Source of the DNA: an uncultured Lachnospiraceae bacterium
Lineage (GTDB): Bacteria; Bacillota; Clostridia; Lachnospirales; Lachnospiraceae
Direction: 5' to 3'
Length of the DNA stretch: 64,000 nt
NCBI GenBank assembly: GCA_947631505.1
Contig: CANRLR010000009.1
Location: 1 to 64,000 of the forward strand
The notes beneath the pieces were generated by a model. That model was not told where the DNA came from. It made no database searches and was given only the letters and a program-made list of their open reading frames with translations. Positions 1 to 64,000 of this stretch are shown one piece after another; within the stretch, counting starts at the first letter, position 1, and each line of letters opens with the position of its first letter. The translations under genes were made by a program, and so were the position numbers.

Positions 1-1056
1 GGAGAGCTGGTGAGAAGTACCGGCTTTTTAGGAGAGCAGATCGTGGATTCCGGTACCAGTCTGGCAGCTCCACAGGTAGCAGCTGTGGCATCGCTGATCT
101 GGGAAAAGGATCTGAGTATGTCGGCTGATTTTGTGCGGGCTCTGCTGAAAGAAAGTGCGAATGCCTATGGGGAACAGGAAGCCTATGGAAACGGTCTGGT
201 GGATGCCGAATATGCATTGAAGAATTATAAATCTTTTCAGAAGAAGTATAAAGAAAAGGCAGGGAAAGCAGCACTGGAGGAAAATGAGGAAGCAGTGCTG
301 AGCTTTGAGGAAACGGGCTGTGTGAAGGGGAGCTGGACGGTGGATACCCATGCAGGAATGGTGCCATCAACAAATAAAAATGTGCAGAAGGGAGCGAGAT
401 TTCCGGATAAAAAAGATGGCTATACAATTAATGCACCGGCAAAGTATTATGTTTTTGCCGGAATGAAAAATAATCCTTGGTGGCATGGGTTTTTTCGTCA
501 TGGTGCAACTCCGGTTAATTATGTGGCAACCTATATTTATGAAACGAGGCTGGCAAATCAAATGACAGCAGGGGGAACGGTTCAAATACCAAATGGATTA
601 TCAAAGTCATTTGCAAAATATATAAGAGAAGATATTGGTAAAATAAAATGGGATAAAGAGTTTAAAGGGGAGACTGTTACGGCAGGAAAAAAGAGGGCTT
701 TTCTCTGGGGGATGGCAATCCATAACATGACCGATGCGTATTCCCATAGTGCGTATGCTTTTATAAATAATGGCTGGCATTATTTAAACCATGATGGTGA
801 CCCAAATCCATATGCACATGATACGAGTACAAAATATGGGAATCGGTTTGCTTGTGCACAAACAGCTGTTAATTATGCAATGTCGGATTACAAAGCGAAT
901 AGGAATGGGACAGATAACGTGTTTTTTCATGCAATTTCAAATGCAAAGGATTTTGTTATGGGAGACATAAAAAGATTTGTGAGTGAGGCAGTGGGGGTTG
1001 AAGCGTCATATAATTATTGGACAATTAATTACATTCCAAATTATAATGTAAAATAA
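1..1056 (+). CDS. Subtilisin-like (S8) peptidase with C-terminal zinc-phospholipase-like domain, 5' truncated by the window
   Basis: The reading frame is open from base 1, so the N-terminal part lies outside the window; the GTG at 10 is probably internal. The first ~75 residues hold the S8 catalytic-serine block GTSLAAPQVAAV and the following helix, the usual end of a subtilase domain. After a charged linker comes a ~230-residue domain with GMAIHNMTDAYSHS, which matches the HxxxDxxxH metal-binding helix of the zinc-dependent phospholipase C / S1-P1 nuclease fold (also DUF6765-like proteins). A further His/Asp-rich stretch (HDGDPNPYAHDTS) could supply more ligands. Family placement of the second domain is inference from motif shape. 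The gene ends 11 nt before the first BspA-like gene and may be co-transcribed with it. Confidence 0.75.
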   Translation, partial: GELVRSTGFLGEQIVDSGTSLAAPQVAAVASLIWEKDLSMSADFVRALLKESANAYGEQEAYGNGLVDAEYALKNYKSFQKKYKEKAGKAALEENEEAVLSFEETGCVKGSWTVDTHAGMVPSTNKNVQKGARFPDKKDGYTINAPAKYYVFAGMKNNPWWHGFFRHGATPVNYVATYIYETRLANQMTAGGTVQIPNGLSKSFAKYIREDIGKIKWDKEFKGETVTAGKKRAFLWGMAIHNMTDAYSHSAYAFINNGWHYLNHDGDPNPYAHDTSTKYGNRFACAQTAVNYAMSDYKANRNGTDNVFFHAISNAKDFVMGDIKRFVSEAVGVEASYNYWTINYIPNYNVK

Positions 1057-2287
1057 AGGAGAAATTTATGCGAAAAAGAATAATAATGATGTTACTATTA
1101 GCAGCGTTCATTGTTTCAAGAGAAAAAATTGATAATCAAGTAGCATTTGTTTCCGCAAGAACATTTCTGGAACAGGGGACACAGGATAATGGAATTGGTT
1201 TGGTTACCAAAGAAAATGTGGATATAGCTGGACGACACTATGAGTTTGTTCAATATTATCGGGATATTGAACAAAAGAAAATTCGTCTAATGTCATTAAA
1301 AACAAAGGAAGATACCTTAATTATTCCGTCCGCAATTGATGGTGAGCCTGTTGAAGAAGTGGGTATGAGTATTTATGAATTCGGAGATAATAAAGAACCT
1401 TTCCTGCCATGGCAGCTTAATAAACAGCAAGTTTTAAAAAAAATTATTATTTCGGAAGGGATAAAAAGAATAGTGATGGATGCTTTTTGCGAAACGGAAG
1501 CTGATTGTATTGAACTACCGAAAAGTCTGAAAAATATAGGAGAGGACAGCATCCATTCTCTTTGCTTTTACAATAGTAAGATCCGTCATGTAATTATAAA
1601 AGGAAGCAAGACCAATATCAGCGGTTATGTGTTTTTGGATTCGGGTCTAAAAAAGATATCGTTACCGAAAAACTATCAGGGGAAAATAGGAAGTGATGCT
1701 TTTGAAAATTCAAAGCTGGAGGAATTCAAGTGGCCCGCCTATAAAAGTGGTGCAACAACCAAAGTAGATTCCGGTGTTTTTAAGAATTGTAAGAATTTAA
1801 AGAAAGTCACGTTCCCGAAAAACCAGAAACACATCTATATTCCAAACTCGTGTTTTTATGGCTGTAAAAAGTTAAAGAAACTGACATTTCCCGCCTCTAC
1901 GAAAAAAGTCACCTATGACTGGACCCCTTATGCAGACAATTATAAAATGGGACCGGGGACCTTAGTGTTCAAAGGAAAAAAGACAGCAGTAGCAGGTGTA
2001 AAATACGAATACAACAAAAAGCGGAAATGGAAAGTGCTAACTGTGGGAAAGATAATTGCTCCCAAGAACTCTAAGGCACTGGCATATGCGAAAAAAGCAA
2101 AAAGGGTGAAGTGGTTTGCGAAAAGAATAAAAACGGATATAAAAAGGTACACGGGACCCGAGGTGAACTATGTGGATGAGGAATATAACCCCGATTATGT
2201 CAAACTGGCAAAAATGAAGTATTCCATTTTGAAAAAATAGATCACACATACGGGGAGAAAAAGGACAGACATGGATGTTCCTGTCAT
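1033..2287. repeat. Tandem duplication, unit A
   Basis: Unit A starts with the 23-base block ATTCCAAATTATAATGTAAA+ATA (1033-1055, end of the peptidase gene) and contains LRR copy A. It pairs with unit B at 2288-~3545. Bases 1585-2240 are identical to 2858-3513 by eye (656 bp, offset 1273); the 5' parts have diverged and differ by small indels (offset 1255 at the left end). Confidence 0.8.
1068..2240 (+). CDS. Exported BspA/LRR_5-type protein, tandem copy A
   Basis: 390 aa. The N-terminus (MRKRIIMMLLLAAFIV) is a short basic plus hydrophobic export signal. Residues ~40-110 form a strand-rich module (VDIAGRHYEFVQY...) shared with two later genes here. From ~150 the protein has leucine-rich repeats of the BspA/LRR_5 type, with CIELPKSLKNIGEDS and CKNLKKVTFPKN patterns. 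The C-terminus is very basic (KKAKRVKWFAKRIKTDIKR). The RBS AAAGGAGA precedes the ATG. Such proteins are usually surface adhesins or matrix-binding proteins; no specific ligand can be read. The 3' half is base-identical to the next gene. It follows the S8 peptidase by 11 nt. Confidence 0.75.
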   Translation: MRKRIIMMLLLAAFIVSREKIDNQVAFVSARTFLEQGTQDNGIGLVTKENVDIAGRHYEFVQYYRDIEQKKIRLMSLKTKEDTLIIPSAIDGEPVEEVGMSIYEFGDNKEPFLPWQLNKQQVLKKIIISEGIKRIVMDAFCETEADCIELPKSLKNIGEDSIHSLCFYNSKIRHVIIKGSKTNISGYVFLDSGLKKISLPKNYQGKIGSDAFENSKLEEFKWPAYKSGATTKVDSGVFKNCKNLKKVTFPKNQKHIYIPNSCFYGCKKLKKLTFPASTKKVTYDWTPYADNYKMGPGTLVFKGKKTAVAGVKYEYNKKRKWKVLTVGKIIAPKNSKALAYAKKAKRVKWFAKRIKTDIKRYTGPEVNYVDEEYNPDYVKLAKMKYSILKK

Positions 2288-3545
2288 ATTCCAAATTATA
2301 ATGTAAAATAGGAGGGGAAGTTATGGGAAAGAACATATTAAGGGTATTCGTTATATCGTCAATACTCATTTTTGCTTACTGTATAGAAAAGCCGCTGATT
2401 GTTTCAGCAAAAATTTTAGTTCCCCCAAATTATGGAGAACAGGATGCCGGGACAGAAATAATAGAAAAGGAAAATATTGATATAGACGGATATCATTATG
2501 AGTACATTAAATATTGCCGGGATACGAAAAAGAAAAAAATTCGCATTATGTCCCTAAAGACCAAAGAAGATGTTTTGGTTATTCCGGCAAAAATTTGTGG
2601 GGAACCAGTTGTTGAAGTAGGAATGGAATTAGGGGAAGGAAGTAGTACACATTTTGCTGGTACGCTCTTTACGTATAATCCTTGGCAACTAAATGAACAA
2701 CAGATATTAAAAAAAATAGTAGTATCAGAAGGAATTCAGCAAATTGTATGTGATGGATTTACAAATACATCTGCAGAATATATTCAGCTACCAAAAAGTC
2801 TGAAAAATATAGGAGAGGACAGCATCCATTCTCTTTGTTTTTGCGATAGTAAGATCAGTCATGTAATTATAAAAGGAAGCAAGACCAATATCAGCGGTTA
2901 TGTGTTTTTGGATTCGGGTCTAAAAAAGATATCGTTACCGAAAAACTATCAGGGGAAAATAGGAAGTGATGCTTTTGAAAATTCAAAGCTGGAGGAATTC
3001 AAGTGGCCCGCCTATAAAAGTGGTGCAACAACCAAAGTAGATTCCGGTGTTTTTAAGAATTGTAAGAATTTAAAGAAAGTCACGTTCCCGAAAAACCAGA
3101 AACACATCTATATTCCAAACTCGTGTTTTTATGGCTGTAAAAAGTTAAAGAAACTGACATTTCCCGCCTCTACGAAAAAAGTCACCTATGACTGGACCCC
3201 TTATGCAGACAATTATAAAATGGGACCGGGGACCTTAGTGTTCAAAGGAAAAAAGACAGCAGTAGCAGGTGTAAAATACGAATACAACAAAAAGCGGAAA
3301 TGGAAAGTGCTAACTGTGGGAAAGATAATTGCTCCCAAGAACTCTAAGGCACTGGCATATGCGAAAAAAGCAAAAAGGGTGAAGTGGTTTGCGAAAAGAA
3401 TAAAAACGGATATAAAAAGGTACACGGGACCCGAGGTGAACTATGTGGATGAGGAATATAACCCCGATTATGTCAAACTGGCAAAAATGAAGTATTCCAT
3501 TTTGAAAAAATAGATTACACATACGGGAGAGGAAAAGGACAGATA
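2288..3545. repeat. Tandem duplication, unit B
   Basis: Second copy of the unit described at 1033-2287. It begins with the duplicated tail of the S8 peptidase gene, now untranslated leader, and ends in a diverged copy of the ~35 bases after the first LRR gene's stop (TAGATYACACATACGGG...GGACAGAYATGGAT). In unit B that tail supplies the ATG of the next gene at 3545. Confidence 0.75.
2323..3513 (+). CDS. Exported BspA/LRR_5-type protein, tandem copy B
   Basis: 396 aa, paralogue of the preceding gene. The signal-like N-terminus (MGKNILRVFVISSILIFAYC) and first ~150 residues differ clearly from copy A, while everything from about residue 180 to the stop is identical in protein and DNA (2858-3513 equals 1585-2240). 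RBS GGAGGGG is 6 nt before the ATG. The 23 bases just upstream (2288-2310) repeat the last codons of the S8 peptidase gene (1033-1055), so the duplicated unit included that gene's tail. Role as for copy A: probably a surface or secreted LRR protein of unknown ligand. Confidence 0.75.
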   Translation: MGKNILRVFVISSILIFAYCIEKPLIVSAKILVPPNYGEQDAGTEIIEKENIDIDGYHYEYIKYCRDTKKKKIRIMSLKTKEDVLVIPAKICGEPVVEVGMELGEGSSTHFAGTLFTYNPWQLNEQQILKKIVVSEGIQQIVCDGFTNTSAEYIQLPKSLKNIGEDSIHSLCFCDSKISHVIIKGSKTNISGYVFLDSGLKKISLPKNYQGKIGSDAFENSKLEEFKWPAYKSGATTKVDSGVFKNCKNLKKVTFPKNQKHIYIPNSCFYGCKKLKKLTFPASTKKVTYDWTPYADNYKMGPGTLVFKGKKTAVAGVKYEYNKKRKWKVLTVGKIIAPKNSKALAYAKKAKRVKWFAKRIKTDIKRYTGPEVNYVDEEYNPDYVKLAKMKYSILKK

Positions 3546-4315
3546 TGGATTTTAAAAGCAAAATTCTGATTGTGGTATATGTTTGTTTCCTTGGATTAAT
3601 TTTAGTTTTAGGTATTGTGATTTGTTTAGCAAAGAACAGGGGGATGTCGTCTTCTGATGTACATTCTCTTCAGAAGTTAAATTCACAAGAAACGGATGTT
3701 TTGATAGATGAAGATCAAACGCATGGATATGTTCATGGAGTTTGGGGATTTGGACAGAATCTATCCGCACGCTCCCATCTTCTAGAACAGGAACCGGGGT
3801 GCGGAGTCAGATTTGGAACCGATAAAAATAAAAAAATTAAGGTGCTGACCTTTGGAAAACTGGCACGGGTGATGGAGCAGGAGAGAGATACCTGTGAGGA
3901 AGATAGTTATGAGAATATGTTTTCATTGTATCCTTCATTAGAAAAAATTGAGGTTGAGAAAGGAAATTCTTATCTTAAATCTGAACAGGGAATCTTGTAT
4001 GAGATTGAGCCAAATAGTGGCAGTATTCGCAGTCTGTATGCCTGTATTCTTAAGAAGAAAGGAAAAGTTGAAATTGCAGAAGGTACTCGTTCTTTGCAAG
4101 AGGGTGCATTTTACGGATGTAATGAAATTACGGCAGTTATTATCCCTAAGACGGTAGAGGAAATTTATCCGGGGGCATTAGAAGAAATGAATGGATGTTC
4201 AGAATTTGTGGTGGATGAGGCAAATAAAAATTTTTGTTCTGTGGATGGAATCTTGTATACAAAAGACAGGGGAAAAATAGTTGCCTGTCCGGCGGGGAAA
4301 AAGAAAGCGGATTGA
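3545..4315 (+). CDS. Membrane-anchored BspA/LRR_5-type protein, apparently short
   Basis: 256 aa. Residues ~6-29 (ILIVVYVCFLGLILVLGIVICLA) form a signal anchor. Two BspA-type repeat cores are visible: SLEKIEVEKGNSYLKSEQGILY at ~130 and EFVVDEANKNFCSVDGILY near the end. The protein stops directly after KIVACPAGKKKAD, a point where BspA repeats normally continue, so it may be a truncated copy. The ATG lies in the region duplicated from unit A, with RBS-like GGGAGAGGAAAAGG. The next gene starts 13 nt downstream. Function unknown beyond an LRR surface role. Confidence 0.65.
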   Translation: MDFKSKILIVVYVCFLGLILVLGIVICLAKNRGMSSSDVHSLQKLNSQETDVLIDEDQTHGYVHGVWGFGQNLSARSHLLEQEPGCGVRFGTDKNKKIKVLTFGKLARVMEQERDTCEEDSYENMFSLYPSLEKIEVEKGNSYLKSEQGILYEIEPNSGSIRSLYACILKKKGKVEIAEGTRSLQEGAFYGCNEITAVIIPKTVEEIYPGALEEMNGCSEFVVDEANKNFCSVDGILYTKDRGKIVACPAGKKKAD

Positions 4316-4328
4316 GGGGGAGATTTGT

Positions 4329-5027
4329 GTGAAGATAAGAAGATTATTTGTTTTGGCGTGTTTGTTTATTATAATATGTGTTGAGGCATGGGTACTTATT
4401 TATGGTTTAACTCCAAAATATCAAGACATTCAGTCCAAACTGGAAGAAGTTGAAATCAATAATTCTCAGGAAACATTATTAAGTTTTGAGAATATTTCAG
4501 TTCATGGAAGAGACTATTCAAAATTAATCTGTTCGATTAAAAATGGAAAAGCACGGATTATCAGTTTGAAATCAAACGAGGATACGCTGTGGATTCCAAG
4601 TTCATTGGGACGGTATCCGGTCTCGGTTATTGGCGGGGACTGGACGGAGCTTCCTGATGCAGTGGAGTATGCCAAGAAAAACCAGAAAACTCCGAAACTA
4701 GGAGTATTGGCATGGATGGAAAATGAGCAGACAAAGTATGAAAAAGTTGTGATTGAGGAGGGGATTCATACGGTATTTGCAGAATCCTTTTATGGTATTA
4801 AAACAGAGTGTTTGGAACTTCCCAAATCTATGTTGTTACTGGGGGCACTCTCTTTTGCCGAGTCCGATATAGATAAGGTGATTTCCAGAAATCCCGATAT
4901 GTACAGTGAGTGGGGGGCATTCCTCAATACGGAATATCAGAACAAATTTCCATGGACCTCACCGGAGAACCTTGGTGATTCCATTTTTGCAGATTCAAAT
5001 GATAGGATTACGTACTTTCAAAAATAG
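4329..5027 (+). CDS. Membrane-anchored paralogue of the LRR proteins' N-terminal module
   Basis: 232 aa from the GTG at 4329, chosen because GAGGGGGAGA lies 6-15 nt upstream; an upstream ATG at 4281 would sit inside the preceding gene. Residues ~5-25 (LFVLACLFIIICVEAWVLIYG) form a signal anchor. ENISVHGRDYSKLICS...ISLKSNEDTLWIPSSL aligns with ENVDIAGRHYEFVQYY...MSLKTKEDTLIIPSAI of the two large LRR genes, and CLELPKSMLLLGALS resembles their CIELPKSLKNIGEDS. It ends early relative to them, so it looks like a shortened family member. Function unknown. Confidence 0.65.
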   Translation: MKIRRLFVLACLFIIICVEAWVLIYGLTPKYQDIQSKLEEVEINNSQETLLSFENISVHGRDYSKLICSIKNGKARIISLKSNEDTLWIPSSLGRYPVSVIGGDWTELPDAVEYAKKNQKTPKLGVLAWMENEQTKYEKVVIEEGIHTVFAESFYGIKTECLELPKSMLLLGALSFAESDIDKVISRNPDMYSEWGAFLNTEYQNKFPWTSPENLGDSIFADSNDRITYFQK

Positions 5028-5061
5028 GAGATTGACCGTTGTTCTAATCTAGTGAATAAAA

Positions 5062-5105
5062 CGCTCCTTTTCGGATATCATAGGAAGAGATATAAGAAAG
5101 GAGCG
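5062..5105 (+). promoter_or_regulatory. Hairpin that would sequester the ferredoxin RBS
   Basis: CGCTCCTTT (5062-5070) is exactly complementary to AAAGGAGCG (5097-5105), which contains the Shine-Dalgarno site of the ATG at 5112. The loop is 26 nt. In RNA the pairing would hide the RBS. Whether this is regulatory is inference. Confidence 0.4.
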
Positions 5106-5111
5106 ATTTCT

Positions 5112-5299
5112 ATGAAATCATTTGTTGATCAGGATGTATTGCTTGTGGAATGTGCGTTGGGGCATGTAATACCCTCTATGAATTTAATGATGACGGCAAA
5201 GCTGAATGTCAGGTGGATTCCGTACCACCGGAGTTAGAAGAGGATGCCAGACAATGTGCCGCTAACTGCCCAACTCAGGCAATTCAGGTTACCGAGTGA
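5112..5299 (+). pseudogene. 4Fe-4S ferredoxin, frameshifted
   Basis: The ATG at 5112 has a good RBS (AAAGGAGCG) and reads MKSFVDQD, the standard start of a small clostridial ferredoxin. The rest continues in another frame from the TGT at 5135: CIACGMCVGACNTLYEF, then an acidic stretch, then CAANCPTQAIQVTE and TGA at 5297-5299. The CxxCxxC...C and C...CP pattern of the ferredoxin fold is intact. The junction is consistent with loss of about 4 nt (a DQD-V-C codon run), so no single frame gives a full protein: the starting frame runs on to a stop at 5235-5237 without the cluster ligands. Either a real pseudogene or a sequencing/assembly slip. Confidence 0.8.
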
Positions 5300-5300
5300 G

Positions 5301-5348
5301 AAAGAAAGCGATAGAAATCGTTTTTCAATGATTTCTATCGCTTTCTTT
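5301..5348. terminator. Bidirectional intrinsic terminator
   Basis: A perfect 19-bp inverted repeat: 5301-5319 (AAAGAAAGCGATAGAAATC) and its complement at 5330-5348, with a 10-nt loop. The arms start in A-rich and end in T-rich DNA, so it can end both the plus-strand ferredoxin transcript and the converging minus-strand arabinofuranosidase transcript. Confidence 0.85.
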
Positions 5349-5374
5349 ATTGTATAGGAAAGTCCGGCATCTTA

Positions 5375-8300
5375 TTACTTATCCAGCACGACAACGGATA
5401 CAGAATTTGCCGGGAGTATCAGCTCACATCCGGTACTCTCAATGAAAAGGGTGTTTTTTACGGGAACGATTCGTTCCCATTCTTTCGTATTTACATTCGG
5501 TGTATGTACCCATTCATTATCACCAGTGAGAGTAATTAGTGTTGCCTCTTGTTTTGGTGAGAGATTCGAAAAATTCAATTTTATCTTCTTTTCAAAATTA
5601 TCGGCATTTACTAATTTTGCATAAACTTTATTCTGATCTTCTGTAACAGAATGGAATACATCTCGGTTATAGCTTTCCAATTTGCAATCCAGTGGTGCAA
5701 ATTTTTCAGAAGCATTTTCATAATAACAGGAAATGCCCTTGCCATCTTTCTTTCCAAAGTTCACAGTTACGGTATATTCTCCCGCAGGAACGGCTTCGTC
5801 GTAGCAGGCACGAAGATTTCCGGCATAGACGCTGGAAGAGTAATCACCCATTGTATAACCTTCCTTGCCGTCCTTTACTACTTTTAAACCAGTTCCATTA
5901 TTGCCGCAGCCGATACAGTACTGATGCATGGATAATTTATTTGGATTATAGTTTGTATCAGTGACACCGGTCAATCCGGTACCTACAAAAATTTCCGTAG
6001 TATCCGATAATTTTTCAATGGAAACTGTTATGGTGTAGTCATGCCATTTCGGTTCATTGATATAAAAACCGTGTTGTCCGGCTGTTGTTGTCCTTATTAT
6101 GAGACCTAAGCCAGAAACACTTGATTCCGTTTCTTCCATTCGGAACGGAAGAAGTTTTTTATCCAAAGTCTCTGCAAAATTTTGAGCAAATAACACGTTA
6201 CCGGTCTGATTATCCGTTACAGTCATCGTTTTCAGGATTGCTTCTCCCTCTGCAATAGTGACCATAACACCGCCGTGAGGAGTAAGGGAAATCTTTTCTC
6301 CATTGTGATACGTTTCATAACTTGTTTCTAACAGTGTATCACCAACATATTCAGCAAACATCTGCTGTACATAATAGTTTGGAGTACGCCATACGGATTC
6401 ATTGTCAAACCAGATACAATCTGGTGTCCAGCGGTAAGTTCCATCGGTTACTACTTTGTTAAAGAGAGGGGCGTAAGCAGCGAGACGGACAACATCCGAA
6501 TTTTTCTCAAATCCGGTCATGACCGCGGCTTCGGCAACGGCACCCGCTAAAGTGTTCTTGTCACTGGAAGCATATTCTCCCACAAATACTTTGGAAACTT
6601 GATTTTCTACTAATTTGCCGTTTTCATAAGGACGGTAATAATAGTTGTAGCGGTCTGCATTTTCCAGCAGATAGTCATTGGCACGATAGTAATGTTCGTC
6701 TACAATCGTGTTCATATAGTTTTTCTCGTGTGGATACCAGGTAACTGCCTTTTCAAAACTGGTTTCACCGTCCGTAAAGGCAACCGTAGCACCACCCTTT
6801 AAATAACCGGCTAAGAATTTCCAGCCCTGCTGATAAGCATCATCATCTGCTTGTGCTCCGGCAGTGGATAGAATGGTAAGGTCATATCCCGGGTAATTTT
6901 TTTCCATATGCTTGTCAATAGCATATTTAAACTCTTCAAAGCTTGCAAAAAATTCAGTTCCCCAGTTTTCGTTTCCGACTCCAAGATAATGAAGTCCAAA
7001 TGGTTCTTCATGTCCCATTTCTTTACGGATTGCTGCCCATTTATTGTTTTCAAAATCTGTATTGATTGCAAAATCAATTAAGTCAGTAAAGTTTGCAATA
7101 TATTTTTCCTGCAATTTGCCGCCTGCCGGATTTGCATAGTCAGAACGTGCCTGACAGAGAACACCACAGGCCATGACCGGAAGTGGTTCCGCATTTAAGT
7201 CCTCAGCAAGCTGGAAATATTCCATATAGCCAAGTCCCATGGTCATCATGTATCCCCACACATTAAAATTTTCTTTTCGTGTGGCAACATCCCCGATAGA
7301 ATCTTTCCAATCATATACGTTGTCCCAAATAAAGGATCCTTCAGAAATACAGCCCCCCGGGAAACGAAGGAAAGACGGATGTAAATCTGCCAATGCTTCC
7401 ACTAAGTCTTTACGAAGACGGTAGTTGGAATTGCCGGTATAGTTCTTATGGGCACTTGGAGAGGAAGCTTCCTCTTTGGAACCCCATACATTTTTTGGCA
7501 TAAGTGATACCATATCAATTAAAACATCCCCTGTAAAGGAAAGACAGATCTGTCCCATGACGTCTTTCGCTGCGGTCAGTACATCTGCAGAATATTTTTT
7601 CCAGATTCCATTTCCTTCTACCGTGATAACGGCCGTATTACTTACTGTATTTTCTTCTCCATCTAATAATGTTATATCAATGGCGGCCCCGTTATCTGCC
7701 TTTGCCCAAATTGTAAATTCGTATTCCCCGCCGGCAGTAAATTTCATAGAAAAATCCAAATTGTTATCACAGAATCCGCGGTTATATAATCTGGTACCGT
7801 CGGGAACCGTTATATAATAAGCATTGGCATCGGAATCAGTCAAATGAAAATGTTCATTGAGACCTCCTTCATTTTCAGGAGTGACTTTTTCTAAATCACC
7901 AAACCAAAAGCGGAGAGGATTATGGTTACGTCCCTCTGATTTTCCGTTCTCCCCACTGCGGGAATCATATATTTTGTAGGTAAAATCTTCAAAAGAACGG
8001 TTTTGAATCATTTCGGCATAAATGCCACCATCAGCAGCATTATTAATATCTTCATAAAAAAGGCCGTATAAAGTTCTGCTGATATCAAGAACCTTTTTAT
8101 CACCATGGATAGTAAGCTCATATGGTGCTATGGAAGATGGTACGACCGTTGCATGAAATTCTTTTTGAAGCGCTGTGTTTCCGCATGAAATTTTTGCGAG
8201 TAAAGTAATACCCACAGGTTGTTCTTTTGGTGTGACTTTTCCTGTTGAAGTGATCACTTCCGGGCGGTCACAAGTCCATTCTACCGTCACTTTTCCTTCC

Positions 8301-9115
8301 ATTAATGTGAGAGGAAGATAGATGTCACCGGTAATGATTTTGTTAGGTTTCGGTAAAAATTTGTCTCTTGCCAGTGTTACAATATTTTCTTCGGACAGGG
8401 ACTCACACATGAGACCGATAACCTCTTCCTCGGAAAGAGCTGCCTTATAGATACGGAAATCAGAAAGAGAGCCACAGAAGTCAGCATCTGCATTAAATTG
8501 AGAGTGTCCGATAAAATTATTGCTGTAATTGGATGGTGTATCAAATGTGGCAAACCATTCTCTTAATTTTTTGTATGTACCACTGGAGGTCTGGCTGATA
8601 AAACCATCTCCTGTCAATTCTCCATTGAGATAAATTCTTGGACCGGCATTGCTTAATGCACCACCGTTTGTTCCGGTTACCGTCATGGCAACATGAACCC
8701 ATTCTCCGACCGGGCAGGCTTTGTCTGCGTCTGCTGCTAAATCCCCGCTCTGGAAGCATACTCCGCGCAAGAACCGGGTCAAGAACATATAAGGACCGGC
8801 GGACCCTTTTCCGAAGTCAAAAATCCGCTCCCATACATTGACTGCTCTATCACAGTAAACCCATGTGGAAACAGTAAATCCGGTATGGTCATTTACTTCC
8901 TTTAAAAAATCTGCCGGTAATTCTAAGTAAGAAGAACCAAATTCACCACCGTAAAATTGTGCTGCCTTACGACCACCAATGATTTTAATCTCAGGAAGTT
9001 TTTTCCCTTTTGGTATGGCATTGTTTCCATTGCCGGACAAATCCCTTCCTATATCGGCGGTACCTTGAAAGGGATACCATGCGATAAGATTTTCCTTTGA
9101 TGTGTTGTTGCTCAT
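5375..9115 (-). CDS. GH51 alpha-L-arabinofuranosidase with N-terminal LamG-like and bacterial Ig-like domains
   Basis: 1246 aa. The start is set at 9115 (MSNNTSKENLIAWYPF) because GAGGAGG lies at 9125-9131; an ATG at 9133 overlaps that RBS. Residues ~8-235 form a concanavalin/LamG-type fold (LIAWYPFQGTADIGRDLSG...). About 245-330 is an atrophied Ig-like domain (VEWTCDRPEVITSTGKV). The GH51 part starts near 335 (LYGLFYEDINNAADGGIYAE), includes a carbohydrate-binding insert, FLRFPGGC, the acid/base glutamate in GVGNENWG (about E716) and the nucleophile in VFVGEYAS (about E847). It removes L-arabinofuranosyl side chains from arabinan or arabinoxylan. No signal peptide or anchor is visible, so it is probably cytoplasmic or cell-associated despite binding-type modules. 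Confidence 0.9.
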   Translation of the reverse strand: MSNNTSKENLIAWYPFQGTADIGRDLSGNGNNAIPKGKKLPEIKIIGGRKAAQFYGGEFGSSYLELPADFLKEVNDHTGFTVSTWVYCDRAVNVWERIFDFGKGSAGPYMFLTRFLRGVCFQSGDLAADADKACPVGEWVHVAMTVTGTNGGALSNAGPRIYLNGELTGDGFISQTSSGTYKKLREWFATFDTPSNYSNNFIGHSQFNADADFCGSLSDFRIYKAALSEEEVIGLMCESLSEENIVTLARDKFLPKPNKIITGDIYLPLTLMEGKVTVEWTCDRPEVITSTGKVTPKEQPVGITLLAKISCGNTALQKEFHATVVPSSIAPYELTIHGDKKVLDISRTLYGLFYEDINNAADGGIYAEMIQNRSFEDFTYKIYDSRSGENGKSEGRNHNPLRFWFGDLEKVTPENEGGLNEHFHLTDSDANAYYITVPDGTRLYNRGFCDNNLDFSMKFTAGGEYEFTIWAKADNGAAIDITLLDGEENTVSNTAVITVEGNGIWKKYSADVLTAAKDVMGQICLSFTGDVLIDMVSLMPKNVWGSKEEASSPSAHKNYTGNSNYRLRKDLVEALADLHPSFLRFPGGCISEGSFIWDNVYDWKDSIGDVATRKENFNVWGYMMTMGLGYMEYFQLAEDLNAEPLPVMACGVLCQARSDYANPAGGKLQEKYIANFTDLIDFAINTDFENNKWAAIRKEMGHEEPFGLHYLGVGNENWGTEFFASFEEFKYAIDKHMEKNYPGYDLTILSTAGAQADDDAYQQGWKFLAGYLKGGATVAFTDGETSFEKAVTWYPHEKNYMNTIVDEHYYRANDYLLENADRYNYYYRPYENGKLVENQVSKVFVGEYASSDKNTLAGAVAEAAVMTGFEKNSDVVRLAAYAPLFNKVVTDGTYRWTPDCIWFDNESVWRTPNYYVQQMFAEYVGDTLLETSYETYHNGEKISLTPHGGVMVTIAEGEAILKTMTVTDNQTGNVLFAQNFAETLDKKLLPFRMEETESSVSGLGLIIRTTTAGQHGFYINEPKWHDYTITVSIEKLSDTTEIFVGTGLTGVTDTNYNPNKLSMHQYCIGCGNNGTGLKVVKDGKEGYTMGDYSSSVYAGNLRACYDEAVPAGEYTVTVNFGKKDGKGISCYYENASEKFAPLDCKLESYNRDVFHSVTEDQNKVYAKLVNADNFEKKIKLNFSNLSPKQEATLITLTGDNEWVHTPNVNTKEWERIVPVKNTLFIESTGCELILPANSVSVVVLDK

Positions 9116-9136
9116 TGTTATTATCCTCCTCATATT

Positions 9137-9406
9137 CTAATCTTCTTCAATTACATGAATTTCCAGATAGTCAAATTCAATGGTCTCAATAAAATTATCT
9201 TGTGTGAACCGGGTTCTATCAATGCGTTTAAATTCGTTGATATTTTTGTCCAGCCAAATTGGTTCCTGTAAATCAAAAGCAAGACAGAATTCATGTACAC
9301 CAGCAAAGACCTTTTTGGTCCGGTTCCATGAGGGATCTTTATTTTCATAGACCATATCCTGAATTAAATGATTGTTTGTGAAAATTTTACCCCATATGCG
9401 AAACAT
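9137..9406 (-). CDS. Small conserved protein of unknown function
   Basis: 89 aa from the ATG at 9406 (MFRIWGKIFTNNHLIQDMVYE), preceded by GAGGTG at a good distance; an in-frame ATG 33 nt upstream lacks this spacing. No signal peptide, membrane segment or known motif. The C-terminus is acidic (FDYLEIHVIEED). I recall similar ~90-residue proteins in Lachnospiraceae, without a function. It lies 21 nt upstream of the arabinofuranosidase and shares its promoter, so the two are probably co-transcribed. Confidence 0.65.
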   Translation of the reverse strand: MFRIWGKIFTNNHLIQDMVYENKDPSWNRTKKVFAGVHEFCLAFDLQEPIWLDKNINEFKRIDRTRFTQDNFIETIEFDYLEIHVIEED

Positions 9407-9450
9407 GAAGCACCTCATTTCTGTTCTATCGTTATTCATTCACTATCGAA

Positions 9451-9479
9451 ATTATAAAGAATTTTTGGGGAAAAGTAAA
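9451..9479 (-). promoter_or_regulatory. Sigma-A-type promoter for the small protein and arabinofuranosidase
   Basis: On the minus strand: -35 TTTACT (9479-9474), 17-nt spacer, -10 TATAAT (9456-9451). It lies 45 nt before the start codon of the 89-aa gene and back to back with the relQ-type promoter. Confidence 0.7.
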
Positions 9480-9486
9480 CAATTAT

Positions 9487-9514
9487 TTGACTTTATTGTC
9501 ATTTCTTTTATAAT
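9487..9514 (+). promoter_or_regulatory. Sigma-A-type promoter for the alarmone synthetase operon
   Basis: -35 TTGACT (9487-9492), 16-nt spacer, -10 TATAAT (9509-9514). The predicted transcript starts near 9521, giving a leader of about 38 nt before the ATG at 9559. Confidence 0.75.
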
Positions 9515-9558
9515 ATAAATAGGATATTGCGAAAAAATGTAGCAGATGGGGTGTTACT

Positions 9559-10242
9559 ATGTTGGATGAGGAATTACAGACTTCATATATACGAAAAGTA
9601 TCTCTCCCAAAAGATATGGGAAATCTATTTGTTGGTGAAACAGAAGATTTTGAAAAAATGATGATGATGTACAGCTGTGCTATCAAAGAGGTAAAGACAA
9701 AATTACAGGTCTTAAACGATGAGTTATCTATGTCACGGAAGAGAAATCCAATAGAATTTATTAAAACAAGAATAAAACAGCCAGACAGCATTGCTACGAA
9801 GCTCAAGAAAAAAGGACTGCCTCTGACGGTTGAAACCGTCCGGGGGAATTTGAATGATGTAGCAGGGGTCCGTGTGATCTGTGCGTTTATTGATGATATC
9901 TATCAGGTGGCGGATATGCTGACGGCACAGGATGATGTAAAATTAATAAAAACAAAGGATTATATTAAGAATCCTAAAATGAATGGATACCGAAGCCTGC
10001 ATCTGATCGTGGAAGTTCCGGTTTTCTTTTCGGACCATAAGGAGCAGATACGTGTGGAAGTTCAGATTCGTACCATTGCCATGGATTTTTGGGCGAGTCT
10101 GGAGCATCAGGTAAAGTATAAAAAGAATGTGAAAGATGCAGAGAATATTGTGTATGAACTTAGAGCATGTGCAGATGTCATTAACCGGACCGACTTTCAT
10201 ATGCAGTCGATTCGGGACCGGATTGTAGAAGAAGCAAATTAA
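9559..10242 (+). CDS. relQ: Small alarmone synthetase, RelQ/YjbM-like GTP pyrophosphokinase
   Basis: 227 aa, single RelA/SpoT synthetase domain with no HD hydrolase, TGS or ACT domain. Diagnostic blocks are RIKQPDSIATKLKKKG, DVAGVRVICAF, DYIKNPKMNGYRSLHLIV and EVQIRTIAMDFWASLEHQ. The family transfers pyrophosphate from ATP to GDP/GTP to make (p)ppGpp. Length and the helical C-terminal tail fit RelQ-type tetrameric synthetases rather than RelP, though the RelQ/RelP split is judged only by eye. It is the first gene behind the 9487 promoter; folD follows after 31 nt. Confidence 0.88.
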   Translation: MLDEELQTSYIRKVSLPKDMGNLFVGETEDFEKMMMMYSCAIKEVKTKLQVLNDELSMSRKRNPIEFIKTRIKQPDSIATKLKKKGLPLTVETVRGNLNDVAGVRVICAFIDDIYQVADMLTAQDDVKLIKTKDYIKNPKMNGYRSLHLIVEVPVFFSDHKEQIRVEVQIRTIAMDFWASLEHQVKYKKNVKDAENIVYELRACADVINRTDFHMQSIRDRIVEEAN

Positions 10243-10273
10243 TACATAAATTACAAAATAAATGGAGGCAGAT

Positions 10274-11113
10274 ATGGCAATTAAAATTGACGGAAAAATG
10301 ATTTCTACTCAGGTAAAAGATGAATGTAAGAAGCGTGTAAAAAAAGAAGCGTTAGATGTTACACTTGCTGTAATCCAAGTGGGGAATGATCCGGCATCAA
10401 CAGTCTATGTAGGAAATAAAAAGAAAGCCTGTGAGTATATTGGGATTCATTCTCTTTCGTATGAGCTTCCTGAGGAAACAACAGAGGAAGAATTGTTGGA
10501 ACTGGTAGAAAAACTGAATCAGGATAAAAATGTTCATGGAATTTTGGTTCAACTGCCGTTGCCGGCACATATTGATGAGGATAAGGTGATTCAGACAATT
10601 TCACCGAAAAAAGATGTTGATGGCTTTCATCCGCAAAGTGTGGGAGCACTCAGTATCGGACAGCCGGGTTTTGTATCCTGCACTCCGGCTGGAATTATCC
10701 AGCTGTTAAAACGCAGTGGTGTAGAGATGGATGGAAAGGAATGTGTGATTGTCGGAAGAAGCAACATTGTCGGAAAGCCTATGGCACTTCTGATGCTTCG
10801 GGAAAATGCCACGGTGACAGTATGCCATAGTCATACCGCAAATTTAAAAGAAGTAACAAAACGTGCAGACATTCTCATTGTTGCTATTGGTAAGCCTAAA
10901 TTTATCACAAAAGAGTATGTCAAGAAAGGGGCCGTAGTAATTGATGTCGGAATTCACCGCAATGAAAATAACAAATTATGCGGTGATGTAGATTTTGATG
11001 ATGTAGAGCCGGTTTGTTCTGCGATTACTCCGGTTCCGGGAGGTGTGGGACCGATGACCATTGCCATGCTGATGAATAACTGTGTGGAAGCGAAAGGAAT
11101 ACAGGAAGCATGA
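10274..11113 (+). CDS. folD: Bifunctional methylene-tetrahydrofolate dehydrogenase / methenyl-THF cyclohydrolase
   Basis: 279 aa from the ATG at 10274 (MAIKIDGKMIS). The RBS TGGAGG (10263-10268) lies 5 nt upstream and overlaps a spurious ATG at 10262. Family motifs are VGNDPASTVYVGNKKKACE, GILVQLPLPAHID, KKDVDGFHPQSVG, VGRSNIVGKPMALLML and PVPGGVGPMTIAML. It interconverts 5,10-methylene- and 10-formyl-THF in one-carbon metabolism (NADP-dependent in the family). Its stop overlaps the rimO start by 4 nt (ATGA), so the two are translationally coupled. Confidence 0.95.
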   Translation: MAIKIDGKMISTQVKDECKKRVKKEALDVTLAVIQVGNDPASTVYVGNKKKACEYIGIHSLSYELPEETTEEELLELVEKLNQDKNVHGILVQLPLPAHIDEDKVIQTISPKKDVDGFHPQSVGALSIGQPGFVSCTPAGIIQLLKRSGVEMDGKECVIVGRSNIVGKPMALLMLRENATVTVCHSHTANLKEVTKRADILIVAIGKPKFITKEYVKKGAVVIDVGIHRNENNKLCGDVDFDDVEPVCSAITPVPGGVGPMTIAMLMNNCVEAKGIQEA

Positions 11114-12450
11114 AATTATACTTTGTTTCATTAGGTTGTGACAAAAATTTAGTGGACAGTGAAAAGATGCTGGCAATTCTTGCCGGACATTCCATTGAAA
11201 TTACAGACGATGCCGCATTCGCAGAAATCATTATTGTAAATACCTGCAGTTTTATTCGTGATGCAAAAGAAGAGAGTATCGAAACTATTTTGGAACTTGC
11301 ATCGTATAAGGAGCAGGGAGTTTGTCGAACCCTTATTGTTACAGGATGTTTGGCACAGCGGTATGCCGATGAAATTGAAAAAGAAATTCCGGAAGTGGAT
11401 GCTATTGTAGGGACAACTGCTTACGACCGTATATGGGAGGCGGTAGAAGAGAGTTTGTCCGGGAAAAAAGTTCGTTTGTTGTCAGAATTGGATTATCTGC
11501 CAGCGAAGCTGACCAAACGGATCGGCAGTGCAGCCGGATATACCGCTTACTTAAAAATTGCAGAGGGCTGTAATAAGAGGTGTACTTATTGTATCATTCC
11601 TTCTCTGCGGGGGAATTACCGCAGTGTACCGATGGAAGAACTTCTTACTGAAGCAGAAGAACTTGCAGGCAAAGGGGTAAAGGAACTCATTGTTATTGCT
11701 CAGGAAACAACCGTGTATGGAATAGATTTATATGGAGAAAAGAAATTGCCGGAATTATTGGCAAAGCTTTGTAAAATTGATGGAATAGAATGGATTCGTC
11801 TGATGTACTGCTATCCGGAGGAAATTACAGAACTGTTACTTGATACGATGGCAGCACAGCCGAAAATCTGTCATTATCTGGATTTACCGATACAGCATTG
11901 CAACGATACGGTGTTAAAGCGGATGGGACGAAAGACAAATAAAAAGGATTTGATGGAAAAAATTCAATTGATCCGGGACAGAATGCCGGATGCAGCTTTA
12001 CGGACAACACTGATCAGTGGTTTTCCGGGAGAGACAAAGGAACAGCATGAAGAATGTATCGAGTTTGTATGTGACACCCGGTTTGACCGCCTTGGTGTAT
12101 TTCCTTATTCACCAGAAGAGGGAACACCGGCAGCGGAATATGAAAACCAGCTGGAGGACGAACGAAAACGTCAGTGGGCAGATGAAATAATGGAAGCATC
12201 CCAACGCATTATTTTTGAGGAAAACGAAAAATTGGTAGGAAGAACAATGCGGGTAATTGTTGAGGGATTTTTACCAGAAGAAGAAGTTTATGTAGGCAGA
12301 ACATACCGGGACGCCCCAGATGTAGATGGATGTGTATTCTTTACCGCCCCATATGAAATTATTTCCGGCACAATGCTCACAGTTTTAGTAACGGATGCCA
12401 ACGGATATGATTTAATGGGAGAACTGTGGAATGAGGGGGAAGATAAATGA
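11110..12450 (+). CDS. rimO: Ribosomal protein S12 methylthiotransferase
   Basis: 446 aa, full length. The N-terminal MTTase domain starts MKLYFVSLGCDKNLVDSE, which distinguishes RimO from MiaB. The radical-SAM cluster motif CNKRCTYC sits near residue 155, followed by IPSLRGNYRS. The C-terminus carries a TRAM-like domain (MRVIVEGFLPEEEVYVGRTYRDAPDVDG). It adds a methylthio group to Asp of S12 using two iron-sulfur clusters. It overlaps folD and pgsA by 4 nt each. Confidence 0.95.
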   Translation: MKLYFVSLGCDKNLVDSEKMLAILAGHSIEITDDAAFAEIIIVNTCSFIRDAKEESIETILELASYKEQGVCRTLIVTGCLAQRYADEIEKEIPEVDAIVGTTAYDRIWEAVEESLSGKKVRLLSELDYLPAKLTKRIGSAAGYTAYLKIAEGCNKRCTYCIIPSLRGNYRSVPMEELLTEAEELAGKGVKELIVIAQETTVYGIDLYGEKKLPELLAKLCKIDGIEWIRLMYCYPEEITELLLDTMAAQPKICHYLDLPIQHCNDTVLKRMGRKTNKKDLMEKIQLIRDRMPDAALRTTLISGFPGETKEQHEECIEFVCDTRFDRLGVFPYSPEEGTPAAEYENQLEDERKRQWADEIMEASQRIIFEENEKLVGRTMRVIVEGFLPEEEVYVGRTYRDAPDVDGCVFFTAPYEIISGTMLTVLVTDANGYDLMGELWNEGEDK

Positions 12451-12992
12451 ATGTACCGAACCGATTGACCATATTGAGAGTCATTATGATTCCTCTCTTT
12501 GTAGTAGCTATGTTGTGGGAATCATTGCCCTATTCGGACTACATAGCACTGGTTCTTTTTGCCGGAGCCTGCATTACGGATTTTTTTGATGGATATTTGG
12601 CAAGAAAGTATAATCAGATTACAACATTTGGTAAGTTCATGGATCCGCTGGCAGATAAATTATTAGTCTGTGCAGCACTGATTTGCTTTTTGGCAGATGC
12701 GAATCCGGAAATGCCGGCCTGGGCAGTCATTATTATTATCAGCAGAGAATTTATTATTAGTGGATTCCGGCTTGTAGCGGCTGAGAAAGGGATAACGATT
12801 GCTGCCAGTTATTGGGGAAAAGTAAAGACTGTTGTTCAGATGATTATGTCTATTCTTTTGATTATACATTTTAATCATCCTGTTTTTCGGATTATTGATG
12901 CAATATTTATTTATGCAGCGGTTATACTAACGGTAATTTCATTAATCGATTATATTTATAAAAATAGGGAAATTATGAAGGATGTGAAATAA
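12447..12992 (+). CDS. pgsA: CDP-diacylglycerol-glycerol-3-phosphate 3-phosphatidyltransferase
   Basis: 181 aa integral membrane protein. The CDP-alcohol phosphotransferase signature is complete: DFFDGYLARKYNQITTFGKF, continuing MDPLADK (DGxxAR...G...D...D). The start MNVPNRLTILRVIMIPLFV is typical of PgsA. It makes phosphatidylglycerol phosphate for membrane lipid synthesis. It overlaps rimO by 4 nt and shares its last base with the next gene. Confidence 0.93.
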   Translation: MNVPNRLTILRVIMIPLFVVAMLWESLPYSDYIALVLFAGACITDFFDGYLARKYNQITTFGKFMDPLADKLLVCAALICFLADANPEMPAWAVIIIISREFIISGFRLVAAEKGITIAASYWGKVKTVVQMIMSILLIIHFNHPVFRIIDAIFIYAAVILTVISLIDYIYKNREIMKDVK

Positions 12993-13465
12993 TGTCAAAG
13001 GAAGTGGAACTTGTCAATAAACTGACAAAGAATCACTATACAATATCTACAGCTGAATCCTGTACGGGGGGGCTTTTGTCGGGCACCATCGTGAATGTAA
13101 GCGGAGCTTCGGAAGTGCTGCATTGTGCTTTTGTTACCTATGCTAATGAAGCAAAAGAAGAATTTGCATGTGTTTCTCACGATACCCTTGCAGCATTTGG
13201 GGCAGTAAGTGAAGAAACAGCTGGAGAAATGGCACTTGGCTGTGCCAAAAGAGCACAGGCAGATATGGGGCTTTCTACTACGGGAATTGCCGGACCGGAA
13301 GGTGGAACGGAAGAAAAGCCGGTAGGACTGGTATATATCGGATGTGCCTTTCATGGTGAGGTTTCGGTAGAACGACATTTGTTCTCTGGTGACCGGCCGG
13401 CTGTTCGCAGACAGGCGGTAGAAGCGGCATTGGATTTGGCAATACACTGTTTAAATAAGGAGTGA
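12992..13465 (+). CDS. CinA C-terminal-type nicotinamide-nucleotide amidohydrolase
   Basis: 157 aa. It matches only the C-terminal domain of CinA (PncC): TAESCTGGLLSGTIVNVSGAS, VSEETAGEMALG, TGIAGPEGGTEEKPVGLVYIG. The family deamidates nicotinamide mononucleotide in pyridine-nucleotide salvage. The N-terminal MoeA-like (COG1058) domain of full-length CinA is absent, so this is the stand-alone form. Position pgsA-cinA is common in Firmicutes, where recA often follows; here a lipoprotein gene follows instead. Confidence 0.88.
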   Translation: MSKEVELVNKLTKNHYTISTAESCTGGLLSGTIVNVSGASEVLHCAFVTYANEAKEEFACVSHDTLAAFGAVSEETAGEMALGCAKRAQADMGLSTTGIAGPEGGTEEKPVGLVYIGCAFHGEVSVERHLFSGDRPAVRRQAVEAALDLAIHCLNKE

Positions 13466-13469
13466 TATT

Positions 13470-13961
13470 GTGAGACGAATAATTGGTATTATTTTTTTAG
13501 TCGGAATGTTTGGAATAATGACTGGCTGCCAAGAGGAAAAAAATGTTCCGGCAACAACAGCTGTCCCGACACAATCCACAGTGAAGATTGAAACGATAAC
13601 GGTTTATTCGATAAATTCAGATACTATGACCTTGATTCCGGTATCGGTTCGTAAGACGAATGGAGGACAATTGACAGCACAGAGCATTACGAGCTTAGTA
13701 CAGTCAGGACTCAATGATGACCGTATTAAAGTTGATGATGTCATTGTAGAAAATGAAAAAGTAATCGTATCATTTTCATCGAAAGGAAGGCCTGTGAAAG
13801 ACTGTAATAAAAAAATGGAGAACTTGATTCTTGAGTGTTTTTCCAATAGTTTATTAGATAATGTGAAAAGCTGTAAAAAAGTGATTTTTCGCTGTGATGG
13901 TAAAGCATATCACAGCAGTCAGTATAATTTTTCAATCAATGAGGTGTATGCATCTGCATGA
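13470..13961 (+). CDS. Lipoprotein, possibly GerM/GerMN-like
   Basis: 163 aa, GTG start at 13470 behind AAGGAGTGA. The signal IIGIIFLVGMFGIMTGC ends in a lipobox with Cys near 20, so it should be lipid-anchored outside the membrane. A Thr/Pro linker follows, then one small alpha/beta domain (ITVYSINSDTMTLIPVSV...ITSLVQSGLND...VSFSSKG) whose order resembles GerMN domains of spore and germination lipoproteins. The GerMN call is inference. Sits between cinA and the flavoprotein gene with 4-nt stop/start overlap downstream. Confidence 0.6.
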   Translation: MRRIIGIIFLVGMFGIMTGCQEEKNVPATTAVPTQSTVKIETITVYSINSDTMTLIPVSVRKTNGGQLTAQSITSLVQSGLNDDRIKVDDVIVENEKVIVSFSSKGRPVKDCNKKMENLILECFSNSLLDNVKSCKKVIFRCDGKAYHSSQYNFSINEVYASA

Positions 13962-15211
13962 AAAAAGTATTTGTAGTTGGCGGTGGACCCGCCGGAATGA
14001 TGGCCGCAATTCAGAGTGCCAAAAGGGGAAATCAGGTAGTCCTTTTTGAAAAAAATGAAAAATTAGGTAAAAAATTATTTATCACAGGAAAAGGTAGATG
14101 CAACATTACCAATGCCTGTGATGTTTCTGATTTGTTTTCTAATATAATTTCAAATCCCAAATTTTTATACAGTGCCATTTATCAGTTTACCAATGAGGAT
14201 TTGGTGGCGTATCTGAATGAATTAGGATTAAAGACAAAAGAAGAACGTGGAAAAAGAATATTTCCGGCATCGGATAAATCCTCTGATGTCATACGGGTTT
14301 TACAAAATGAGTGCAAAAAGCAGGGTGTTGTGGTACAATTAAATACGGCAGTAAAAAATTTGATGGTAGTGGATGGAAAGGTTTGCGGGGTTGAATCAGA
14401 AAATGGAAAATGTCAGAAAGCAGATGCTGTTATTCTGGCAACGGGAGGGGTGTCCTATCCATCGACAGGTTCCACGGGAGATGGCTTTGCAATGGCTCAA
14501 AGGTGCGGACATTCCATTATAGAACTCCGGCCGGGGCTGGTGGGTATGACAATAAAAGAAGACTATGGTGAAAAGCTAATGGGACTCACTTTGAAGAACT
14601 GTGCCCTGCGGATTCACGAACAAGGAAAGAAAAAACCGGTTTTTCAAGGTTTTGGTGAAATATTATTTACTCATTACGGAGTAAGCGGCCCCTTGATTCT
14701 CAGTGCCAGCAGTCAGATTGGTGACCGTTTGGAAAAGGCAGAATTAACATTACACATTGATTTGAAACCGGCACTTGAAATGGAACAGGTGCAGAAACGA
14801 TTGTTAAAGGAATTTGATGCAAGAAAGAATTGTGTGTTACATAATGCTCTGGGCACTATGCTGCCGAAAAGTATGATACCGGTATTTCTTGAATACTGCC
14901 ATCTAAGGCCGGATCGTACAGTAAATCAGATCACGAAAGAAGAACGGTTGAAATTAACAGAAACGTTCAAAGATTTCTCGTTGACTTTAAAAGGATTACG
15001 GGGAATGGATGAGGCAATTATTACAAGAGGCGGCATTAAGGTACAGGAAGTAGATCCTGCCACTATGGAATCAAAAATAGTTTCCGGTCTGTATTTTGCA
15101 GGAGAAATTTTAGATGTAGATGCCTTGACAGGTGGTTTTAATCTGCAGATCGCATGGTCTACAGGATATGCAGCCGGTTCAAATATGGAAAGAGAGGATA
15201 AAAAAGTATGA
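13958..15211 (+). CDS. FAD-dependent oxidoreductase, HI0933/BaiN-like family
   Basis: 417 aa. Rossmann FAD motif VFVVGGGPAGMMAAIQSAKRG at the N-terminus, then GKGRCNITN, ATGGVSYPSTGSTGDGF, and the C-terminal FAD-contact block GEILDVDALTGGFNLQIAWS. These define the HI0933-like flavoprotein family, which includes BaiN of gut clostridia; the true substrate of most members is unknown, and no bile-acid genes lie nearby. Four-nt overlaps with the lipoprotein gene and cmk place it in the same operon. Confidence 0.85.
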   Translation: MKKVFVVGGGPAGMMAAIQSAKRGNQVVLFEKNEKLGKKLFITGKGRCNITNACDVSDLFSNIISNPKFLYSAIYQFTNEDLVAYLNELGLKTKEERGKRIFPASDKSSDVIRVLQNECKKQGVVVQLNTAVKNLMVVDGKVCGVESENGKCQKADAVILATGGVSYPSTGSTGDGFAMAQRCGHSIIELRPGLVGMTIKEDYGEKLMGLTLKNCALRIHEQGKKKPVFQGFGEILFTHYGVSGPLILSASSQIGDRLEKAELTLHIDLKPALEMEQVQKRLLKEFDARKNCVLHNALGTMLPKSMIPVFLEYCHLRPDRTVNQITKEERLKLTETFKDFSLTLKGLRGMDEAIITRGGIKVQEVDPATMESKIVSGLYFAGEILDVDALTGGFNLQIAWSTGYAAGSNMEREDKKV

Positions 15212-15864
15212 ATATTGCAATCGATGGACCTGCAGGAGCAGGAAAAAGTTCAATCGCAAAGAGGGTGGCAAAAGAGATGTCTTTTGTCTATGTGGACACA
15301 GGTGCTATGTTTCGGACTATGGCATATTATTTCCTGCAAAATGGAATTGATACGGCGGATGAAACACAGGTAGCTGCAAATTGTGATAAGATTGAAATCC
15401 GTATTGAGTACAAAAATGATGAGCAGCATATTTTCCTGAACGGAACAGATGTTTCAACAGAAATACGGAAAGAAGAAGTGGGCAACAATGCATCTATTGT
15501 AGCAAAGTATAGTGTCGTCAGAGAAAAATTGTTGCAGCTGCAGCGGAATATGGCGGAGACGAGCAATGTAATTATGGACGGAAGAGATATTGGCACCGTT
15601 GTGCTGCCGAATGCGGAAGTAAAGATTTTTCTTACGGCAAGCTCCCGTGTCCGGGCGGAACGCCGTTATAAAGAACTGGTAGAAAAAGGAGAAGTCTGCA
15701 ATTTGGATGATATTGAAAAAGATATTATTGCCAGAGACGAACAGGATATGAATCGTGATATTGCTCCGTTAAAACAGGCAGAAGATGCTGTTCTGGTAGA
15801 TTCTTCCTATATGACAATAGATGAAGTTGTAGAAACAATTCAAAAAATAGCAAAAGACAGATAA
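15208..15864 (+). CDS. cmk: Cytidylate kinase
   Basis: 218 aa. P-loop IDGPAGAGKSSIAKRVA at residues ~4-20, YVDTGAMFRTMAYY, and the CMP-binding region MDGRDIGTVVLPNAEVKIFLTAS with RAERRYKEL are typical of bacterial CMP kinases. It phosphorylates CMP/dCMP with ATP. Starts 4 nt inside the upstream flavoprotein gene. Position cmk-ispH-rpsA is the usual clostridial arrangement. Confidence 0.95.
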   Translation: MNIAIDGPAGAGKSSIAKRVAKEMSFVYVDTGAMFRTMAYYFLQNGIDTADETQVAANCDKIEIRIEYKNDEQHIFLNGTDVSTEIRKEEVGNNASIVAKYSVVREKLLQLQRNMAETSNVIMDGRDIGTVVLPNAEVKIFLTASSRVRAERRYKELVEKGEVCNLDDIEKDIIARDEQDMNRDIAPLKQAEDAVLVDSSYMTIDEVVETIQKIAKDR

Positions 15865-15903
15865 TGGGGGAACTTTAACAAAAAAGGTAAGAGGGGGATT
15901 TTT

Positions 15904-16761
15904 GTGAAAGTAGAATTAGCAAAAAGTGCCGGTTTCTGTTTTGGTGTGAATCGGGCAATGGATGCTGTAAACACGTTGTTGGAAGAGGGCCGGAATGTCT
16001 GTACCTTGGGGCCGATTATCCATAATGAACAGGTTGTCTCCGATCTGGAAAAGAGAGGAGTTCGTGTTGTTGAAGATGTAAATTCCAGTGCAAAGGAACT
16101 GTCCGGGAATAAGAATAATATCTTGGTCATCCGCTCCCACGGTGTGCCAAAGAGTGTGATCGATGATATACAAAAGGCAAAGATTTCTTATGAAGATGCG
16201 ACATGCCCGTTTGTCAAAAAAATTCATAAGACAGTTTCTGAATATAGTAAAAAAGGGTATGAAATCGTAATTATCGGAAATGAACATCACCCGGAAGTGC
16301 AAGGGATTCTCGGGTGGACAAGAGGAATGGGACATGTGATAGAAACAAAAGAGGACGCTGAAGCCTTTTCGCTCCCAAATTCAGATAAAAGCGTATGTAT
16401 TGTGGCGCAAACGACATTTAATTACAAAAAATTTCAAGATTTAGTTGAAATTCTTTCAAAAAAAGGTTATGATATACTTGCTGTGAATACTATATGCAAT
16501 GCAACATCTACAAGACAGGAGGAAGCAGAAGAGCTTGCGTCAAGGTCAGATGCCATGCTTGTTATCGGTGGAAAACACAGTTCAAATTCGCGTAAATTGT
16601 ACGAGATATGTAAAAATCAGTGTGAAAACACTTTTTTTATACAGACAGTAGATGACCTGAGCTCCATTTCTCTCGGTTCATTTACAAGCCTGGGCATTAC
16701 TGCAGGGGCATCTACCCCAAATACTATAATACAGGAGGTTCTAAAGGCATGTCAGATTTAA
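15904..16761 (+). CDS. ispH: 4-hydroxy-3-methylbut-2-enyl diphosphate reductase
   Basis: 285 aa from the GTG at 15904 (VKVELAKSAGFCFGV) behind GAGGGGG. The three cluster cysteines are seen in GFCFGVNRAM, DATCPFVKK and NTICNATSTRQEEA, plus ILVIRSHGVPKS, GNEHHPEVQGI and IGGKHSSNSRKL. It makes IPP and DMAPP in the last step of the MEP isoprenoid pathway. In many clostridia this protein is fused to ribosomal S1; here it ends KACQI-stop and overlaps the S1 gene by 13 nt in another frame. Confidence 0.95.
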   Translation: MKVELAKSAGFCFGVNRAMDAVNTLLEEGRNVCTLGPIIHNEQVVSDLEKRGVRVVEDVNSSAKELSGNKNNILVIRSHGVPKSVIDDIQKAKISYEDATCPFVKKIHKTVSEYSKKGYEIVIIGNEHHPEVQGILGWTRGMGHVIETKEDAEAFSLPNSDKSVCIVAQTTFNYKKFQDLVEILSKKGYDILAVNTICNATSTRQEEAEELASRSDAMLVIGGKHSSNSRKLYEICKNQCENTFFIQTVDDLSSISLGSFTSLGITAGASTPNTIIQEVLKACQI

Positions 16762-17846
16762 GTTTTGAGGAAATGTTAGAGGATTCATTAGTAACAATCC
16801 ACAATGGTGAGGTTGTAGAAGGGACAGTTATCGGAGTTAAAGACAATGAGATTATCTTAAACATTGGATATAAAGCAGACGGTATTTTAACAAAGAACGA
16901 ATACAGTAACAACGCTGACGTTGACTTGACTGCCGAAGTGAAGCCCGGTGACCAGCTTACTGTAAAGGTTTTGAAAGTAAATGATGGAGAGGGTCAGGTT
17001 CTTCTTACTTATAAGAGATTACAGCAGGATAAGATGAACAAGATTTTTGAAGAAGCATTTGAAAACAAAGAAGTCCTTACTGGTAAGGTAGTTGCTGTTC
17101 TGAAGGGCGGACTTAGCGTTGCATATGGGGAGGGACGTGTATTTGTTCCTGCCAGTCTTGTTTCCGATATGTATGAGAAAGATTTAAGTAAATATCAGAA
17201 TCAGGATATTGAATTTGTTCTCACAGAAGTAAATCCATACAAAAGAAGAATTATTGGAGACCGCAAACAGCTTATTGTCGAGCGGAAGAAAAAAATGCAG
17301 GAAGAATTGCTTGCCAAAATTGAAGTGGGCATGATGATTGAAGGAACTGTTAAAAATCTTACTGATTTTGGTGCATTCATTGACCTCGGTGGAGCAGATG
17401 GACTTCTTCATATTTCGGAAATGTCATGGGGACGTGTGGAGGATCCGAAAAAGCTGTTCAAGGTCGGTGACAAAGTAAATGTAATGATTAAGGATATTAC
17501 GGATACAAAAATCGCTCTTACTTTAAAATTAGACGAGAATAATCCATGGAAGAATGCTGCTGAAAAATATCAGATTGGCACAATGATTACTGGTAAAGTC
17601 GCTAGAATGACTGATTTTGGTGCTTTTGTAGAGTTGGAAGAGGGGATTGATGCACTTCTTCATGTATCCCAGATTTCCATTGAGCATGTTGAAAAACCAT
17701 CCGATGTTCTGAAGGTCGGACAGGAAATTACAGCAAAAATTGTTGATTTTAATGAAGAGACAAAGAAAATCAGTTTAAGTGTAAAAGCAGTTGAATTAGA
17801 GAATAAAAAAGAAAGTGCTTCAGAAGCTGAAGAGAGAGAAGAATAA
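16749..17846 (+). CDS. rpsA: 30S ribosomal protein S1 homologue (four S1 domains)
   Basis: 365 aa with four S1/OB-fold repeats, roughly residues 17-85, 105-170, 190-258 and 275-345. Good S1 signatures are VEGTVIGVKDNEIILNIGYK and the paired IEGTVKNLTDFGAFIDLGGA / ITGKVARMTDFGAFVELEEG, each followed by LLHISEMS or LLHVSQIS. The C-terminal tail is acidic. Four domains is shorter than the six of E. coli S1 but usual in Firmicutes. The ATG is 13 nt inside ispH, with AGGAGG (16734-16739) within ispH, so the two should be made from one mRNA. Confidence 0.9.
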   Translation: MSDLSFEEMLEDSLVTIHNGEVVEGTVIGVKDNEIILNIGYKADGILTKNEYSNNADVDLTAEVKPGDQLTVKVLKVNDGEGQVLLTYKRLQQDKMNKIFEEAFENKEVLTGKVVAVLKGGLSVAYGEGRVFVPASLVSDMYEKDLSKYQNQDIEFVLTEVNPYKRRIIGDRKQLIVERKKKMQEELLAKIEVGMMIEGTVKNLTDFGAFIDLGGADGLLHISEMSWGRVEDPKKLFKVGDKVNVMIKDITDTKIALTLKLDENNPWKNAAEKYQIGTMITGKVARMTDFGAFVELEEGIDALLHVSQISIEHVEKPSDVLKVGQEITAKIVDFNEETKKISLSVKAVELENKKESASEAEEREE

Positions 17847-17850
17847 AATT

Positions 17851-18630
17851 ATGTCAGACAGTTATGAAACTTTTAAAAAAGATTATTTGCTTTTGTCAGG
17901 GATTGATTTGAATTCCTACAAAGAAAATCAAATGAAAAGGCGGATTGACAATTTTATTAGTAAGTGCCATCAATCTAGTTATCAGACTTTTTTTAAATTG
18001 TTAAAGCAGGATAAAAAAATATATGAGCAGTTTATTACGTATTTAACAATTAATGTGTCGGAATTTTATCGAAATCCGGCTCAATGGCGGACATTGGAGA
18101 AGGACGTTCTGCCTGCTTTGTTGAAAAAGTTCAAACCTCCGCTAAAAATATGGAGTGCTGCTTGTTCTACGGGAGATGAGCCATATTCATTAGCAATGGT
18201 ACTGAGGGAATTTCTTCCTTTTGATAAATTTCAGATTTTGGCAACTGATTTGGATTTAGAAGTTTTGAATAAAGCTAAAAGGGGAATTTTTCTTGAAAAA
18301 AGCGTGAAAGGATTACCGGAGAAATATCGGAAACGATATATTATAAATGAAGGAAACGATATGGTCAAAGTATCGGATGAGCTAAAATCCTGTATCCGTT
18401 TTGAACAGTTGAATTTATTAAAAGATCCTTATCCGACAGGAATACATATGATTGTATGCCGGAATGTGATGATATATTTTACAGAAGAAGCGAAAGATGA
18501 TATTTATCACAAGTTTGCAAATTCGTTATGCAAACAGGGAATTTTATTTGTGGGAAGTACGGAACAGATAATCGGAGCTTCCAATTATGGATTTACGGGA
18601 GTCCATTCATTCTTTTATGAAAAACACTAA
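17851..18630 (+). CDS. cheR: CheR-type chemoreceptor/protein-glutamate O-methyltransferase
   Basis: 259 aa from the ATG at 17851 (MSDSYETFKKDYLLL), 4 nt after the S1 stop; earlier in-frame starts would lie inside S1. An N-terminal helical CheR domain is followed by TINVSEFYRNPAQW, the SAM-binding block IWSAACSTGDEPYSLAMVL, ILATDLDLEVLNKAKRG and CRNVMIYF. The family methylates glutamates of chemoreceptors. No other chemotaxis gene is in the window, so its target cannot be inferred. It is the last gene of this operon, followed by a terminator. Confidence 0.88.
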   Translation: MSDSYETFKKDYLLLSGIDLNSYKENQMKRRIDNFISKCHQSSYQTFFKLLKQDKKIYEQFITYLTINVSEFYRNPAQWRTLEKDVLPALLKKFKPPLKIWSAACSTGDEPYSLAMVLREFLPFDKFQILATDLDLEVLNKAKRGIFLEKSVKGLPEKYRKRYIINEGNDMVKVSDELKSCIRFEQLNLLKDPYPTGIHMIVCRNVMIYFTEEAKDDIYHKFANSLCKQGILFVGSTEQIIGASNYGFTGVHSFFYEKH

Positions 18631-18641
18631 TTGTGACTTTG

Positions 18642-18668
18642 AGGGGCGATGAATTGTCGTCCCTTTTT
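18642..18668 (+). terminator. Intrinsic terminator after cheR
   Basis: AGGGGCGA and TCGTCCCT form a short G:T-containing stem around a small loop, followed by TTTTTCTTGTT. It closes the long operon that starts at 9559 before the plsX promoter. Confidence 0.65.
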
Positions 18669-18688
18669 CTTGTTATAGAATAAGAAAG

Positions 18689-18717
18689 TTCACTTGCATA
18701 GAATGGGGTTTTATAGT
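18689..18717 (+). promoter_or_regulatory. Promoter for plsX-rnc-smc-ftsY
   Basis: -35 TTCACT (18689-18694), 17-nt spacer, -10 TATAGT (18712-18717), 38 nt before the plsX ATG. No clear FapR-type palindrome is seen next to it. Confidence 0.5.
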
Positions 18718-18755
18718 ATATTAGAATCATATGATTTGATTTTAGGAGGAATGGT

Positions 18756-19763
18756 ATGAGCGAGAAAGTTGTAGTGGCATTGGACGCAATGGGAGGGGAT
18801 TATGCTCCTGCAGAAGCCGTCAAGGGTGCTGTAGAAGCAGTGACAGAGCATCCTGAGATAAAGGTTATTTTGGTCGGAAAGCAAAATCAGATTAAAGAAG
18901 AATTGGGAAAATATGAATATTTTGAAGAAAATATAGAAGTAGTAAATGCTACAGAAATTATTGAAATGGGTGAGGTCCCAACGAAGGCGATCCGGGAGAA
19001 AAAGGATTCTTCCCTTGTTGTTGCCATGAAGCTGGTGCGGGAAGAAAAAGCAGATGCAATTGTGTCTGCGGGAAGTACAGGAGCGATATTAGTTGGCGGA
19101 CAGCTGGTGGTAGGCAGAATTAAGGGAATCAAACGTCCGGCATTGGCACCGTTTCTGCCGTCCAAGAAGGGATTTTCACTTTTGATAGACTGTGGAGCCA
19201 ATGTGGATGCAAGACCGGAGCATTTAGTTCAGTTCGCACAAATGGGCTCCGTGTATTTTGAAAATGTCATGGGTAAGAAAAATCCTACCGTCGGCATTGT
19301 AAATATTGGGACGGAGGAAGAAAAAGGAAATCAGCTGGTAAAAGAGACCTATCCATTATTAAAGGAGTGCAAAGATATTAACTTTGTCGGAAGTGTTGAA
19401 GCAAGAGAAATTGCAAAGGGCGGTGTTGATATTCTTGTCTGTGAGGCTTTTGTCGGAAATGTGATTTTGAAGTTCTTTGAGGGAGTGGCACTTACTTTCT
19501 TAGGCTGTATCAAGGAGGGCTTGATGTCAAGCATCCGCACAAAGCTCGGTGCATTGATGATAAAACCCGCAATCAAAGGATTGGTGAAGACCTTTGATGT
19601 CAGTAGTCAGGGAGGTGCACCATTACTGGGGCTGAACGGACTGGTAGTAAAGGCACATGGAAATTCAAAAAGCGGGGAAATAAAGACTGCCATTTTCCAG
19701 TGTATTGCCTTTAAGGAGAACAGTATTAATGATAAAATATCGGCGATGGTTTCGTCAAAATAG
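18756..19763 (+). CDS. plsX: Phosphate acyltransferase PlsX
   Basis: 335 aa. VVVALDAMGGDYAPAEAVKGA at the N-terminus, SAGSTGAILVGGQ, GFSLLIDCGANVDARPEHL and GNVILKFFEGVA are PlsX signatures. It makes acyl-phosphate from acyl-ACP for glycerolipid synthesis. RBS TTAGGAGGA upstream. In many Firmicutes acpP follows; here only 78 nt separate it from rnc, with no acpP. Confidence 0.95.
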   Translation: MSEKVVVALDAMGGDYAPAEAVKGAVEAVTEHPEIKVILVGKQNQIKEELGKYEYFEENIEVVNATEIIEMGEVPTKAIREKKDSSLVVAMKLVREEKADAIVSAGSTGAILVGGQLVVGRIKGIKRPALAPFLPSKKGFSLLIDCGANVDARPEHLVQFAQMGSVYFENVMGKKNPTVGIVNIGTEEEKGNQLVKETYPLLKECKDINFVGSVEAREIAKGGVDILVCEAFVGNVILKFFEGVALTFLGCIKEGLMSSIRTKLGALMIKPAIKGLVKTFDVSSQGGAPLLGLNGLVVKAHGNSKSGEIKTAIFQCIAFKENSINDKISAMVSSK

Positions 19764-19841
19764 GATACAAAAAGGATATGTGTCTGACAGGCCCGGTAAA
19801 AATGCTGGGCTTCCCCTATGTAAAGAAGGAGGCGCAGAACT

Positions 19842-20543
19842 GTGAATAATTCAAAACTTATGGAGTTTCAGAAAAACATCGGATACTGCTTTCAGAATGA
19901 AAAGCTATTGAAAAATGCGTTGACGCATAGTTCTTATGCCAATGAGAAGCACTGGAAATACAAAACAAACAATGAACGTTTGGAATTTTTAGGGGATGCG
20001 GTGCTGGAACTGATAAGCAGTGAATTCATTTTTCGGAATCATCCTCATATGGTAGAGGGGAAAATGACGAAAATGCGTGCAAGTCTCGTATGTGAAATGA
20101 GTCTTTCGGAAGCTGCAAGAGAAATACATCTAGGCAGATATATTTATCTTGGTCATGGTGAGAAAATTACGGGCGGAGCGAAACGGGATTCTATTTTATC
20201 CGATGCCTTTGAAGCAGTCATTGGTGCAATTTATCTGGATGGAGGATATGAACCGGCAAAGAAATTTGTAATGCAATATGTGCTGTCAGATATCGAGAAG
20301 AAACAGCTGTTTTATGACAGCAAAACAATCTTACAGGAAATTGTCCAGCAAACCTGTCACGAAAAGACAGAGATTGGATATCCGATTATGAAAGAGGAGG
20401 GGCCGGACCATAATAAAAATTTTCTGGTAAAGTGTACAATTAACGGAAAAGACTATGGTTTTGGCAAAGGGCCAACAAAGAAAAAGGCAGAGCAGCAGGC
20501 AGCCTACGAAACGATTTTAATGTTAAGACAGGAGAAGAAATAG
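19842..20543 (+). CDS. rnc: Ribonuclease III
   Basis: 233 aa, GTG start at 19842 behind AAGGAGGCG. Catalytic-domain signature NERLEFLGDAVLEL at ~45-58 and the second acidic pair in DAFEAVIGAIYLDGG; the C-terminal ~70 residues form a double-stranded-RNA-binding domain (ILQEIVQQTCH...GKGPTKKKAEQQAAYETIL). It cuts dsRNA in rRNA and mRNA processing. The stop is immediately followed by the smc ATG (no gap). Confidence 0.95.
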   Translation: MNNSKLMEFQKNIGYCFQNEKLLKNALTHSSYANEKHWKYKTNNERLEFLGDAVLELISSEFIFRNHPHMVEGKMTKMRASLVCEMSLSEAAREIHLGRYIYLGHGEKITGGAKRDSILSDAFEAVIGAIYLDGGYEPAKKFVMQYVLSDIEKKQLFYDSKTILQEIVQQTCHEKTEIGYPIMKEEGPDHNKNFLVKCTINGKDYGFGKGPTKKKAEQQAAYETILMLRQEKK

Positions 20544-23500
20544 ATGTATTTGAAAAGTATTGAAGTGCACGGATTCAAATCTTTTGCCAATAAGCTGGTG
20601 TTTGAATTTCATAACGGAATTACGGGAATTGTTGGACCAAATGGAAGTGGAAAAAGTAATGTGGCAGATGCCGTCCGCTGGGTGCTGGGGGAACAGAGTG
20701 CAAAACAGCTTCGCGGTGCCAGCATGCAGGATGTCATTTTTTCTGGTACAGAGATGCGTAAACCGCAAAGCTATGCCTATGTGGCACTTACGATCTCGAA
20801 TGAGGATCATAAGCTGAATCTTCCCTATGAAGAGGTTCAGGTAGCGAGAAGAGTATACCGTTCTGGTGAAAGTGAGTATCTTTTGAATGGTGTTTCTTGC
20901 CGGTTAAAAGACGTGCAGGAATTATTTTTTGATACCGGTATTGGTAAAGAGGGATATTCCATTATTGGACAGGGGCAGATTGATAAGATTCTCAGCGGTA
21001 AGCCAGAAGACCGCCGTGAATTATTTGATGAAGCAGCTGGCATTGTTAAGTTTAAAAAGAGAAAAAAGACAGCAGAGAAGAATCTGGAAACAGAGAGCCA
21101 AAATCTTTTGCGTGTTCAGGATATTTTAGCGGAATTGGAAAGACAGGTCGGGCCTTTGGAGCAGCAATCCAAAAAGGCACGGGAATATCTGAATCTGAAA
21201 GAAAATTTAAAACGATATGAAATTGGTCTGTTCCGCATGGATTATGAAAGCCTGCAGAATGAATTGAAAGAGCTGGCCGACAATTCTTCCCATACACAGA
21301 AAGAATTGGAAGAAGCAAAAGAGCAAAAGGAACAGTCAAGAACACAGTATGAAGAAGTAGAAAATGAGATAAAGGAATTTGACCGCTCAATCGAACGAAA
21401 AAAAGAAAAAGTAAATCAGAATCGGCTGCTGATGACAAATTTTGAGAGTGAAGTCCGAATTACAAAAGAACGAATCGCATCAGCGGCACAGGGAAAGGAG
21501 TATTATAAAGAACGTACGGATGTATTAAATCAATCCCGTGAAGAGACAGAGGGGGAATTGGCTGAATATAAGGAAAGCCAGAAAGAAGCTTTGACACAGC
21601 TGGAGGAAATGCAGGGGGCAGAAAACATACTGCAGGAAAAACTGACATCATTAGAAAAGGCAATTGTTGAGAAGGAAATTCAGTTAAACGAACAAAATGA
21701 CACGATTATCCGTGCCATGAATACCTCTTCTAAAATTACGGTGGAGCAGCAAAAGGCAAAGTCCATGCTGGAACAAAATAGCATCCGTAAGGCAGAGCTG
21801 AATCAGAAAATTCTGTCAAATAAGTCTGGTCTGAACAGTGCACAAGAGGAAATGGAACATGAGAAAACCTCTTTACACGAAGCAAAAAAAGCATTTGACG
21901 CAGAATACATAGAGCAAAAAAATATGCTTCGTAAAGCAGACGAAAAAAGAAAGGAAATTCAAACACTACAATTCAAACAACAGGAAACTCAAAAGCATTA
22001 TCATATCGAAAATTCTAAGATGGATACGCTTAAGAATATGGCAGAACGGTATGATGGCTATGGACAGAGCATTCGGCGCATTATGGAGCAAAAAGAAAAT
22101 CACCCCGGTCTTCTTGGTGTTGTAGCAGATATTATTCAGGTAGATGACAAGTATGAGACAGCAGTGGAAACGGCATTAGGCGGTAATATCCAGAACATTG
22201 TTACAGAAGATGAAAATGTAGCAAAACAAATGATAGCTCTATTAAAGAAAAATCATTACGGAAGAGCAACCTTTTTGCCGCTTACGACCGTGACACCGAA
22301 AAAGGACAAGCCATTCAAAGAGGAACTATTGTCGGAAAAAGGGGTTCTTGGCAATGCTGCGCAATATGTCAACCGGGATGCAAAATATGATAAGGTTGTA
22401 GAGTATCTGTTAGGACGTTATCTGCTTGTTGATACGCTTGACCATGCTATGAGTATCAGCAGGAAATATCACTATTCGGTTCGTATTGTAACACTAGAAG
22501 GGGAATTGTTGAATCCAGGCGGTTCTCTTTCCGGCGGTGCGTTTCGGAACAACAGCAATCTTTTGGGCCGACGCCGTGAAATAGAAAAGTTAAAAGAAAA
22601 GATTACTGATCTGGAAAGCAGGCTGGCAGCTGGCAAAAAGTCAATACAGGAAGCAACAACAGAAGTGGAACGGCTTGTACAAGAGGCGAATCATAAAAAT
22701 GAAATATTAAAGGAACTGGAATTAAAAGAAAATACGGCCCAAATAAAATATGAGCAGGCAGTACAGGTCAAGGAGCAGAAAGAAAAGGAATATCTTGCTA
22801 TCGCCAATGCGGGGAAAGAAATTGAGAATCAGAAATCTTTGATTGAAGATTCGCTGACACGGATCGGCGAAGAACTGACAGCCAGCCACTCAAGAGAAGA
22901 GCAGGCAAAGGAAATGGTGAAGCATTTGACAGAAGAATTGGAGACCGATCATGAGAGACAAATGGAACTTCAGGACAAGCTGTCAGAAATGCGCCTTGAG
23001 ATTTCCAGCTTTATACAGAAGAATAATTACCTTTCTGAAAATATTACACGAATTGAAAGTAATCTTCAAAGTATAAAGGAAGAGTATAACCGTTTCATGG
23101 AGGAACAGGAACATTCCGATGATGCAGTAGCAGAAATGAATGAGGCAATTGCCGGTTATGAAGAAAAGCATACGGCACTAGGGGAAGAAATTGAAAAGCT
23201 GCTGGGAGAAATTGAGGATGAGTCGAAGAAAAAAGAAGAAATGATGGAGTCTCAGAAGGATTTCTTTGAGAAGCGAGATAAACTGATGGAGCACATCAAT
23301 GAATTGAATAAAGAAAGCTTCCGGCTGGATTCCAGAAAAAATAATCTGGAAGAAAAATTAGAAAGTAAAGTAAATTATATGTGGAATGAATATGAGCTTA
23401 CTTATCACAATGCGTTGGAAGTTGAAATCGATGAATCTGTTTCTTATACAAGAACAAAAGCAAACGTAGGAGAGACGAAAAGTAAAATACGTGAACTGGG

Positions 23501-24107
23501 AGATGTCAACGTTAATGCCATTGAGGAATATAAGAGTGTCAGCGAACGATATGAGCTGTTAAAAACGCAACATGATGATTTGATTGAATCTGAACAGGCT
23601 TTAAAGAAGATTATTGAAGAACTGGATGAAGAAATGCGGAAACAGTTTACGGAGAAGTTCGTGGAAATTCAAAAGCAGTTCGACAAAGTATTTAAAGAAT
23701 TGTTTGGCGGTGGTAAGGGCACACTGGAACTGGTGGAGGATGAGGATGTTTTAGAAGCGGGTATTACGATTAATGCACAGCCTCCCGGCAAAAAGCTGGG
23801 CAATATGATGCAGTTGTCCGGCGGTGAAAAAGCATTGACGGCAATTGCACTGTTATTTGCCATTCAGAATTTGAAACCATCCCCATTTTGTCTTTTAGAT
23901 GAGATTGAAGCGGCATTGGATGATTCCAATGTAAAACGATATGCGAAATATTTACATAAACTGACGAAGAATACTCAGTTTATTGTCATTACGCATCGTA
24001 AAGGAACCATGGAGGCGGCAGATGTCTTATATGGTATTACGATGCAGGAGAAGGGAGTATCTACCTTTGTATCCGTAAAATTAATTGAAGAACAGCTGGA
24101 CGAGTAG
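20544..24107 (+). CDS. smc: Chromosome segregation ATPase SMC
   Basis: 1187 aa, full length. N-terminal Walker A GPNGSGKSNVADAVRW (~32), long heptad coiled coil to ~500, hinge about 515-640 (GLLGVVADIIQVDDKYETAVE...GGSLSGGAFRN), second coiled coil, then C-terminal signature LSGGEKALTAIALLFA and Walker B PFCLLDEIEAALDD. It compacts and separates chromosomes with ScpA/ScpB, which are not in this window. It runs rnc-smc-ftsY, the standard order. Confidence 0.97.
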   Translation: MYLKSIEVHGFKSFANKLVFEFHNGITGIVGPNGSGKSNVADAVRWVLGEQSAKQLRGASMQDVIFSGTEMRKPQSYAYVALTISNEDHKLNLPYEEVQVARRVYRSGESEYLLNGVSCRLKDVQELFFDTGIGKEGYSIIGQGQIDKILSGKPEDRRELFDEAAGIVKFKKRKKTAEKNLETESQNLLRVQDILAELERQVGPLEQQSKKAREYLNLKENLKRYEIGLFRMDYESLQNELKELADNSSHTQKELEEAKEQKEQSRTQYEEVENEIKEFDRSIERKKEKVNQNRLLMTNFESEVRITKERIASAAQGKEYYKERTDVLNQSREETEGELAEYKESQKEALTQLEEMQGAENILQEKLTSLEKAIVEKEIQLNEQNDTIIRAMNTSSKITVEQQKAKSMLEQNSIRKAELNQKILSNKSGLNSAQEEMEHEKTSLHEAKKAFDAEYIEQKNMLRKADEKRKEIQTLQFKQQETQKHYHIENSKMDTLKNMAERYDGYGQSIRRIMEQKENHPGLLGVVADIIQVDDKYETAVETALGGNIQNIVTEDENVAKQMIALLKKNHYGRATFLPLTTVTPKKDKPFKEELLSEKGVLGNAAQYVNRDAKYDKVVEYLLGRYLLVDTLDHAMSISRKYHYSVRIVTLEGELLNPGGSLSGGAFRNNSNLLGRRREIEKLKEKITDLESRLAAGKKSIQEATTEVERLVQEANHKNEILKELELKENTAQIKYEQAVQVKEQKEKEYLAIANAGKEIENQKSLIEDSLTRIGEELTASHSREEQAKEMVKHLTEELETDHERQMELQDKLSEMRLEISSFIQKNNYLSENITRIESNLQSIKEEYNRFMEEQEHSDDAVAEMNEAIAGYEEKHTALGEEIEKLLGEIEDESKKKEEMMESQKDFFEKRDKLMEHINELNKESFRLDSRKNNLEEKLESKVNYMWNEYELTYHNALEVEIDESVSYTRTKANVGETKSKIRELGDVNVNAIEEYKSVSERYELLKTQHDDLIESEQALKKIIEELDEEMRKQFTEKFVEIQKQFDKVFKELFGGGKGTLELVEDEDVLEAGITINAQPPGKKLGNMMQLSGGEKALTAIALLFAIQNLKPSPFCLLDEIEAALDDSNVKRYAKYLHKLTKNTQFIVITHRKGTMEAADVLYGITMQEKGVSTFVSVKLIEEQLDE

Positions 24108-24120
24108 AGGTGAGTTTTTA

Positions 24121-25047
24121 ATGGAAGAGAAAAAAGGATTTTTCAACAAACTGAAAAGTGGTCTGACAAAGACAAGAGATTCTTTTGTTTCAGGAATGGA
24201 TTCTTTGTTTCATGGTTATTCGGAATTGGATGAGGATTTCTATGAGGAATTAGAAGAGCTTCTTGTTATGGGCGATATCGGTATTGATACCACGATGAGA
24301 ATTATTGATGGTTTAAAAGAAAAAGTAAAGGAAAATAAGATAAAAGAAGCGTCTGCCTGTAAAGAATTATTGATTGAAACGATCAAAAACCAAATGCAGG
24401 TACATGAGGATGCCTATGAATTTCTGAATCGGAAATCGGTTCTTTTATTAATTGGTGTCAATGGAGTAGGAAAAACAACCAGTGTTGGAAAACTGGCAGG
24501 TCAATTAAAAAAGAATGGCAAAAAGGTAATGTTAGCAGCAGCAGATACCTTTCGTGCCGGTGCAATTGAACAGTTAAAAGAATGGGCCGGAAGAGCCGGA
24601 GTGGATATCATTGCGGGACAGGAGGGCTCGGATCCGGCAGCAATTGTTTATGATGCAGTAGCTGCTGCGAAAGCAAGAAACGTGGATGTTCTTCTGTGCG
24701 ATACTGCGGGACGTCTTCACAACAAAAAGAATTTGATGGCGGAACTTCATAAAATCCATACGATTATTGAAAAGGAATATCCGGAAGCATATTTGGAAAC
24801 TTTGATTGTAGTGGATGGAACAACCGGACAGAATGCACTGGCTCAGGCGAAGCAGTTCAGTGAAGTGGCTGATGTTTCAGGTATTGTGCTGACAAAATTG
24901 GATGGAACAGCAAAAGGTGGCATTGCTATTGCAATCCAGTCAGAATTAAATATTCCGGTCAAATACATCGGTATCGGAGAACAGATTGGAGATTTACAGC
25001 GCTTTGATGCAGAAGAATTTGTCAATGCGTTGTTTGAAACAGAATAG
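24121..25047 (+). CDS. ftsY: Signal recognition particle receptor FtsY
   Basis: 308 aa from the ATG at 24121 (MEEKKGFFNKLKSGLTKTRD) with GAGGTGAG upstream; an earlier in-frame start would overlap smc. N domain helices, then the G domain: GVNGVGKTTSVGKLAGQLKK, DTFRAGAIEQLKEW, DTAGRLHNKKNLM, TKLDGTAKGG, and IGIGEQIGDLQRFD. The long acidic A domain is missing, as usual in Gram-positives. It docks SRP-ribosome complexes at the membrane. Confidence 0.96.
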   Translation: MEEKKGFFNKLKSGLTKTRDSFVSGMDSLFHGYSELDEDFYEELEELLVMGDIGIDTTMRIIDGLKEKVKENKIKEASACKELLIETIKNQMQVHEDAYEFLNRKSVLLLIGVNGVGKTTSVGKLAGQLKKNGKKVMLAAADTFRAGAIEQLKEWAGRAGVDIIAGQEGSDPAAIVYDAVAAAKARNVDVLLCDTAGRLHNKKNLMAELHKIHTIIEKEYPEAYLETLIVVDGTTGQNALAQAKQFSEVADVSGIVLTKLDGTAKGGIAIAIQSELNIPVKYIGIGEQIGDLQRFDAEEFVNALFETE

Positions 25048-25064
25048 AAAGGTCGTGTGTCGTT

Positions 25065-26285
25065 ATGATGACATTGGAAAAATTTGAAGAAGCAAGTGAA
25101 GCGGTACAGAAGGTGATTCTTCCAACAAATTTGATCTACAGTGAGTATTACAGTGCCCAGACAGGGGGAAAAATTTACCTGAAGCCGGAGAATATGCAGT
25201 ATACAGGTGCTTATAAGGTCAGGGGTGCTTATTACAAAATCAGCACCCTGTCCGAAGAAGAACGTCAAAAAGGACTGATTACTGCCTCGGCCGGAAATCA
25301 TGCACAGGGAGTTGCTTATGCGGCAAAATTATTTGGTGCAAAGGCTGTTATTGTGATGCCAAACACGACACCGCTTATAAAGGTGAACCGCACAAAAAGT
25401 TATGGGGCAGAGGTTATATTATACGGTGATGTGTATGATGATGCCTGTGCACATGCGTTAAAACTGGCAGAAGAAGAAGGATATACATTTATACATCCTT
25501 TTGATGACGAAGTGGTGGCAACCGGACAGGGTTCTATTGCCATGGAGATTATAAAAGAACTTCCAACGGTAGATGTAATTTTGGCACCGATTGGCGGAGG
25601 GGGATTGATCAGTGGCGTGTCTACACTGGCAAAACTGGTTAATCCGAATATTAAAATAATCGGTGTAGAGCCGGCAGGAGCAAGCTGCATGAAACAATCT
25701 CTCGAACAGGGAGAAGTTGTTTCCATTCCCAGTGTGAATACGATTGCTGACGGCACAGCAGTAAAGACGCCGGGAGAAAATATTTTTCCGTATGTACAGA
25801 AAAATGTGGATGATATTGTCACGGTAGATGACCATGAACTGATTGTTAATTTTTTGGATGTGGTAGAAAACCACAAAATGATCGTAGAAAATTCCGGACT
25901 GCTGACAGTTTCTGCTCTGAAGCAGCTGGATTGTAAAGATAAAAAGGTCGTATGCATTTTAAGCGGCGGTAATATGGATATTATTACAATGTCATCGGTG
26001 GTACAGCATGGCTTAATCCAAAGGGGCAGGGTATTTACGGTTAGTGTGCAGCTGCCGGACCGTCCGGGAGAACTCCTCCGGGTGGCAGACGTGATTGCGA
26101 AGTCTCAGGGAAATATCATTCGTTTGGAGCATAACCAGTTTGTCAGTATTAACCGAAATGCGGCAGTGGAACTGACCATTACGATGGAAGCTTTTGGGAA
26201 TGAGCATAAAGAGTCCATTATCCATGCATTAGAAGAGGCTGGTTACAAACCGAAATCAGAGCAGCCAACGGCTGTTTACCAGTAG
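25065..26285 (+). CDS. ilvA: Threonine ammonia-lyase (threonine dehydratase) with ACT domain
   Basis: 406 aa. PLP-lysine block TGAYKVRGAYYKI, SAGNHAQGVAYAAKLFGA, GQGSIAMEI, and glycine loop IGGGGLISGV; the C-terminal ~75 residues (FTVSVQLPDRPGELLRVADVIAKSQG) form one ACT domain. It deaminates threonine to 2-oxobutanoate for isoleucine or propionate-type metabolism. The layout (about 405 aa, single ACT) matches the TdcB/clostridial type rather than the 510-aa E. coli IlvA. It lies 17 nt behind ftsY. Confidence 0.92.
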   Translation: MMTLEKFEEASEAVQKVILPTNLIYSEYYSAQTGGKIYLKPENMQYTGAYKVRGAYYKISTLSEEERQKGLITASAGNHAQGVAYAAKLFGAKAVIVMPNTTPLIKVNRTKSYGAEVILYGDVYDDACAHALKLAEEEGYTFIHPFDDEVVATGQGSIAMEIIKELPTVDVILAPIGGGGLISGVSTLAKLVNPNIKIIGVEPAGASCMKQSLEQGEVVSIPSVNTIADGTAVKTPGENIFPYVQKNVDDIVTVDDHELIVNFLDVVENHKMIVENSGLLTVSALKQLDCKDKKVVCILSGGNMDIITMSSVVQHGLIQRGRVFTVSVQLPDRPGELLRVADVIAKSQGNIIRLEHNQFVSINRNAAVELTITMEAFGNEHKESIIHALEEAGYKPKSEQPTAVYQ

Positions 26286-26302
26286 AGAAAGGAGTTTTCA
26301 TT

Positions 26303-27535
26303 TTGGAGAATATAGAACAGAAATCATTACTTTTTACCCCGGAGGGGGTTCGTGATATTTATGGAGAGGATTGTGAAAAACGCTATAAAATACAAAATGA
26401 GCTTCATGCAACGATGAAGTTATATGGTTTCAAAGACATCCAGACACCGACCTTTGAATTTTTTGATATTTTCAATCGGGAGAGAGGTACGGTAAAGTCG
26501 AAAGAAATGTTTAAATTTTTTGACCAGTATAACAATACTCTTGTGCTGCGGCCGGATATAACACCATCCATTGCCCGCTGTGTGGCAAAATACTATGATA
26601 AGGAAAATATGCAGATCCGTCTTTGTTATATGGGCAATACGTTTATTCACCGCAGCGGCTATCAGGGAAAAATGTCAGAAATCCGTCAGGTAGGAGCAGA
26701 GTTAATGAATGACGATTCTTCCGATGCAGATGGTGAAATGATTGCCATGACCATTGAATGTCTGATAAAATCCGGTCTGAAAGAATTTAAAGTTGATGTT
26801 GGACATGCCGGCTTATTCCGCGGATTAGTAAAAGAAGCGGGATTAGAGGAGAAAGAAATTGAGCAGTTAAAAATCTTTCTTGCCAATAAAAATATGTTTG
26901 CGGTAGAAGATATGATGGAGAAGAAAGAAATCGCCAAGGAGTGCAAGGAGCTCCTTATTCAGCTGCCGGATCTATTCGGTGGATTGGATACCATTCTATT
27001 GGCAAAAGAAAAAACTTCCAACGCCGAAGCATTAGAGGCGCTGGAGCGTCTGGAAAAGCTATACCATATATTGGAAACTTATGGCATGGAGGACTATGCA
27101 ACCTTTGACCTTGGCATGCTGTCCCATTACGAATATTATACCGGTGTGATTTTTAAGGCATATACTTACGGAACGGGAGATGCCATTGCTACGGGAGGAC
27201 GCTATGACAACTTAGTGGAGCAGTTCGGTAAAAAAACACCGGCAATCGGACTTGCTTTTGTGTTAGATGAGCTTATGAATGCATTAGTGAGCCAGCAGGT
27301 GGAGATTCAGGCAAGAGAAGAGGATATTCTTATTTTGTACCGTTCTGCGAACCGGAAAAAAGCGATTGAGCTGGGTAATCAGCTCCGGGCAGAGGAAAAA
27401 TCGGTACGTCTGATGCGGAAAAATGCGGAAATCGCCCTGAATGATTATAAAGAATATGGTAAGCGAAATGAAGTGGCATCCATTCTTTATATTGATGATA
27501 CCGGCGAAGTGACAGAATTTGATTTAAAGGCCTAA
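26303..27535 (+). CDS. hisZ: ATP phosphoribosyltransferase regulatory subunit HisZ
   Basis: 410 aa, TTG start at 26303 behind AAAGGAG. It looks like a histidyl-tRNA synthetase catalytic core (TPEGVRDIYGEDCEKRYKIQ, LRPDITPSIARCVAKYY, GRYDNLVEQFGKKTPAIGLAF) but lacks a convincing tRNA-synthetase motif set and precedes a short-form hisG, so it is the HisZ regulator and not HisS. HisZ activates HisG and mediates histidine feedback. Confidence 0.92.
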   Translation: MENIEQKSLLFTPEGVRDIYGEDCEKRYKIQNELHATMKLYGFKDIQTPTFEFFDIFNRERGTVKSKEMFKFFDQYNNTLVLRPDITPSIARCVAKYYDKENMQIRLCYMGNTFIHRSGYQGKMSEIRQVGAELMNDDSSDADGEMIAMTIECLIKSGLKEFKVDVGHAGLFRGLVKEAGLEEKEIEQLKIFLANKNMFAVEDMMEKKEIAKECKELLIQLPDLFGGLDTILLAKEKTSNAEALEALERLEKLYHILETYGMEDYATFDLGMLSHYEYYTGVIFKAYTYGTGDAIATGGRYDNLVEQFGKKTPAIGLAFVLDELMNALVSQQVEIQAREEDILILYRSANRKKAIELGNQLRAEEKSVRLMRKNAEIALNDYKEYGKRNEVASILYIDDTGEVTEFDLKA

Positions 27536-27550
27536 GGGGGATTAGATGAG

Positions 27551-28189
27551 ATGAAATACATAACGATAGCTCTGGCAAAAGGAAGATTGGCAAAACAAAC
27601 GCTGGCATTGCTGGAACAGACAGGGATTACCTGTGAAGAAATGAAAGATAAAGAAACCCGCAAACTTATTTTTGTCAATGAAGAGCTGGGACTTAAATTT
27701 TTTCTGTCCAAAACTTCCGATGTACCAACTTATGTAGAATATGGTGCGGCAGATATTGGTGTTGTCGGCAGTGATACGATTATGGAAGAGGGAAGAAAGG
27801 TCTTAGAGGTTCTTGACCTTGGCTTAGGCAAATGTCATATGTGTGTAGCAGGTCCGGTCAGTGCGAAAGAATTACTGAAGAAAAATCAGGTTATTCGTGT
27901 GGCATCTAAATATCCTAAAATTGCAAAAGAATATTTTTATAATCAGAAACATCAGACGGTAGAAATTGTAAAATTAAACGGTTCAGTAGAACTTGCTCCG
28001 ATTGTCGGTCTTTCTGAAGTAATTGTGGATATTGTGGAGACCGGTTCAACGCTTCGTGCGAATGGTTTGGAAGTATTGGAAACAATTTGTCCGCTGTCAG
28101 CAAGGGTGATTGTCAATGAGGCAAGTATGAAATTGCAGCGGCAGAGAATAACGAAACTGGTAAAAGATTTAAAAGGTGCTCTTGAGTAA
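27551..28189 (+). CDS. hisG: ATP phosphoribosyltransferase, short-form catalytic subunit
   Basis: 212 aa. ITIALAKGRLAKQTLALLEQ, TSDVPTYVEYGAADIGVVGSD and the PRPP loop region VDIVETGSTLRANGLEV are HisG signatures. The short form lacks the C-terminal regulatory domain of E. coli HisG and needs HisZ, encoded 15 nt upstream. First step of histidine synthesis. Confidence 0.96.
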   Translation: MKYITIALAKGRLAKQTLALLEQTGITCEEMKDKETRKLIFVNEELGLKFFLSKTSDVPTYVEYGAADIGVVGSDTIMEEGRKVLEVLDLGLGKCHMCVAGPVSAKELLKKNQVIRVASKYPKIAKEYFYNQKHQTVEIVKLNGSVELAPIVGLSEVIVDIVETGSTLRANGLEVLETICPLSARVIVNEASMKLQRQRITKLVKDLKGALE

Positions 28190-28202
28190 GGAGGTTATAT
28201 TT

Positions 28203-29507
28203 ATGAGGATTGTTGCTTTAACAGAGGAATCAAAGAAAAATATTTTAGAAGATTTATTAAAAAGAAGTCCGAGTAACTATGATACGTATCAGGATACGGT
28301 CAATGAAATTCTGGCGGATGTTCGTGAGAATGGTGATAAAGCTGTATTTCAATATACAAAAAAATTTGATAAGGCAGAATTAACGGCAGATACTTTATAT
28401 GTAACGGAGGAAGAAATCAAAGAGGCCTATGAAAAGGTGGATTCTGAATTGATTGAGGTAATGAAAAAATCCATTCAGAATATTCGGGAGTTCCATGAAA
28501 AACAAGTACGCAACAGCTGGTTTACTACACGGGAGGACGGTGTGATTCTCGGTCAGCGTGTTACGGCATTAGAGAGTGTTGGTGTTTATGTCCCGGGAGG
28601 CAAGGCAGCTTATCCGTCCAGCGTGTTAATGAATATTATTCCGGCCCATGTGGCAGGAGTGAAGCGGATTGTTATGGTTACGCCTCCGGATGCAGATGGC
28701 AGAGTAAATCCGGCTACGTTAGTGGCGGCTCATCTCGCAGGTGCCACTGAGGTATGCAAGGTGGGGGGTGCGCAGGCAATCGCCGCATTAGCTTACGGAA
28801 CAGAATCGATTCCTAAAGTAGATAAAATTGCGGGACCAGGGAACATTTTTGTAGCACTGGCGAAGAAAACGGTATATGGTCATGTAAGTATTGATTCGGT
28901 TGCCGGTCCAAGCGAAATTATGGTACTGGCAGATGAAACGGCGAATCCGAGATATGTAGCAGCAGATATGCTTTCACAGGCAGAGCATGATGAACTGGCA
29001 TCTGCAATTCTTGTGACGACCAGTCAGGAGCTGGCAGAAAAAGTATCTGTTCAGATAGAGGAATTTACAGCGAACTTATCCCGTGGTGAAATTATTCAAA
29101 AATCCATTGATAATTATGGTTATATTCTCTTGGCAGAATCTATGGAAGATGCGATAGATGCCGTAAATGAAATTGCTTCGGAACACTTGGAGATTCTTAC
29201 GGCCAATCCGTTTGATACGATGACAAGGGTAAAAAATGCAGGAGCCATTTTCCTTGGAGAATACAGCAGTGAACCTCTCGGTGATTATTTTGCAGGCCCG
29301 AACCATATATTACCAACGAACGGAACAGCAAAATTTTTCTCTCCTTTGTCCGTCGATGATTTTATTAAAAAATCCAGTGTGATTTCTTATTCCAAGGAAG
29401 CATTAGAGGAAGTTCATGAAGATATCATCCGATTTGCCAGAGCAGAACATCTGACTGCTCACGCCAATTCGATTGCGGTCAGATTCGGTAAAGAGGTAAT
29501 GAATTGA
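28203..29507 (+). CDS. hisD: Histidinol dehydrogenase
   Basis: 434 aa from the ATG at 28203 (MRIVALTEESKK), chosen for the RBS AAGGAGG at 28188-28194. Signatures: GVYVPGGKAAYPSSVLMN, KVGGAQAIAALAYGTESI, IAGPGNIFVALAKK, AGPSEIMVLAD, LLSQAEHDE-type block MLSQAEHDELASA and EHLEILTANP. It oxidises histidinol to histidine in two NAD-dependent steps. The last four bases overlap the TTG start of the response regulator. Confidence 0.96.
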   Translation: MRIVALTEESKKNILEDLLKRSPSNYDTYQDTVNEILADVRENGDKAVFQYTKKFDKAELTADTLYVTEEEIKEAYEKVDSELIEVMKKSIQNIREFHEKQVRNSWFTTREDGVILGQRVTALESVGVYVPGGKAAYPSSVLMNIIPAHVAGVKRIVMVTPPDADGRVNPATLVAAHLAGATEVCKVGGAQAIAALAYGTESIPKVDKIAGPGNIFVALAKKTVYGHVSIDSVAGPSEIMVLADETANPRYVAADMLSQAEHDELASAILVTTSQELAEKVSVQIEEFTANLSRGEIIQKSIDNYGYILLAESMEDAIDAVNEIASEHLEILTANPFDTMTRVKNAGAIFLGEYSSEPLGDYFAGPNHILPTNGTAKFFSPLSVDDFIKKSSVISYSKEALEEVHEDIIRFARAEHLTAHANSIAVRFGKEVMN

Positions 29508-30220
29508 AACGGATACGGATCGGAATCTGTGAGGATGATTCGACGCAGCTGAACTACTTGAAACAGGAAGTAAAATGCTATTATGAAAAACAGGACTGTG
29601 AGGCCGTAGTGGAGGGATTTAAAAGTGCAGAGGAATTATTGTTTCAATATCCCTCCGGTCTGCCGTTTCATTGTCTGTTATTGGATATCGGACTAAAAGA
29701 AATGGATGGCGTCTCCTTGGCAAAACAGATTCGGAATCAAGATAAGGAGCTTCCGATTATTTTTATCACAGGAGAAAGAGATTATGTACTGGAGGGCTAC
29801 AAAGTAGGAGCGATGCGTTTTTTGCTAAAGCCATATAAACAGGAAGATTTAGCAGAAGCGTTGTCCTGCATTTGGCAGCGGCAGGAAGAACAGCAGCCGG
29901 AAAGCTATGTTGGTTTTTTCTATCAGGGAGAATACCGAAAACTTAAAAAATCGGACATTCTTTTTGCAGAGATTCGGGGACATTATTTGTATATTAAAAC
30001 AAAAGAATGTGAATATGAAAGGAAGGGCTCCATGAAACAGCTGCGGCAAGAATGGAATGATTCCTGTTTTTGTTTAGCCAATCGTTCGGTATTAGTAAAT
30101 TTATACAATGTGGAGCGGATTACCCGAACCGATTGTGAACTTTGCGATGGAAGCTCTGTGAAAGTGAGCCGGGGGTGCTATTCGGAGCTGAATCGGTGTT
30201 TTGTAGAATTCTTTATGTGA
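29504..30220 (+). CDS. LytTR-family response regulator
   Basis: 238 aa, TTG start at 29504 overlapping the hisD stop (TTGA) with AGAGGT upstream. Receiver domain: acidic pair CEDD at ~9-12, phospho-acceptor Asp in LLLDIGLKEMDG (~61), Thr in FITGE and Lys in FLLKPY. Residues ~140-238 form a LytTR DNA-binding domain (KKSDILFAEIRGHYLYIKT...FCLANRSVLVNLYNVERI). Partner of the kinase 39 nt downstream. A candidate operator lies at 30994-31027 in front of the ABC exporter. Confidence 0.88.
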   Translation: MKRIRIGICEDDSTQLNYLKQEVKCYYEKQDCEAVVEGFKSAEELLFQYPSGLPFHCLLLDIGLKEMDGVSLAKQIRNQDKELPIIFITGERDYVLEGYKVGAMRFLLKPYKQEDLAEALSCIWQRQEEQQPESYVGFFYQGEYRKLKKSDILFAEIRGHYLYIKTKECEYERKGSMKQLRQEWNDSCFCLANRSVLVNLYNVERITRTDCELCDGSSVKVSRGCYSELNRCFVEFFM

Positions 30221-30259
30221 CAAGAGGGAAATATTATATTGGAAAGGGGGAGAGATCTG

Positions 30260-30982
30260 ATGTGGCTGTGGATGTATGCCATTGGAATTACCCTTATATT
30301 TATAATTATTTTCATATACAATTATAAAAAGCGGGAACACCGTTTTTTTGAGTATCAGGATAAAATGATGTCTTCCCAATTGGAAGAAATGAATCAGATT
30401 TATATGACAATGAGAGGATGGCGTCATGATTATCATAACCATATGCAGAAAATCCGTGCTCATCTGGCATTGAAAGAATATGCTGAGGTGGATGAATACA
30501 TTGACCAAATGGAGCAGGAGTTAAAGAAAATTGATTTGAAGTATAAGTCCGGTCACACAGGAGTAGATGCTATTCTGAACAGCAAACTTTCGTTGGCAGA
30601 AAATCAGGGACTGAAGGTAAAATGCGATGCACAACTGCCGAAGATTCTATCCTTTAATCCGGTAGATTTGTGTGTTCTTTTGGGAAATCTCATTGATAAT
30701 GCGATTGAGGCATGCGAAAAGATGGAACAATCGCAGGAACGTTTTATCCGTGTTTATCTCTGTGTGAGAAAACAACAGTTCTATATTTCTGTCTGTAATT
30801 CTACAAATGAAGTTGTGCGGAAGCTGGATTGGGAATACATTTCGACAAAACGGGGAAATCACGGACACGGGCTGCTGCGAATGAATCAGATTGTGGAAAA
30901 GTACCAAGGGTATATGAATCGGCAAAATGAACCGGGGGCCTTTGTAACAGAAATTATGCTTCCTCTTCAGAATCGTTCCTGA
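30260..30982 (+). CDS. GHKL-type sensor histidine kinase
   Basis: 240 aa from the ATG at 30260 behind AAAGGGGGAGAG; a TTG at 30239 would lie before this RBS. A single membrane helix at ~4-20 is followed by a coiled segment and the H-box MRGWRHDYHNHMQ (His ~56), typical of AgrC-like kinases. The ATPase part has the N-box NLIDNAIEAC and glycine box RGNHGHGLLRM. With only one membrane helix it lacks the multi-pass AgrC sensor, so it may sense through another membrane protein, for example the neighbouring ABC exporter (inference). Confidence 0.85.
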   Translation: MWLWMYAIGITLIFIIIFIYNYKKREHRFFEYQDKMMSSQLEEMNQIYMTMRGWRHDYHNHMQKIRAHLALKEYAEVDEYIDQMEQELKKIDLKYKSGHTGVDAILNSKLSLAENQGLKVKCDAQLPKILSFNPVDLCVLLGNLIDNAIEACEKMEQSQERFIRVYLCVRKQQFYISVCNSTNEVVRKLDWEYISTKRGNHGHGLLRMNQIVEKYQGYMNRQNEPGAFVTEIMLPLQNRS

Positions 30983-31015
30983 ATGGTAGAAATACCATTC
31001 GTGAACGATTTTTTT
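30971..31015 (+). terminator. Intrinsic terminator after the kinase gene
   Basis: Nested inverted repeats AATCGTTC...GAACGATT and AATGGTA-GAAA-TACCATT followed by seven T's. The hairpin begins inside the last codons of the kinase, before its stop at 30980-30982. Confidence 0.8.
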
Positions 31016-31027
31016 CCATTTAGGAAC
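30994..31027 (+). promoter_or_regulatory. Candidate LytTR binding site (direct repeat)
   Basis: ACCATTCGTGAAC (30994-31006) and TCCATTTAGGAAC (31015-31027) are direct repeats, 21 nt start to start. Each 9-mer (ACCATTCGT, TCCATTTAG) fits 8 of 9 positions of the general LytTR consensus [TA][AC][CA]GTTN[AG][TG], with A for G at position 4; paired sites 12-13 nt apart are the known binding mode. The pair sits just upstream of the exporter promoter. Confidence 0.55.
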
Positions 31028-31031
31028 AAAT

Positions 31032-31061
31032 TAGACCGAAAGAAAAGTTTTCTGCTACAAT
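31032..31061 (+). promoter_or_regulatory. Candidate activated promoter for the ABC exporter pair
   Basis: -10 TACAAT (31056-31061) with the extended TG at 31053-31054 and only a weak -35 TAGACC (31032-31037, 18-nt spacer). A weak -35 next to a LytTR-like repeat fits an activator-dependent promoter. Confidence 0.5.
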
Positions 31062-31082
31062 GGGTTTCGTGGAGGTGATGTT

Positions 31083-32948
31083 ATGAAGGAGAAAAAAAAG
31101 AAGACCTATTCTATTGGCTCCAATATTATGTTTCTTTTGAGGGCGGCAGATGAGACTCATCCGGTAATGACGAGATTATGGCTCCCTCTTTTCATTTTGA
31201 CATTTCTATTTCAGCAGGTGCTTCAGGTCATGATTCCGGCAAGAGCAGTCTATGTCATTGAACATGAACTGGGGGCTATGTCCTTTTTGGTACAGGTAGG
31301 GGGGATTATTTTTCTCTATTTCATATTAAAGTCAGCTAGTATACTTTCACAGGAGAAATACGAAAGTTATAGCATGCTTATCCGGGTATATCAATTTGTC
31401 CGGATGATGATTAAGAAAAGCCTGACATCGGATTATTGCAACAGGGAAAAACATGAGAATCAGAAACTCATTGATCAGGCAAATGGGGCAATAAATTCAA
31501 ACTATGTCGGTGTGGAACTTATGTACCGCCAGCTTCCAAGGGCAGTTATGAATCTGACCGGCATGCTGCTATTCGGTGGTGCCATTTTATCCGTAGACGT
31601 CAGGATTCTTGTTGTATTGATTGCAATGTTACTATGCAATGTGGCAGCAAATCGTTTTGCAACGAATTATCTGAATTCCCACTTGGAGGAAAATGCCAGA
31701 TTAAATCGGAAGATTGATATAATAAAAGACCGGGCAAGGGATGTTGTCTGTGGTAAAGATATCCGTTTATACAAAATGGAAAAGTGGTTTACAGCACTGA
31801 TGCAGTCCTATGTGGAATGGGGACAGAAATGGCAGAAAGGAATTGAAAAGCATTTCTATCTGCCCGTCTTTTCCGATACGGTATTTATAGCCCTGCGGGA
31901 TGGTCTTGCCTATGTCATTTTAATTCAAAAGGCATTGGAGGGAAGTATTTCTTTGTCGGTATTTACATTAATGCTTGGAATTGTATCTGGTTTTTCTACA
32001 TGGATGTTCGCTTTTGTGGACTGCTATATGGACCTTATGAAAAGTAACAAAAGTATTTCGGATTTACGCAGTGTACTGGATCTGAAAGATACTTTTTTAC
32101 ATGGAGCGGGATATCCGGTATCAGAACAGGAGAGTTCCGATGCACCGGAAATTGAACTGCAGAATGTATCCTTTTCCTATGAAGAGGGAGGAAAGCAAAT
32201 TTTGTCCCGGATAAATCTGAAAATCGGAGCAGGTGAAAAGATTGCTTTGGTGGGAGCGAATGGAGAAGGAAAAACAACACTTGTGAAACTATTATGTGGA
32301 TTTTATCATCCGACCGAGGGACAGATTTTAGTAAATGGCAGGAATATTGAGGAATATGATATTGAACAATATTTCAAATTAGTCGGTGTGGTGTTTCAGG
32401 ACGTAGAACCGTTGCCATACCGTATTGTCAATCTTGTATCCGGCAGAGAAAAAGAGGATACTGACATGAATCGGTTCTGGCTGGCGGTAAAACGGGCAGG
32501 GCTGCAGGATAAAATTGAGTCTTTATCAAAAAAAGAAGACACTTACATTTCTAATGTTTTTGATGATAACGGAATTCAATTATCCGGTGGAGAAATACAG
32601 AAGCTGATGTTAGCAAGATGCATTTATAAAAATGCTCCCTTTCTTTTATTGGATGAGCCGACCTCGGCACTCGACCCATTGGCAGAGAGTGCTATGTATG
32701 AGGAATATAATCAGTTGACCAGACATAAAACCAGTATTTTTATTTCCCACCGCCTCGCCAGTACCCGTTTTTGTGACCGCATTCTGTTTTTGAAAGACGG
32801 AAAGATTGCGGAGGAGGGAACCCATGAGGAACTAATCCGGAATCAGGGCGAATATGCCAGAATTTATGAGATACAGAGCCATTATTACACAGAGCAGAAA
32901 GAAGAGGAAAATTTGTCAGAAGAGGAGGGAATCGGATATGAAGCATAA
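31083..32948 (+). CDS. ABC exporter half-transporter, subunit 1
   Basis: 621 aa. Six-helix transmembrane domain over ~30-320, then the nucleotide-binding domain with Walker A VGANGEGKTTLVKL, signature LSGGEIQKLMLAR, Walker B FLLLDEPTSALD and switch ISHRL. All ATPase residues are intact. RBS GGAGGTGAT precedes the ATG. It pairs with the next gene, overlapping by 11 nt, as a probable heterodimer. No C39 peptidase domain and no recognisable substrate gene are nearby, so substrate is unknown (drug, lipid or peptide). Confidence 0.88.
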   Translation: MKEKKKKTYSIGSNIMFLLRAADETHPVMTRLWLPLFILTFLFQQVLQVMIPARAVYVIEHELGAMSFLVQVGGIIFLYFILKSASILSQEKYESYSMLIRVYQFVRMMIKKSLTSDYCNREKHENQKLIDQANGAINSNYVGVELMYRQLPRAVMNLTGMLLFGGAILSVDVRILVVLIAMLLCNVAANRFATNYLNSHLEENARLNRKIDIIKDRARDVVCGKDIRLYKMEKWFTALMQSYVEWGQKWQKGIEKHFYLPVFSDTVFIALRDGLAYVILIQKALEGSISLSVFTLMLGIVSGFSTWMFAFVDCYMDLMKSNKSISDLRSVLDLKDTFLHGAGYPVSEQESSDAPEIELQNVSFSYEEGGKQILSRINLKIGAGEKIALVGANGEGKTTLVKLLCGFYHPTEGQILVNGRNIEEYDIEQYFKLVGVVFQDVEPLPYRIVNLVSGREKEDTDMNRFWLAVKRAGLQDKIESLSKKEDTYISNVFDDNGIQLSGGEIQKLMLARCIYKNAPFLLLDEPTSALDPLAESAMYEEYNQLTRHKTSIFISHRLASTRFCDRILFLKDGKIAEEGTHEELIRNQGEYARIYEIQSHYYTEQKEEENLSEEEGIGYEA

Positions 32949-34785
32949 TTGCAGAAAGAAACCACAAAGAAAAGCGAACATGAGAGATATGCTGAAACTC
33001 ATATCTGGAATGAGCCCCTGCTTTCTTCCCTTTACCATACTGGAAGCACTTTTGTCAACCGCTGTTGTCTTTATCAATATTATACTGAGTGCCGATATTT
33101 TGGATGGAATTGCCATTGGAAAACAACAGGAGTTAATCCATACGGCACTTTTTATGGTAGGCTTGAACCTCGTACTGGCTCTTATCCGATGGGGAATTAA
33201 CAAATGGCTGATTGTTACAAGGCGTAAGATCGAGGATTCCGTATCAAAGCAGCTTTCGCAAAAAAGTTTGAATTTGGACTATCAGATTTTAGAAAAAACC
33301 GGAACATTGGATTATATTCAGAAAGCGGAATCTGCTTCCCAGGCCAATGGCGGAATTACCAGCTACTGTGTTCTGCTCGGAGAGGGAATTACACAGATTG
33401 CATCCATCCTGTACGCTGCTATACTTCTGAGTGATTTCTTTTTAGAAAGCGGAAAAAGTGAAGATTCTTTTTTGCGTCTGATGACGGCACCACAGGCGGG
33501 AATTGTAATGTTTGTCCTGATGGGAGCAGTTATTTTTCTTGTTTATATACTGTCCAAAAAGCAGAGGAAACTCAATTATGAATTTTTGGAGCATAATATA
33601 CGGGGAAACAGAGAATTCGGCTCTTATTTTCAATTTCTCTATAATTATAATATTGGAAAACAGGTGCGAATCTATCATATGTTCCCAATGATATACCAAA
33701 GATTAAAAAAACTGGAATCCACAATGACAGAACGAACACACAAAATGACAAATCAATACCTGAAACTTATTGTGATTGCGGATGCCGCCTCCATTTTGTT
33801 ACTTTTCGTATATTATTGCTTTGTCGGGTTAAGAGCAGCAGCCGGTGCTATTACTTTGGGAGAAATGACAATTTATATCGGTGCCCTTACCAGTTTTTCA
33901 GACAACCTGTCGGGGGTATTCACCGCTTTGAATGCAATTGGACTTAAAAATGACTTTCTGAGCAATTATGTGGATTTTCTTCAACTGAAAAACGAAAAAT
34001 ATGACGGAACACTTCCCATTGAGAAACGTCTGGACCATGATTATGAACTGGAATTTCGGAATGTTTCTTTTCACTATCCCAACAGTGAAGAGCTGGTACT
34101 AAAAAATATTACAACAAAAATCCGGGTTGGGCGGAAAATGGCAATTGTGGGAAAGAACGGTTCTGGAAAATCTACGTTCATCAAACTATTATGCCGTTTG
34201 TATGACCCTACAGAAGGAGAAATTCTATTGAATGGTATTGACATTAAAAAATATGATTACGATGAATACCGTCAGATTTTCAGTGTGGTATTTCAGGATT
34301 TCCGGCTCTTCTCGTTTCCTGTGGCACAAAATGTTGCAGCAGGGCTTGTATATGACGAGGAAAAGGTATGGAAGGCACTGGAACAGGTCGGTATAGCAGA
34401 ACGGGTCAAAAAGATGGAAAAAGGGCTTGATACCGTTATTTTTAAACAGGAAGACGAGGGAGTGGAAATTTCCGGAGGGGAGGCTCAGAAGATCGCCATT
34501 GCAAGAGCTCTTTACAAAGACGCTCCGGTCGTTATATTAGACGAGCCAACGGCAGCACTGGACCCGGTATCAGAACTGGAAATATATGAGAGGTTTGATG
34601 AAATGGTGGAAGAGAAAACAGCGATTTATATTTCCCACCGTATGTCCAGCTGCCGGTTCTGTGAAAACATTGTTGTCTTTGAGAATGGAAATATTGTTCA
34701 AATGGGAAGTCATGATGCACTGGTGAAACAGCATGGACTGTATCAGGAACTGTGGAATGCTCAGGCACAGTATTATCAGGGATAA
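32938..34785 (+). CDS. ABC exporter half-transporter, subunit 2
   Basis: 615 aa from the ATG at 32938, inside the last codons of subunit 1, with AGAGGAGGG upstream. The transmembrane domain covers ~20-320 and the ATPase domain has VGKNGSGKSTFIKL, ISGGEAQKIAIAR, VVILDEPTAALD and ISHRM. Both ATPase sites of the presumed heterodimer look canonical by eye. It is the last gene of this unit; rplS begins with its own promoter. Confidence 0.88.
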   Translation: MKHNCRKKPQRKANMRDMLKLISGMSPCFLPFTILEALLSTAVVFINIILSADILDGIAIGKQQELIHTALFMVGLNLVLALIRWGINKWLIVTRRKIEDSVSKQLSQKSLNLDYQILEKTGTLDYIQKAESASQANGGITSYCVLLGEGITQIASILYAAILLSDFFLESGKSEDSFLRLMTAPQAGIVMFVLMGAVIFLVYILSKKQRKLNYEFLEHNIRGNREFGSYFQFLYNYNIGKQVRIYHMFPMIYQRLKKLESTMTERTHKMTNQYLKLIVIADAASILLLFVYYCFVGLRAAAGAITLGEMTIYIGALTSFSDNLSGVFTALNAIGLKNDFLSNYVDFLQLKNEKYDGTLPIEKRLDHDYELEFRNVSFHYPNSEELVLKNITTKIRVGRKMAIVGKNGSGKSTFIKLLCRLYDPTEGEILLNGIDIKKYDYDEYRQIFSVVFQDFRLFSFPVAQNVAAGLVYDEEKVWKALEQVGIAERVKKMEKGLDTVIFKQEDEGVEISGGEAQKIAIARALYKDAPVVILDEPTAALDPVSELEIYERFDEMVEEKTAIYISHRMSSCRFCENIVVFENGNIVQMGSHDALVKQHGLYQELWNAQAQYYQG

Positions 34786-34832
34786 ATAATGAAACAATAA
34801 AAAAACAATGAAGCAAGAATGATAGGAAAGTC

Positions 34833-34861
34833 TTGACTGATTTGCATTCCTGTGTTATATT
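34833..34861 (+). promoter_or_regulatory. Promoter for rplS
   Basis: -35 TTGACT (34833-34838), 17-nt spacer, -10 TATATT (34856-34861). The leader of about 80 nt to the ATG at 34947 shows no hairpin I can defend; some Firmicutes carry an L19 autoregulatory leader here. Confidence 0.65.
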
Positions 34862-34946
34862 TTTAATGTTGTGAATAAAAGTAGATGGTCCTCTGGTGGT
34901 AAAAATGATACATTAAGAACATCAAAAAAGATTAGGAGGAACAACA

Positions 34947-35294
34947 ATGAACGAAATTATCAAGAAAATTGAAGCAGAACAGCTGAAAGCAGAAGTACCT
35001 GAATTTAACGTAGGTGATACGGTAAAGGTATACGCTAAGGTTAAAGAGGGACAGCGTGAGAGAACACAGGTATTTGAAGGTGTTGTATTAAAAAGACAGG
35101 GCGGAAGCACCCGTGAGACCTTCACGGTTCGTAAGTTCTCCAACGGTGTAGGTGTTGAGAAGACATGGCCTCTTCATTCTCCGATTGTTGAGAAAATCGA
35201 AGTTGTTCGTCTTGGTAAAGTAAGAAGAGCAAAACTGAATTACTTGCGTGGACGTGTAGGTAAAGCAGCAAAGGTAAAAGAGCTGGTAAAATAA
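34947..35294 (+). CDS. rplS: 50S ribosomal protein L19
   Basis: 115 aa, standard length. [54 protein letters not shown] and [17 protein letters not shown] are L19 signatures. It lies at the 30S-50S interface. RBS TTAGGAGGA. The terminator downstream makes it largely a one-gene unit, as often seen. Confidence 0.98.
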
Positions 35295-35315
35295 TAAGCC
35301 GCATTACCAACGGGA

Positions 35316-35352
35316 AAAGTTTCTTTGTGCTTGCACAATAGAAACTTTTTTT
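35316..35352 (+). terminator. Intrinsic terminator after rplS
   Basis: AAAGTTTCT-TTGTGC pairs with GCACAA-T-AGAAACTTT with one bulged base, followed by a T-run into TTTTTTTCG. Strong stem directly after rplS. Confidence 0.85.
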
Positions 35353-35388
35353 CGTTTGTAATTGATGTTATTTCATGGAGGGCAGATT

Positions 35389-35994
35389 ATGAATCTCAGG
35401 TTTGAAGAAGAAATGAAACGGGAACGGCGCCGGGATGCTTTCAAGGAATTGCTTTGGTTTCTTTTGATTGCTGCTATTGTCATTTTATTTGCATGGTTAA
35501 TCGTACGATTTGCTTTAAAAAAAGTAAATGTCATTGGCAGTGCTATGGAAACAACCCTCTATAATGGCGAGGATGTCATTGTTAACAAAATTTCTTATGC
35601 CATTTTATCGCCGGGAAGGGAAGCTGTGATAGCCTTTTATCCGGACTTAGAAGAGGAAGAAGAAGCGGTATTGGATGATTCTGCTGTTCTGATCCGCCGG
35701 GTTATTGGTTTGCCGGGAGAAAAAATCCGAATTACCGATGGAAAAATTTATATTAATGAAGAAGAATGGAAAGAGAAATATAATTTTGGTGAAATGGTGT
35801 CGGCCGGTATTGCCAACAGTGAAATTACATTGGGGGAAGATGAATATTTTGTGTTAAGTGACAACCGCAATGATATGGATGACAGCCGGAACGAAGCGTT
35901 TACTAAAGTAAAGAGAGAGAATATAATCGGCAAAGTAATTTTGAAATTTCATCCGCTTTCTCTGATTGGCGGACCGCAACAGGAGGAACAATAA
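35389..35994 (+). CDS. Signal peptidase I homologue lacking both catalytic residues
   Basis: 201 aa from the ATG at 35389 (MNLRFEEEMKRERR), with GGAGGG upstream. One membrane helix at ~20-40, then an S26 fold: box B reads VIGSAMETTL where active enzymes have V-G-SM--TL, so the nucleophile serine is Ala52 (GCT, 35542-35544). Box D reads LIRRVIGLPGEKI where active enzymes have KR-IGLPG, so the general-base lysine is Arg103 (CGC, 35695-35697). The rest (EDEYFVLSDNRNDMDDSRN) is well conserved. It should not cleave signal peptides by the known mechanism. It shares its last base with the rbgA start, so it is co-expressed with rbgA and the active lepB downstream. Confidence 0.85.
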   Translation: MNLRFEEEMKRERRRDAFKELLWFLLIAAIVILFAWLIVRFALKKVNVIGSAMETTLYNGEDVIVNKISYAILSPGREAVIAFYPDLEEEEEAVLDDSAVLIRRVIGLPGEKIRITDGKIYINEEEWKEKYNFGEMVSAGIANSEITLGEDEYFVLSDNRNDMDDSRNEAFTKVKRENIIGKVILKFHPLSLIGGPQQEEQ

Positions 35995-36842
35995 TGCATT
36001 TTCAATGGTACCCGGGACATATGACGAAGGCAAAGCGTGCGATGCAGGAAGACATCAAACTAATTGATGTTGTAATTGAGTTAGTGGATGCCAGAATTCC
36101 GCGCAGCAGTAAAAATCCCGATATTGATGAGCTGGCAAAACAAAAAGCAAGGGTGCTTCTGCTGAATAAAAGTGACATGGCAGATGCAGCTGTGCAGGGG
36201 GAGTGGATTCGCTACTATGAGCAAGCGGGTTATCTTGTATTAGCCGTAAATGCGAAGAAGAAAAATGAATTAAAGCAAATCAATGCGTTGATACAAGAGG
36301 CATGTAAAGAAAAGATTGAGAGAGACCGGAAACGAGGAATCTTAAATCGTCCGGTGCGGGCAATGATTGTGGGAATTCCGAATGTGGGAAAATCCACTTT
36401 TATTAATAGTTTTGCGGGCAGAGCCTGTGCAAAAACAGGAAATAAGCCCGGAGTGACAAAAGGGAAACAGTGGATTCGTCTGAATAAACAAGTGGAACTG
36501 TTAGATACGCCGGGAATTTTGTGGCCCAAATTTGAAGACCAGCAGGTCGGTCAGCACTTGGCATTTATTGGCTCCATCAAGGATGAATTGATTCAAAGTG
36601 TTGATTTGGCTTTAGATCTGATCGAATTTTTAACAAAAACCTATGAAGGAATCCTGAACGGGCATTATAATGTGCAAGAGAACTTAGATTCTGTTGATAT
36701 ATTGCGCCAATTAGCGATAAATAGAGGCTGTATTCAAAAGGGAAATGAACCGAACTATGAAAAAGCTGCCTATTTATTGTTGGATGACTTTCGAAATGCC
36801 AAATTGGGAAGAATAACAATAGAAAGACCAAATGAGAGATGA
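35994..36842 (+). CDS. rbgA: Ribosome biogenesis GTPase RbgA (YlqF)
   Basis: 282 aa. Starts MHFQWYPGHMTKAKRAM, the family hallmark, followed by a circularly permuted GTPase: G4 LNKSDMAD first, then G1 GIPNVGKSTFINSFAGRA, G2/G3 LLDTPGILWPKFED. It assists late assembly of the 50S subunit. Preceded at zero distance by the dead signal peptidase and followed, with small gap, by an active one. Confidence 0.95.
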   Translation: MHFQWYPGHMTKAKRAMQEDIKLIDVVIELVDARIPRSSKNPDIDELAKQKARVLLLNKSDMADAAVQGEWIRYYEQAGYLVLAVNAKKKNELKQINALIQEACKEKIERDRKRGILNRPVRAMIVGIPNVGKSTFINSFAGRACAKTGNKPGVTKGKQWIRLNKQVELLDTPGILWPKFEDQQVGQHLAFIGSIKDELIQSVDLALDLIEFLTKTYEGILNGHYNVQENLDSVDILRQLAINRGCIQKGNEPNYEKAAYLLLDDFRNAKLGRITIERPNER

Positions 36843-36850
36843 GGATTAAT

Positions 36851-37585
36851 ATGTCAGAGAAGAAGGACATTGATGAAAGCCTGCGAGTCTGCGAAGAAAT
36901 TCAGAAGCGTTTTTCCCGGCCGGATACTCCAGAACAAGAATCGGTTCCGCAAATCCCAGTGAATGCTTTAAATTTAGAATCCGCGGATAAGCAGGGAAAA
37001 AAGAAGCAAAAAGAAAGAAAAAGCAATGATAGAGATTGGTCAGATGCAGAATACCAAGAGAGCCATCCTTTTTTGCGGACACTTCTGGGTGTTCTGATCT
37101 GTGCGTTATTGGCACTGGTTCTATCCTTGGTGATAACGGAATATGTAGCCCATCATACTTCTGTGGAGGGGAGTTCCATGGAATCTACGCTATCTAATGG
37201 AGACCAGTTAATTGTGGAAAATATCAGCTATTATTTTCATGAACCAGAACGTTTTGATGTGATTACATTTCCGTATGATAATAACGTCAGCTATATTAAA
37301 AGAATTATTGGCTTACCGGGAGAAACGGTGCAGATTATGGATGGTACGATTTTTATCAATGGTGAAATACTGCAGGAGAATTATGGTAATGCCGATATGG
37401 AGGATGATGGACTGGCTGCTGATATCATTCATCTTGGTGAGGATGAATATTTTGTGTTAGGAGATAATCGGAATGCCAGCATTGACAGCCGGAAACCGGA
37501 AGTGGGTAATGTGAAAAGGGAAAATATCTCCGGTAAGGCGTGGGTTCGTTTTTATCCTTTTGATAAAATGCAGGTGATTCAATAG
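36851..37585 (+). CDS. lepB: Signal peptidase I, active-type
   Basis: 244 aa from the ATG at 36851 (MSEKKDIDESLRV) with GATGAGG upstream. A ~75-residue charged N-terminal extension precedes the single membrane helix (LLGVLICALLALVLSLVITEY). Nucleophile box VEGSSMESTLSNGDQL and lysine box SYIKRIIGLPGETV are both intact, as is GDNRNASIDSR. It removes signal peptides on the outer face of the membrane. Compare the inactive paralogue upstream of rbgA. Confidence 0.93.
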   Translation: MSEKKDIDESLRVCEEIQKRFSRPDTPEQESVPQIPVNALNLESADKQGKKKQKERKSNDRDWSDAEYQESHPFLRTLLGVLICALLALVLSLVITEYVAHHTSVEGSSMESTLSNGDQLIVENISYYFHEPERFDVITFPYDNNVSYIKRIIGLPGETVQIMDGTIFINGEILQENYGNADMEDDGLAADIIHLGEDEYFVLGDNRNASIDSRKPEVGNVKRENISGKAWVRFYPFDKMQVIQ

Positions 37586-37601
37586 GAAAAGGAGCATAGA
37601 A

Positions 37602-38066
37602 ATGGAGATTGAAAAAAAGTATTTGGTAAAACATGTGCCGGAAGATTTGAAAAAAGCAGAGAGATGGGAGATTGAACAATGTTACCTCTGTCAAGAACCG
37701 ACACTTCGTATACGGAAAAGAAATGGTGAGTATATACTCACCTATAAAAACAGACAGGAGCCCTCTGTCACAGAAAAGCTATGTGTATCAAATGAGTTGG
37801 AGGTACCGCTTACAAAAGAATCCTATGAACATCTGAAACAAAAAGCAGATGGAATCTGCATTGAAAAAACGCGATACCGGATTCCCTATGGAAAATATAC
37901 GATTGAACTTGATATTTTTCATGGAAAATATGAGGGGAAAATGCTGGCTGAGGTCGAGTTTGCAACAGAGAGGGAGGTGCTGGCATTTACAGTACCGGAA
38001 TGGTTCGGTGAGGATGTCAGCGGTGATTATCATTATACCAATAGTTTTCTTGCTCATCCGTCTTAA
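37602..38066 (+). CDS. CYTH-domain (triphosphate tunnel) protein
   Basis: 154 aa. The ExExK motif EIEKK opens the protein (MEIEKKYLVKHVPED), followed by LRIRKRNGEYILTYK and IELDIFHGKYEGKMLAEVEFAT, the metal/phosphate-binding pattern of CYTH domains. Members hydrolyse inorganic triphosphate or make cAMP; small bacterial forms like this are usually triphosphatases, which is inference here. RBS AAAGGAGC. Confidence 0.82.
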   Translation: MEIEKKYLVKHVPEDLKKAERWEIEQCYLCQEPTLRIRKRNGEYILTYKNRQEPSVTEKLCVSNELEVPLTKESYEHLKQKADGICIEKTRYRIPYGKYTIELDIFHGKYEGKMLAEVEFATEREVLAFTVPEWFGEDVSGDYHYTNSFLAHPS

Positions 38067-38107
38067 AAAGTAAAAACGCAAAAAATCAGGAAAAAGAAAA
38101 ATATACC

Positions 38108-38137
38108 TTGTTTTTTTGTATGTTCGTGGTATATAAT
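38108..38137 (+). promoter_or_regulatory. Promoter for gdhA
   Basis: -35 TTGTTT (38108-38113), 18-nt spacer, -10 TATAAT (38132-38137), 33 nt before the gdhA ATG. Confidence 0.6.
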
Positions 38138-38146
38138 GATAAGTGA

Positions 38147-39505
<1,359 letters not shown>

Positions 39506-39532
39506 CTCCTATATAAAAAATCAGTATTCTAA

Positions 39533-39562
39533 AAAGAGAGCTGCGAGGCTCTCTTTTTTGTT
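39533..39562 (+). terminator. Intrinsic terminator after gdhA
   Basis: AAAGAGAGC (39533-39541), loop TGCGAG, GCTCTCTTT (39548-39556) followed by TTTG. Confidence 0.85.
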
Positions 39563-39606
39563 TCAGCGAAAGGTGTAAAGCGCTCCTATTTCTGGACAGA
39601 CAACTA

Positions 39607-39635
39607 TTGAAATAAAAAAAGTCCCTTGATAAAAT
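39607..39635 (+). promoter_or_regulatory. Candidate promoter for the DUF5688-type gene
   Basis: -35 TTGAAA (39607-39612), 17-nt spacer, -10 TAAAAT (39630-39635), 46 nt before the ATG at 39682. Confidence 0.5.
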
Positions 39636-39681
39636 AGTAAGTGCATAGAAGCGATTTTTTAATAATGGGATTGGAGTTAGT

Positions 39682-40578
39682 ATGACGGAAAAACAATTTA
39701 TGTATGAAGTGGCGGAGCGTTTAGGAGCATTGCGGCAGACAAAGGGGCTGGATATCCGGTGTCAGGTTTTTACTAAAAATAATAATACCAAACATTATGG
39801 CATTGTTTTACAACAGGACAATGAACGAGTGACACCTATGATTTTTCTGGAGCATTATTATGAAAATTATTTGCAGGAACAAATGTCGGTAGATGAAACG
39901 GTAAAACAAATTATGGAAATGCTTGAACCGGTAAAAAAACATGCCAGACAATATCAATCGTTATCTCTTCAATTTGCAGAATGTCAGGACAAAATTATCT
40001 ACCGTCTGATATCAAAAGAAATGAATGAAAACTTATGTGAAAAAATACCGTATATTCCTTTTCTTGATTTGATGATTAGCTTTTGTGTTGTTGTCAATTA
40101 TTCCGATAGCGGTGTAGAAACAATTAAAGTTACGAACGATTTAATGAATGAATGGGGAGTAACAACATCAGAGCTATATCGTCTGGCAGAGGAAAATACA
40201 CCTCGTATTTTTCCGGCGAAAATCCAATTTCTTTCAGAGCTGCTGCAGAAACATCTGGAATTACCGGATCAAAAAGAAACCTCGGATGAACTAAAAATAC
40301 CAATGATTATTATGGGAAATGAAGCAGGCGTTTATGGGGCATCAACGATTCTGTACCCGAATGCAGTAGAACATATAGCAAACGAACTGAATGCAAATCT
40401 CTATATTCTGCCGAGCAGTGTACATGAGTTTATTATTTTACCTGAGACAGATGGGAATTCTTTGGATGAGCTTGCTGATATGGTTCAACGCATCAACAAA
40501 GATTATGTCAAAGAAGAAGAAATTCTTTCTGATCAGGCTTATTTTTACAATAAGAATCAAAAGAAATTTATTTTCTGA
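39682..40578 (+). CDS. DUF5688-type protein of unknown function
   Basis: 298 aa soluble protein without signal peptide or membrane helix. The pattern CQVFTKNNNTKHYGIVLQQDNERVTPMIFLEHYYENY near the N-terminus and MIIMGNEAGVYGASTILYPNAVEHIANELNANLYILPSSVHEFIIL near the C-terminus match what I recall of DUF5688 proteins, which are abundant in Lachnospiraceae and sometimes multi-copy. No function is known to me. It sits alone between gdhA and a tRNA. Confidence 0.65.
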   Translation: MTEKQFMYEVAERLGALRQTKGLDIRCQVFTKNNNTKHYGIVLQQDNERVTPMIFLEHYYENYLQEQMSVDETVKQIMEMLEPVKKHARQYQSLSLQFAECQDKIIYRLISKEMNENLCEKIPYIPFLDLMISFCVVVNYSDSGVETIKVTNDLMNEWGVTTSELYRLAEENTPRIFPAKIQFLSELLQKHLELPDQKETSDELKIPMIIMGNEAGVYGASTILYPNAVEHIANELNANLYILPSSVHEFIILPETDGNSLDELADMVQRINKDYVKEEEILSDQAYFYNKNQKKFIF

Positions 40579-40611
40579 GCCATGATTTTAAAAAGATTCC
40601 TGAATTTACTC

Positions 40612-40641
40612 TTTACAAATGCATGAAAAATGATATATAAT
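40612..40641 (+). promoter_or_regulatory. Promoter for tRNA-Arg
   Basis: -35 TTTACA (40612-40617), 18-nt spacer, -10 TATAAT (40636-40641); predicted start about 5 nt before the mature tRNA. Confidence 0.7.
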
Positions 40642-40652
40642 GAGAAAGCAAT

Positions 40653-40725
40653 GCATCTGTGGCTCAGTGGATAGAGTAGCGGCTTCCGAAGCCGTTGGTC
40701 GGGGGTTCGAATCCCTCCAGGTGCA
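40653..40725 (+). tRNA. tRNA-Arg (anticodon CCG)
   Basis: 73 nt. Acceptor GCATCTG pairs with CAGGTGC (one G:T); D arm GGCTCAGTGGATAGAG; anticodon stem GCGGC/GCCGT with loop TTCCGAA, giving anticodon CCG after U33; T arm GGGGG-TTCGAAT-CCCTC; discriminator A. CCA is not encoded. It reads CGG codons. A T-rich stretch follows directly. Confidence 0.93.
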
Positions 40726-40801
40726 TTTTTTCTTATTTTATCCTCGATATCTTTGGTATAAGGCAGATTTCGTGTAGATGAGGAAGGGAATTAAATTGAT
40801 T

Positions 40802-41692
40802 ATGAATAACGATTATATTGTACGGGGAGTGGCAGCATTTGGTCAGATTCGGTGTTTTGCCATTACATCCGCTCATTTGGTAGAAGAAGCACGGCAGCGG
40901 CACGGAACAAGTCCTGTGATGACAGCCGCACTGGGAAGGCTTCTTTCTGGCGGAGCAATGATGGGAAGCATGATGAAGGGTGAGAACGATTTGCTGACAC
41001 TTCAGATTCAATGCCGTGGTCCGGCACAGGGGCTTACTGTTACAGCCGATGCCTATGGTCACGTAAAAGGATATCCAATCAATCCCGTTGTTTCTCTTCC
41101 TGCCAGTCCGGCGGGGAAATTGGATGTAGGGAAGGCATTGGACTTAGGGGTTCTGACCGTAATAAAAGATATTGGACTCAAAGAGCCCTATTCTGGACAG
41201 GTTCAGCTGGTATCAGGAGAAATTGCAGAAGATCTGACTTATTATTTTGCCACTTCGGAGCAGACACCATCTTCTGTTGCACTTGGCGTATTAATGAATA
41301 AAAATAATACAGTGGCACAGGCAGGTGGTTATATCATTCAGTTAATGCCGGGGACCGAAGATGACGTGATTGACAGGCTGGAAAGAAAATTGAAAGAAGC
41401 GGAGTCCGTTACAACAATGCTCGCTAATGGGCATACACCAGAATCCATGTTGAAAGACTTATTAGATGAATTTCAACCCGTGTTCTCCGAAGAAAGAATA
41501 TCGGCATCCTTTTCCTGCAATTGTTCGAAAGAACGGATGGAACGGGCATTGATTAGTTTAGGAAGAAAAGAAATTCAAAAAATTGTGGAAGAGAAAGAGT
41601 CCATTGAAATGAATTGTCATTTTTGTAATTCTCATTACCAGTTTACCGTTGAAGAGTTACAGCAGATTCAGAAAAAAATGGGAAAGGCATAG
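40802..41692 (+). CDS. hslO: Redox-regulated chaperone Hsp33
   Basis: 296 aa from the ATG at 40802 (MNNDYIVRGVAAFGQIRCF), with GAGGAAGGG upstream. SGGAMMGSMMKGENDLLTLQ, CRGPAQGLTV and the C-terminal zinc/redox switch CNCSKERM...CHFCNSHY (CxC and CxxC) are Hsp33 hallmarks. Oxidation of these cysteines activates its holdase function. Confidence 0.95.
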   Translation: MNNDYIVRGVAAFGQIRCFAITSAHLVEEARQRHGTSPVMTAALGRLLSGGAMMGSMMKGENDLLTLQIQCRGPAQGLTVTADAYGHVKGYPINPVVSLPASPAGKLDVGKALDLGVLTVIKDIGLKEPYSGQVQLVSGEIAEDLTYYFATSEQTPSSVALGVLMNKNNTVAQAGGYIIQLMPGTEDDVIDRLERKLKEAESVTTMLANGHTPESMLKDLLDEFQPVFSEERISASFSCNCSKERMERALISLGRKEIQKIVEEKESIEMNCHFCNSHYQFTVEELQQIQKKMGKA

Positions 41693-41718
41693 ACAAATTT
41701 ATCAAATATTGTTATACT
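41690..41718 (+). promoter_or_regulatory. Candidate promoter for the anchored protein gene at 41782
   Basis: -35 TAGACA (41690-41695, overlapping the hslO stop), 17-nt spacer, -10 TATACT (41713-41718). Confidence 0.6.
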
Positions 41719-41781
41719 ATGTAGAAAAAGCAGTGTGGAGAAACACGGCTTCTGAAAAATTGACAGAAAGTTGGTTAAATC

Positions 41782-42414
41782 ATGAAATTACGATATAAAA
41801 AGCTGGTAATTATTATTACTGTTATCACACTTGGACTTGGTTTTTTTATTCTTACATTGATTCCTACCGGAGGCTCAACACAGCAGAGTGTAGAGGAGGC
41901 AGAGCTAAAATTAAATGAAAATAAGGAAATAAATAAATTAATAACCGATTATTATGCAGCAAAGAAAACGGTGAATATTGAGGCTATGAGTTCGCTTGTG
42001 AGTGCACCGGACCAGATTAATAAAGAAAAGTTCACAGCAATGGCTGAATATGTGGAAGATTATCAGAATATTAATTGTTATGTAATTGAAAATAAAGAAT
42101 CCGATGGATATTGTGTTTTTGTAAAATATGACATGAAATTGAAAAATATTTCTACTCTGGCACCATGCTTTACCTTCTTCTATGTAACAACAACCTCTGA
42201 CGGAAGTTATATTATTTATTTTAGTGCTTTGGATGAAGCACAGGTAGATTTTATTAACGCAGCAAAGAAGAATAGTAATGTCATAAAAATAGAAGAAGAA
42301 GTCAGACAGCAGACACAGGATTTAATCAATAAAGATTCCAGTTTTAAACAGCTTTATCAAAAAGTGGATTCACAGAATAAATCAGTGACGGCATCTGGTG
42401 CAGCAGCACAATAA
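41782..42414 (+). CDS. Membrane-anchored extracytoplasmic protein of unknown function
   Basis: 210 aa. A basic N-terminus and helix at ~8-27 (LVIIITVITLGLGFFILTLI) form a signal anchor or cleavable signal. The body (NKLITDYYAAKKTVNIEAMSSLV...YVIENKESDGYCVFVKYDMKLKN...CFTFFYVTTTSDGSYIIYF) reads like one NTF2-like alpha-beta cone domain; that fold call is a guess. Lys/Ser-rich C-terminal tail. Own promoter, followed by a weak hairpin before the rluF-like gene. Confidence 0.6.
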   Translation: MKLRYKKLVIIITVITLGLGFFILTLIPTGGSTQQSVEEAELKLNENKEINKLITDYYAAKKTVNIEAMSSLVSAPDQINKEKFTAMAEYVEDYQNINCYVIENKESDGYCVFVKYDMKLKNISTLAPCFTFFYVTTTSDGSYIIYFSALDEAQVDFINAAKKNSNVIKIEEEVRQQTQDLINKDSSFKQLYQKVDSQNKSVTASGAAAQ

Positions 42415-42429
42415 GAATTTTGGAAGAAA

Positions 42430-42455
42430 GGGGCGATGGGAAATCGCCTCTTTAT
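42430..42455 (+). terminator. Weak intrinsic terminator or attenuator
   Basis: GGGGCGAT (42430-42437) and ATCGCCTC (42443-42450) form an 8-bp stem with one G:T around GGGAA, followed by TTTATTAC, 24 nt before the next start codon. Confidence 0.45.
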
Positions 42456-42478
42456 TACATCATAAGGAGTTATGGATC

Positions 42479-43186
42479 ATGGAGAAATTCCGCATTAATA
42501 AATATCTGAGTACATGTGGTATATGTTCCCGCAGAGAAGCTGACCGTTTGTTGGAGGCAGGCAGGGTGATTGTAAATGGCAGGCCAGCTGTTATAGGAGA
42601 GCAGGTATGTGAACAGGATGAGATTTTTGTCGAAGGTAAACTGGTACAGGGGGCAAAAAAAGAAATTATTCTTGCTTATCACAAACCGGCAGGAATCGTC
42701 TGTACTACAAGTAAAAAGGATAAAAATAATATTATTGATGCCATTGGATATAAGGAGCGGATATATCCTGTAGGACGATTGGATAAGGATTCTACAGGGC
42801 TGATTCTTTTGACGAACAATGGGGCATTAATGGATGCTGTTTTACGGGGAAGAAATCATCATGAGAAAGAATATATTGTGAGCGTAGATCATCCAGTGAA
42901 GGAAGAAATTTATGATGCTATGGAACAGGGTGTCCCGATTCTGGATACAATAACAAAACCTTGTGTGATAACAAAACGGGAGGATAGAACGTTTCATATT
43001 GTTTTAACACAGGGGCTGAACCGGCAGATTCGACGAATGTGTGAATATTTTGGTTACCGTGTGAGAACCTTAAAAAGGATACGTGTCATGAATATATGGC
43101 TGAATGATCTACCTGAGGGTACATGGCGGGAATTGACAACAGAAGAAATATTAGAATTGAAAAGACAATGTAAATTGGAGAGATGA
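42479..43186 (+). CDS. RluF/RsuA-family pseudouridine synthase
   Basis: 235 aa from the ATG at 42479 (MEKFRINKYLSTCG), with AAGGAG 8-13 nt upstream. An N-terminal S4 domain (RREADRLLEAGRVIVNG) is followed by the catalytic block GRLDKDSTGLILLTNNG containing the conserved Asp, and QGLNRQIRRMCEYFGYRVRTLKRIRV. The last block is like RluF (modifies 23S U2604 region) but the exact target is inferred. Stop overlaps an ATG at 43183 (ATGA). Confidence 0.85.
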   Translation: MEKFRINKYLSTCGICSRREADRLLEAGRVIVNGRPAVIGEQVCEQDEIFVEGKLVQGAKKEIILAYHKPAGIVCTTSKKDKNNIIDAIGYKERIYPVGRLDKDSTGLILLTNNGALMDAVLRGRNHHEKEYIVSVDHPVKEEIYDAMEQGVPILDTITKPCVITKREDRTFHIVLTQGLNRQIRRMCEYFGYRVRTLKRIRVMNIWLNDLPEGTWRELTTEEILELKRQCKLER

Positions 43187-43194
43187 TACGGATT

Positions 43195-45150
43195 ATGAAA
43201 GAGATAGAACGTATAAAAGAGTTAGTGGAACAACTAAATAAAGCAGCTAAAGTTTATTATCAGGGACAGGATGAAATTATGTCCAATTATGAATATGATA
43301 AATATTATGATGAGTTAGTGGAACTGGAGAAGAAGACAGGAATTGTTATGTCATCCAGTCCAACGGTAAATGTGGGATACGAAACATTGAGCGAATTGCC
43401 CAAAGAGGCCCATATTTCACCGATGTTATCTTTGGGAAAGACAAAAGAAGTAGAAGAGCTTGTTTCATGGATCGGGGAAGAAGAGGGACTTCTTTCTATG
43501 AAGTTAGATGGTCTGAGTGTCATAATCACTTATGAAAATGGAGTTCTCACAAAAGCACTTACAAGAGGAAATGGTGAGATTGGCGAAGTGATAACCAATA
43601 ATGCCAGAACCTTTATGAACCTTCCCGCCCGAATTTCCTTTACAGGCAGACTGGTAATCCGGGGGGAGGCCTTGATCCGTTATTCTGATTTTGAAGAACT
43701 GAACCGTCAGACAGCGGAAATCGGAGAAAAATATAAAAACCCCAGAAATTTATGCAGCGGCAGTGTCAGACAGCTGAATAATGAGATAACGGCAAAGCGG
43801 CGGATTCATTTTTTTGTGTATCATATAATTCAGACCGATTATGAGGAGAATTTCAAAAAGAAGAGTGAAGAGCTGGAATGGCTTTCTTCTCTCGGATTTG
43901 ATTTTGTGCCTTATAAGAAAGTAACGAAAGAGACAGTTGCGGACTGTGTATCGGATTTTTCTGAGAAAGTAGCAAAATCTGATTTGCCAAGTGATGGATT
44001 AGTATTGACCTATAACGATATTGCATATAGTGCCACCTTGGGGCGTACTGCCAAATATCCAAGGGATTCTATTGCATTTAAGTGGCAGGATGAACTTGCA
44101 GATACAACATTAAAGGAAATTGAGTGGAGTGCTTCACGGACAGGACTGATTAATCCGGTAGCGGTTTTTGAACCGGTGGAATTGGAGGGAACAACCGTAA
44201 GTCGTGCCAGTGTGCATAATGTCAGTATACTGAAAGAATTGAAATTAGGTATTGGGGATGAAATTTCAGTTTATAAAGCTAATATGATCATTCCGCAGAT
44301 TTATGAAAATAAAACGAAAAGCAATCAATGTGTGATTCCTGAGCATTGTCCGGTATGTGGTGAAGAAACAGAGCTGCTCAATGAAAATGGAACGATTGTA
44401 CTCACTTGTCCGAATCCAGACTGTTATGCAAAAAAAATAAAACATCTCAGTCATTTTGTGAGCCGGGATGCCATGAATATTGATGGATTGTCGGATTCTA
44501 CTTTGGAAAAATTTATAAACATGAACTTACTCCACTCCGTAACCGATCTGTATCGCCTAGAAAAGCATAGGGAAGAACTTATCGAAGTCGAGGGGTTTGG
44601 TGAAAAGTCGTTTGCTAATTTAATGGAGGCACTGGAACAGTCAAAACACACTCCTTTGGCAAATGTTCTGTTCAGTCTTGGAATCAAAGGGGTTGGTTTA
44701 AGCACAGCAAAGCTGATTGTTCGTCAATTTCCGATGGCATTGCCAAAGTATGCTGAACTTACGATAGAAGACCTTGTTACCATTGATGGAATAGGGGAGG
44801 TACTGGCACACTCTTTTGTTGAGTTCTTCCAGAATAAAGAGAATTATGCTGTTGTATGTAGACTAGCGGAAATTCTGGAAACTCCATTGCCGGAAAAGCA
44901 GATGGCAGAGGAATCCTTATCTGGTAAAACTTTTGTTATAACAGGCAGCTTAAATCATTTTGCGAACCGGAAAGAATGTAAGGAAGTAATTGAGAGTCTT
45001 GGTGGGAAAGTGGCAGGTAGTGTCAGTTCCAGAACCACTTATCTCGTGAATAATGATATTCAGTCCATGTCATCCAAAAATAAAAAGGCGAAGGAATTAG
45101 GAATTCCGATTATTACCGAGGATGAACTTCTTTCCATTTTACAAGGTTGA
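43195..45150 (+). CDS. ligA: NAD-dependent DNA ligase
   Basis: 651 aa from the ATG at 43195 (MKEIERIKELVEQ); an ATG at 43183 in the same frame is directly on the GGAGAG and less likely, so the start is uncertain by four codons. Domain Ia YYQGQDEIMSNYEYDKYYDEL, adenylation motif SMKLDGLSVIITYENG, ARTVKYPRDSIAFKW-type block, zinc finger CPVCGEE...CPNPDCYA, helix-hairpin-helix repeats (VEGFGEKSFANLMEALEQS), C-terminal BRCT domain. Joins nicks in replication and repair. Its 3' end overlaps the opposing flippase gene by 38 bp. Confidence 0.93.
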   Translation: MKEIERIKELVEQLNKAAKVYYQGQDEIMSNYEYDKYYDELVELEKKTGIVMSSSPTVNVGYETLSELPKEAHISPMLSLGKTKEVEELVSWIGEEEGLLSMKLDGLSVIITYENGVLTKALTRGNGEIGEVITNNARTFMNLPARISFTGRLVIRGEALIRYSDFEELNRQTAEIGEKYKNPRNLCSGSVRQLNNEITAKRRIHFFVYHIIQTDYEENFKKKSEELEWLSSLGFDFVPYKKVTKETVADCVSDFSEKVAKSDLPSDGLVLTYNDIAYSATLGRTAKYPRDSIAFKWQDELADTTLKEIEWSASRTGLINPVAVFEPVELEGTTVSRASVHNVSILKELKLGIGDEISVYKANMIIPQIYENKTKSNQCVIPEHCPVCGEETELLNENGTIVLTCPNPDCYAKKIKHLSHFVSRDAMNIDGLSDSTLEKFINMNLLHSVTDLYRLEKHREELIEVEGFGEKSFANLMEALEQSKHTPLANVLFSLGIKGVGLSTAKLIVRQFPMALPKYAELTIEDLVTIDGIGEVLAHSFVEFFQNKENYAVVCRLAEILETPLPEKQMAEESLSGKTFVITGSLNHFANRKECKEVIESLGGKVAGSVSSRTTYLVNNDIQSMSSKNKKAKELGIPIITEDELLSILQG

Positions 45151-46603
45151 AAAAATTCATATAGAATAAAATGAGCAGAAATGCAGGAATCAGGCAGACA
45201 AAGGGAACGAAAGAATGGGAGAAGTATCCGGTCAGCCAGATTCCTGCTATTTTTGCCAAATAAAGGATACCCGCACAGAAAATATACGGCCATACAAAAT
45301 GATTCATTAAATGAAATTGAATAGAATAATTTCGTATCAGGTAACTGCCATCTAACAGACAAAGGAAAATCTGGCTGAATATCATTCCAAGAAGATAACC
45401 ATAAATTCCCTGACGGGGAGTAATTACAAGTAAAAAGAAGATGCGTACCGACAGACCAAGTACACTATTCAAAAACGTCACTGCCGTTTTTCCTAGACCA
45501 TTTATAATACTATTGAAGGTAGTAGATACATACAAAAAAGGGCACAAAAAGGCAAGAGCGGTTAATAATTTCCCCGCATTTTCACTGTGGAAAACAGTTG
45601 TGCCAATAAGAACTCCGAAATTTAGAAAAACTGTGCTTGTCAGAACGCCAAGAAGAAGGGAATAGCGTATGGTTACAGATGTTGTTCTTTGTACTTCATG
45701 AAACGCTCCCTTTCCGGCAGCATGTGAAATGGCAGGGAGCAAAAGAACACTTAAGGAATTTGTAATTGTTCCCGGAAACATAATAAAGGGAATAACAACA
45801 CCTGTCAGAATTCCAAAGATAGCAAGTGCATGTTCATGATTATAACCGTACCTCATAAGCATGGCAGGAATCAATACCGACTCAATACTTCCTAGTAATG
45901 CCAAAATTAATTTATTTGCCGTAAGCGGAACAGATAAGGAAAAGAGTCTTTTCATACCTGAAAATATATGATACGTATTGGTGTCTTTTTTTGCTACGCT
46001 CCTTTTCACATGATAAATGTTAAAAAGATTGGAAGCTAATTCTCCCAGCACAAGTCCCCATACGGCTATATGAGTAGAGAGTGTGCCATGAAGAACAAGC
46101 AGGGAAAAAAGAAAAACAAAACTGACCCGCACTAATTGTTCAATAATCTGCGTTATGGCAGGAATTTTGGCATTGCTGATTCCATAAAAATAACCGTTAA
46201 TAATAGAAGTAATACCACAAAATGGAAAAATGACGGAAAGGATTCGTAAAAGTGGAATGGTTTCTTTTGTTCCAAGGAAGGAAACGGCAATGAAAGGTGC
46301 AAAGTGATACAACAAAAAGGTTAATGGAATGGAAAAAAGGAGAGATAAGAAAAGACCGCTTTTCAACAGGCGGCTGTGATTCTCCTTTTTTTCATGCGAT
46401 ATCATCTGTGAAACGGCTGTTTGAATCCCGGCAGCATAGATGGTAAAACAAATAGAATAAACTGGAAATATCAATTGATAGATTCCTAGTTTTGTTTCTC
46501 CTAATGAGCCGGCAAGGAAAATACGATAGACAAAACCGATTAGACGGGTAACAATGCCAGCGGCTGTTAAAATAATGGTGCCCTTTAATAGTTGATTTTT
46601 CAA
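45113..46603 (-). CDS. SpoVB/MurJ-like polysaccharide flippase
   Basis: 496 aa, about 14 membrane helices. The N-terminus (MKNQLLKGTIILTAAGIVTRLIGFVYRIFLAG...GIYQLIFPVYSICFTIYAAGIQTAVS) is typical of stage V sporulation protein B in the MOP exporter superfamily, which move lipid-linked wall precursors or polysaccharide units. Whether it is sporulation-specific or a general flippase cannot be read here. It converges on ligA. Confidence 0.82.
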   Translation of the reverse strand: MKNQLLKGTIILTAAGIVTRLIGFVYRIFLAGSLGETKLGIYQLIFPVYSICFTIYAAGIQTAVSQMISHEKKENHSRLLKSGLFLSLLFSIPLTFLLYHFAPFIAVSFLGTKETIPLLRILSVIFPFCGITSIINGYFYGISNAKIPAITQIIEQLVRVSFVFLFSLLVLHGTLSTHIAVWGLVLGELASNLFNIYHVKRSVAKKDTNTYHIFSGMKRLFSLSVPLTANKLILALLGSIESVLIPAMLMRYGYNHEHALAIFGILTGVVIPFIMFPGTITNSLSVLLLPAISHAAGKGAFHEVQRTTSVTIRYSLLLGVLTSTVFLNFGVLIGTTVFHSENAGKLLTALAFLCPFLYVSTTFNSIINGLGKTAVTFLNSVLGLSVRIFFLLVITPRQGIYGYLLGMIFSQIFLCLLDGSYLIRNYSIQFHLMNHFVWPYIFCAGILYLAKIAGIWLTGYFSHSFVPFVCLIPAFLLILFYMNFFNLVKWKEVHPR

Positions 46604-46718
46604 ATTATTCTCCTGTTTTTTTTACAGTTTATGAAACAATACTTGAAAAAATGTTGTGTTTCCTATGATTTTATAGTATTATATATATGTATATTTGTGC
46701 AAAAAAGGGGCGAATGAC

Positions 46719-49289
46719 TTGTTATTGAGAAGAAATTTGTTGACAATCCTATCTTCAGTTATATTTGTGCTTGTCTTTGGTATCGGTTTTTTAGAAGTTG
46801 CACAACTTGCTGTTTTAGAAACAACGAATCGTAATATTATCGCATGTATCTTTGTTTTAGGAATTGCGATTTATTTAATTGTGGCTTTTTTTGTAAAAGA
46901 AGGCCGTTATTGCGATTTTTTTCAGGAAAGCAGTGTTTTTTCCAATCTCTTGGAAGGATTTTTGGTTCTGTTTGTCTGTGGAACAATGTTCTTTCTTACT
47001 ATGGAGAGGGGAAACGATAATGCACTGTTAATTGTAATCATGTTATTGAGTATATATACTTGTGCAAGGCTCTTAGGAGGAAGATTATGTGGAAGCTTTG
47101 CTCTTGTGGCAGGATTTTTCTTTATTCTGCACATGGCAAATTATTATTTTGACTCCGAAGAGTATATAAATTGTCTATGCTTTTTAATTCCTTATGCGGC
47201 TTTTCTCTGGATTACCCAATATATAATAAAAATCTTTGCCAAACGGGGATTTATCTTATTCTGCAGTTATGTGTTTTTAGCAGTTCTATTTGCTTTAGCC
47301 GTGTCTGTTAATCCTTTTGTGTGTGTTTTGTTGATTGGTTGTACCTGTTCATTGGTTTTTGGTAAAGTGAAGGAAGAAAACGCATCCAGAATGGCAAACG
47401 GTCCGATTGCTGCTGCTGTTTTTGTTGTATTTACGGCTGGTCTTTTAGTTGGATATAAATATCTCTTAGTGGATTTATCATTGTTTCCATCCTTTGATTT
47501 GGATTCCCGCCTTTTTGAAAATACAGATATTGGAAAAATAGTAGAATACTGTATTATAAAATACACAAGAGCGATGCAATATATTTACCGGCCATTTACA
47601 TTTTCCTTTTTCCCTGCCATTTTGATGTTCTTGGGATGTGTTTCGGGATATTATGCCATTCGTAAAAGAACATCGGGAATCGGACCGCTTTGTCTGACCT
47701 ATATTATTTTGCTTGCATACTATGTATCCTGCAATGAACTGGGAACGCATTTTTACTATTTAACATTCTTTTTACCAGTGTTTACCGCTTATGGTATTTA
47801 TGGTACGCTGTGTTCCGATGAGGCAGTACGAAATGAAGATGTGGTTCCGGAAGAAATACGGCAAAAAAATGAACATGATTATATCCCGGAAGCAGAACCA
47901 GCCATTCCGGAAAATCAAATGGAAGAATCCAAAGCTTTAGCAGAACATCAGCATGAAGAAAAAGCAAAAGAAAATGGATTGGAGGAGTCAATGAAAAAAG
48001 AAAATCAAGAAGATATTTCATTGAATGTAGAACCGGAAGAAATACCGGAGTGGACTATTTCACAGGATTATATTACAAAGATAAAGTCAGCGGAAACTGA
48101 GCTGCCAGAGGAGGAGCCGGTTTTAGAGAATGAATGGCAAACAAATGATGTAGTGGAAGAAGAAGTTCCGATTGCGGTACCAGAAAGTGATGCAATCGTA
48201 AAAAGTAAAGCATATGAAAATGAGCCAGAAGCAACGGTAGAATTATCTGTCGAAGATGTCGATGCTGAAAATACAATTCAGGTCGAAGAATTGGGAAGTG
48301 AGGCACTGAATATTGATAAAGAATATAAAATTGCTTCTCCTGAGATTTTGGAAACAGAGCAGGTAGATGAAGGAAAAAGTGAATCTTATATGCAGGATTT
48401 GGGCAGCCTGAAGGAAAAGGATTTTTTTGATGATTATACCGATACGATAATTCGCACAGATTCAGAAGAGGAAGATGCTCAACTGGATAATTTATTGGAA
48501 CGTTTGGATATTTCTGAAAATATTCGGCGAATGAAGGAAAGTGCTACGGAAGATCTGGCTGATGTAATTGAGAGGGTGGAAGAACGGGAGGAGTTACTAA
48601 CAGCTATTCCGGCAGAGGAAATGAATTACGAAACGGAAAATTTAGTTTATACATTGGATTTGGATAAAGAAGAACCAAAAGTGGAATCCGAACCGGATTT
48701 TGAAGAGCGGGAACCGGCTGGATTTCATTCTCTCCCCAAATATGTAAAACCGGATTTTGATTTTTCTATGGAGTCGTTAGCTCAACCTTTGTCAAATAAT
48801 GAACCCGTTATCAGCGAGTATGACAGGGTACCGACAATTAATGATTTGGAGCGCAAGTGGAGAGAATTGAACGAAACGAATGATCTGCCAAATGAACCGG
48901 TAGTTTCCGAGGAACCGACTAAGGAACCGGTCATAGAACCAGCCAAGGAACCAGTCGTGGAACCGGCTAAGGAACCAGTCATAGAATCAGTCATGGAACC
49001 ATTTACGGAACCGGCTGAAGAACCATTGATAGAGAAATCTATGGAAGAACTTGTGACTGACACACCGTCCGAACAATTCGAGGAGGAAATAAAGGAAGAA
49101 CAGCCGGAAGAAGAAACAGGAAATGGTTTCGCTTATTCGTTAGAAGAAGTTTCAAAAACATTGGAAGAAGTTCCCAGACAGGAAGAAAAGGACCTTTCCG
49201 ATGAACGGAAACCGGTTATTCACAGCGAAGAGGTTGTAAAACGAACGGCTGCTGGTAAACGTTCCTATCACAGAATCACATTGGGATAA
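46719..49289 (+). CDS. Large membrane protein with acidic Glu/Pro-rich cytoplasmic tail, unknown function
   Basis: 856 aa from the TTG at 46719, with AAGGGG 8 nt upstream; a GTG at 46695 lies before that RBS. Residues 1-~365 hold about 11 membrane helices. The remaining ~490 residues are soluble and strongly acidic, with EP-repeats near the C-terminus (KEPVIEPAKEPVVEPAKEP). Just before the repeats is a less repetitive block (YVKPDFDFSMESLAQPL...VPTINDLERKWREL), and the end is basic (KRTAAGKRSYHRITLG). I know no function; a scaffold or polymer-related membrane role is a guess. It is divergent from the flippase. Confidence 0.6.
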   Translation: MLLRRNLLTILSSVIFVLVFGIGFLEVAQLAVLETTNRNIIACIFVLGIAIYLIVAFFVKEGRYCDFFQESSVFSNLLEGFLVLFVCGTMFFLTMERGNDNALLIVIMLLSIYTCARLLGGRLCGSFALVAGFFFILHMANYYFDSEEYINCLCFLIPYAAFLWITQYIIKIFAKRGFILFCSYVFLAVLFALAVSVNPFVCVLLIGCTCSLVFGKVKEENASRMANGPIAAAVFVVFTAGLLVGYKYLLVDLSLFPSFDLDSRLFENTDIGKIVEYCIIKYTRAMQYIYRPFTFSFFPAILMFLGCVSGYYAIRKRTSGIGPLCLTYIILLAYYVSCNELGTHFYYLTFFLPVFTAYGIYGTLCSDEAVRNEDVVPEEIRQKNEHDYIPEAEPAIPENQMEESKALAEHQHEEKAKENGLEESMKKENQEDISLNVEPEEIPEWTISQDYITKIKSAETELPEEEPVLENEWQTNDVVEEEVPIAVPESDAIVKSKAYENEPEATVELSVEDVDAENTIQVEELGSEALNIDKEYKIASPEILETEQVDEGKSESYMQDLGSLKEKDFFDDYTDTIIRTDSEEEDAQLDNLLERLDISENIRRMKESATEDLADVIERVEEREELLTAIPAEEMNYETENLVYTLDLDKEEPKVESEPDFEEREPAGFHSLPKYVKPDFDFSMESLAQPLSNNEPVISEYDRVPTINDLERKWRELNETNDLPNEPVVSEEPTKEPVIEPAKEPVVEPAKEPVIESVMEPFTEPAEEPLIEKSMEELVTDTPSEQFEEEIKEEQPEEETGNGFAYSLEEVSKTLEEVPRQEEKDLSDERKPVIHSEEVVKRTAAGKRSYHRITLG

Positions 49290-49364
49290 GCACCATAATC
49301 TAAATTCCGAATAGATTAAAGTATGGAATGTAATGGTACTAAAATAGATTCGGAGTGGAGAAAT

Positions 49365-50552
49365 ATGGGGGAAACCATTTATCTTGATAATGCAGCTACA
49401 ACGAAACTTTCAGAGGGAGCATTCCAACGGATGCTCCCTTTTTTGCAAACAGAATATGGAAATCCATCCAGTATTTATGATATAGGAGTAAGTAATAAGA
49501 CCGCACTTCAGGAGGCCAGAGAACAAATTGCCGGGGTATTACAATGTAACAGTTCGGAAATTTATTTTACTTCTGGCGGAACAGAAAGTGATAACTGGGC
49601 ATTAATAAAAACAGCCGAAAGCAGACAGGCAGAAGGAAAGCATATTATTACAAGCAAAATTGAACATCATGCGATTCTTCACACATGTGATTATCTGGAG
49701 CAGCGGGGATTTGAAGTAACAAGGCTGGATGTGGATGAGCAGGGAATGATACGAATGGAACAGTTACAGAGAGCATTAAGAAAAGATACCATTTTAGTTT
49801 CTGTCATGACTGCAAATAATGAGATCGGAACCATACAGCCTATTGCAGGAATCGGAAAGATGTTAAAAAATCATCCTGCTTATTTTCATACCGATGCAGT
49901 TCAGGCTTTCGGGCATATTCCAATTATTCCAAAGGAACTGAATATTGATTTGCTCAGTGCCAGTGGACATAAATTTCATGGTCCAAAAGGAATTGGGTTT
50001 TTGTATATGAGAGACGGGATTCATCTGCCTTCTTTTCTGCATGGCGGAAAACAAGAGTCCGGATTCCGGGCAGGGACCGAAAATGTTGCTGCAATTGTTG
50101 GGATGGGGCAGGCTGCTATGGAAGCAGGTAAGGAGATGGGAAGAAGATACGAAAAAATGTCACGGCTTCGGGATTATATGATTTATCGGATACAGAACGA
50201 AATTCCATTCTGTCGTTTGAATGGCAGCCGTACCAAACGCCTTGCCAATAATATTAATATTAGCTTTTCCTTTGTTGAAGGTGAAACGATAGTGATACTG
50301 CTGGATATGGAAGGAATTTGCTGCTCCGGCGGCTCTGCCTGTACTTCCGGCCAGAAAAGTGCATCTCATGTATTAATGGAATTAGGGATTCCGGCGGACT
50401 TAGCAAGAGGTGCCGTACGTTTTACTCTCAATGAAGAAACAACAAAGAAGGAAATTGATTACACAATTGAAAAGTTAAAGGAAGCATTGGAGAAAACAAG
50501 AAAATTAAATGACTCCTATACCTCCTTCTTAAAGTATAATAAAAAGCGATAA
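49365..50552 (+). CDS. NifS-like cysteine desulfurase
   Basis: 395 aa from the ATG at 49365 (MGETIYLDNAATTKLSEG), preceded by GGAGTGGAG. PLP lysine in ASGHKFHGPKG, catalytic cysteine in SGGSACTSGQKSASHVL, and TANNEIGTIQPI are class-V aminotransferase desulfurase marks of the NifS/IscS type. It supplies sulfur for Fe-S clusters or tRNA thiolation; no thiI, mnmA or nifU follows. It ends 1 nt from the converging PHP phosphatase. Confidence 0.88.
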   Translation: MGETIYLDNAATTKLSEGAFQRMLPFLQTEYGNPSSIYDIGVSNKTALQEAREQIAGVLQCNSSEIYFTSGGTESDNWALIKTAESRQAEGKHIITSKIEHHAILHTCDYLEQRGFEVTRLDVDEQGMIRMEQLQRALRKDTILVSVMTANNEIGTIQPIAGIGKMLKNHPAYFHTDAVQAFGHIPIIPKELNIDLLSASGHKFHGPKGIGFLYMRDGIHLPSFLHGGKQESGFRAGTENVAAIVGMGQAAMEAGKEMGRRYEKMSRLRDYMIYRIQNEIPFCRLNGSRTKRLANNINISFSFVEGETIVILLDMEGICCSGGSACTSGQKSASHVLMELGIPADLARGAVRFTLNEETTKKEIDYTIEKLKEALEKTRKLNDSYTSFLKYNKKR

Positions 50553-50553
50553 A

Positions 50554-51381
50554 TTACAGAGAATGTGAGATGGCTTTCCTTTTATGGAACGTATAGTATT
50601 CTTTAAAACCAGCTTGTATCAGAGCCGTTTCAATTACGGAAAAGGAATCGCTTATATAGGCTGGCTTATGGGCATCCGAACCGATTGTTACTGCCTGTCC
50701 TCCTAACTCCCTGTAGAGAGTTAAAATATCAATATGAGGATTGGGCTGGGATGAATGCTTCAACCCAGAAGAATTTACTTCAAGGGCAATATCCTTTCGG
50801 ATAATATAGGTTAGCAGTTCTTCCAAAATATCACGAAATTCCATAGGGGAGTAGGAAAAAGAAGCCGGGGCATAACGCACAATATAGTCTAAATGTCCAA
50901 GTGCATCCATTTTGGAAAATAACAGAATATTATCATATAATTGTTCCAAATAGCGGCGGATACACAGGGAAGGCTCTTTCCCCTCCCAAAAATGGGCATA
51001 ATAAGGATCTTTGCCATCTGTTAAATGTAAGGAACCAATCAGATAATCTAAGTCCGTATCTTCATTTAATTCGTTATTTTTCTTTATAACAGAAGGTATT
51101 GTTTGCAAGCCGCACTCCACCCCTAATAATAAATCTAAGTCTGGATATTGTGATTGTAAGTGGTGAATCACTTTTTTATATTCTGTCCAATTAAATTCAA
51201 AAGGATTTCCGTTATAAATGATTTCAGCGTCCATTTGATTTTTGGGAAACTCATAGTCCATATGGTCGGTAATGCAGAGTCCTTCTAATCCAAGAGCGAT
51301 TGCCTTTTTTACCTGCTCTATCATAGGAGTAGCACTGTCCGTGGAAAAATCACTGTGGATATGGCAGTCATAGGTAATCAT
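50554..51381 (-). CDS. hisK: Histidinol-phosphatase, PHP family
   Basis: 275 aa. Metal-binding start DCHIHSDFSTDS, then LCITDHMDYEF, GVECGLQ, GSLHL, ALGHLDYIVRYA, LEVNSSG and TIGSDAHKPAYI, the full PHP-domain ligand set of HisK/HisJ enzymes. It makes histidinol from histidinol phosphate, the step before HisD, encoded 22 kb away. It overlaps the rqcH stop codon by 4 nt, so it is probably translated with rqcH. Confidence 0.88.
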   Translation of the reverse strand: MITYDCHIHSDFSTDSATPMIEQVKKAIALGLEGLCITDHMDYEFPKNQMDAEIIYNGNPFEFNWTEYKKVIHHLQSQYPDLDLLLGVECGLQTIPSVIKKNNELNEDTDLDYLIGSLHLTDGKDPYYAHFWEGKEPSLCIRRYLEQLYDNILLFSKMDALGHLDYIVRYAPASFSYSPMEFRDILEELLTYIIRKDIALEVNSSGLKHSSQPNPHIDILTLYRELGGQAVTIGSDAHKPAYISDSFSVIETALIQAGFKEYYTFHKRKAISHSL

Positions 51382-53156
51382 AAATAACTCCTTTCTAAAA
51401 AGATTTTATCCTCTTCATTTGCACACTGTATATTTTCAATATGTGAAGAGGCAACGATCGAGTAGTTGGTGTAGTACACTACAAATCCCGGTTTGCTGCC
51501 ATTTGGCTTTTTAACGTTCTTTTTTTGTGTATAATCAATTTCCAATTTATCTGCCCCTTTTCCTTTGGAAAAATAAGCAGCGAGACTTGCTGCTTCTTCA
51601 AAAGTACGAATCGGAGGCTCTTCATTGTTGCATTTAACAATTACATGCGATCCGGGCATTTGTTTGGCATGAAACCACCAGTCATTTCCTGTGGCAATTT
51701 TGAATGTCAGTTCTTCATTCTGAAAATTATTTTTTCCGACATACATATCATATCCGTCCGAAGAAATAAAATGAAGTGGTCTGCTTTTAGGAAGTCTGCC
51801 GTTTTTCTTATGATTCATATGTTTTTTCATATAACCGCTTTCGATTAATTCCTGCCGTATAAAATGCAGATCCTCTTCTTTTCTTGCGATATCCAGCTCT
51901 GTCATAATGGACTCTAAATGCGCTGCCATCTCTTCACTGTCCCTCAATTGTTCTGAAACAGCTTCAAACGTGCGCTTCATTTTATTGTATTTTGCAAAAT
52001 ATTGGTTGGCATTTTCAATGGCAGATAGAGTATTGTCAACAGGAATTGTAATTTCTTCATTGTCATAATAATTGACACAGGTAAGAGAAGTGTCTTTACT
52101 TGTAAGCTGATAACCATAGGTAGTCAATAATTCACCATATACTTTATATTTTTCTCTTTTCCCGGCATCCTTTAATTGTTTTCGCTGAATATTCATTTTT
52201 TTGTTACATCGCTCCCAAAGAGTCGTAACCGTTTTTCGAAGATCGGTTGATTTTTGCCGAATCCGGCTTATCATTTCTTTTTCTCCATAAAATGTTTCTA
52301 CTACATGGGAAATGGAATTAAATTCTTTCTTCCTGAGGGCTTCATATATGGATAACGTAACGGCAGCAAATTCTTTCGGAACTGCTCCGTCAAATACGAT
52401 ACAGGGACAAAAAGAACCGTTCTTTATTTCCTCCATCAGCATACGATATTGAGTGAGAAGAGCGGATTTGTCATTTCCGTTGAGTGAAGCAATAGGGGCA
52501 TCGCCGTCTAAGCCGCTTCGATAGGCAAGTTCTTGTGCCATAATTGAACTAAAACCGGTAAGGGAACTGTAAATCGCTTTCGCTACAGTAACAGGTTTTG
52601 TGAAAATGTGTTCATGAAAATATTCAGTAGTGACAGTGAACGGATTTTGTTTGTCTAATGTGTTTGGAATAAAATATTCCCTGCCGGGAAGAACTTCCCG
52701 GACAGAACTGACAAGAGCGTTGACATGTTTAATACTGTCTATGATAATATTGTGGTCATCTACAAAGATAATGTTGCTGTGTTTTCCCATAATCTCAATT
52801 ATAAGTTTTTTTTGAACCACATCACCTAATTCGTTTAAATTTTCTACTGAAATACAGACGACCCGCTCGAATTCGATCTGCTCGATGGATAAAATTCTGG
52901 CACCATTGAGATGTTTTCGTAATAACATACAAAAATTCGGTGCGGTCAGCGGAGAGGTTTTTGGGTGTTCTGTCAGATGCATCAAGGGAAGAGTGGCACT
53001 GGCTGATAAATGCAATTTATAATTTTTTCGGTTGTTTTTTATCGTTAATAATAACTCATCGGATTCTGGTTGTGCGATTTTTTGAATATGTCCCCCCGTG
53101 AGAGTGTCTGAAAATTCTTTTACCAAGGCTGCTATCGTAATACCGTCAAATGCCAT
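51378..53156 (-). CDS. rqcH: Rqc2/RqcH-type NFACT protein (ribosome quality control; fibronectin-binding FbpA family)
   Basis: 592 aa from the ATG at 53156 (MAFDGITIAALVKEFSDTL), with AAAGGG 8 nt upstream; an in-frame GTG three codons earlier is less well placed. NFACT-N domain, helix-hairpin and coiled-coil middle, and NFACT-R domain with NDWWFHAKQMPGSHVIVK. The bacterial family tags stalled nascent chains with alanine tails on split 50S subunits; older annotation is fibronectin-binding protein A. First gene of a minus-strand pair with hisK. Confidence 0.92.
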   Translation of the reverse strand: MAFDGITIAALVKEFSDTLTGGHIQKIAQPESDELLLTIKNNRKNYKLHLSASATLPLMHLTEHPKTSPLTAPNFCMLLRKHLNGARILSIEQIEFERVVCISVENLNELGDVVQKKLIIEIMGKHSNIIFVDDHNIIIDSIKHVNALVSSVREVLPGREYFIPNTLDKQNPFTVTTEYFHEHIFTKPVTVAKAIYSSLTGFSSIMAQELAYRSGLDGDAPIASLNGNDKSALLTQYRMLMEEIKNGSFCPCIVFDGAVPKEFAAVTLSIYEALRKKEFNSISHVVETFYGEKEMISRIRQKSTDLRKTVTTLWERCNKKMNIQRKQLKDAGKREKYKVYGELLTTYGYQLTSKDTSLTCVNYYDNEEITIPVDNTLSAIENANQYFAKYNKMKRTFEAVSEQLRDSEEMAAHLESIMTELDIARKEEDLHFIRQELIESGYMKKHMNHKKNGRLPKSRPLHFISSDGYDMYVGKNNFQNEELTFKIATGNDWWFHAKQMPGSHVIVKCNNEEPPIRTFEEAASLAAYFSKGKGADKLEIDYTQKKNVKKPNGSKPGFVVYYTNYSIVASSHIENIQCANEEDKIFLERSYL

Positions 53157-53246
53157 AATATTCACCCTTTCTTAATTATTATCTTCTTAGCAAATAGTCT
53201 ATCGTGCTAATTATACACTATAATAAGGGGGAAAGGAAGAGAAATC

Positions 53247-53275
53247 TTGACTTATCACGTTGTTTGCACTATAAT
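53247..53275 (+). promoter_or_regulatory. Promoter for yicC-remA-gmk
   Basis: -35 TTGACT (53247-53252), 17-nt spacer, -10 TATAAT (53270-53275), a near-consensus sigma-A promoter, 77 nt before the yicC ATG. Confidence 0.8.
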
Positions 53276-53288
53276 TGAATCGTATGGC

Positions 53289-53327
53289 TGAAAAATCCAT
53301 TTTACATAGGAGAGATTGGATTTTTCA
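53289..53327 (+). promoter_or_regulatory. Leader hairpin upstream of yicC
   Basis: TGAAAAATCCA (53289-53299) and TGGATTTTTCA (53317-53327) form an 11-bp perfect stem; the 17-nt loop carries an SD-like TAGGAGAG. It starts a few bases after the predicted transcript start. It might stabilise the leader or act as an attenuator; no function is shown. Confidence 0.4.
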
Positions 53328-53352
53328 TAAAAATCATAAAAGTGAGGACATT

Positions 53353-54231
53353 ATGATTCAAAGCATGACAGGATTTGGCCGGGGAGAGGCTTCCAATGAC
53401 CAACAGAAAATTACAATTGAAATTAAATCGGTGAATCATCGTTATCTTGATACTAATATCCGGCTGCCAAGAAAGCTTAATTCTTTTGAAGCAGCACTTC
53501 GGGGACAAATAAAAAATTTTGCTTCAAGAGGGAAAGTGGACGTTTTTGTTTCTTTTGAGGATTCACAGGGAAATTGCAGCAATATTACCTATAACAAAGA
53601 AACTGCTGCTGCGTATATAGAAGGAATCCGTCAAATGGCATCTGACTTTTCATTGGAACAGTCGGTTACGGCATATCAGCTATCCCGTTTTCCTGATGTT
53701 TTTACAATGGAAGAGCAGATGTTAGATGAAGATTCTCTTGGTAATCTTCTGATAGAAGCGATGAATCAGGCCGGGGAACAATTTCTCCAAAGCCGGCAAG
53801 TGGAGGGACTGAAATTAAAAGAAGATTTATGGAAAAAGCTTGAACATGTTTTGAAACTGGTAGAACAGATTGCAGAGCGTTCTCCGGTTATTGTAGAAGA
53901 ATATCGTAACCGGATTCGTGACAAAATAACAGAATTACTTGGAGATGCCAAATTAGATGAAAATGTTCTGGCTACAGAACTAGTAATTTTTGCAGATAAA
54001 GTCTGTGTGGACGAAGAGATGGTCCGGCTGAAAACACATATTTTACATATGAGAGAAACGTTGGAAACAGGAGGTGCGATCGGCCGCAAACTGGATTTTC
54101 TCACGCAGGAAATGAACCGGGAGTCTAACACTATTCTTTCAAAGTCCAATGATATTGAAATTTCCAATTATGGTATTGAATTAAAAACAGAAATCGAGAA
54201 AATCAGAGAACAAATACAGAATATTGAATAA
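53353..54231 (+). CDS. yicC: YicC/YloC-family endoribonuclease
   Basis: 292 aa from the ATG at 53353 (MIQSMTGFGRGEASND) behind GTGAGGA. IEIKSVNHRYLDTNIRLPRKL, FASRGKVDVFVSF and the C-terminal TGGAIGRKLDFLTQEMNRESNTILSK block (DUF1732) are family hallmarks. Members are recently described endoribonucleases. Position upstream of remA-gmk is conserved in Firmicutes. Confidence 0.92.
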   Translation: MIQSMTGFGRGEASNDQQKITIEIKSVNHRYLDTNIRLPRKLNSFEAALRGQIKNFASRGKVDVFVSFEDSQGNCSNITYNKETAAAYIEGIRQMASDFSLEQSVTAYQLSRFPDVFTMEEQMLDEDSLGNLLIEAMNQAGEQFLQSRQVEGLKLKEDLWKKLEHVLKLVEQIAERSPVIVEEYRNRIRDKITELLGDAKLDENVLATELVIFADKVCVDEEMVRLKTHILHMRETLETGGAIGRKLDFLTQEMNRESNTILSKSNDIEISNYGIELKTEIEKIREQIQNIE

Positions 54232-54285
54232 AAAACGGAGTTAAACTTGGCTCCGTAAATAGAACAATGGAGAATGGAGGTTATT

Positions 54286-54540
54286 ATGCCTTTTATAAAT
54301 ATCGGATATGGGAATGTTGTAAATAGTGATAAAGTATGTAGTATAGTCAGTCCGGACGCGGCACCGATTAAACGTTTAATTCAAAATGCAAAAGATGCAG
54401 GAAATGCGATTGATGGTACATGCGGACGTAAGACCAAAGCTGTTCTGGTTATGGAAAATGAAACTATTGTGCTTTCTTCCTTGTTGCCAGAAACAATTGC
54501 GACAAGAATGAATGCGGAAGATGAAAGGAGAACATCATGA
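54286..54540 (+). CDS. remA: RemA-like extracellular-matrix regulator (DUF370)
   Basis: 84 aa from the ATG at 54286 (MPFINIGYGNVV) behind TGGAGG. The INIGYGNVV...IVSPDAAPIKRLIQ...AIDGTCGRKTKAVLV pattern is diagnostic. RemA is a ring-forming DNA-binding activator of matrix and osmoprotection genes in Bacillus; here it sits in its usual place before gmk, overlapping it by 4 nt. Confidence 0.93.
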   Translation: MPFINIGYGNVVNSDKVCSIVSPDAAPIKRLIQNAKDAGNAIDGTCGRKTKAVLVMENETIVLSSLLPETIATRMNAEDERRTS

Positions 54541-55151
54541 AAAAAGGTATTTTGACTGTGATTTCAGGTTTTTCCGGGGCAGGCAAGGGAACAATAATGA
54601 AGGAGTTAATTGCACAATATCCCTATTTTTTATCCATATCTGCTACGACAAGAGCACCAAGAGAGGGGGAGGAAAATGGAAGAGAATATTATTTTCATTC
54701 CCGGAAAGAATTTGAGCAGATGATTGCAGATGGGGAACTCATTGAATGGGCAGAATATGTGGGAAACTATTATGGTACTCCTAAAAAGGCTGTCGAGCAG
54801 CAATTGGCAGAGGGAAAAAATGTTCTGTTAGAAATTGAAATGCAGGGCGGTATGCTGGTAAAGGAGCAGTTTCCTGAGGCGGTAATGATTTTTGTCGCAC
54901 CGCCATCCGCTATGGTTTTAAAGGAAAGGCTTATTGGCCGTGGAACAGAATCAAAGGAAGAAATTGCAAGACGTTTAAAGCGGGCAGAAGAAGAAACCGT
55001 TTATATGGAGAAATATGAATATATTGTTGTGAATCAAGAATTAGAACAGGCAGTAGAACGAGTACACAGCATTATAGAAAATGAAAGCTGCAAGCCATTA
55101 TACCAGTCAGATTTTGTGGCAGATATGAAGAGTGGCTTAGCCCAATTGTAG
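54537..55151 (+). CDS. gmk: Guanylate kinase
   Basis: 204 aa. P-loop VISGFSGAGKGTIMKELI, SISATTRAPREGEENGREYYF, IEWAEYVGNYYGTP and LLEIEMQGGMLVKE are typical. It phosphorylates GMP. ATG overlaps the remA stop (ATGA). The next gene is a signal peptidase rather than rpoZ directly. Confidence 0.96.
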   Translation: MKKGILTVISGFSGAGKGTIMKELIAQYPYFLSISATTRAPREGEENGREYYFHSRKEFEQMIADGELIEWAEYVGNYYGTPKKAVEQQLAEGKNVLLEIEMQGGMLVKEQFPEAVMIFVAPPSAMVLKERLIGRGTESKEEIARRLKRAEEETVYMEKYEYIVVNQELEQAVERVHSIIENESCKPLYQSDFVADMKSGLAQL

Positions 55152-55169
55152 GAGGGAGATTATTTTTAT

Positions 55170-55778
55170 ATGAATGAATCACAGGTAATAGAACAGACTC
55201 AGGAGATGAAAACAAATAAGGAAAAGAAAAAGCGTTCACCGATTAGTTATGTTGTTGAAGGACTGATTTATATTGTGCTAATCGTAGTTTGTGTCTATGT
55301 TGTTCCAAATTATGTTATTCAGCGAACGGTTGTGAGCGGTGAATCTATGGAAGATACCTTACATGATAAAGAGAGTCTTTTAGTGGATAAAGTTTCTTAC
55401 CGGATTCATAACCCGGAACGTTATGATATTATCGTATTTTATCCGAGAGGAAAAGAAGTAGAGGAATATTATGTAAAACGTATTTACGGTTTACCGGGAG
55501 AGACGATTCAGATAAAGGAAAATGATATTTACATTAATGGTGAGAAAATAGAGGATCCTTATGCAAAGGATGCTATGCTGAGTGCTGGACTGGCAGAAGA
55601 ACCGTACACATTAGGAGACGATGAGTATTTTGTTCTTGGTGACCATCGTTCTGTAAGTATGGACAGCCGGACAACATCCGACATGGATCCGGATGGTCCG
55701 GGACCAGTAAAGTTTGAAAATATTGCAGGAAAAGTTATTTTGAGAATTTGGCCGCTGAGTAAATTTGGTGTGCCGTGA
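55170..55778 (+). CDS. Signal peptidase I, active-type (third paralogue)
   Basis: 202 aa. One membrane helix (YVVEGLIYIVLIVVCVYVVPNY) precedes the S26 core: nucleophile box VSGESMEDTLHDKESL, base box YYVKRIYGLPGETIQI with lysine intact, and GDHRSVSMDSRTTSD. RBS GGAGGGAG upstream. Inserted between gmk and rpoZ, which are usually adjacent in Firmicutes. Together with the genes at 35389 and 36851 it makes three S26 paralogues in the window. Confidence 0.92.
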   Translation: MNESQVIEQTQEMKTNKEKKKRSPISYVVEGLIYIVLIVVCVYVVPNYVIQRTVVSGESMEDTLHDKESLLVDKVSYRIHNPERYDIIVFYPRGKEVEEYYVKRIYGLPGETIQIKENDIYINGEKIEDPYAKDAMLSAGLAEEPYTLGDDEYFVLGDHRSVSMDSRTTSDMDPDGPGPVKFENIAGKVILRIWPLSKFGVP

Positions 55779-55845
55779 TTCATAAAGAAATATAACGGTG
55801 TTAGTTCAGAAGTTCTGATACTGTAATAGAAAGGAGATTATAAAT

Positions 55846-56154
55846 ATGTTACACCCGTCTTATACAGATTTAATGAACATTGCAAACAGTGAGGTTGAAC
55901 AAGGTGAGCAGCCTGTTGTAAACAGCCGCTATTCTATTGTATTGGCCGCTGCGAAAAGGGCCCGTTTGCTGATTGACGGCTCGAAACCGCTGGCCAAGAA
56001 TCCTTCTTGTCCAAAGCCTTTATCCATTGCAATTGATGAGCTGGCAAGCAGTGCTATTAAGATTAACGGTGAAGAAGCTGCAGAGGATGAAGTAGTAGAT
56101 GAATATGCAGCGGAACAGAAAGAAGAGCTTACAGGGGATTCTTCAATAGAATAA
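55846..56154 (+). CDS. rpoZ: RNA polymerase omega subunit
   Basis: 102 aa, longer than the ~70-aa B. subtilis protein by an acidic tail (EEAAEDEVVDEYAAEQ...). NSRYSIVLAAAKRARLLIDG is the omega signature and KPLSIAIDELASSAI follows. RBS AAAGGAG. Ends the yicC-rpoZ unit before a terminator. Confidence 0.93.
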   Translation: MLHPSYTDLMNIANSEVEQGEQPVVNSRYSIVLAAAKRARLLIDGSKPLAKNPSCPKPLSIAIDELASSAIKINGEEAAEDEVVDEYAAEQKEELTGDSSIE

Positions 56155-56159
56155 AAGGC

Positions 56160-56194
56160 AAACCCAGAATTATGCTTCTGGGTTTATTTTTTCT
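56160..56194 (+). terminator. Intrinsic terminator after rpoZ
   Basis: AAACCCAGAA pairs with TTCTGGGTTT around TTATGC, followed by ATTTTTTCT. Confidence 0.85.
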
Positions 56195-56247
56195 CTAGTA
56201 TTTACAAGGAAGGCTTCCTGTGCTTGTGCTTCGGAATGGGGGTTTTT

Positions 56248-57801
56248 ATGGATTTTTCAAGTATACTTTTTCAAAACTCAAACATGGTACTTTCGAATCA
56301 TGAACCTGTATTTTTTCGTGATCTGCATTTACATGACATTATGGAAAAAATATTGGTACTTTCTGAAAAGGAAACCGATATTCTTTCCTATTTTTATACA
56401 ATTCCAAATCGGATAGAGGATGTATATTATCGTCAGGAGATATATACAGATCTGATGAATCCAAACATCCGAAAAAGGATTGAGAAGCTGTGCAGAAAAA
56501 TGGAATTTACGTTAAGCCGTCAAAGTATGGTGGCACAGACAGAGGACACCCTTGTTCAAGCTGCTTACTATTTAGAAGCCGCATCGGAGTATGCAAAAGG
56601 AATTGAAGAATTTGTTACTTGTTCCCTTGATAAGGAAATACAATCGAAAGGGCTGCAGGCTTTTTATACTTATAGTTTGAATGAATGGAAATCCTTACAG
56701 GAGAATGGTTTTTATAAAATGTTAGAAGAAGCAAGTGGTATCTTGGCAGGTCTTACCTATACGATATCTGTTCAACCGGATAAAATTGTCATGGAAGAGG
56801 AGAGTTTGGAGGAAGATGGAAATTACTTGGAAGAAATAAAGCAGCTCTTGCAGTTAGAAGAGGATTCTGACACACAAATCCCCGGTGTTTTTTCTGATAT
56901 GGTAGAACCTGGTTTATTGGAAAGAACGATGCTGCATGTTCTGAATCGGAATCATCCTGACACATTTGAACAATTCGTTTATTTTTACCAAAAATATGAA
57001 GGAGTATTTTCTGATGTTATTTTTAGGTTTACAAAGGAAGTTAACTTCTATCTGTCTTTTCTTATTTTAGCAGAAAAAACAAAAGAAAAAGGATATGATT
57101 TTTCTCTTCCACAGCTTACAGATCAGGGAAGCAGGGAGGCTTACAGGGAAGAATCAAAATTTAATGGGATAGGAATATATGACACAGCACTTCTTTGGAA
57201 AAGAAATAAAACAGATGCCCCTGTTATTACGAATGATTTTGCATTTTTGAACCATCCTTCCTTTTTTGTTCTCACAGGACCAAACCAAGGCGGAAAAACA
57301 ACTTTTGCCAGAGCACTTGGGCAAGCAGTATATTTTTCTCTGATGGGGCTTCCAGTAAACGCTTCCTATATGGAGATTCCCTTTTTTCGTGGTTTGTCCA
57401 CTCATTTTGAAACAGAGGAAAGTCTCATGTCCAATGCGGGAAAATTGAAAGAAGAAATCAATCGTCTGGAACCGATGATGTTATCGGAAGATGAGGGGCA
57501 ATTTATTATTTTAAACGAATTGTTCACAACAGCGACAACAGCGGATGCTTATTCTATGGGAAAACACGTAATGAGCCATTTTTTAGAACGGAATTGTTAT
57601 GGAATATATGTAACTCATATTCAGGAATTAGCAGAAGAATCGGAGAATGTAAAAAGTCTGGTGGCACAGGTAGAAGAGGGCGAAGAGAAAAAACGCACGT
57701 TCCGTATTCTTCCAATGAAGCCACAGGGATATGGATATTCAGAGTCATTAGTCAAAGAATTTCATCTTCAATATGAAGACATTGTAAGGAGGCTTTTATA
57801 A
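56248..57801 (+). CDS. MutS-like ATPase, subunit A (no mismatch-recognition domain)
   Basis: 517 aa from the ATG at 56248 (MDFSSILFQNSNMV). The first ~330 residues resemble the MutS core/lever and clamp helices; the mismatch-binding and connector domains of true MutS are absent. The ATPase region has TGPNQGGKTTFARALGQ (Walker A at ~344), SSEGRF-like THFETEESLMSNAGKLKEE, and FIILNELFTTATTADAY, where the Walker B aspartate of MutS (LLDEIGRGT) is Asn. No Smr nuclease domain. Its stop shares a base with the start of subunit B (TAATG). Confidence 0.8.
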   Translation: MDFSSILFQNSNMVLSNHEPVFFRDLHLHDIMEKILVLSEKETDILSYFYTIPNRIEDVYYRQEIYTDLMNPNIRKRIEKLCRKMEFTLSRQSMVAQTEDTLVQAAYYLEAASEYAKGIEEFVTCSLDKEIQSKGLQAFYTYSLNEWKSLQENGFYKMLEEASGILAGLTYTISVQPDKIVMEEESLEEDGNYLEEIKQLLQLEEDSDTQIPGVFSDMVEPGLLERTMLHVLNRNHPDTFEQFVYFYQKYEGVFSDVIFRFTKEVNFYLSFLILAEKTKEKGYDFSLPQLTDQGSREAYREESKFNGIGIYDTALLWKRNKTDAPVITNDFAFLNHPSFFVLTGPNQGGKTTFARALGQAVYFSLMGLPVNASYMEIPFFRGLSTHFETEESLMSNAGKLKEEINRLEPMMLSEDEGQFIILNELFTTATTADAYSMGKHVMSHFLERNCYGIYVTHIQELAEESENVKSLVAQVEEGEEKKRTFRILPMKPQGYGYSESLVKEFHLQYEDIVRRLL

Positions 57802-59336
57802 TGAGACCGAATTTGTTATATTCCTCCACTTCAAGAGAGGGAAAGAAACGATATGCGTTCTGTCAGGACTTAATAAAGGATTTGAATTTATCAATTCTAT
57901 TCCGCTCCATGGCAAGAGAAGATATATGGATTGCAGAAATGATTCCTCAAATTGTCTTAACACCATTACAGACCCCGGAAGAGATAACATACCGACATGC
58001 AGTTATAAAGGATTTTGCGAATAACAAACCTTTTTTGGAAAAGATGTACGACATTGCACTTCGGCAAAAAAAACAGTTTGAAAGCTATAAGACAAATCTA
58101 GATAATAATCGAATGCGAAGCACTTCTTATACGAGTCAAATATTAGAGCAGTTAAATTATTTGAAGCAGGGACAGATGGAATTTATTCATTTGCGGGAAT
58201 TGCTGGCAGCAAACAATACTTCAATACGATCTCAGGGAATCCGTGATTTATATAATCGGTTGGGAACAATGCCATTAGAAGAAATACAGACAAAAATAAA
58301 TGATATGAATTTATATGTTGATGGTGGTACGATTCGTTACCGGATATCTCTTGGCGGAGGACTGAAAATGGCAGAAATAAAAATTCTGTCCATGGAAAAT
58401 ATGCACAAACATAGTAAAGATATCAAAAAAAATAAACTGCAGGAATTGTATCATAAATATGTAAAGAGGAATATCATTTCTCTCAATGATGAGGAATTAA
58501 AAAAAGAAGTAAATCACCTCAATGAAGAAACCATTCATCATATTCTTTCCATGTTCCAGCCTTATTTGAACGAAATGCTTTCCTTTTATCAGGATTTTGC
58601 AGAGGAAATGGCCTTTTATAAAGGAATTTTACAATTTGCATCCCGCATGGAAGAATTGGGAATTGATCTCACTTTTCCACAGGTGCTTCCAAGAGGTGCA
58701 AGAGACACCTCTTTTACAGAATTGTATGAGTTGTCCATGGCAATTTATACGCAGCAAAAGCCGGTGGGGAATTCTCTTGTTTGGAATAACCGAAAAGAAA
58801 CATTCATCACCGGAGCAAATCAAGGTGGAAAATCTACTTTTTTACGAAGCTACGGAATTGCCCAGATTATGCTGCAGTGCGGAATGCCGGTACCGGCAAA
58901 AGAATTTTGTGCTCCCTTATATCCACAGATTTTTACTCATTTTACGAGGAGAGAAGAAGAACAGCTCAATAGCGGAAGATTACGGGAAGAATTAAAGAGA
59001 ATGAGCGAAATGATTCAACATACGGAACGGGACAGTTTATTTTTGTTGAATGAATCCTTTGCCAGTACGACCGAAAAGGAGGGTTCAGAAATCGCAAATC
59101 ACATTTTGCAGGCATTTTATGAAAAAGATGTTGTTGTTATTATGGTAACCCATCTTTACCAGCTGGCAAGACAATGGTATAAAAAACAATTACCGGAAGT
59201 CGGATTTTACGTGGCAGAGCGGAAAGAGAACGGAAAAAGAACATACAAAATTCTGCCGGGAGAACCAGGCGTTACCAGTTATGGAACGGACTTATTTGCC
59301 AAATTAATTGAGAAACTTAACACGGTACAAAAATAG
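57801..59336 (+). CDS. MutS-like ATPase, subunit B (no mismatch-recognition domain)
   Basis: 511 aa, same layout as the preceding gene and clearly paralogous: TGANQGGKSTFLRSYGIAQ (~338), THFTRREEEQLNSGRLREELKRM, LFLLNESFASTTEKEG (~414) and MVTHLYQLARQWY. Again Asn replaces the Walker B Asp. Being different proteins of equal design and translationally coupled, A and B probably form a heterodimer. Function (repair, recombination control or other) cannot be read; true MutS is not in the window. Confidence 0.8.
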   Translation: MRPNLLYSSTSREGKKRYAFCQDLIKDLNLSILFRSMAREDIWIAEMIPQIVLTPLQTPEEITYRHAVIKDFANNKPFLEKMYDIALRQKKQFESYKTNLDNNRMRSTSYTSQILEQLNYLKQGQMEFIHLRELLAANNTSIRSQGIRDLYNRLGTMPLEEIQTKINDMNLYVDGGTIRYRISLGGGLKMAEIKILSMENMHKHSKDIKKNKLQELYHKYVKRNIISLNDEELKKEVNHLNEETIHHILSMFQPYLNEMLSFYQDFAEEMAFYKGILQFASRMEELGIDLTFPQVLPRGARDTSFTELYELSMAIYTQQKPVGNSLVWNNRKETFITGANQGGKSTFLRSYGIAQIMLQCGMPVPAKEFCAPLYPQIFTHFTRREEEQLNSGRLREELKRMSEMIQHTERDSLFLLNESFASTTEKEGSEIANHILQAFYEKDVVVIMVTHLYQLARQWYKKQLPEVGFYVAERKENGKRTYKILPGEPGVTSYGTDLFAKLIEKLNTVQK

Positions 59337-59375
59337 TATTAACTCATTTAAAAATCAAAATATGATGAAAAGGGA

Positions 59376-59404
59376 TTGACAAACGCATGTTCGTATTATA
59401 TACT
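59376..59404 (+). promoter_or_regulatory. Promoter for the LysM gene
   Basis: -35 TTGACA (59376-59381, consensus), 17-nt spacer, -10 TATACT (59399-59404). LexA box 1 fills the spacer and box 2 begins at about +1. Confidence 0.85.
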
Positions 59405-59449
59405 ATTATCAAACAGATGTTCGGAAAATTTGTTCCGATTACTTGTTCG
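59380..59449 (+). promoter_or_regulatory. LexA (SOS) operators, two strong and one weak
   Basis: Box 1 CAAACGCATGTTCG (59380-59393) and box 2 CAAACAGATGTTCG (59410-59423) each differ from the palindrome CGAACnnnnGTTCG at one position. Box 3 CGATTACTTGTTCG (59436-59449) fits 8 of 10 fixed positions. They cover the promoter from the -35 edge to about +40, where LexA would block transcription. Confidence 0.82.
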
Positions 59450-59482
59450 GATACAGTGAGATAGTAAAGGAGTGTTTGTCAA

Positions 59483-59797
59483 ATGAGAAAGAAGAATTTT
59501 GGTGCCCATATGTTTATATTTACGATTCCCGTTATACTTTTATTAGCTGCTTGTTTTCTGTTCTTTTCAAATGCTAAGGTTTCAGCGAATACGGTAGGTC
59601 TATCCGAAGTAACGAAGATTGAATCTGTTCTTGTAAAAAAAGGAGATACATTATCTGATATTGCAAATAAGTATGCGGATCAATATTCTCAAGTACCTGC
59701 TGCAGAATATTTAGAGCAAATTATAACTTTAAATAATTTATCCTCCGAATATATTTCGGCCGGAAGTTATATTTTATTACCAAATTACAACAATTAG
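59483..59797 (+). CDS. YneA-like SOS-induced LysM protein (probable cell-division inhibitor)
   Basis: 104 aa. A membrane segment at ~10-29 (MFIFTIPVILLLAACFLFFS) is followed by one LysM domain (SVLVKKGDTLSDIANKYADQ...ITLNNLSSEYISAGSYILLPN). Size, topology and LexA boxes match YneA of B. subtilis, which delays septation during SOS through an extracytoplasmic LysM. RBS AAGGAG is 10 nt upstream. lexA itself is not in the window. The sequence similarity to YneA is architectural, so the functional call rests on the combination with the operators. Confidence 0.8.
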   Translation: MRKKNFGAHMFIFTIPVILLLAACFLFFSNAKVSANTVGLSEVTKIESVLVKKGDTLSDIANKYADQYSQVPAAEYLEQIITLNNLSSEYISAGSYILLPNYNN

Positions 59798-59828
59798 TGC
59801 AGGAAGAAAAAGCATATAACAAATTTTG

Positions 59829-59850
59829 GGACACGCTGTACAGCGTGTCC
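59829..59850. repeat. 22-bp perfect palindrome
   Basis: Arms GGACACGCTG and CAGCGTGTCC around TA, 31 nt after the LysM stop. No T-run follows, so it is not by itself a standard terminator. Confidence 0.7.
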
Positions 59851-59867
59851 TCAGACTGTAGACAAAG

Positions 59868-59900
59868 CGGTGCTAGGACAGTTGTCTTAGTACCGTTTTT
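59868..59900 (+). terminator. Intrinsic terminator of the LysM gene
   Basis: CGGTGCTAGGACA (59868-59880) pairs with TGTCTTAGTACCG (59883-59895), with G:T pairs, followed by TTTTTCTTTT. Confidence 0.85.
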
Positions 59901-59932
59901 CTTTTAACTTTCCAGTTTGTATTAATAAATCG

Positions 59933-60189
59933 TTCCCAATCTTTCGGAGTTCCGGCATTTCATGATAAAAGTTTGCTCGTATGGGCACTTCCGTTAAATA
60001 AGTACGTAGCGGTATGGACATCCAAAGTACGGATGCCTCATACCGACGCACTTATTAACCCATACTCCGCAAATCTTTTTCAATGAAATGCGGAAATTGA
60101 AAAAAGTGCCAACGGTTATTTAACACAAAATTGTCAAGAATTAATTTGAAATGCTGATAAACAAAGTAACAGGATTGCAGAAGACGGGG
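59933..60189 (+). repeat. 257-bp direct repeat, copy 1, with a long conserved hairpin
   Basis: Nearly identical (about 96% by eye, no net indel) to 60316-60572, offset 383. No ORF of note in either copy. Bases 59979-60065 fold into a nested stem: GTATGGG/CCCATAC, AATAAGT/ACTTATT, CGT/ACG, CGGTATG/CATACCG and CATCC/GGATG around the loop AAAGTAC. A second inverted repeat, CTTTTTCAAT/ATTGAAAAAAG, lies 3' of it. Nature unknown: structured RNA or a mobile/repetitive element. Confidence 0.75.
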
Positions 60190-60315
60190 CGCAGACAGTG
60201 CCCCGCTTTCGGTGAAAATGCTTACAGCAAAATTAACTTGCCAATGGTAGTGTAAAATAATAGCTGGATAAAAGTAACAACTAGAGTGGGAAGAAAAAGC
60301 ATATAACAGGTTTCA

Positions 60316-60572
60316 TTCCAAATCTTTCAGAATTCCAGCATTTCATGATAAAAGTTTGCTCGTATGGGCACTTTCGTTAAATAAGTACGTAGCGGTATGG
60401 ACATCCAAAATACGGATGCCTCATACCGACGCACTTATAAACCCATACTCCGCAAATCTTTTTCAATGAAATGCGGAAACTGAAAAAAGTGCCAACGGTT
60501 ATCTAACACAAAATTGTCAAGAATTAATTTGAAATGTTGATAAACAAAGTAATAGGATTGCAGAAGACGGGG
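60316..60572 (+). repeat. 257-bp direct repeat, copy 2, with a long conserved hairpin
   Basis: Second copy of the element at 59933-60189. The hairpin runs 60362-60448. Differences from copy 1 in the hairpin are mostly in loops (AAAGTAC/AAAATAC, CACTTCCG/CACTTTCG); one change (TTATT/TTATA) weakens a pair. The 20 bases GGAAGAAAAAGCATATAACA precede both copies (59802-59821 and 60289-60308), but closer to copy 2. Confidence 0.75.
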
Positions 60573-60991
60573 GTACGGACAGGATAGGATTTAAAGTCTT
60601 TCGAGAAGCATTTGTAAGATAAAGAAAACTGTAGTGGAAGGGGGTTTGTATCTGGAAAAGTAGGCACATCTGTAATTGTGCAGTATTTCAAGCAGAAACA
60701 AAACAATGAGAACAGTATTTCAATTGCGTCACTAAGAGGTGCGCGTGGTCGGCGCACCCTTAGTGTTACGTAATTGATTAAGCGGGAGCGACTGTTCGAG
60801 TGTTTTGTTTCTGCGTGAAATACGGGAAATTAAAAAAAGTGCCAACGTTCGCTTGACACAAACTTGCCAATGAACCTATTTGCCATATGCAAAATTTTGC
60901 GGTATAATCAATTTTATCTATAAGAATTTGCCATACTTCTGTCAATTCATTTCAATATTATATTTGTATCATGGTTTAGGAGGAAAAGTTT
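60573..60991. other. Non-coding stretch with a strong hairpin and a degraded repeat remnant
   Basis: No convincing ORF. Bases 60730-60765 form a stem CACTAAG-a-GGTGCGC / GCGCACC-CTTAGTG with one bulge and no T-run. Bases about 60818-60873 (GAAATACGGGAAATT, then AAAAAAGTGCCAACG and TTGACACAAACTTG) are a diverged third copy of the 3' part of the 257-bp repeat. The amidase promoter lies at the right end. Confidence 0.6.
60880..60908 (+). promoter_or_regulatory. Promoter for the amidase gene
   Basis: -35 TTGCCA (60880-60885), 17-nt spacer, -10 TATAAT (60903-60908), leader about 77 nt. Confidence 0.8.
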
Positions 60992-63202
60992 ATGCGTAAG
61001 AAAAAAATTATTAAGGTACTTTTATTTGCCCTTTTGTTTTCTATTTTAGGAATTGGTACAAGTATACTGAATTCTCAATCATATGTCAGAGCTGCAAGTT
61101 CAATTAAAGTTCGATATAATGGTAAGACCCATAAAAATAAAAGTAAAAAAATGAATGTAAAGTATAATAATAAAAAGGTGTCTCAGAATTCCTATAAAGC
61201 TCTCATTATCAAAAAATACTATATGGCACCTTATGATGATATTTTCAAAAAGGGTGTAAAAGCTACTTGTAAATATGTAAAATCAAAAAAAACACTTACA
61301 ATCAAGAAAAATTCTGTCACAATTAAAATGAAAATTGGTAGTAAAACAGCCTATGTAAATAAGAAAAAGGTGAAATTACCGACAGCACCATTGTCGGTTA
61401 AATATGTTAAAAAAAATAAAACGAAGATACTTATACCACTGAACTATGTGGCAAAAACATTACATCTGGGTTATTCCAAATCCGGTTCTACGATTGCTCT
61501 TTCTGCACCGTTAAAATTGAAATATGATAATGCAGTTCATTATCATACAGGTGTTCAGGGAAGTTTTTATTACAATCATACGAATTACAAGCTAACGACT
61601 ATGCCGGTTATTAAAATAAACGGTAACATGTATATGCCTGCAGAAGAAGTTGTTTCTAATATTTTAAAGCTTGGATATGATTATAATGCAGCTACCGGAA
61701 AAATATCCATTGTAAATGAGGATACGGATATTCATTTGGAATGTAATGTTAATTCCAACCTTGCGGTTGTAAATAAGAAACAGGTTAAACTTTCTGCACC
61801 TGTAAAAATAATTGAAAATGTGTCAAAGAAAACTTCTGTTGTATGTTTACCTGCGTCCGGAGTTTTGAAACAGTTAAATTATACTCGTTCTTGGAATAAA
61901 GCGGGAAAATATTACATGGCACAGAGTAAGAAATTTTTAGAATGGAACAAAGAACTGACAGCTTCACAAAAAAAAGATACGAAAAATAATTATCTTCATA
62001 AGGCATTGGCTGAATACACAGAACAAAACGGCATTGGTTCCATTAATCTGTCCTTTACCGGCTCCTTGGCAGAAATTATGAATCAGGCAGTTGTAAAAAG
62101 AAACAGTAAGACTATTTTAATTACAATACCGTCATCCTCCAGCGTTCTGGATAAAAATCAGTTTGCCAATTTTGGTGAAATGATTACCAAAATGGATATT
62201 GTGACTGGAAAAGAGGGAGCTCTTGAAATTAGTTTAGATTGTAACACAGTCATGGATTATTCCTATATTATTCAACAGAATACTCTGAAATTAAGTGTAC
62301 TCTATACGTATAATGTCTCAAATGGCAGTGTAACGAACTATTCTTTATCCATACCAAAACCGAATAATATTACGATTAATCAAATATCAAACCAAGATTT
62401 GTATGACAATAAGAAATTTCAGATCATCATACAGGGAAATCATATTGATTTTTTGAAAAAAAATCCTATTGTCATAAATAATAACACAATTAAAGGAGTG
62501 GATGTGTCACTCAGCGGCAGCAATACGGTAATAACCGTTACAACATCTTCCTTGCGGGGATATAAAATTTATGAAAAGGGTTCCAATATTGTTGTATCTG
62601 TAGGGGCACCGAAAAGTATTTATAAATCAATTGTTGTATTGGATGCCGGTCATGGGGGCTATGATCCGGGTGCACAGAATAAAGGAACCAATGAGAAGGA
62701 TCTAACGTATAAGATCGCATATACGTTAATGAAAAAATATTGTTCTGCCAATGCCCCTGATATAAAAGTATACTGGACAAGAACTACAGATAAGTATGTA
62801 ACCTTAGCTGACCGTGCCGCCTTTGCAAAAAGCGTCGGTGCCGATGCATTTATCAGTCTGCATATGAACTCTGCATCCAGTTCTTCCGCAAACGGTACAG
62901 AGGTTTATTATTCTACCTCTAATAATAGTGCCGGATTTGGTGGTATTACCAGCAAAAAAATGGCAACTTTGTTTAAGAATCGTTTAGTATCCGATTTGAA
63001 AACAAAGAGCCGTGGTGTAAAATCAGCCGGCTATTATGTAATTAAACACAATACCGTTCCGGCAATTTTGATTGAATTAGGTTTTATATCAGGAAGTACA
63101 GATTATAGTAATCTTATCAAAAGTTCTTTTCAGGAAAAAGCAGCAAAATCAATTTATGATGGAATTGTGAGTTTATTTACAACATATAAAACAGGACGGT
63201 AA
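60992..63202 (+). CDS. Secreted N-acetylmuramoyl-L-alanine amidase with stalk domains
   Basis: 736 aa. Signal peptide (KKKIIKVLLFALLFSILGIGTS), then a very Lys-rich region with two copper-amine-oxidase-N-like stalk modules (ILIPLNYVAKTLHLGYSKSG at ~150, MPAEEVVSNILKLGYDY at ~215), an AMIN-like middle (~350-530), and a C-terminal Amidase_3 domain. Zinc ligands: DAGHGGYDPG (H554), NEKD (E ~570) and ISLHMN (H624); catalytic glutamate in AILIELGF (E695). It cuts the amide between MurNAc and the stem peptide, for cell separation or wall turnover. RBS TTAGGAGGA. Confidence 0.93.
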   Translation: MRKKKIIKVLLFALLFSILGIGTSILNSQSYVRAASSIKVRYNGKTHKNKSKKMNVKYNNKKVSQNSYKALIIKKYYMAPYDDIFKKGVKATCKYVKSKKTLTIKKNSVTIKMKIGSKTAYVNKKKVKLPTAPLSVKYVKKNKTKILIPLNYVAKTLHLGYSKSGSTIALSAPLKLKYDNAVHYHTGVQGSFYYNHTNYKLTTMPVIKINGNMYMPAEEVVSNILKLGYDYNAATGKISIVNEDTDIHLECNVNSNLAVVNKKQVKLSAPVKIIENVSKKTSVVCLPASGVLKQLNYTRSWNKAGKYYMAQSKKFLEWNKELTASQKKDTKNNYLHKALAEYTEQNGIGSINLSFTGSLAEIMNQAVVKRNSKTILITIPSSSSVLDKNQFANFGEMITKMDIVTGKEGALEISLDCNTVMDYSYIIQQNTLKLSVLYTYNVSNGSVTNYSLSIPKPNNITINQISNQDLYDNKKFQIIIQGNHIDFLKKNPIVINNNTIKGVDVSLSGSNTVITVTTSSLRGYKIYEKGSNIVVSVGAPKSIYKSIVVLDAGHGGYDPGAQNKGTNEKDLTYKIAYTLMKKYCSANAPDIKVYWTRTTDKYVTLADRAAFAKSVGADAFISLHMNSASSSSANGTEVYYSTSNNSAGFGGITSKKMATLFKNRLVSDLKTKSRGVKSAGYYVIKHNTVPAILIELGFISGSTDYSNLIKSSFQEKAAKSIYDGIVSLFTTYKTGR

Positions 63203-63228
63203 AAAAAGTGCCGTGAAAAACCGGCACT
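63201..63228 (-). terminator. Intrinsic terminator of the tyrosine recombinase gene
   Basis: Read on the minus strand: AGTGCCG (63228-63222), loop, CGGCACT (63213-63207), then seven T's. On the plus strand the amidase stop is a few bases away but no T-run follows the stem. Confidence 0.75.
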
Positions 63229-63235
63229 CTGTCAT

Positions 63236-64000
63236 CTAATCCGTTTTGCGGAGAGAAACAGCAGATGCCGCACGACGCTTTCTGTCGTCCTCTAAGGCCG
63301 CATAATGTTTTCTGGTAGTATTTACATCATTATGCCCTAAAACCTCTGCAACGAGGTAAATATCCCCTGTTTCGCGGTATAAGCTTGTTCCATAGGTACT
63401 GCGAAGCTTATGGGGAGTAATGTGCTTAATCGTTGTCACATGTTTTGCACAGTCTGAAACAAGATTTTCAATGGATTGAACACATATGCGTCGTTTTTGT
63501 ACAGACAGAAACAATGCATGTTCATGCCCTTCCTTTGTAGAAATTGTTTTTCGTTCTGCATAGTAATCATACAATGCTTCAGCAACTTCATCACCGAAAT
63601 AAACAAAATCTTCCTTTCCTCCCTTGCGCACAATTTTAATACGATTATTTTTAAAATCTAAGTCTTCTAAATCTAATCCTACACATTCTGATACACGGAT
63701 ACCGGTACCAAGCAGAAGAGTGAAGAGAGCAAGATTTCTCGTCTTATTCTTTTCAAAATACACTTTTTTCATCCCGGTCATTTCGTCGCCGCCATGCTCA
63801 ACATAATCCAGCAGGTTTGCAACTTCATCGGAATCTAAACGAACAATTTCTCTTTTGTGTAATTTGGGCATATCTACAATAACGGTCGGATTATTTTGAA
63901 TCATTTGGCGTTTATAATAATAAGCAAAGAAGCTTCTCAAGGCAGCTAATTTTCGATGAAGCCCACGCTCATTATTTGTATGCTCCACGCCGTCTGCATC
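63236..64000 (-). CDS. XerC/XerD-like tyrosine recombinase, 5' end outside the window
   Basis: 254 codons visible, open to the window edge; the GTG at 63988 is internal (DADGV). The end of the SAM-like core-binding domain (RGLHRKLAALRSFFAYYYKRQM) is followed by the catalytic domain: Arg in LLGTGIRVSECVGLDL, Lys in IVRKGGKEDFVYF, HKLRST, LGHNDVNTT, and Tyr in TRKHYAAL. All six catalytic positions are present. It could be XerC/D for chromosome dimers or a stand-alone integrase; no phage genes are seen. Convergent with the amidase. Confidence 0.88.
   Translation of the reverse strand, partial: DADGVEHTNNERGLHRKLAALRSFFAYYYKRQMIQNNPTVIVDMPKLHKREIVRLDSDEVANLLDYVEHGGDEMTGMKKVYFEKNKTRNLALFTLLLGTGIRVSECVGLDLEDLDFKNNRIKIVRKGGKEDFVYFGDEVAEALYDYYAERKTISTKEGHEHALFLSVQKRRICVQSIENLVSDCAKHVTTIKHITPHKLRSTYGTSLYRETGDIYLVAEVLGHNDVNTTRKHYAALEDDRKRRAASAVSLRKTD

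Follow-up and report, generated by a model that had tools for sequence, protein, structure and literature searches.

A type I signal peptidase paralogue with a replaced catalytic dyad between rplS and rbgA in Lachnospiraceae

Staphylococci and streptococci are known to harbour dead signal peptidases, of which SipA of Streptococcus pyogenes is the only one that we have encountered with a demonstrated role. The staphylococcal spsA gene adjoins spsB, and it is not known to lie in an rplS-rbgA interval like that considered here. In Staphylococcus aureus, SpsA is described, in the passages of PMC12445088 that deal with it, as a type I signal peptidase paralogue without both catalytic residues, dispensable and present beside the active SpsB in the genome. 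SipA works in pilus assembly and has Asp48 and Gly85 at the dyad; according to the corresponding sections of PMC4049620, its function needs neither Asp48 nor Lys83, and the authors propose peptide binding. The same sections report that arylomycin occupies the cleft of the E. coli signal peptidase, that SipA binds peptide similarly, and that pili were still polymerised by a SipA mutant in which the cleft was meant to be blocked. The CI repressor of phage 186 belongs to another family of the LexA/signal peptidase superfamily and, in the account given in part of PMC12984324, has an arginine at the catalytic base position that touches a main-chain oxygen in the Omega subzone. Among open-licence PMC papers, no literature on the present locus was found; with respect to SpsA, the matches in the searched text of PMC13104630 were to protein A signal peptides and a reference list, and SpsA did not occur in the excerpted text of PMC11898559.

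The slot gene, its active site and its neighbours

The window, by which we mean the whole analysed stretch of 64,000 nucleotides from an uncultured Lachnospiraceae bacterium, carries at 35389..35994 a gene for a putatively non-catalytic type I signal peptidase paralogue of 201 amino acids, here termed the slot gene for its place in the rplS/rbgA interval. This and all features given below lie on the plus strand. A ribosome-binding site (GGAGG, 35377..35381) can be read directly upstream of the ATG at 35389, a longer version from a TTG at 35362 being less likely, and the coordinates, frame and start proposed in an earlier note on this DNA are thus correct. The protein scores 108.6 bits against Pfam Peptidase_S26 (cut-off 22.9) and 106 bits against the curated NCBIfam signal peptidase I model sigpep_I_bact (cut-off 47). 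As the latter cut-off is cleared, automatic annotation would call the protein an active signal peptidase, and annotators should be warned that the model accepts a protein without the dyad. The fold and scaffold motifs of Peptidase_S26 are present, and a profile of the protein aligns with solved signal peptidases within positions 43-196. A single N-terminal transmembrane helix is predicted as membrane anchor (35449..35517), with the Kyte-Doolittle maximum, a hydropathy of 3.07, at residues 21-39 and a helix at residues 3-42 in the structural model; the fold motifs and the membrane helix are kept, as the earlier note had it.

Active-site residues were assigned by alignment with the two other S26 proteins of the window (36839-37585 and 55170-55778) and by reading the codons. 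The position of the nucleophilic serine is taken by Ala52 (GCT, 35542..35544) and that of the general base lysine by Arg103 (CGC, 35695..35697). Both replacements had been claimed before and are real, since the two other proteins have Ser and Lys in these columns and are themselves intact paralogues, again as stated. Beyond this pair, two changes had gone unmentioned in the earlier note: Ser157 (35857..35859) stands at the conserved glycine corresponding to E. coli Gly272, and Met163 (35875..35877) at the position of Ser278 in E. coli numbering, so that all four active-site positions examined are changed. The protein accordingly lacks what an active S26A enzyme requires, namely the serine before the methionine in box B, the lysine in box D and the equivalents of Gly272 and Ser278. 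A relocated Ser-Lys dyad, which had been set beforehand as a refuting observation, was looked for in 35 aligned sequences and is ruled out: beyond residue 45 no column reaches 90% Lys or His, or 80% Lys and His combined, and no row has a lysine at residues 100-106.

Upstream of the slot gene lies rplS (ribosomal protein L19; 34947..35294; TIGR01024, 154.9 bits, cut-off 90.7, and gene order). A hairpin followed by a T run at 35309..35356 (MFE -26.4, z -3.69) is possibly the rplS terminator, which would limit read-through into the slot gene. A T run of at least six is found in 3 of 31 intergenic regions of the genus at this place, the hairpin was not listed by a consensus terminator scan, and a consensus promoter scan returned promoter-like sites no more frequently than in shuffled sequences. 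Just upstream of rplS, at 29504-34785, reside genes for a LytTR response regulator, a GHKL-type kinase and two ABC transporter genes, an arrangement which we take to resemble peptide export or pheromone systems. Downstream follows rbgA (ylqF; 35994..36842; TIGR03596, 359.6 bits, cut-off 208.2), whose ATG overlaps the slot gene stop and whose ribosome-binding site lies inside the slot gene. The next gene encodes a LepB paralogue with a cytosolic N-terminal extension (36839..37585), and a third S26 paralogue, here called LepC, is found at 55170..55778; both retain Ser, Lys, Gly and Ser at the four positions (Pfam and alignment).

Conservation and selection within the genus

The genus was searched in 39 genomes, the window's own among them, and 34 of these have a slot orthologue with an open frame. 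In three of the five without one (G004, G005 and G009) LepB sits at a contig end, and the genomes of the other two, G010 and G029, are only 68 and 81% complete. Wherever the fetched stretch spans these genes, the order is rplS, slot gene, rbgA, LepB. The base position is Arg in 34 of 34 orthologues, and the loss of the dyad is thus more than chance or an assembly error. At the nucleophile position 22 orthologues have Ala, 10 have Ser, one has Thr and one has Val; the question of whether Ala and Arg are fixed at this locus is therefore answered differently for the two residues, Arg being fixed and Ala not. At the Gly272 position there is Ser in 24 orthologues, Cys in 10 and Gly in none, and the Ser278 equivalent is kept in 2 of 34. 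As Ser/Lys occurs in 0 of 34 orthologues, the possibility that only the window's genome carries the altered dyad among Ser/Lys orthologues is refuted. The LepB orthologues are Ser/Lys in 37 of 37 sequences, and the third copy is Ser/Lys in 32 of 32, one further fragment being excluded. One genome (G014), in which rbgA is off the contig, is included in these residue counts and absent from the family slot survey and the trees; five loci (L004-L008) match five genus genomes and were not counted twice.

The slot gene is under strong purifying selection. Its one-ratio omega is 0.069 (33 sequences, 201 codons), below the 0.092 of LepB (32 sequences, 212 codons), with 0.054 for the third copy (32 sequences, 179 codons); columns filled in less than 80% of rows had been removed from these alignments, and a truncated sequence (G017) was left out of the LepB set. 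This bears out the expectation of a low dN/dS. Median pairwise values, restricted to pairs with dS of 0.05-1.2, are 0.033 for the slot gene (17 pairs), 0.143 for LepB (17) and 0.033 for the third copy (18), and the fast-evolving cytosolic part of LepB may inflate its value. For Arg103, different species use AGA, CGA, CGC, CGG and CGT; the codon varies while the residue is constant, which argues that selection acts on the residue. The Ser column changes seven times on the tree within the genus.

What was lost and what was gained emerges when the slot proteins of the genus (33) are set against Ser/Lys slot proteins (109) and against LepB (121 proteins). Six columns (52, 79, 157, 159, 163 and 172) are conserved in both Ser/Lys sets and not in the genus slot proteins; the Ser box and the GDNRxxS box together contain four of these, and position 103 scores as newly fixed. 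Columns conserved in the genus only are, in the N-terminal part, Asn2, Leu3, Phe5, Glu6-8, Lys10, Arg14 and Glu20, and, further on, Ile49, Ser51, Ala82, Asp162, Phe171, Val183 and Gly195-Pro196; Ala82, Asp162, Phe171 and Val183 displace another residue that is common in the two Ser/Lys sets. The N-terminal columns up to Arg14 form a predicted cytosolic tail, MNL(R/N)FEEExKxxxR (35389..35430), in which positions 2, 3, 5-8, 10 and 14 are 94-100% conserved in 33 sequences. The tail pattern, which was composed after inspecting the genus alignment, is carried by all 33 genus copies and by that of G135, the nearest other genus sampled, and by none of 109 Ser/Lys slot copies or 14 other slot copies with a broken dyad; a looser pattern occurs in 3 of the 109. 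The tail does not account for the 14 broken copies that lack it.

The N-terminus of LepB was inspected as well. A motif E(E/D)SLxxC is found there in 23 of 33 genus genomes, in G135 and in five other genera, on an extension that is long and variable, and in eight more genomes of the genus LepB begins differently, with DIDxIxxxQG. Among non-genus genomes the motif, which was picked after viewing the data, occurs in 3 of 6 with a broken slot copy vs 8 of 80 others (Fisher p 0.026), an association that is not significant when the tree is included.

The same gene position across the family and beyond

The slot was surveyed with RbgA as anchor in 163 genomes of the Lachnospiraceae, 130 of them outside the genus (129 of 130 searched, G175 not having been fetched, plus G135). 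These were hand-picked from 397 family genomes and are not a random sample; three were known to be broken before the survey (G065, G410 and G135), six to be intact (G053, G185, G198, G226, G322 and G359; also G386 and G369, outside the survey), and G105 was picked in the knowledge that it shares a genus with G410. An S26 gene occupies the slot in 125 of the 130 genomes. Its dyad is Ser/Lys in 109, Ser/Arg in seven, Ala/Arg in four, Ala/Lys in two, and Ser/Leu and Asn/Ala in one each; one copy, with a gap at the Ser column (G197), was left unscored. In this hand-picked sample, 15 of 124 scorable copies, in 14 genera, are therefore broken, or 11 of 114 once the ten genomes of previously known state or genus are removed. 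The position before rbgA, which the earlier note had put forward together with the fold, is indeed kept; it is not distinctive, being common to intact copies across the family. Ala accompanies Arg in 4 of 11 non-genus Arg rows vs 2 of 111 Lys rows (p 0.0005, a value that ignores kinship among the rows).

Of 133 S26 copies located downstream of rbgA, 130 have Ser/Lys, as do 121 of the 123 first downstream copies. One genome (G107) is the mirror case, with Ser/Lys in the slot and a downstream S26 protein (L245) that has Ser/Arg and Ala at the Gly272 position; two further downstream copies, L242 (G116) with Gly/Arg and L273 (G167) with Gly/Glu, each adjoin an intact one. Slot and downstream copies are split by a single change on the tree, and the pair thus probably predates the sampled family. 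With the catalytic columns omitted, a FastTree phylogeny requires at least 13 changes of dyad state in the slot copies and three in the downstream copies. A second tree (IQ-TREE, quick mode), built from 140 slot and 6 downstream copies (146 rows) and omitting 18 of 33 genus rows, gives 12 changes. In this family rbgA is thus found between two old S26 lineages, and in this hand-picked sample the dyad state of the upstream one changed at least 12-13 times. When 16 broken queries, the genus being represented by the window's copy, were compared by BLAST score, for eight an intact copy outscored every broken one (for instance G065, 67% to G177; G115, 62% to G073; G357, 59% to G051), one was a tie (G092), and seven were nearer to a broken copy, namely the pairs G410/G105 and G063/G326, G229, G135 and the window's copy.

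For a view from outside the family, 60 genomes were sampled at class level; 56 matched, and the loci of the best 30 were inspected, of which 28 lie outside the family. In these 28 loci (best 30 of 56), an S26 gene lies upstream of rbgA in 21, always with Ser, Lys, Gly and Ser, and none was found within 1.5 kb downstream. The nearest family rows to all 21 are downstream LepB copies and not slot copies, and a branch with support 97 sets the slot clade apart. The tandem pair thus appears to be a feature of this family, and the housekeeping role is probably carried by the downstream copy. Of interest for the order of events is the slot copy of G135, which is Ser/Arg, has the Gly272, Ser278 and Asn159 equivalents intact and already possesses an N-terminal tail, MNLNFEDE.

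Possible function and comparison with known systems

We consider it probable that the slot protein is a retained, membrane-anchored pseudo-protease which does not cut and most likely works by binding or as an adaptor, in a manner comparable to SpsA and SipA. Retention as a pseudo-protease, as the earlier note suggested, is supported by the absence of Ser/Lys from all 34 genus orthologues, the lack of an alternative Ser-Lys pair and the low dN/dS; and as the dyad is lost while the fold and the anchor are kept under strong selection, binding would be the simplest function. Judged from the one intermediate, G135, the sequences suggest that Lys was replaced by Arg first, together with the gain of the cytosolic tail, that the two positions supporting the lysine were altered second, and that the serine, then free to drift, was lost last. 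Arg103 is probably retained to fill the lysine cavity or to contact a ligand. The outer domain might hold a peptide or the c-region of a preprotein in the old cleft or, alternatively, might dock on active LepB, whose gene follows rbgA, and the conserved tail would recruit a cytosolic partner that the active slot copies would lack. The role of a signal-peptide-binding partner or regulator of LepB, also proposed earlier, is a candidate; the order beside LepB is likewise seen with Ser/Lys slot copies and so argues only weakly for such a partnership.

A more specific reading, which we hold to be unlikely, is that of a two-subunit signal peptidase, with the dead copy for recognition or as scaffold, LepB as the cutter, and the two joined via their conserved cytosolic N-termini. 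If this were true, each dyad loss in the slot would be a further case of labour being divided between members of a pair that already existed. More generally, a pairing of LepB with the slot protein is made attractive by the long cytosolic extension of LepB in the genus (median Ser position 187 vs 49 in 89 other genomes) and in G135 (Ser position 131), though the statistical association across genera is not significant. It is distinctly unlikely that the protein serves as a decoy or sponge, binding arylomycin-type inhibitors or surplus signal peptides and thereby shielding LepB. The predicted fold is kept, two cleft-strand positions are hydrophobic (I49 in 33 of 35 rows; residue 102 always I or F, in all 35), and the arylomycin and peptide binding described in the relevant parts of PMC4049620 would fit; the conserved cytosolic tail would, however, be left unexplained, and genus-wide retention would demand steady inhibitor pressure.

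Continued proteolysis, whether Arg acts as an atypical base or the nucleophile has shifted, for instance to Ser51, is very unlikely in our view. Among the 35 rows, 32 have Ser51 and 11 have Ser at 52, Arg might serve as a base at high pH, and a LexA Lys-to-Arg mutant reportedly retained residual cleavage, work which our search of open-licence PMC papers did not find. However, residue 52 of the window's protein is not a serine, one orthologue lacks Ser at both 51 and 52, the Gly272 and Ser278 equivalents are gone, and no Lys or His is conserved beyond residue 45; the 10 of 34 genus orthologues that keep the serine may still be weak Ser/Arg enzymes. Retention for RNA or translational coupling to rbgA rather than for the protein, as might be thought from the overlapping stop and start and from the rbgA ribosome-binding site inside the slot gene, is highly improbable, as coupling needs neither purifying selection at the protein level (omega 0.069) nor fixed residues. 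To a gene decaying on its way out we give almost no credence: several active-site residues do drift in the genus and 5 of 130 non-genus family genomes have no slot S26 gene, but broken frames or relaxed selection were not found (34 of 34 frames open, omega 0.069), Arg is fixed despite synonymous turnover, the tail is conserved, and LepB sits at a contig end in three of the five genus genomes without the gene.

Among the known systems, the binding pseudo-protease that we favour shares with the active S26A enzymes (LepB, SpsB and SipS) the fold, the membrane anchor and the conserved scaffold, and differs from them in having no equivalents of Ser, Lys, Gly272 or Ser278. With phage 186 CI, as portrayed in the section of PMC12984324 concerned, it has only the arginine at the base position in common. 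SipA differs at the dyad (Asp48 and Gly85 vs Ala and Arg) and in its setting: the slot gene neighbours are rplS and rbgA, the three sortase genes of the genome reside on other contigs (C13, C7 and C11, the window being on C9), and a pilus role is not supported by gene context, as the slot gene does not lie in a pilin-sortase cluster. In a structural comparison, SipA was ahead of the E. coli signal peptidase as a match to the slot model by only 1.2 Z units, and for the LepB control, itself a poor model (pLDDT 66.4), SpsB and SipA were tied; the modelled resemblance to SipA thus appears to say little about function. By analogy, the cleft mutant of SipA would also counsel caution with regard to binding in the cleft.

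A series of about a dozen separate losses in one gene position, beside dyad-bearing relatives and within a large family, provides natural material for asking what a signal peptidase fold does after cutting ends, and the proposed stepwise series (Lys to Arg, support residues, Ser) is directly testable. A close parallel, drawn by description only, is SpsA: like SpsA as described in PMC12445088, the slot protein is without the dyad and occurs in a genome with an active paralogue, here a conserved Ser/Lys protein whose gene follows rbgA. The slot protein itself is marked by its Ala/Arg signature, the repeated loss in one position and the tail, and the tree places the dyad loss inside the family's own slot clade. 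Dead paralogues in genomes with active signal peptidases were already known from SpsA and SipA; judged by open-licence PMC papers, the Ala/Arg signature, the place between rplS and rbgA, the genus-wide retention and the parallel loss in one gene position appear to be new here.
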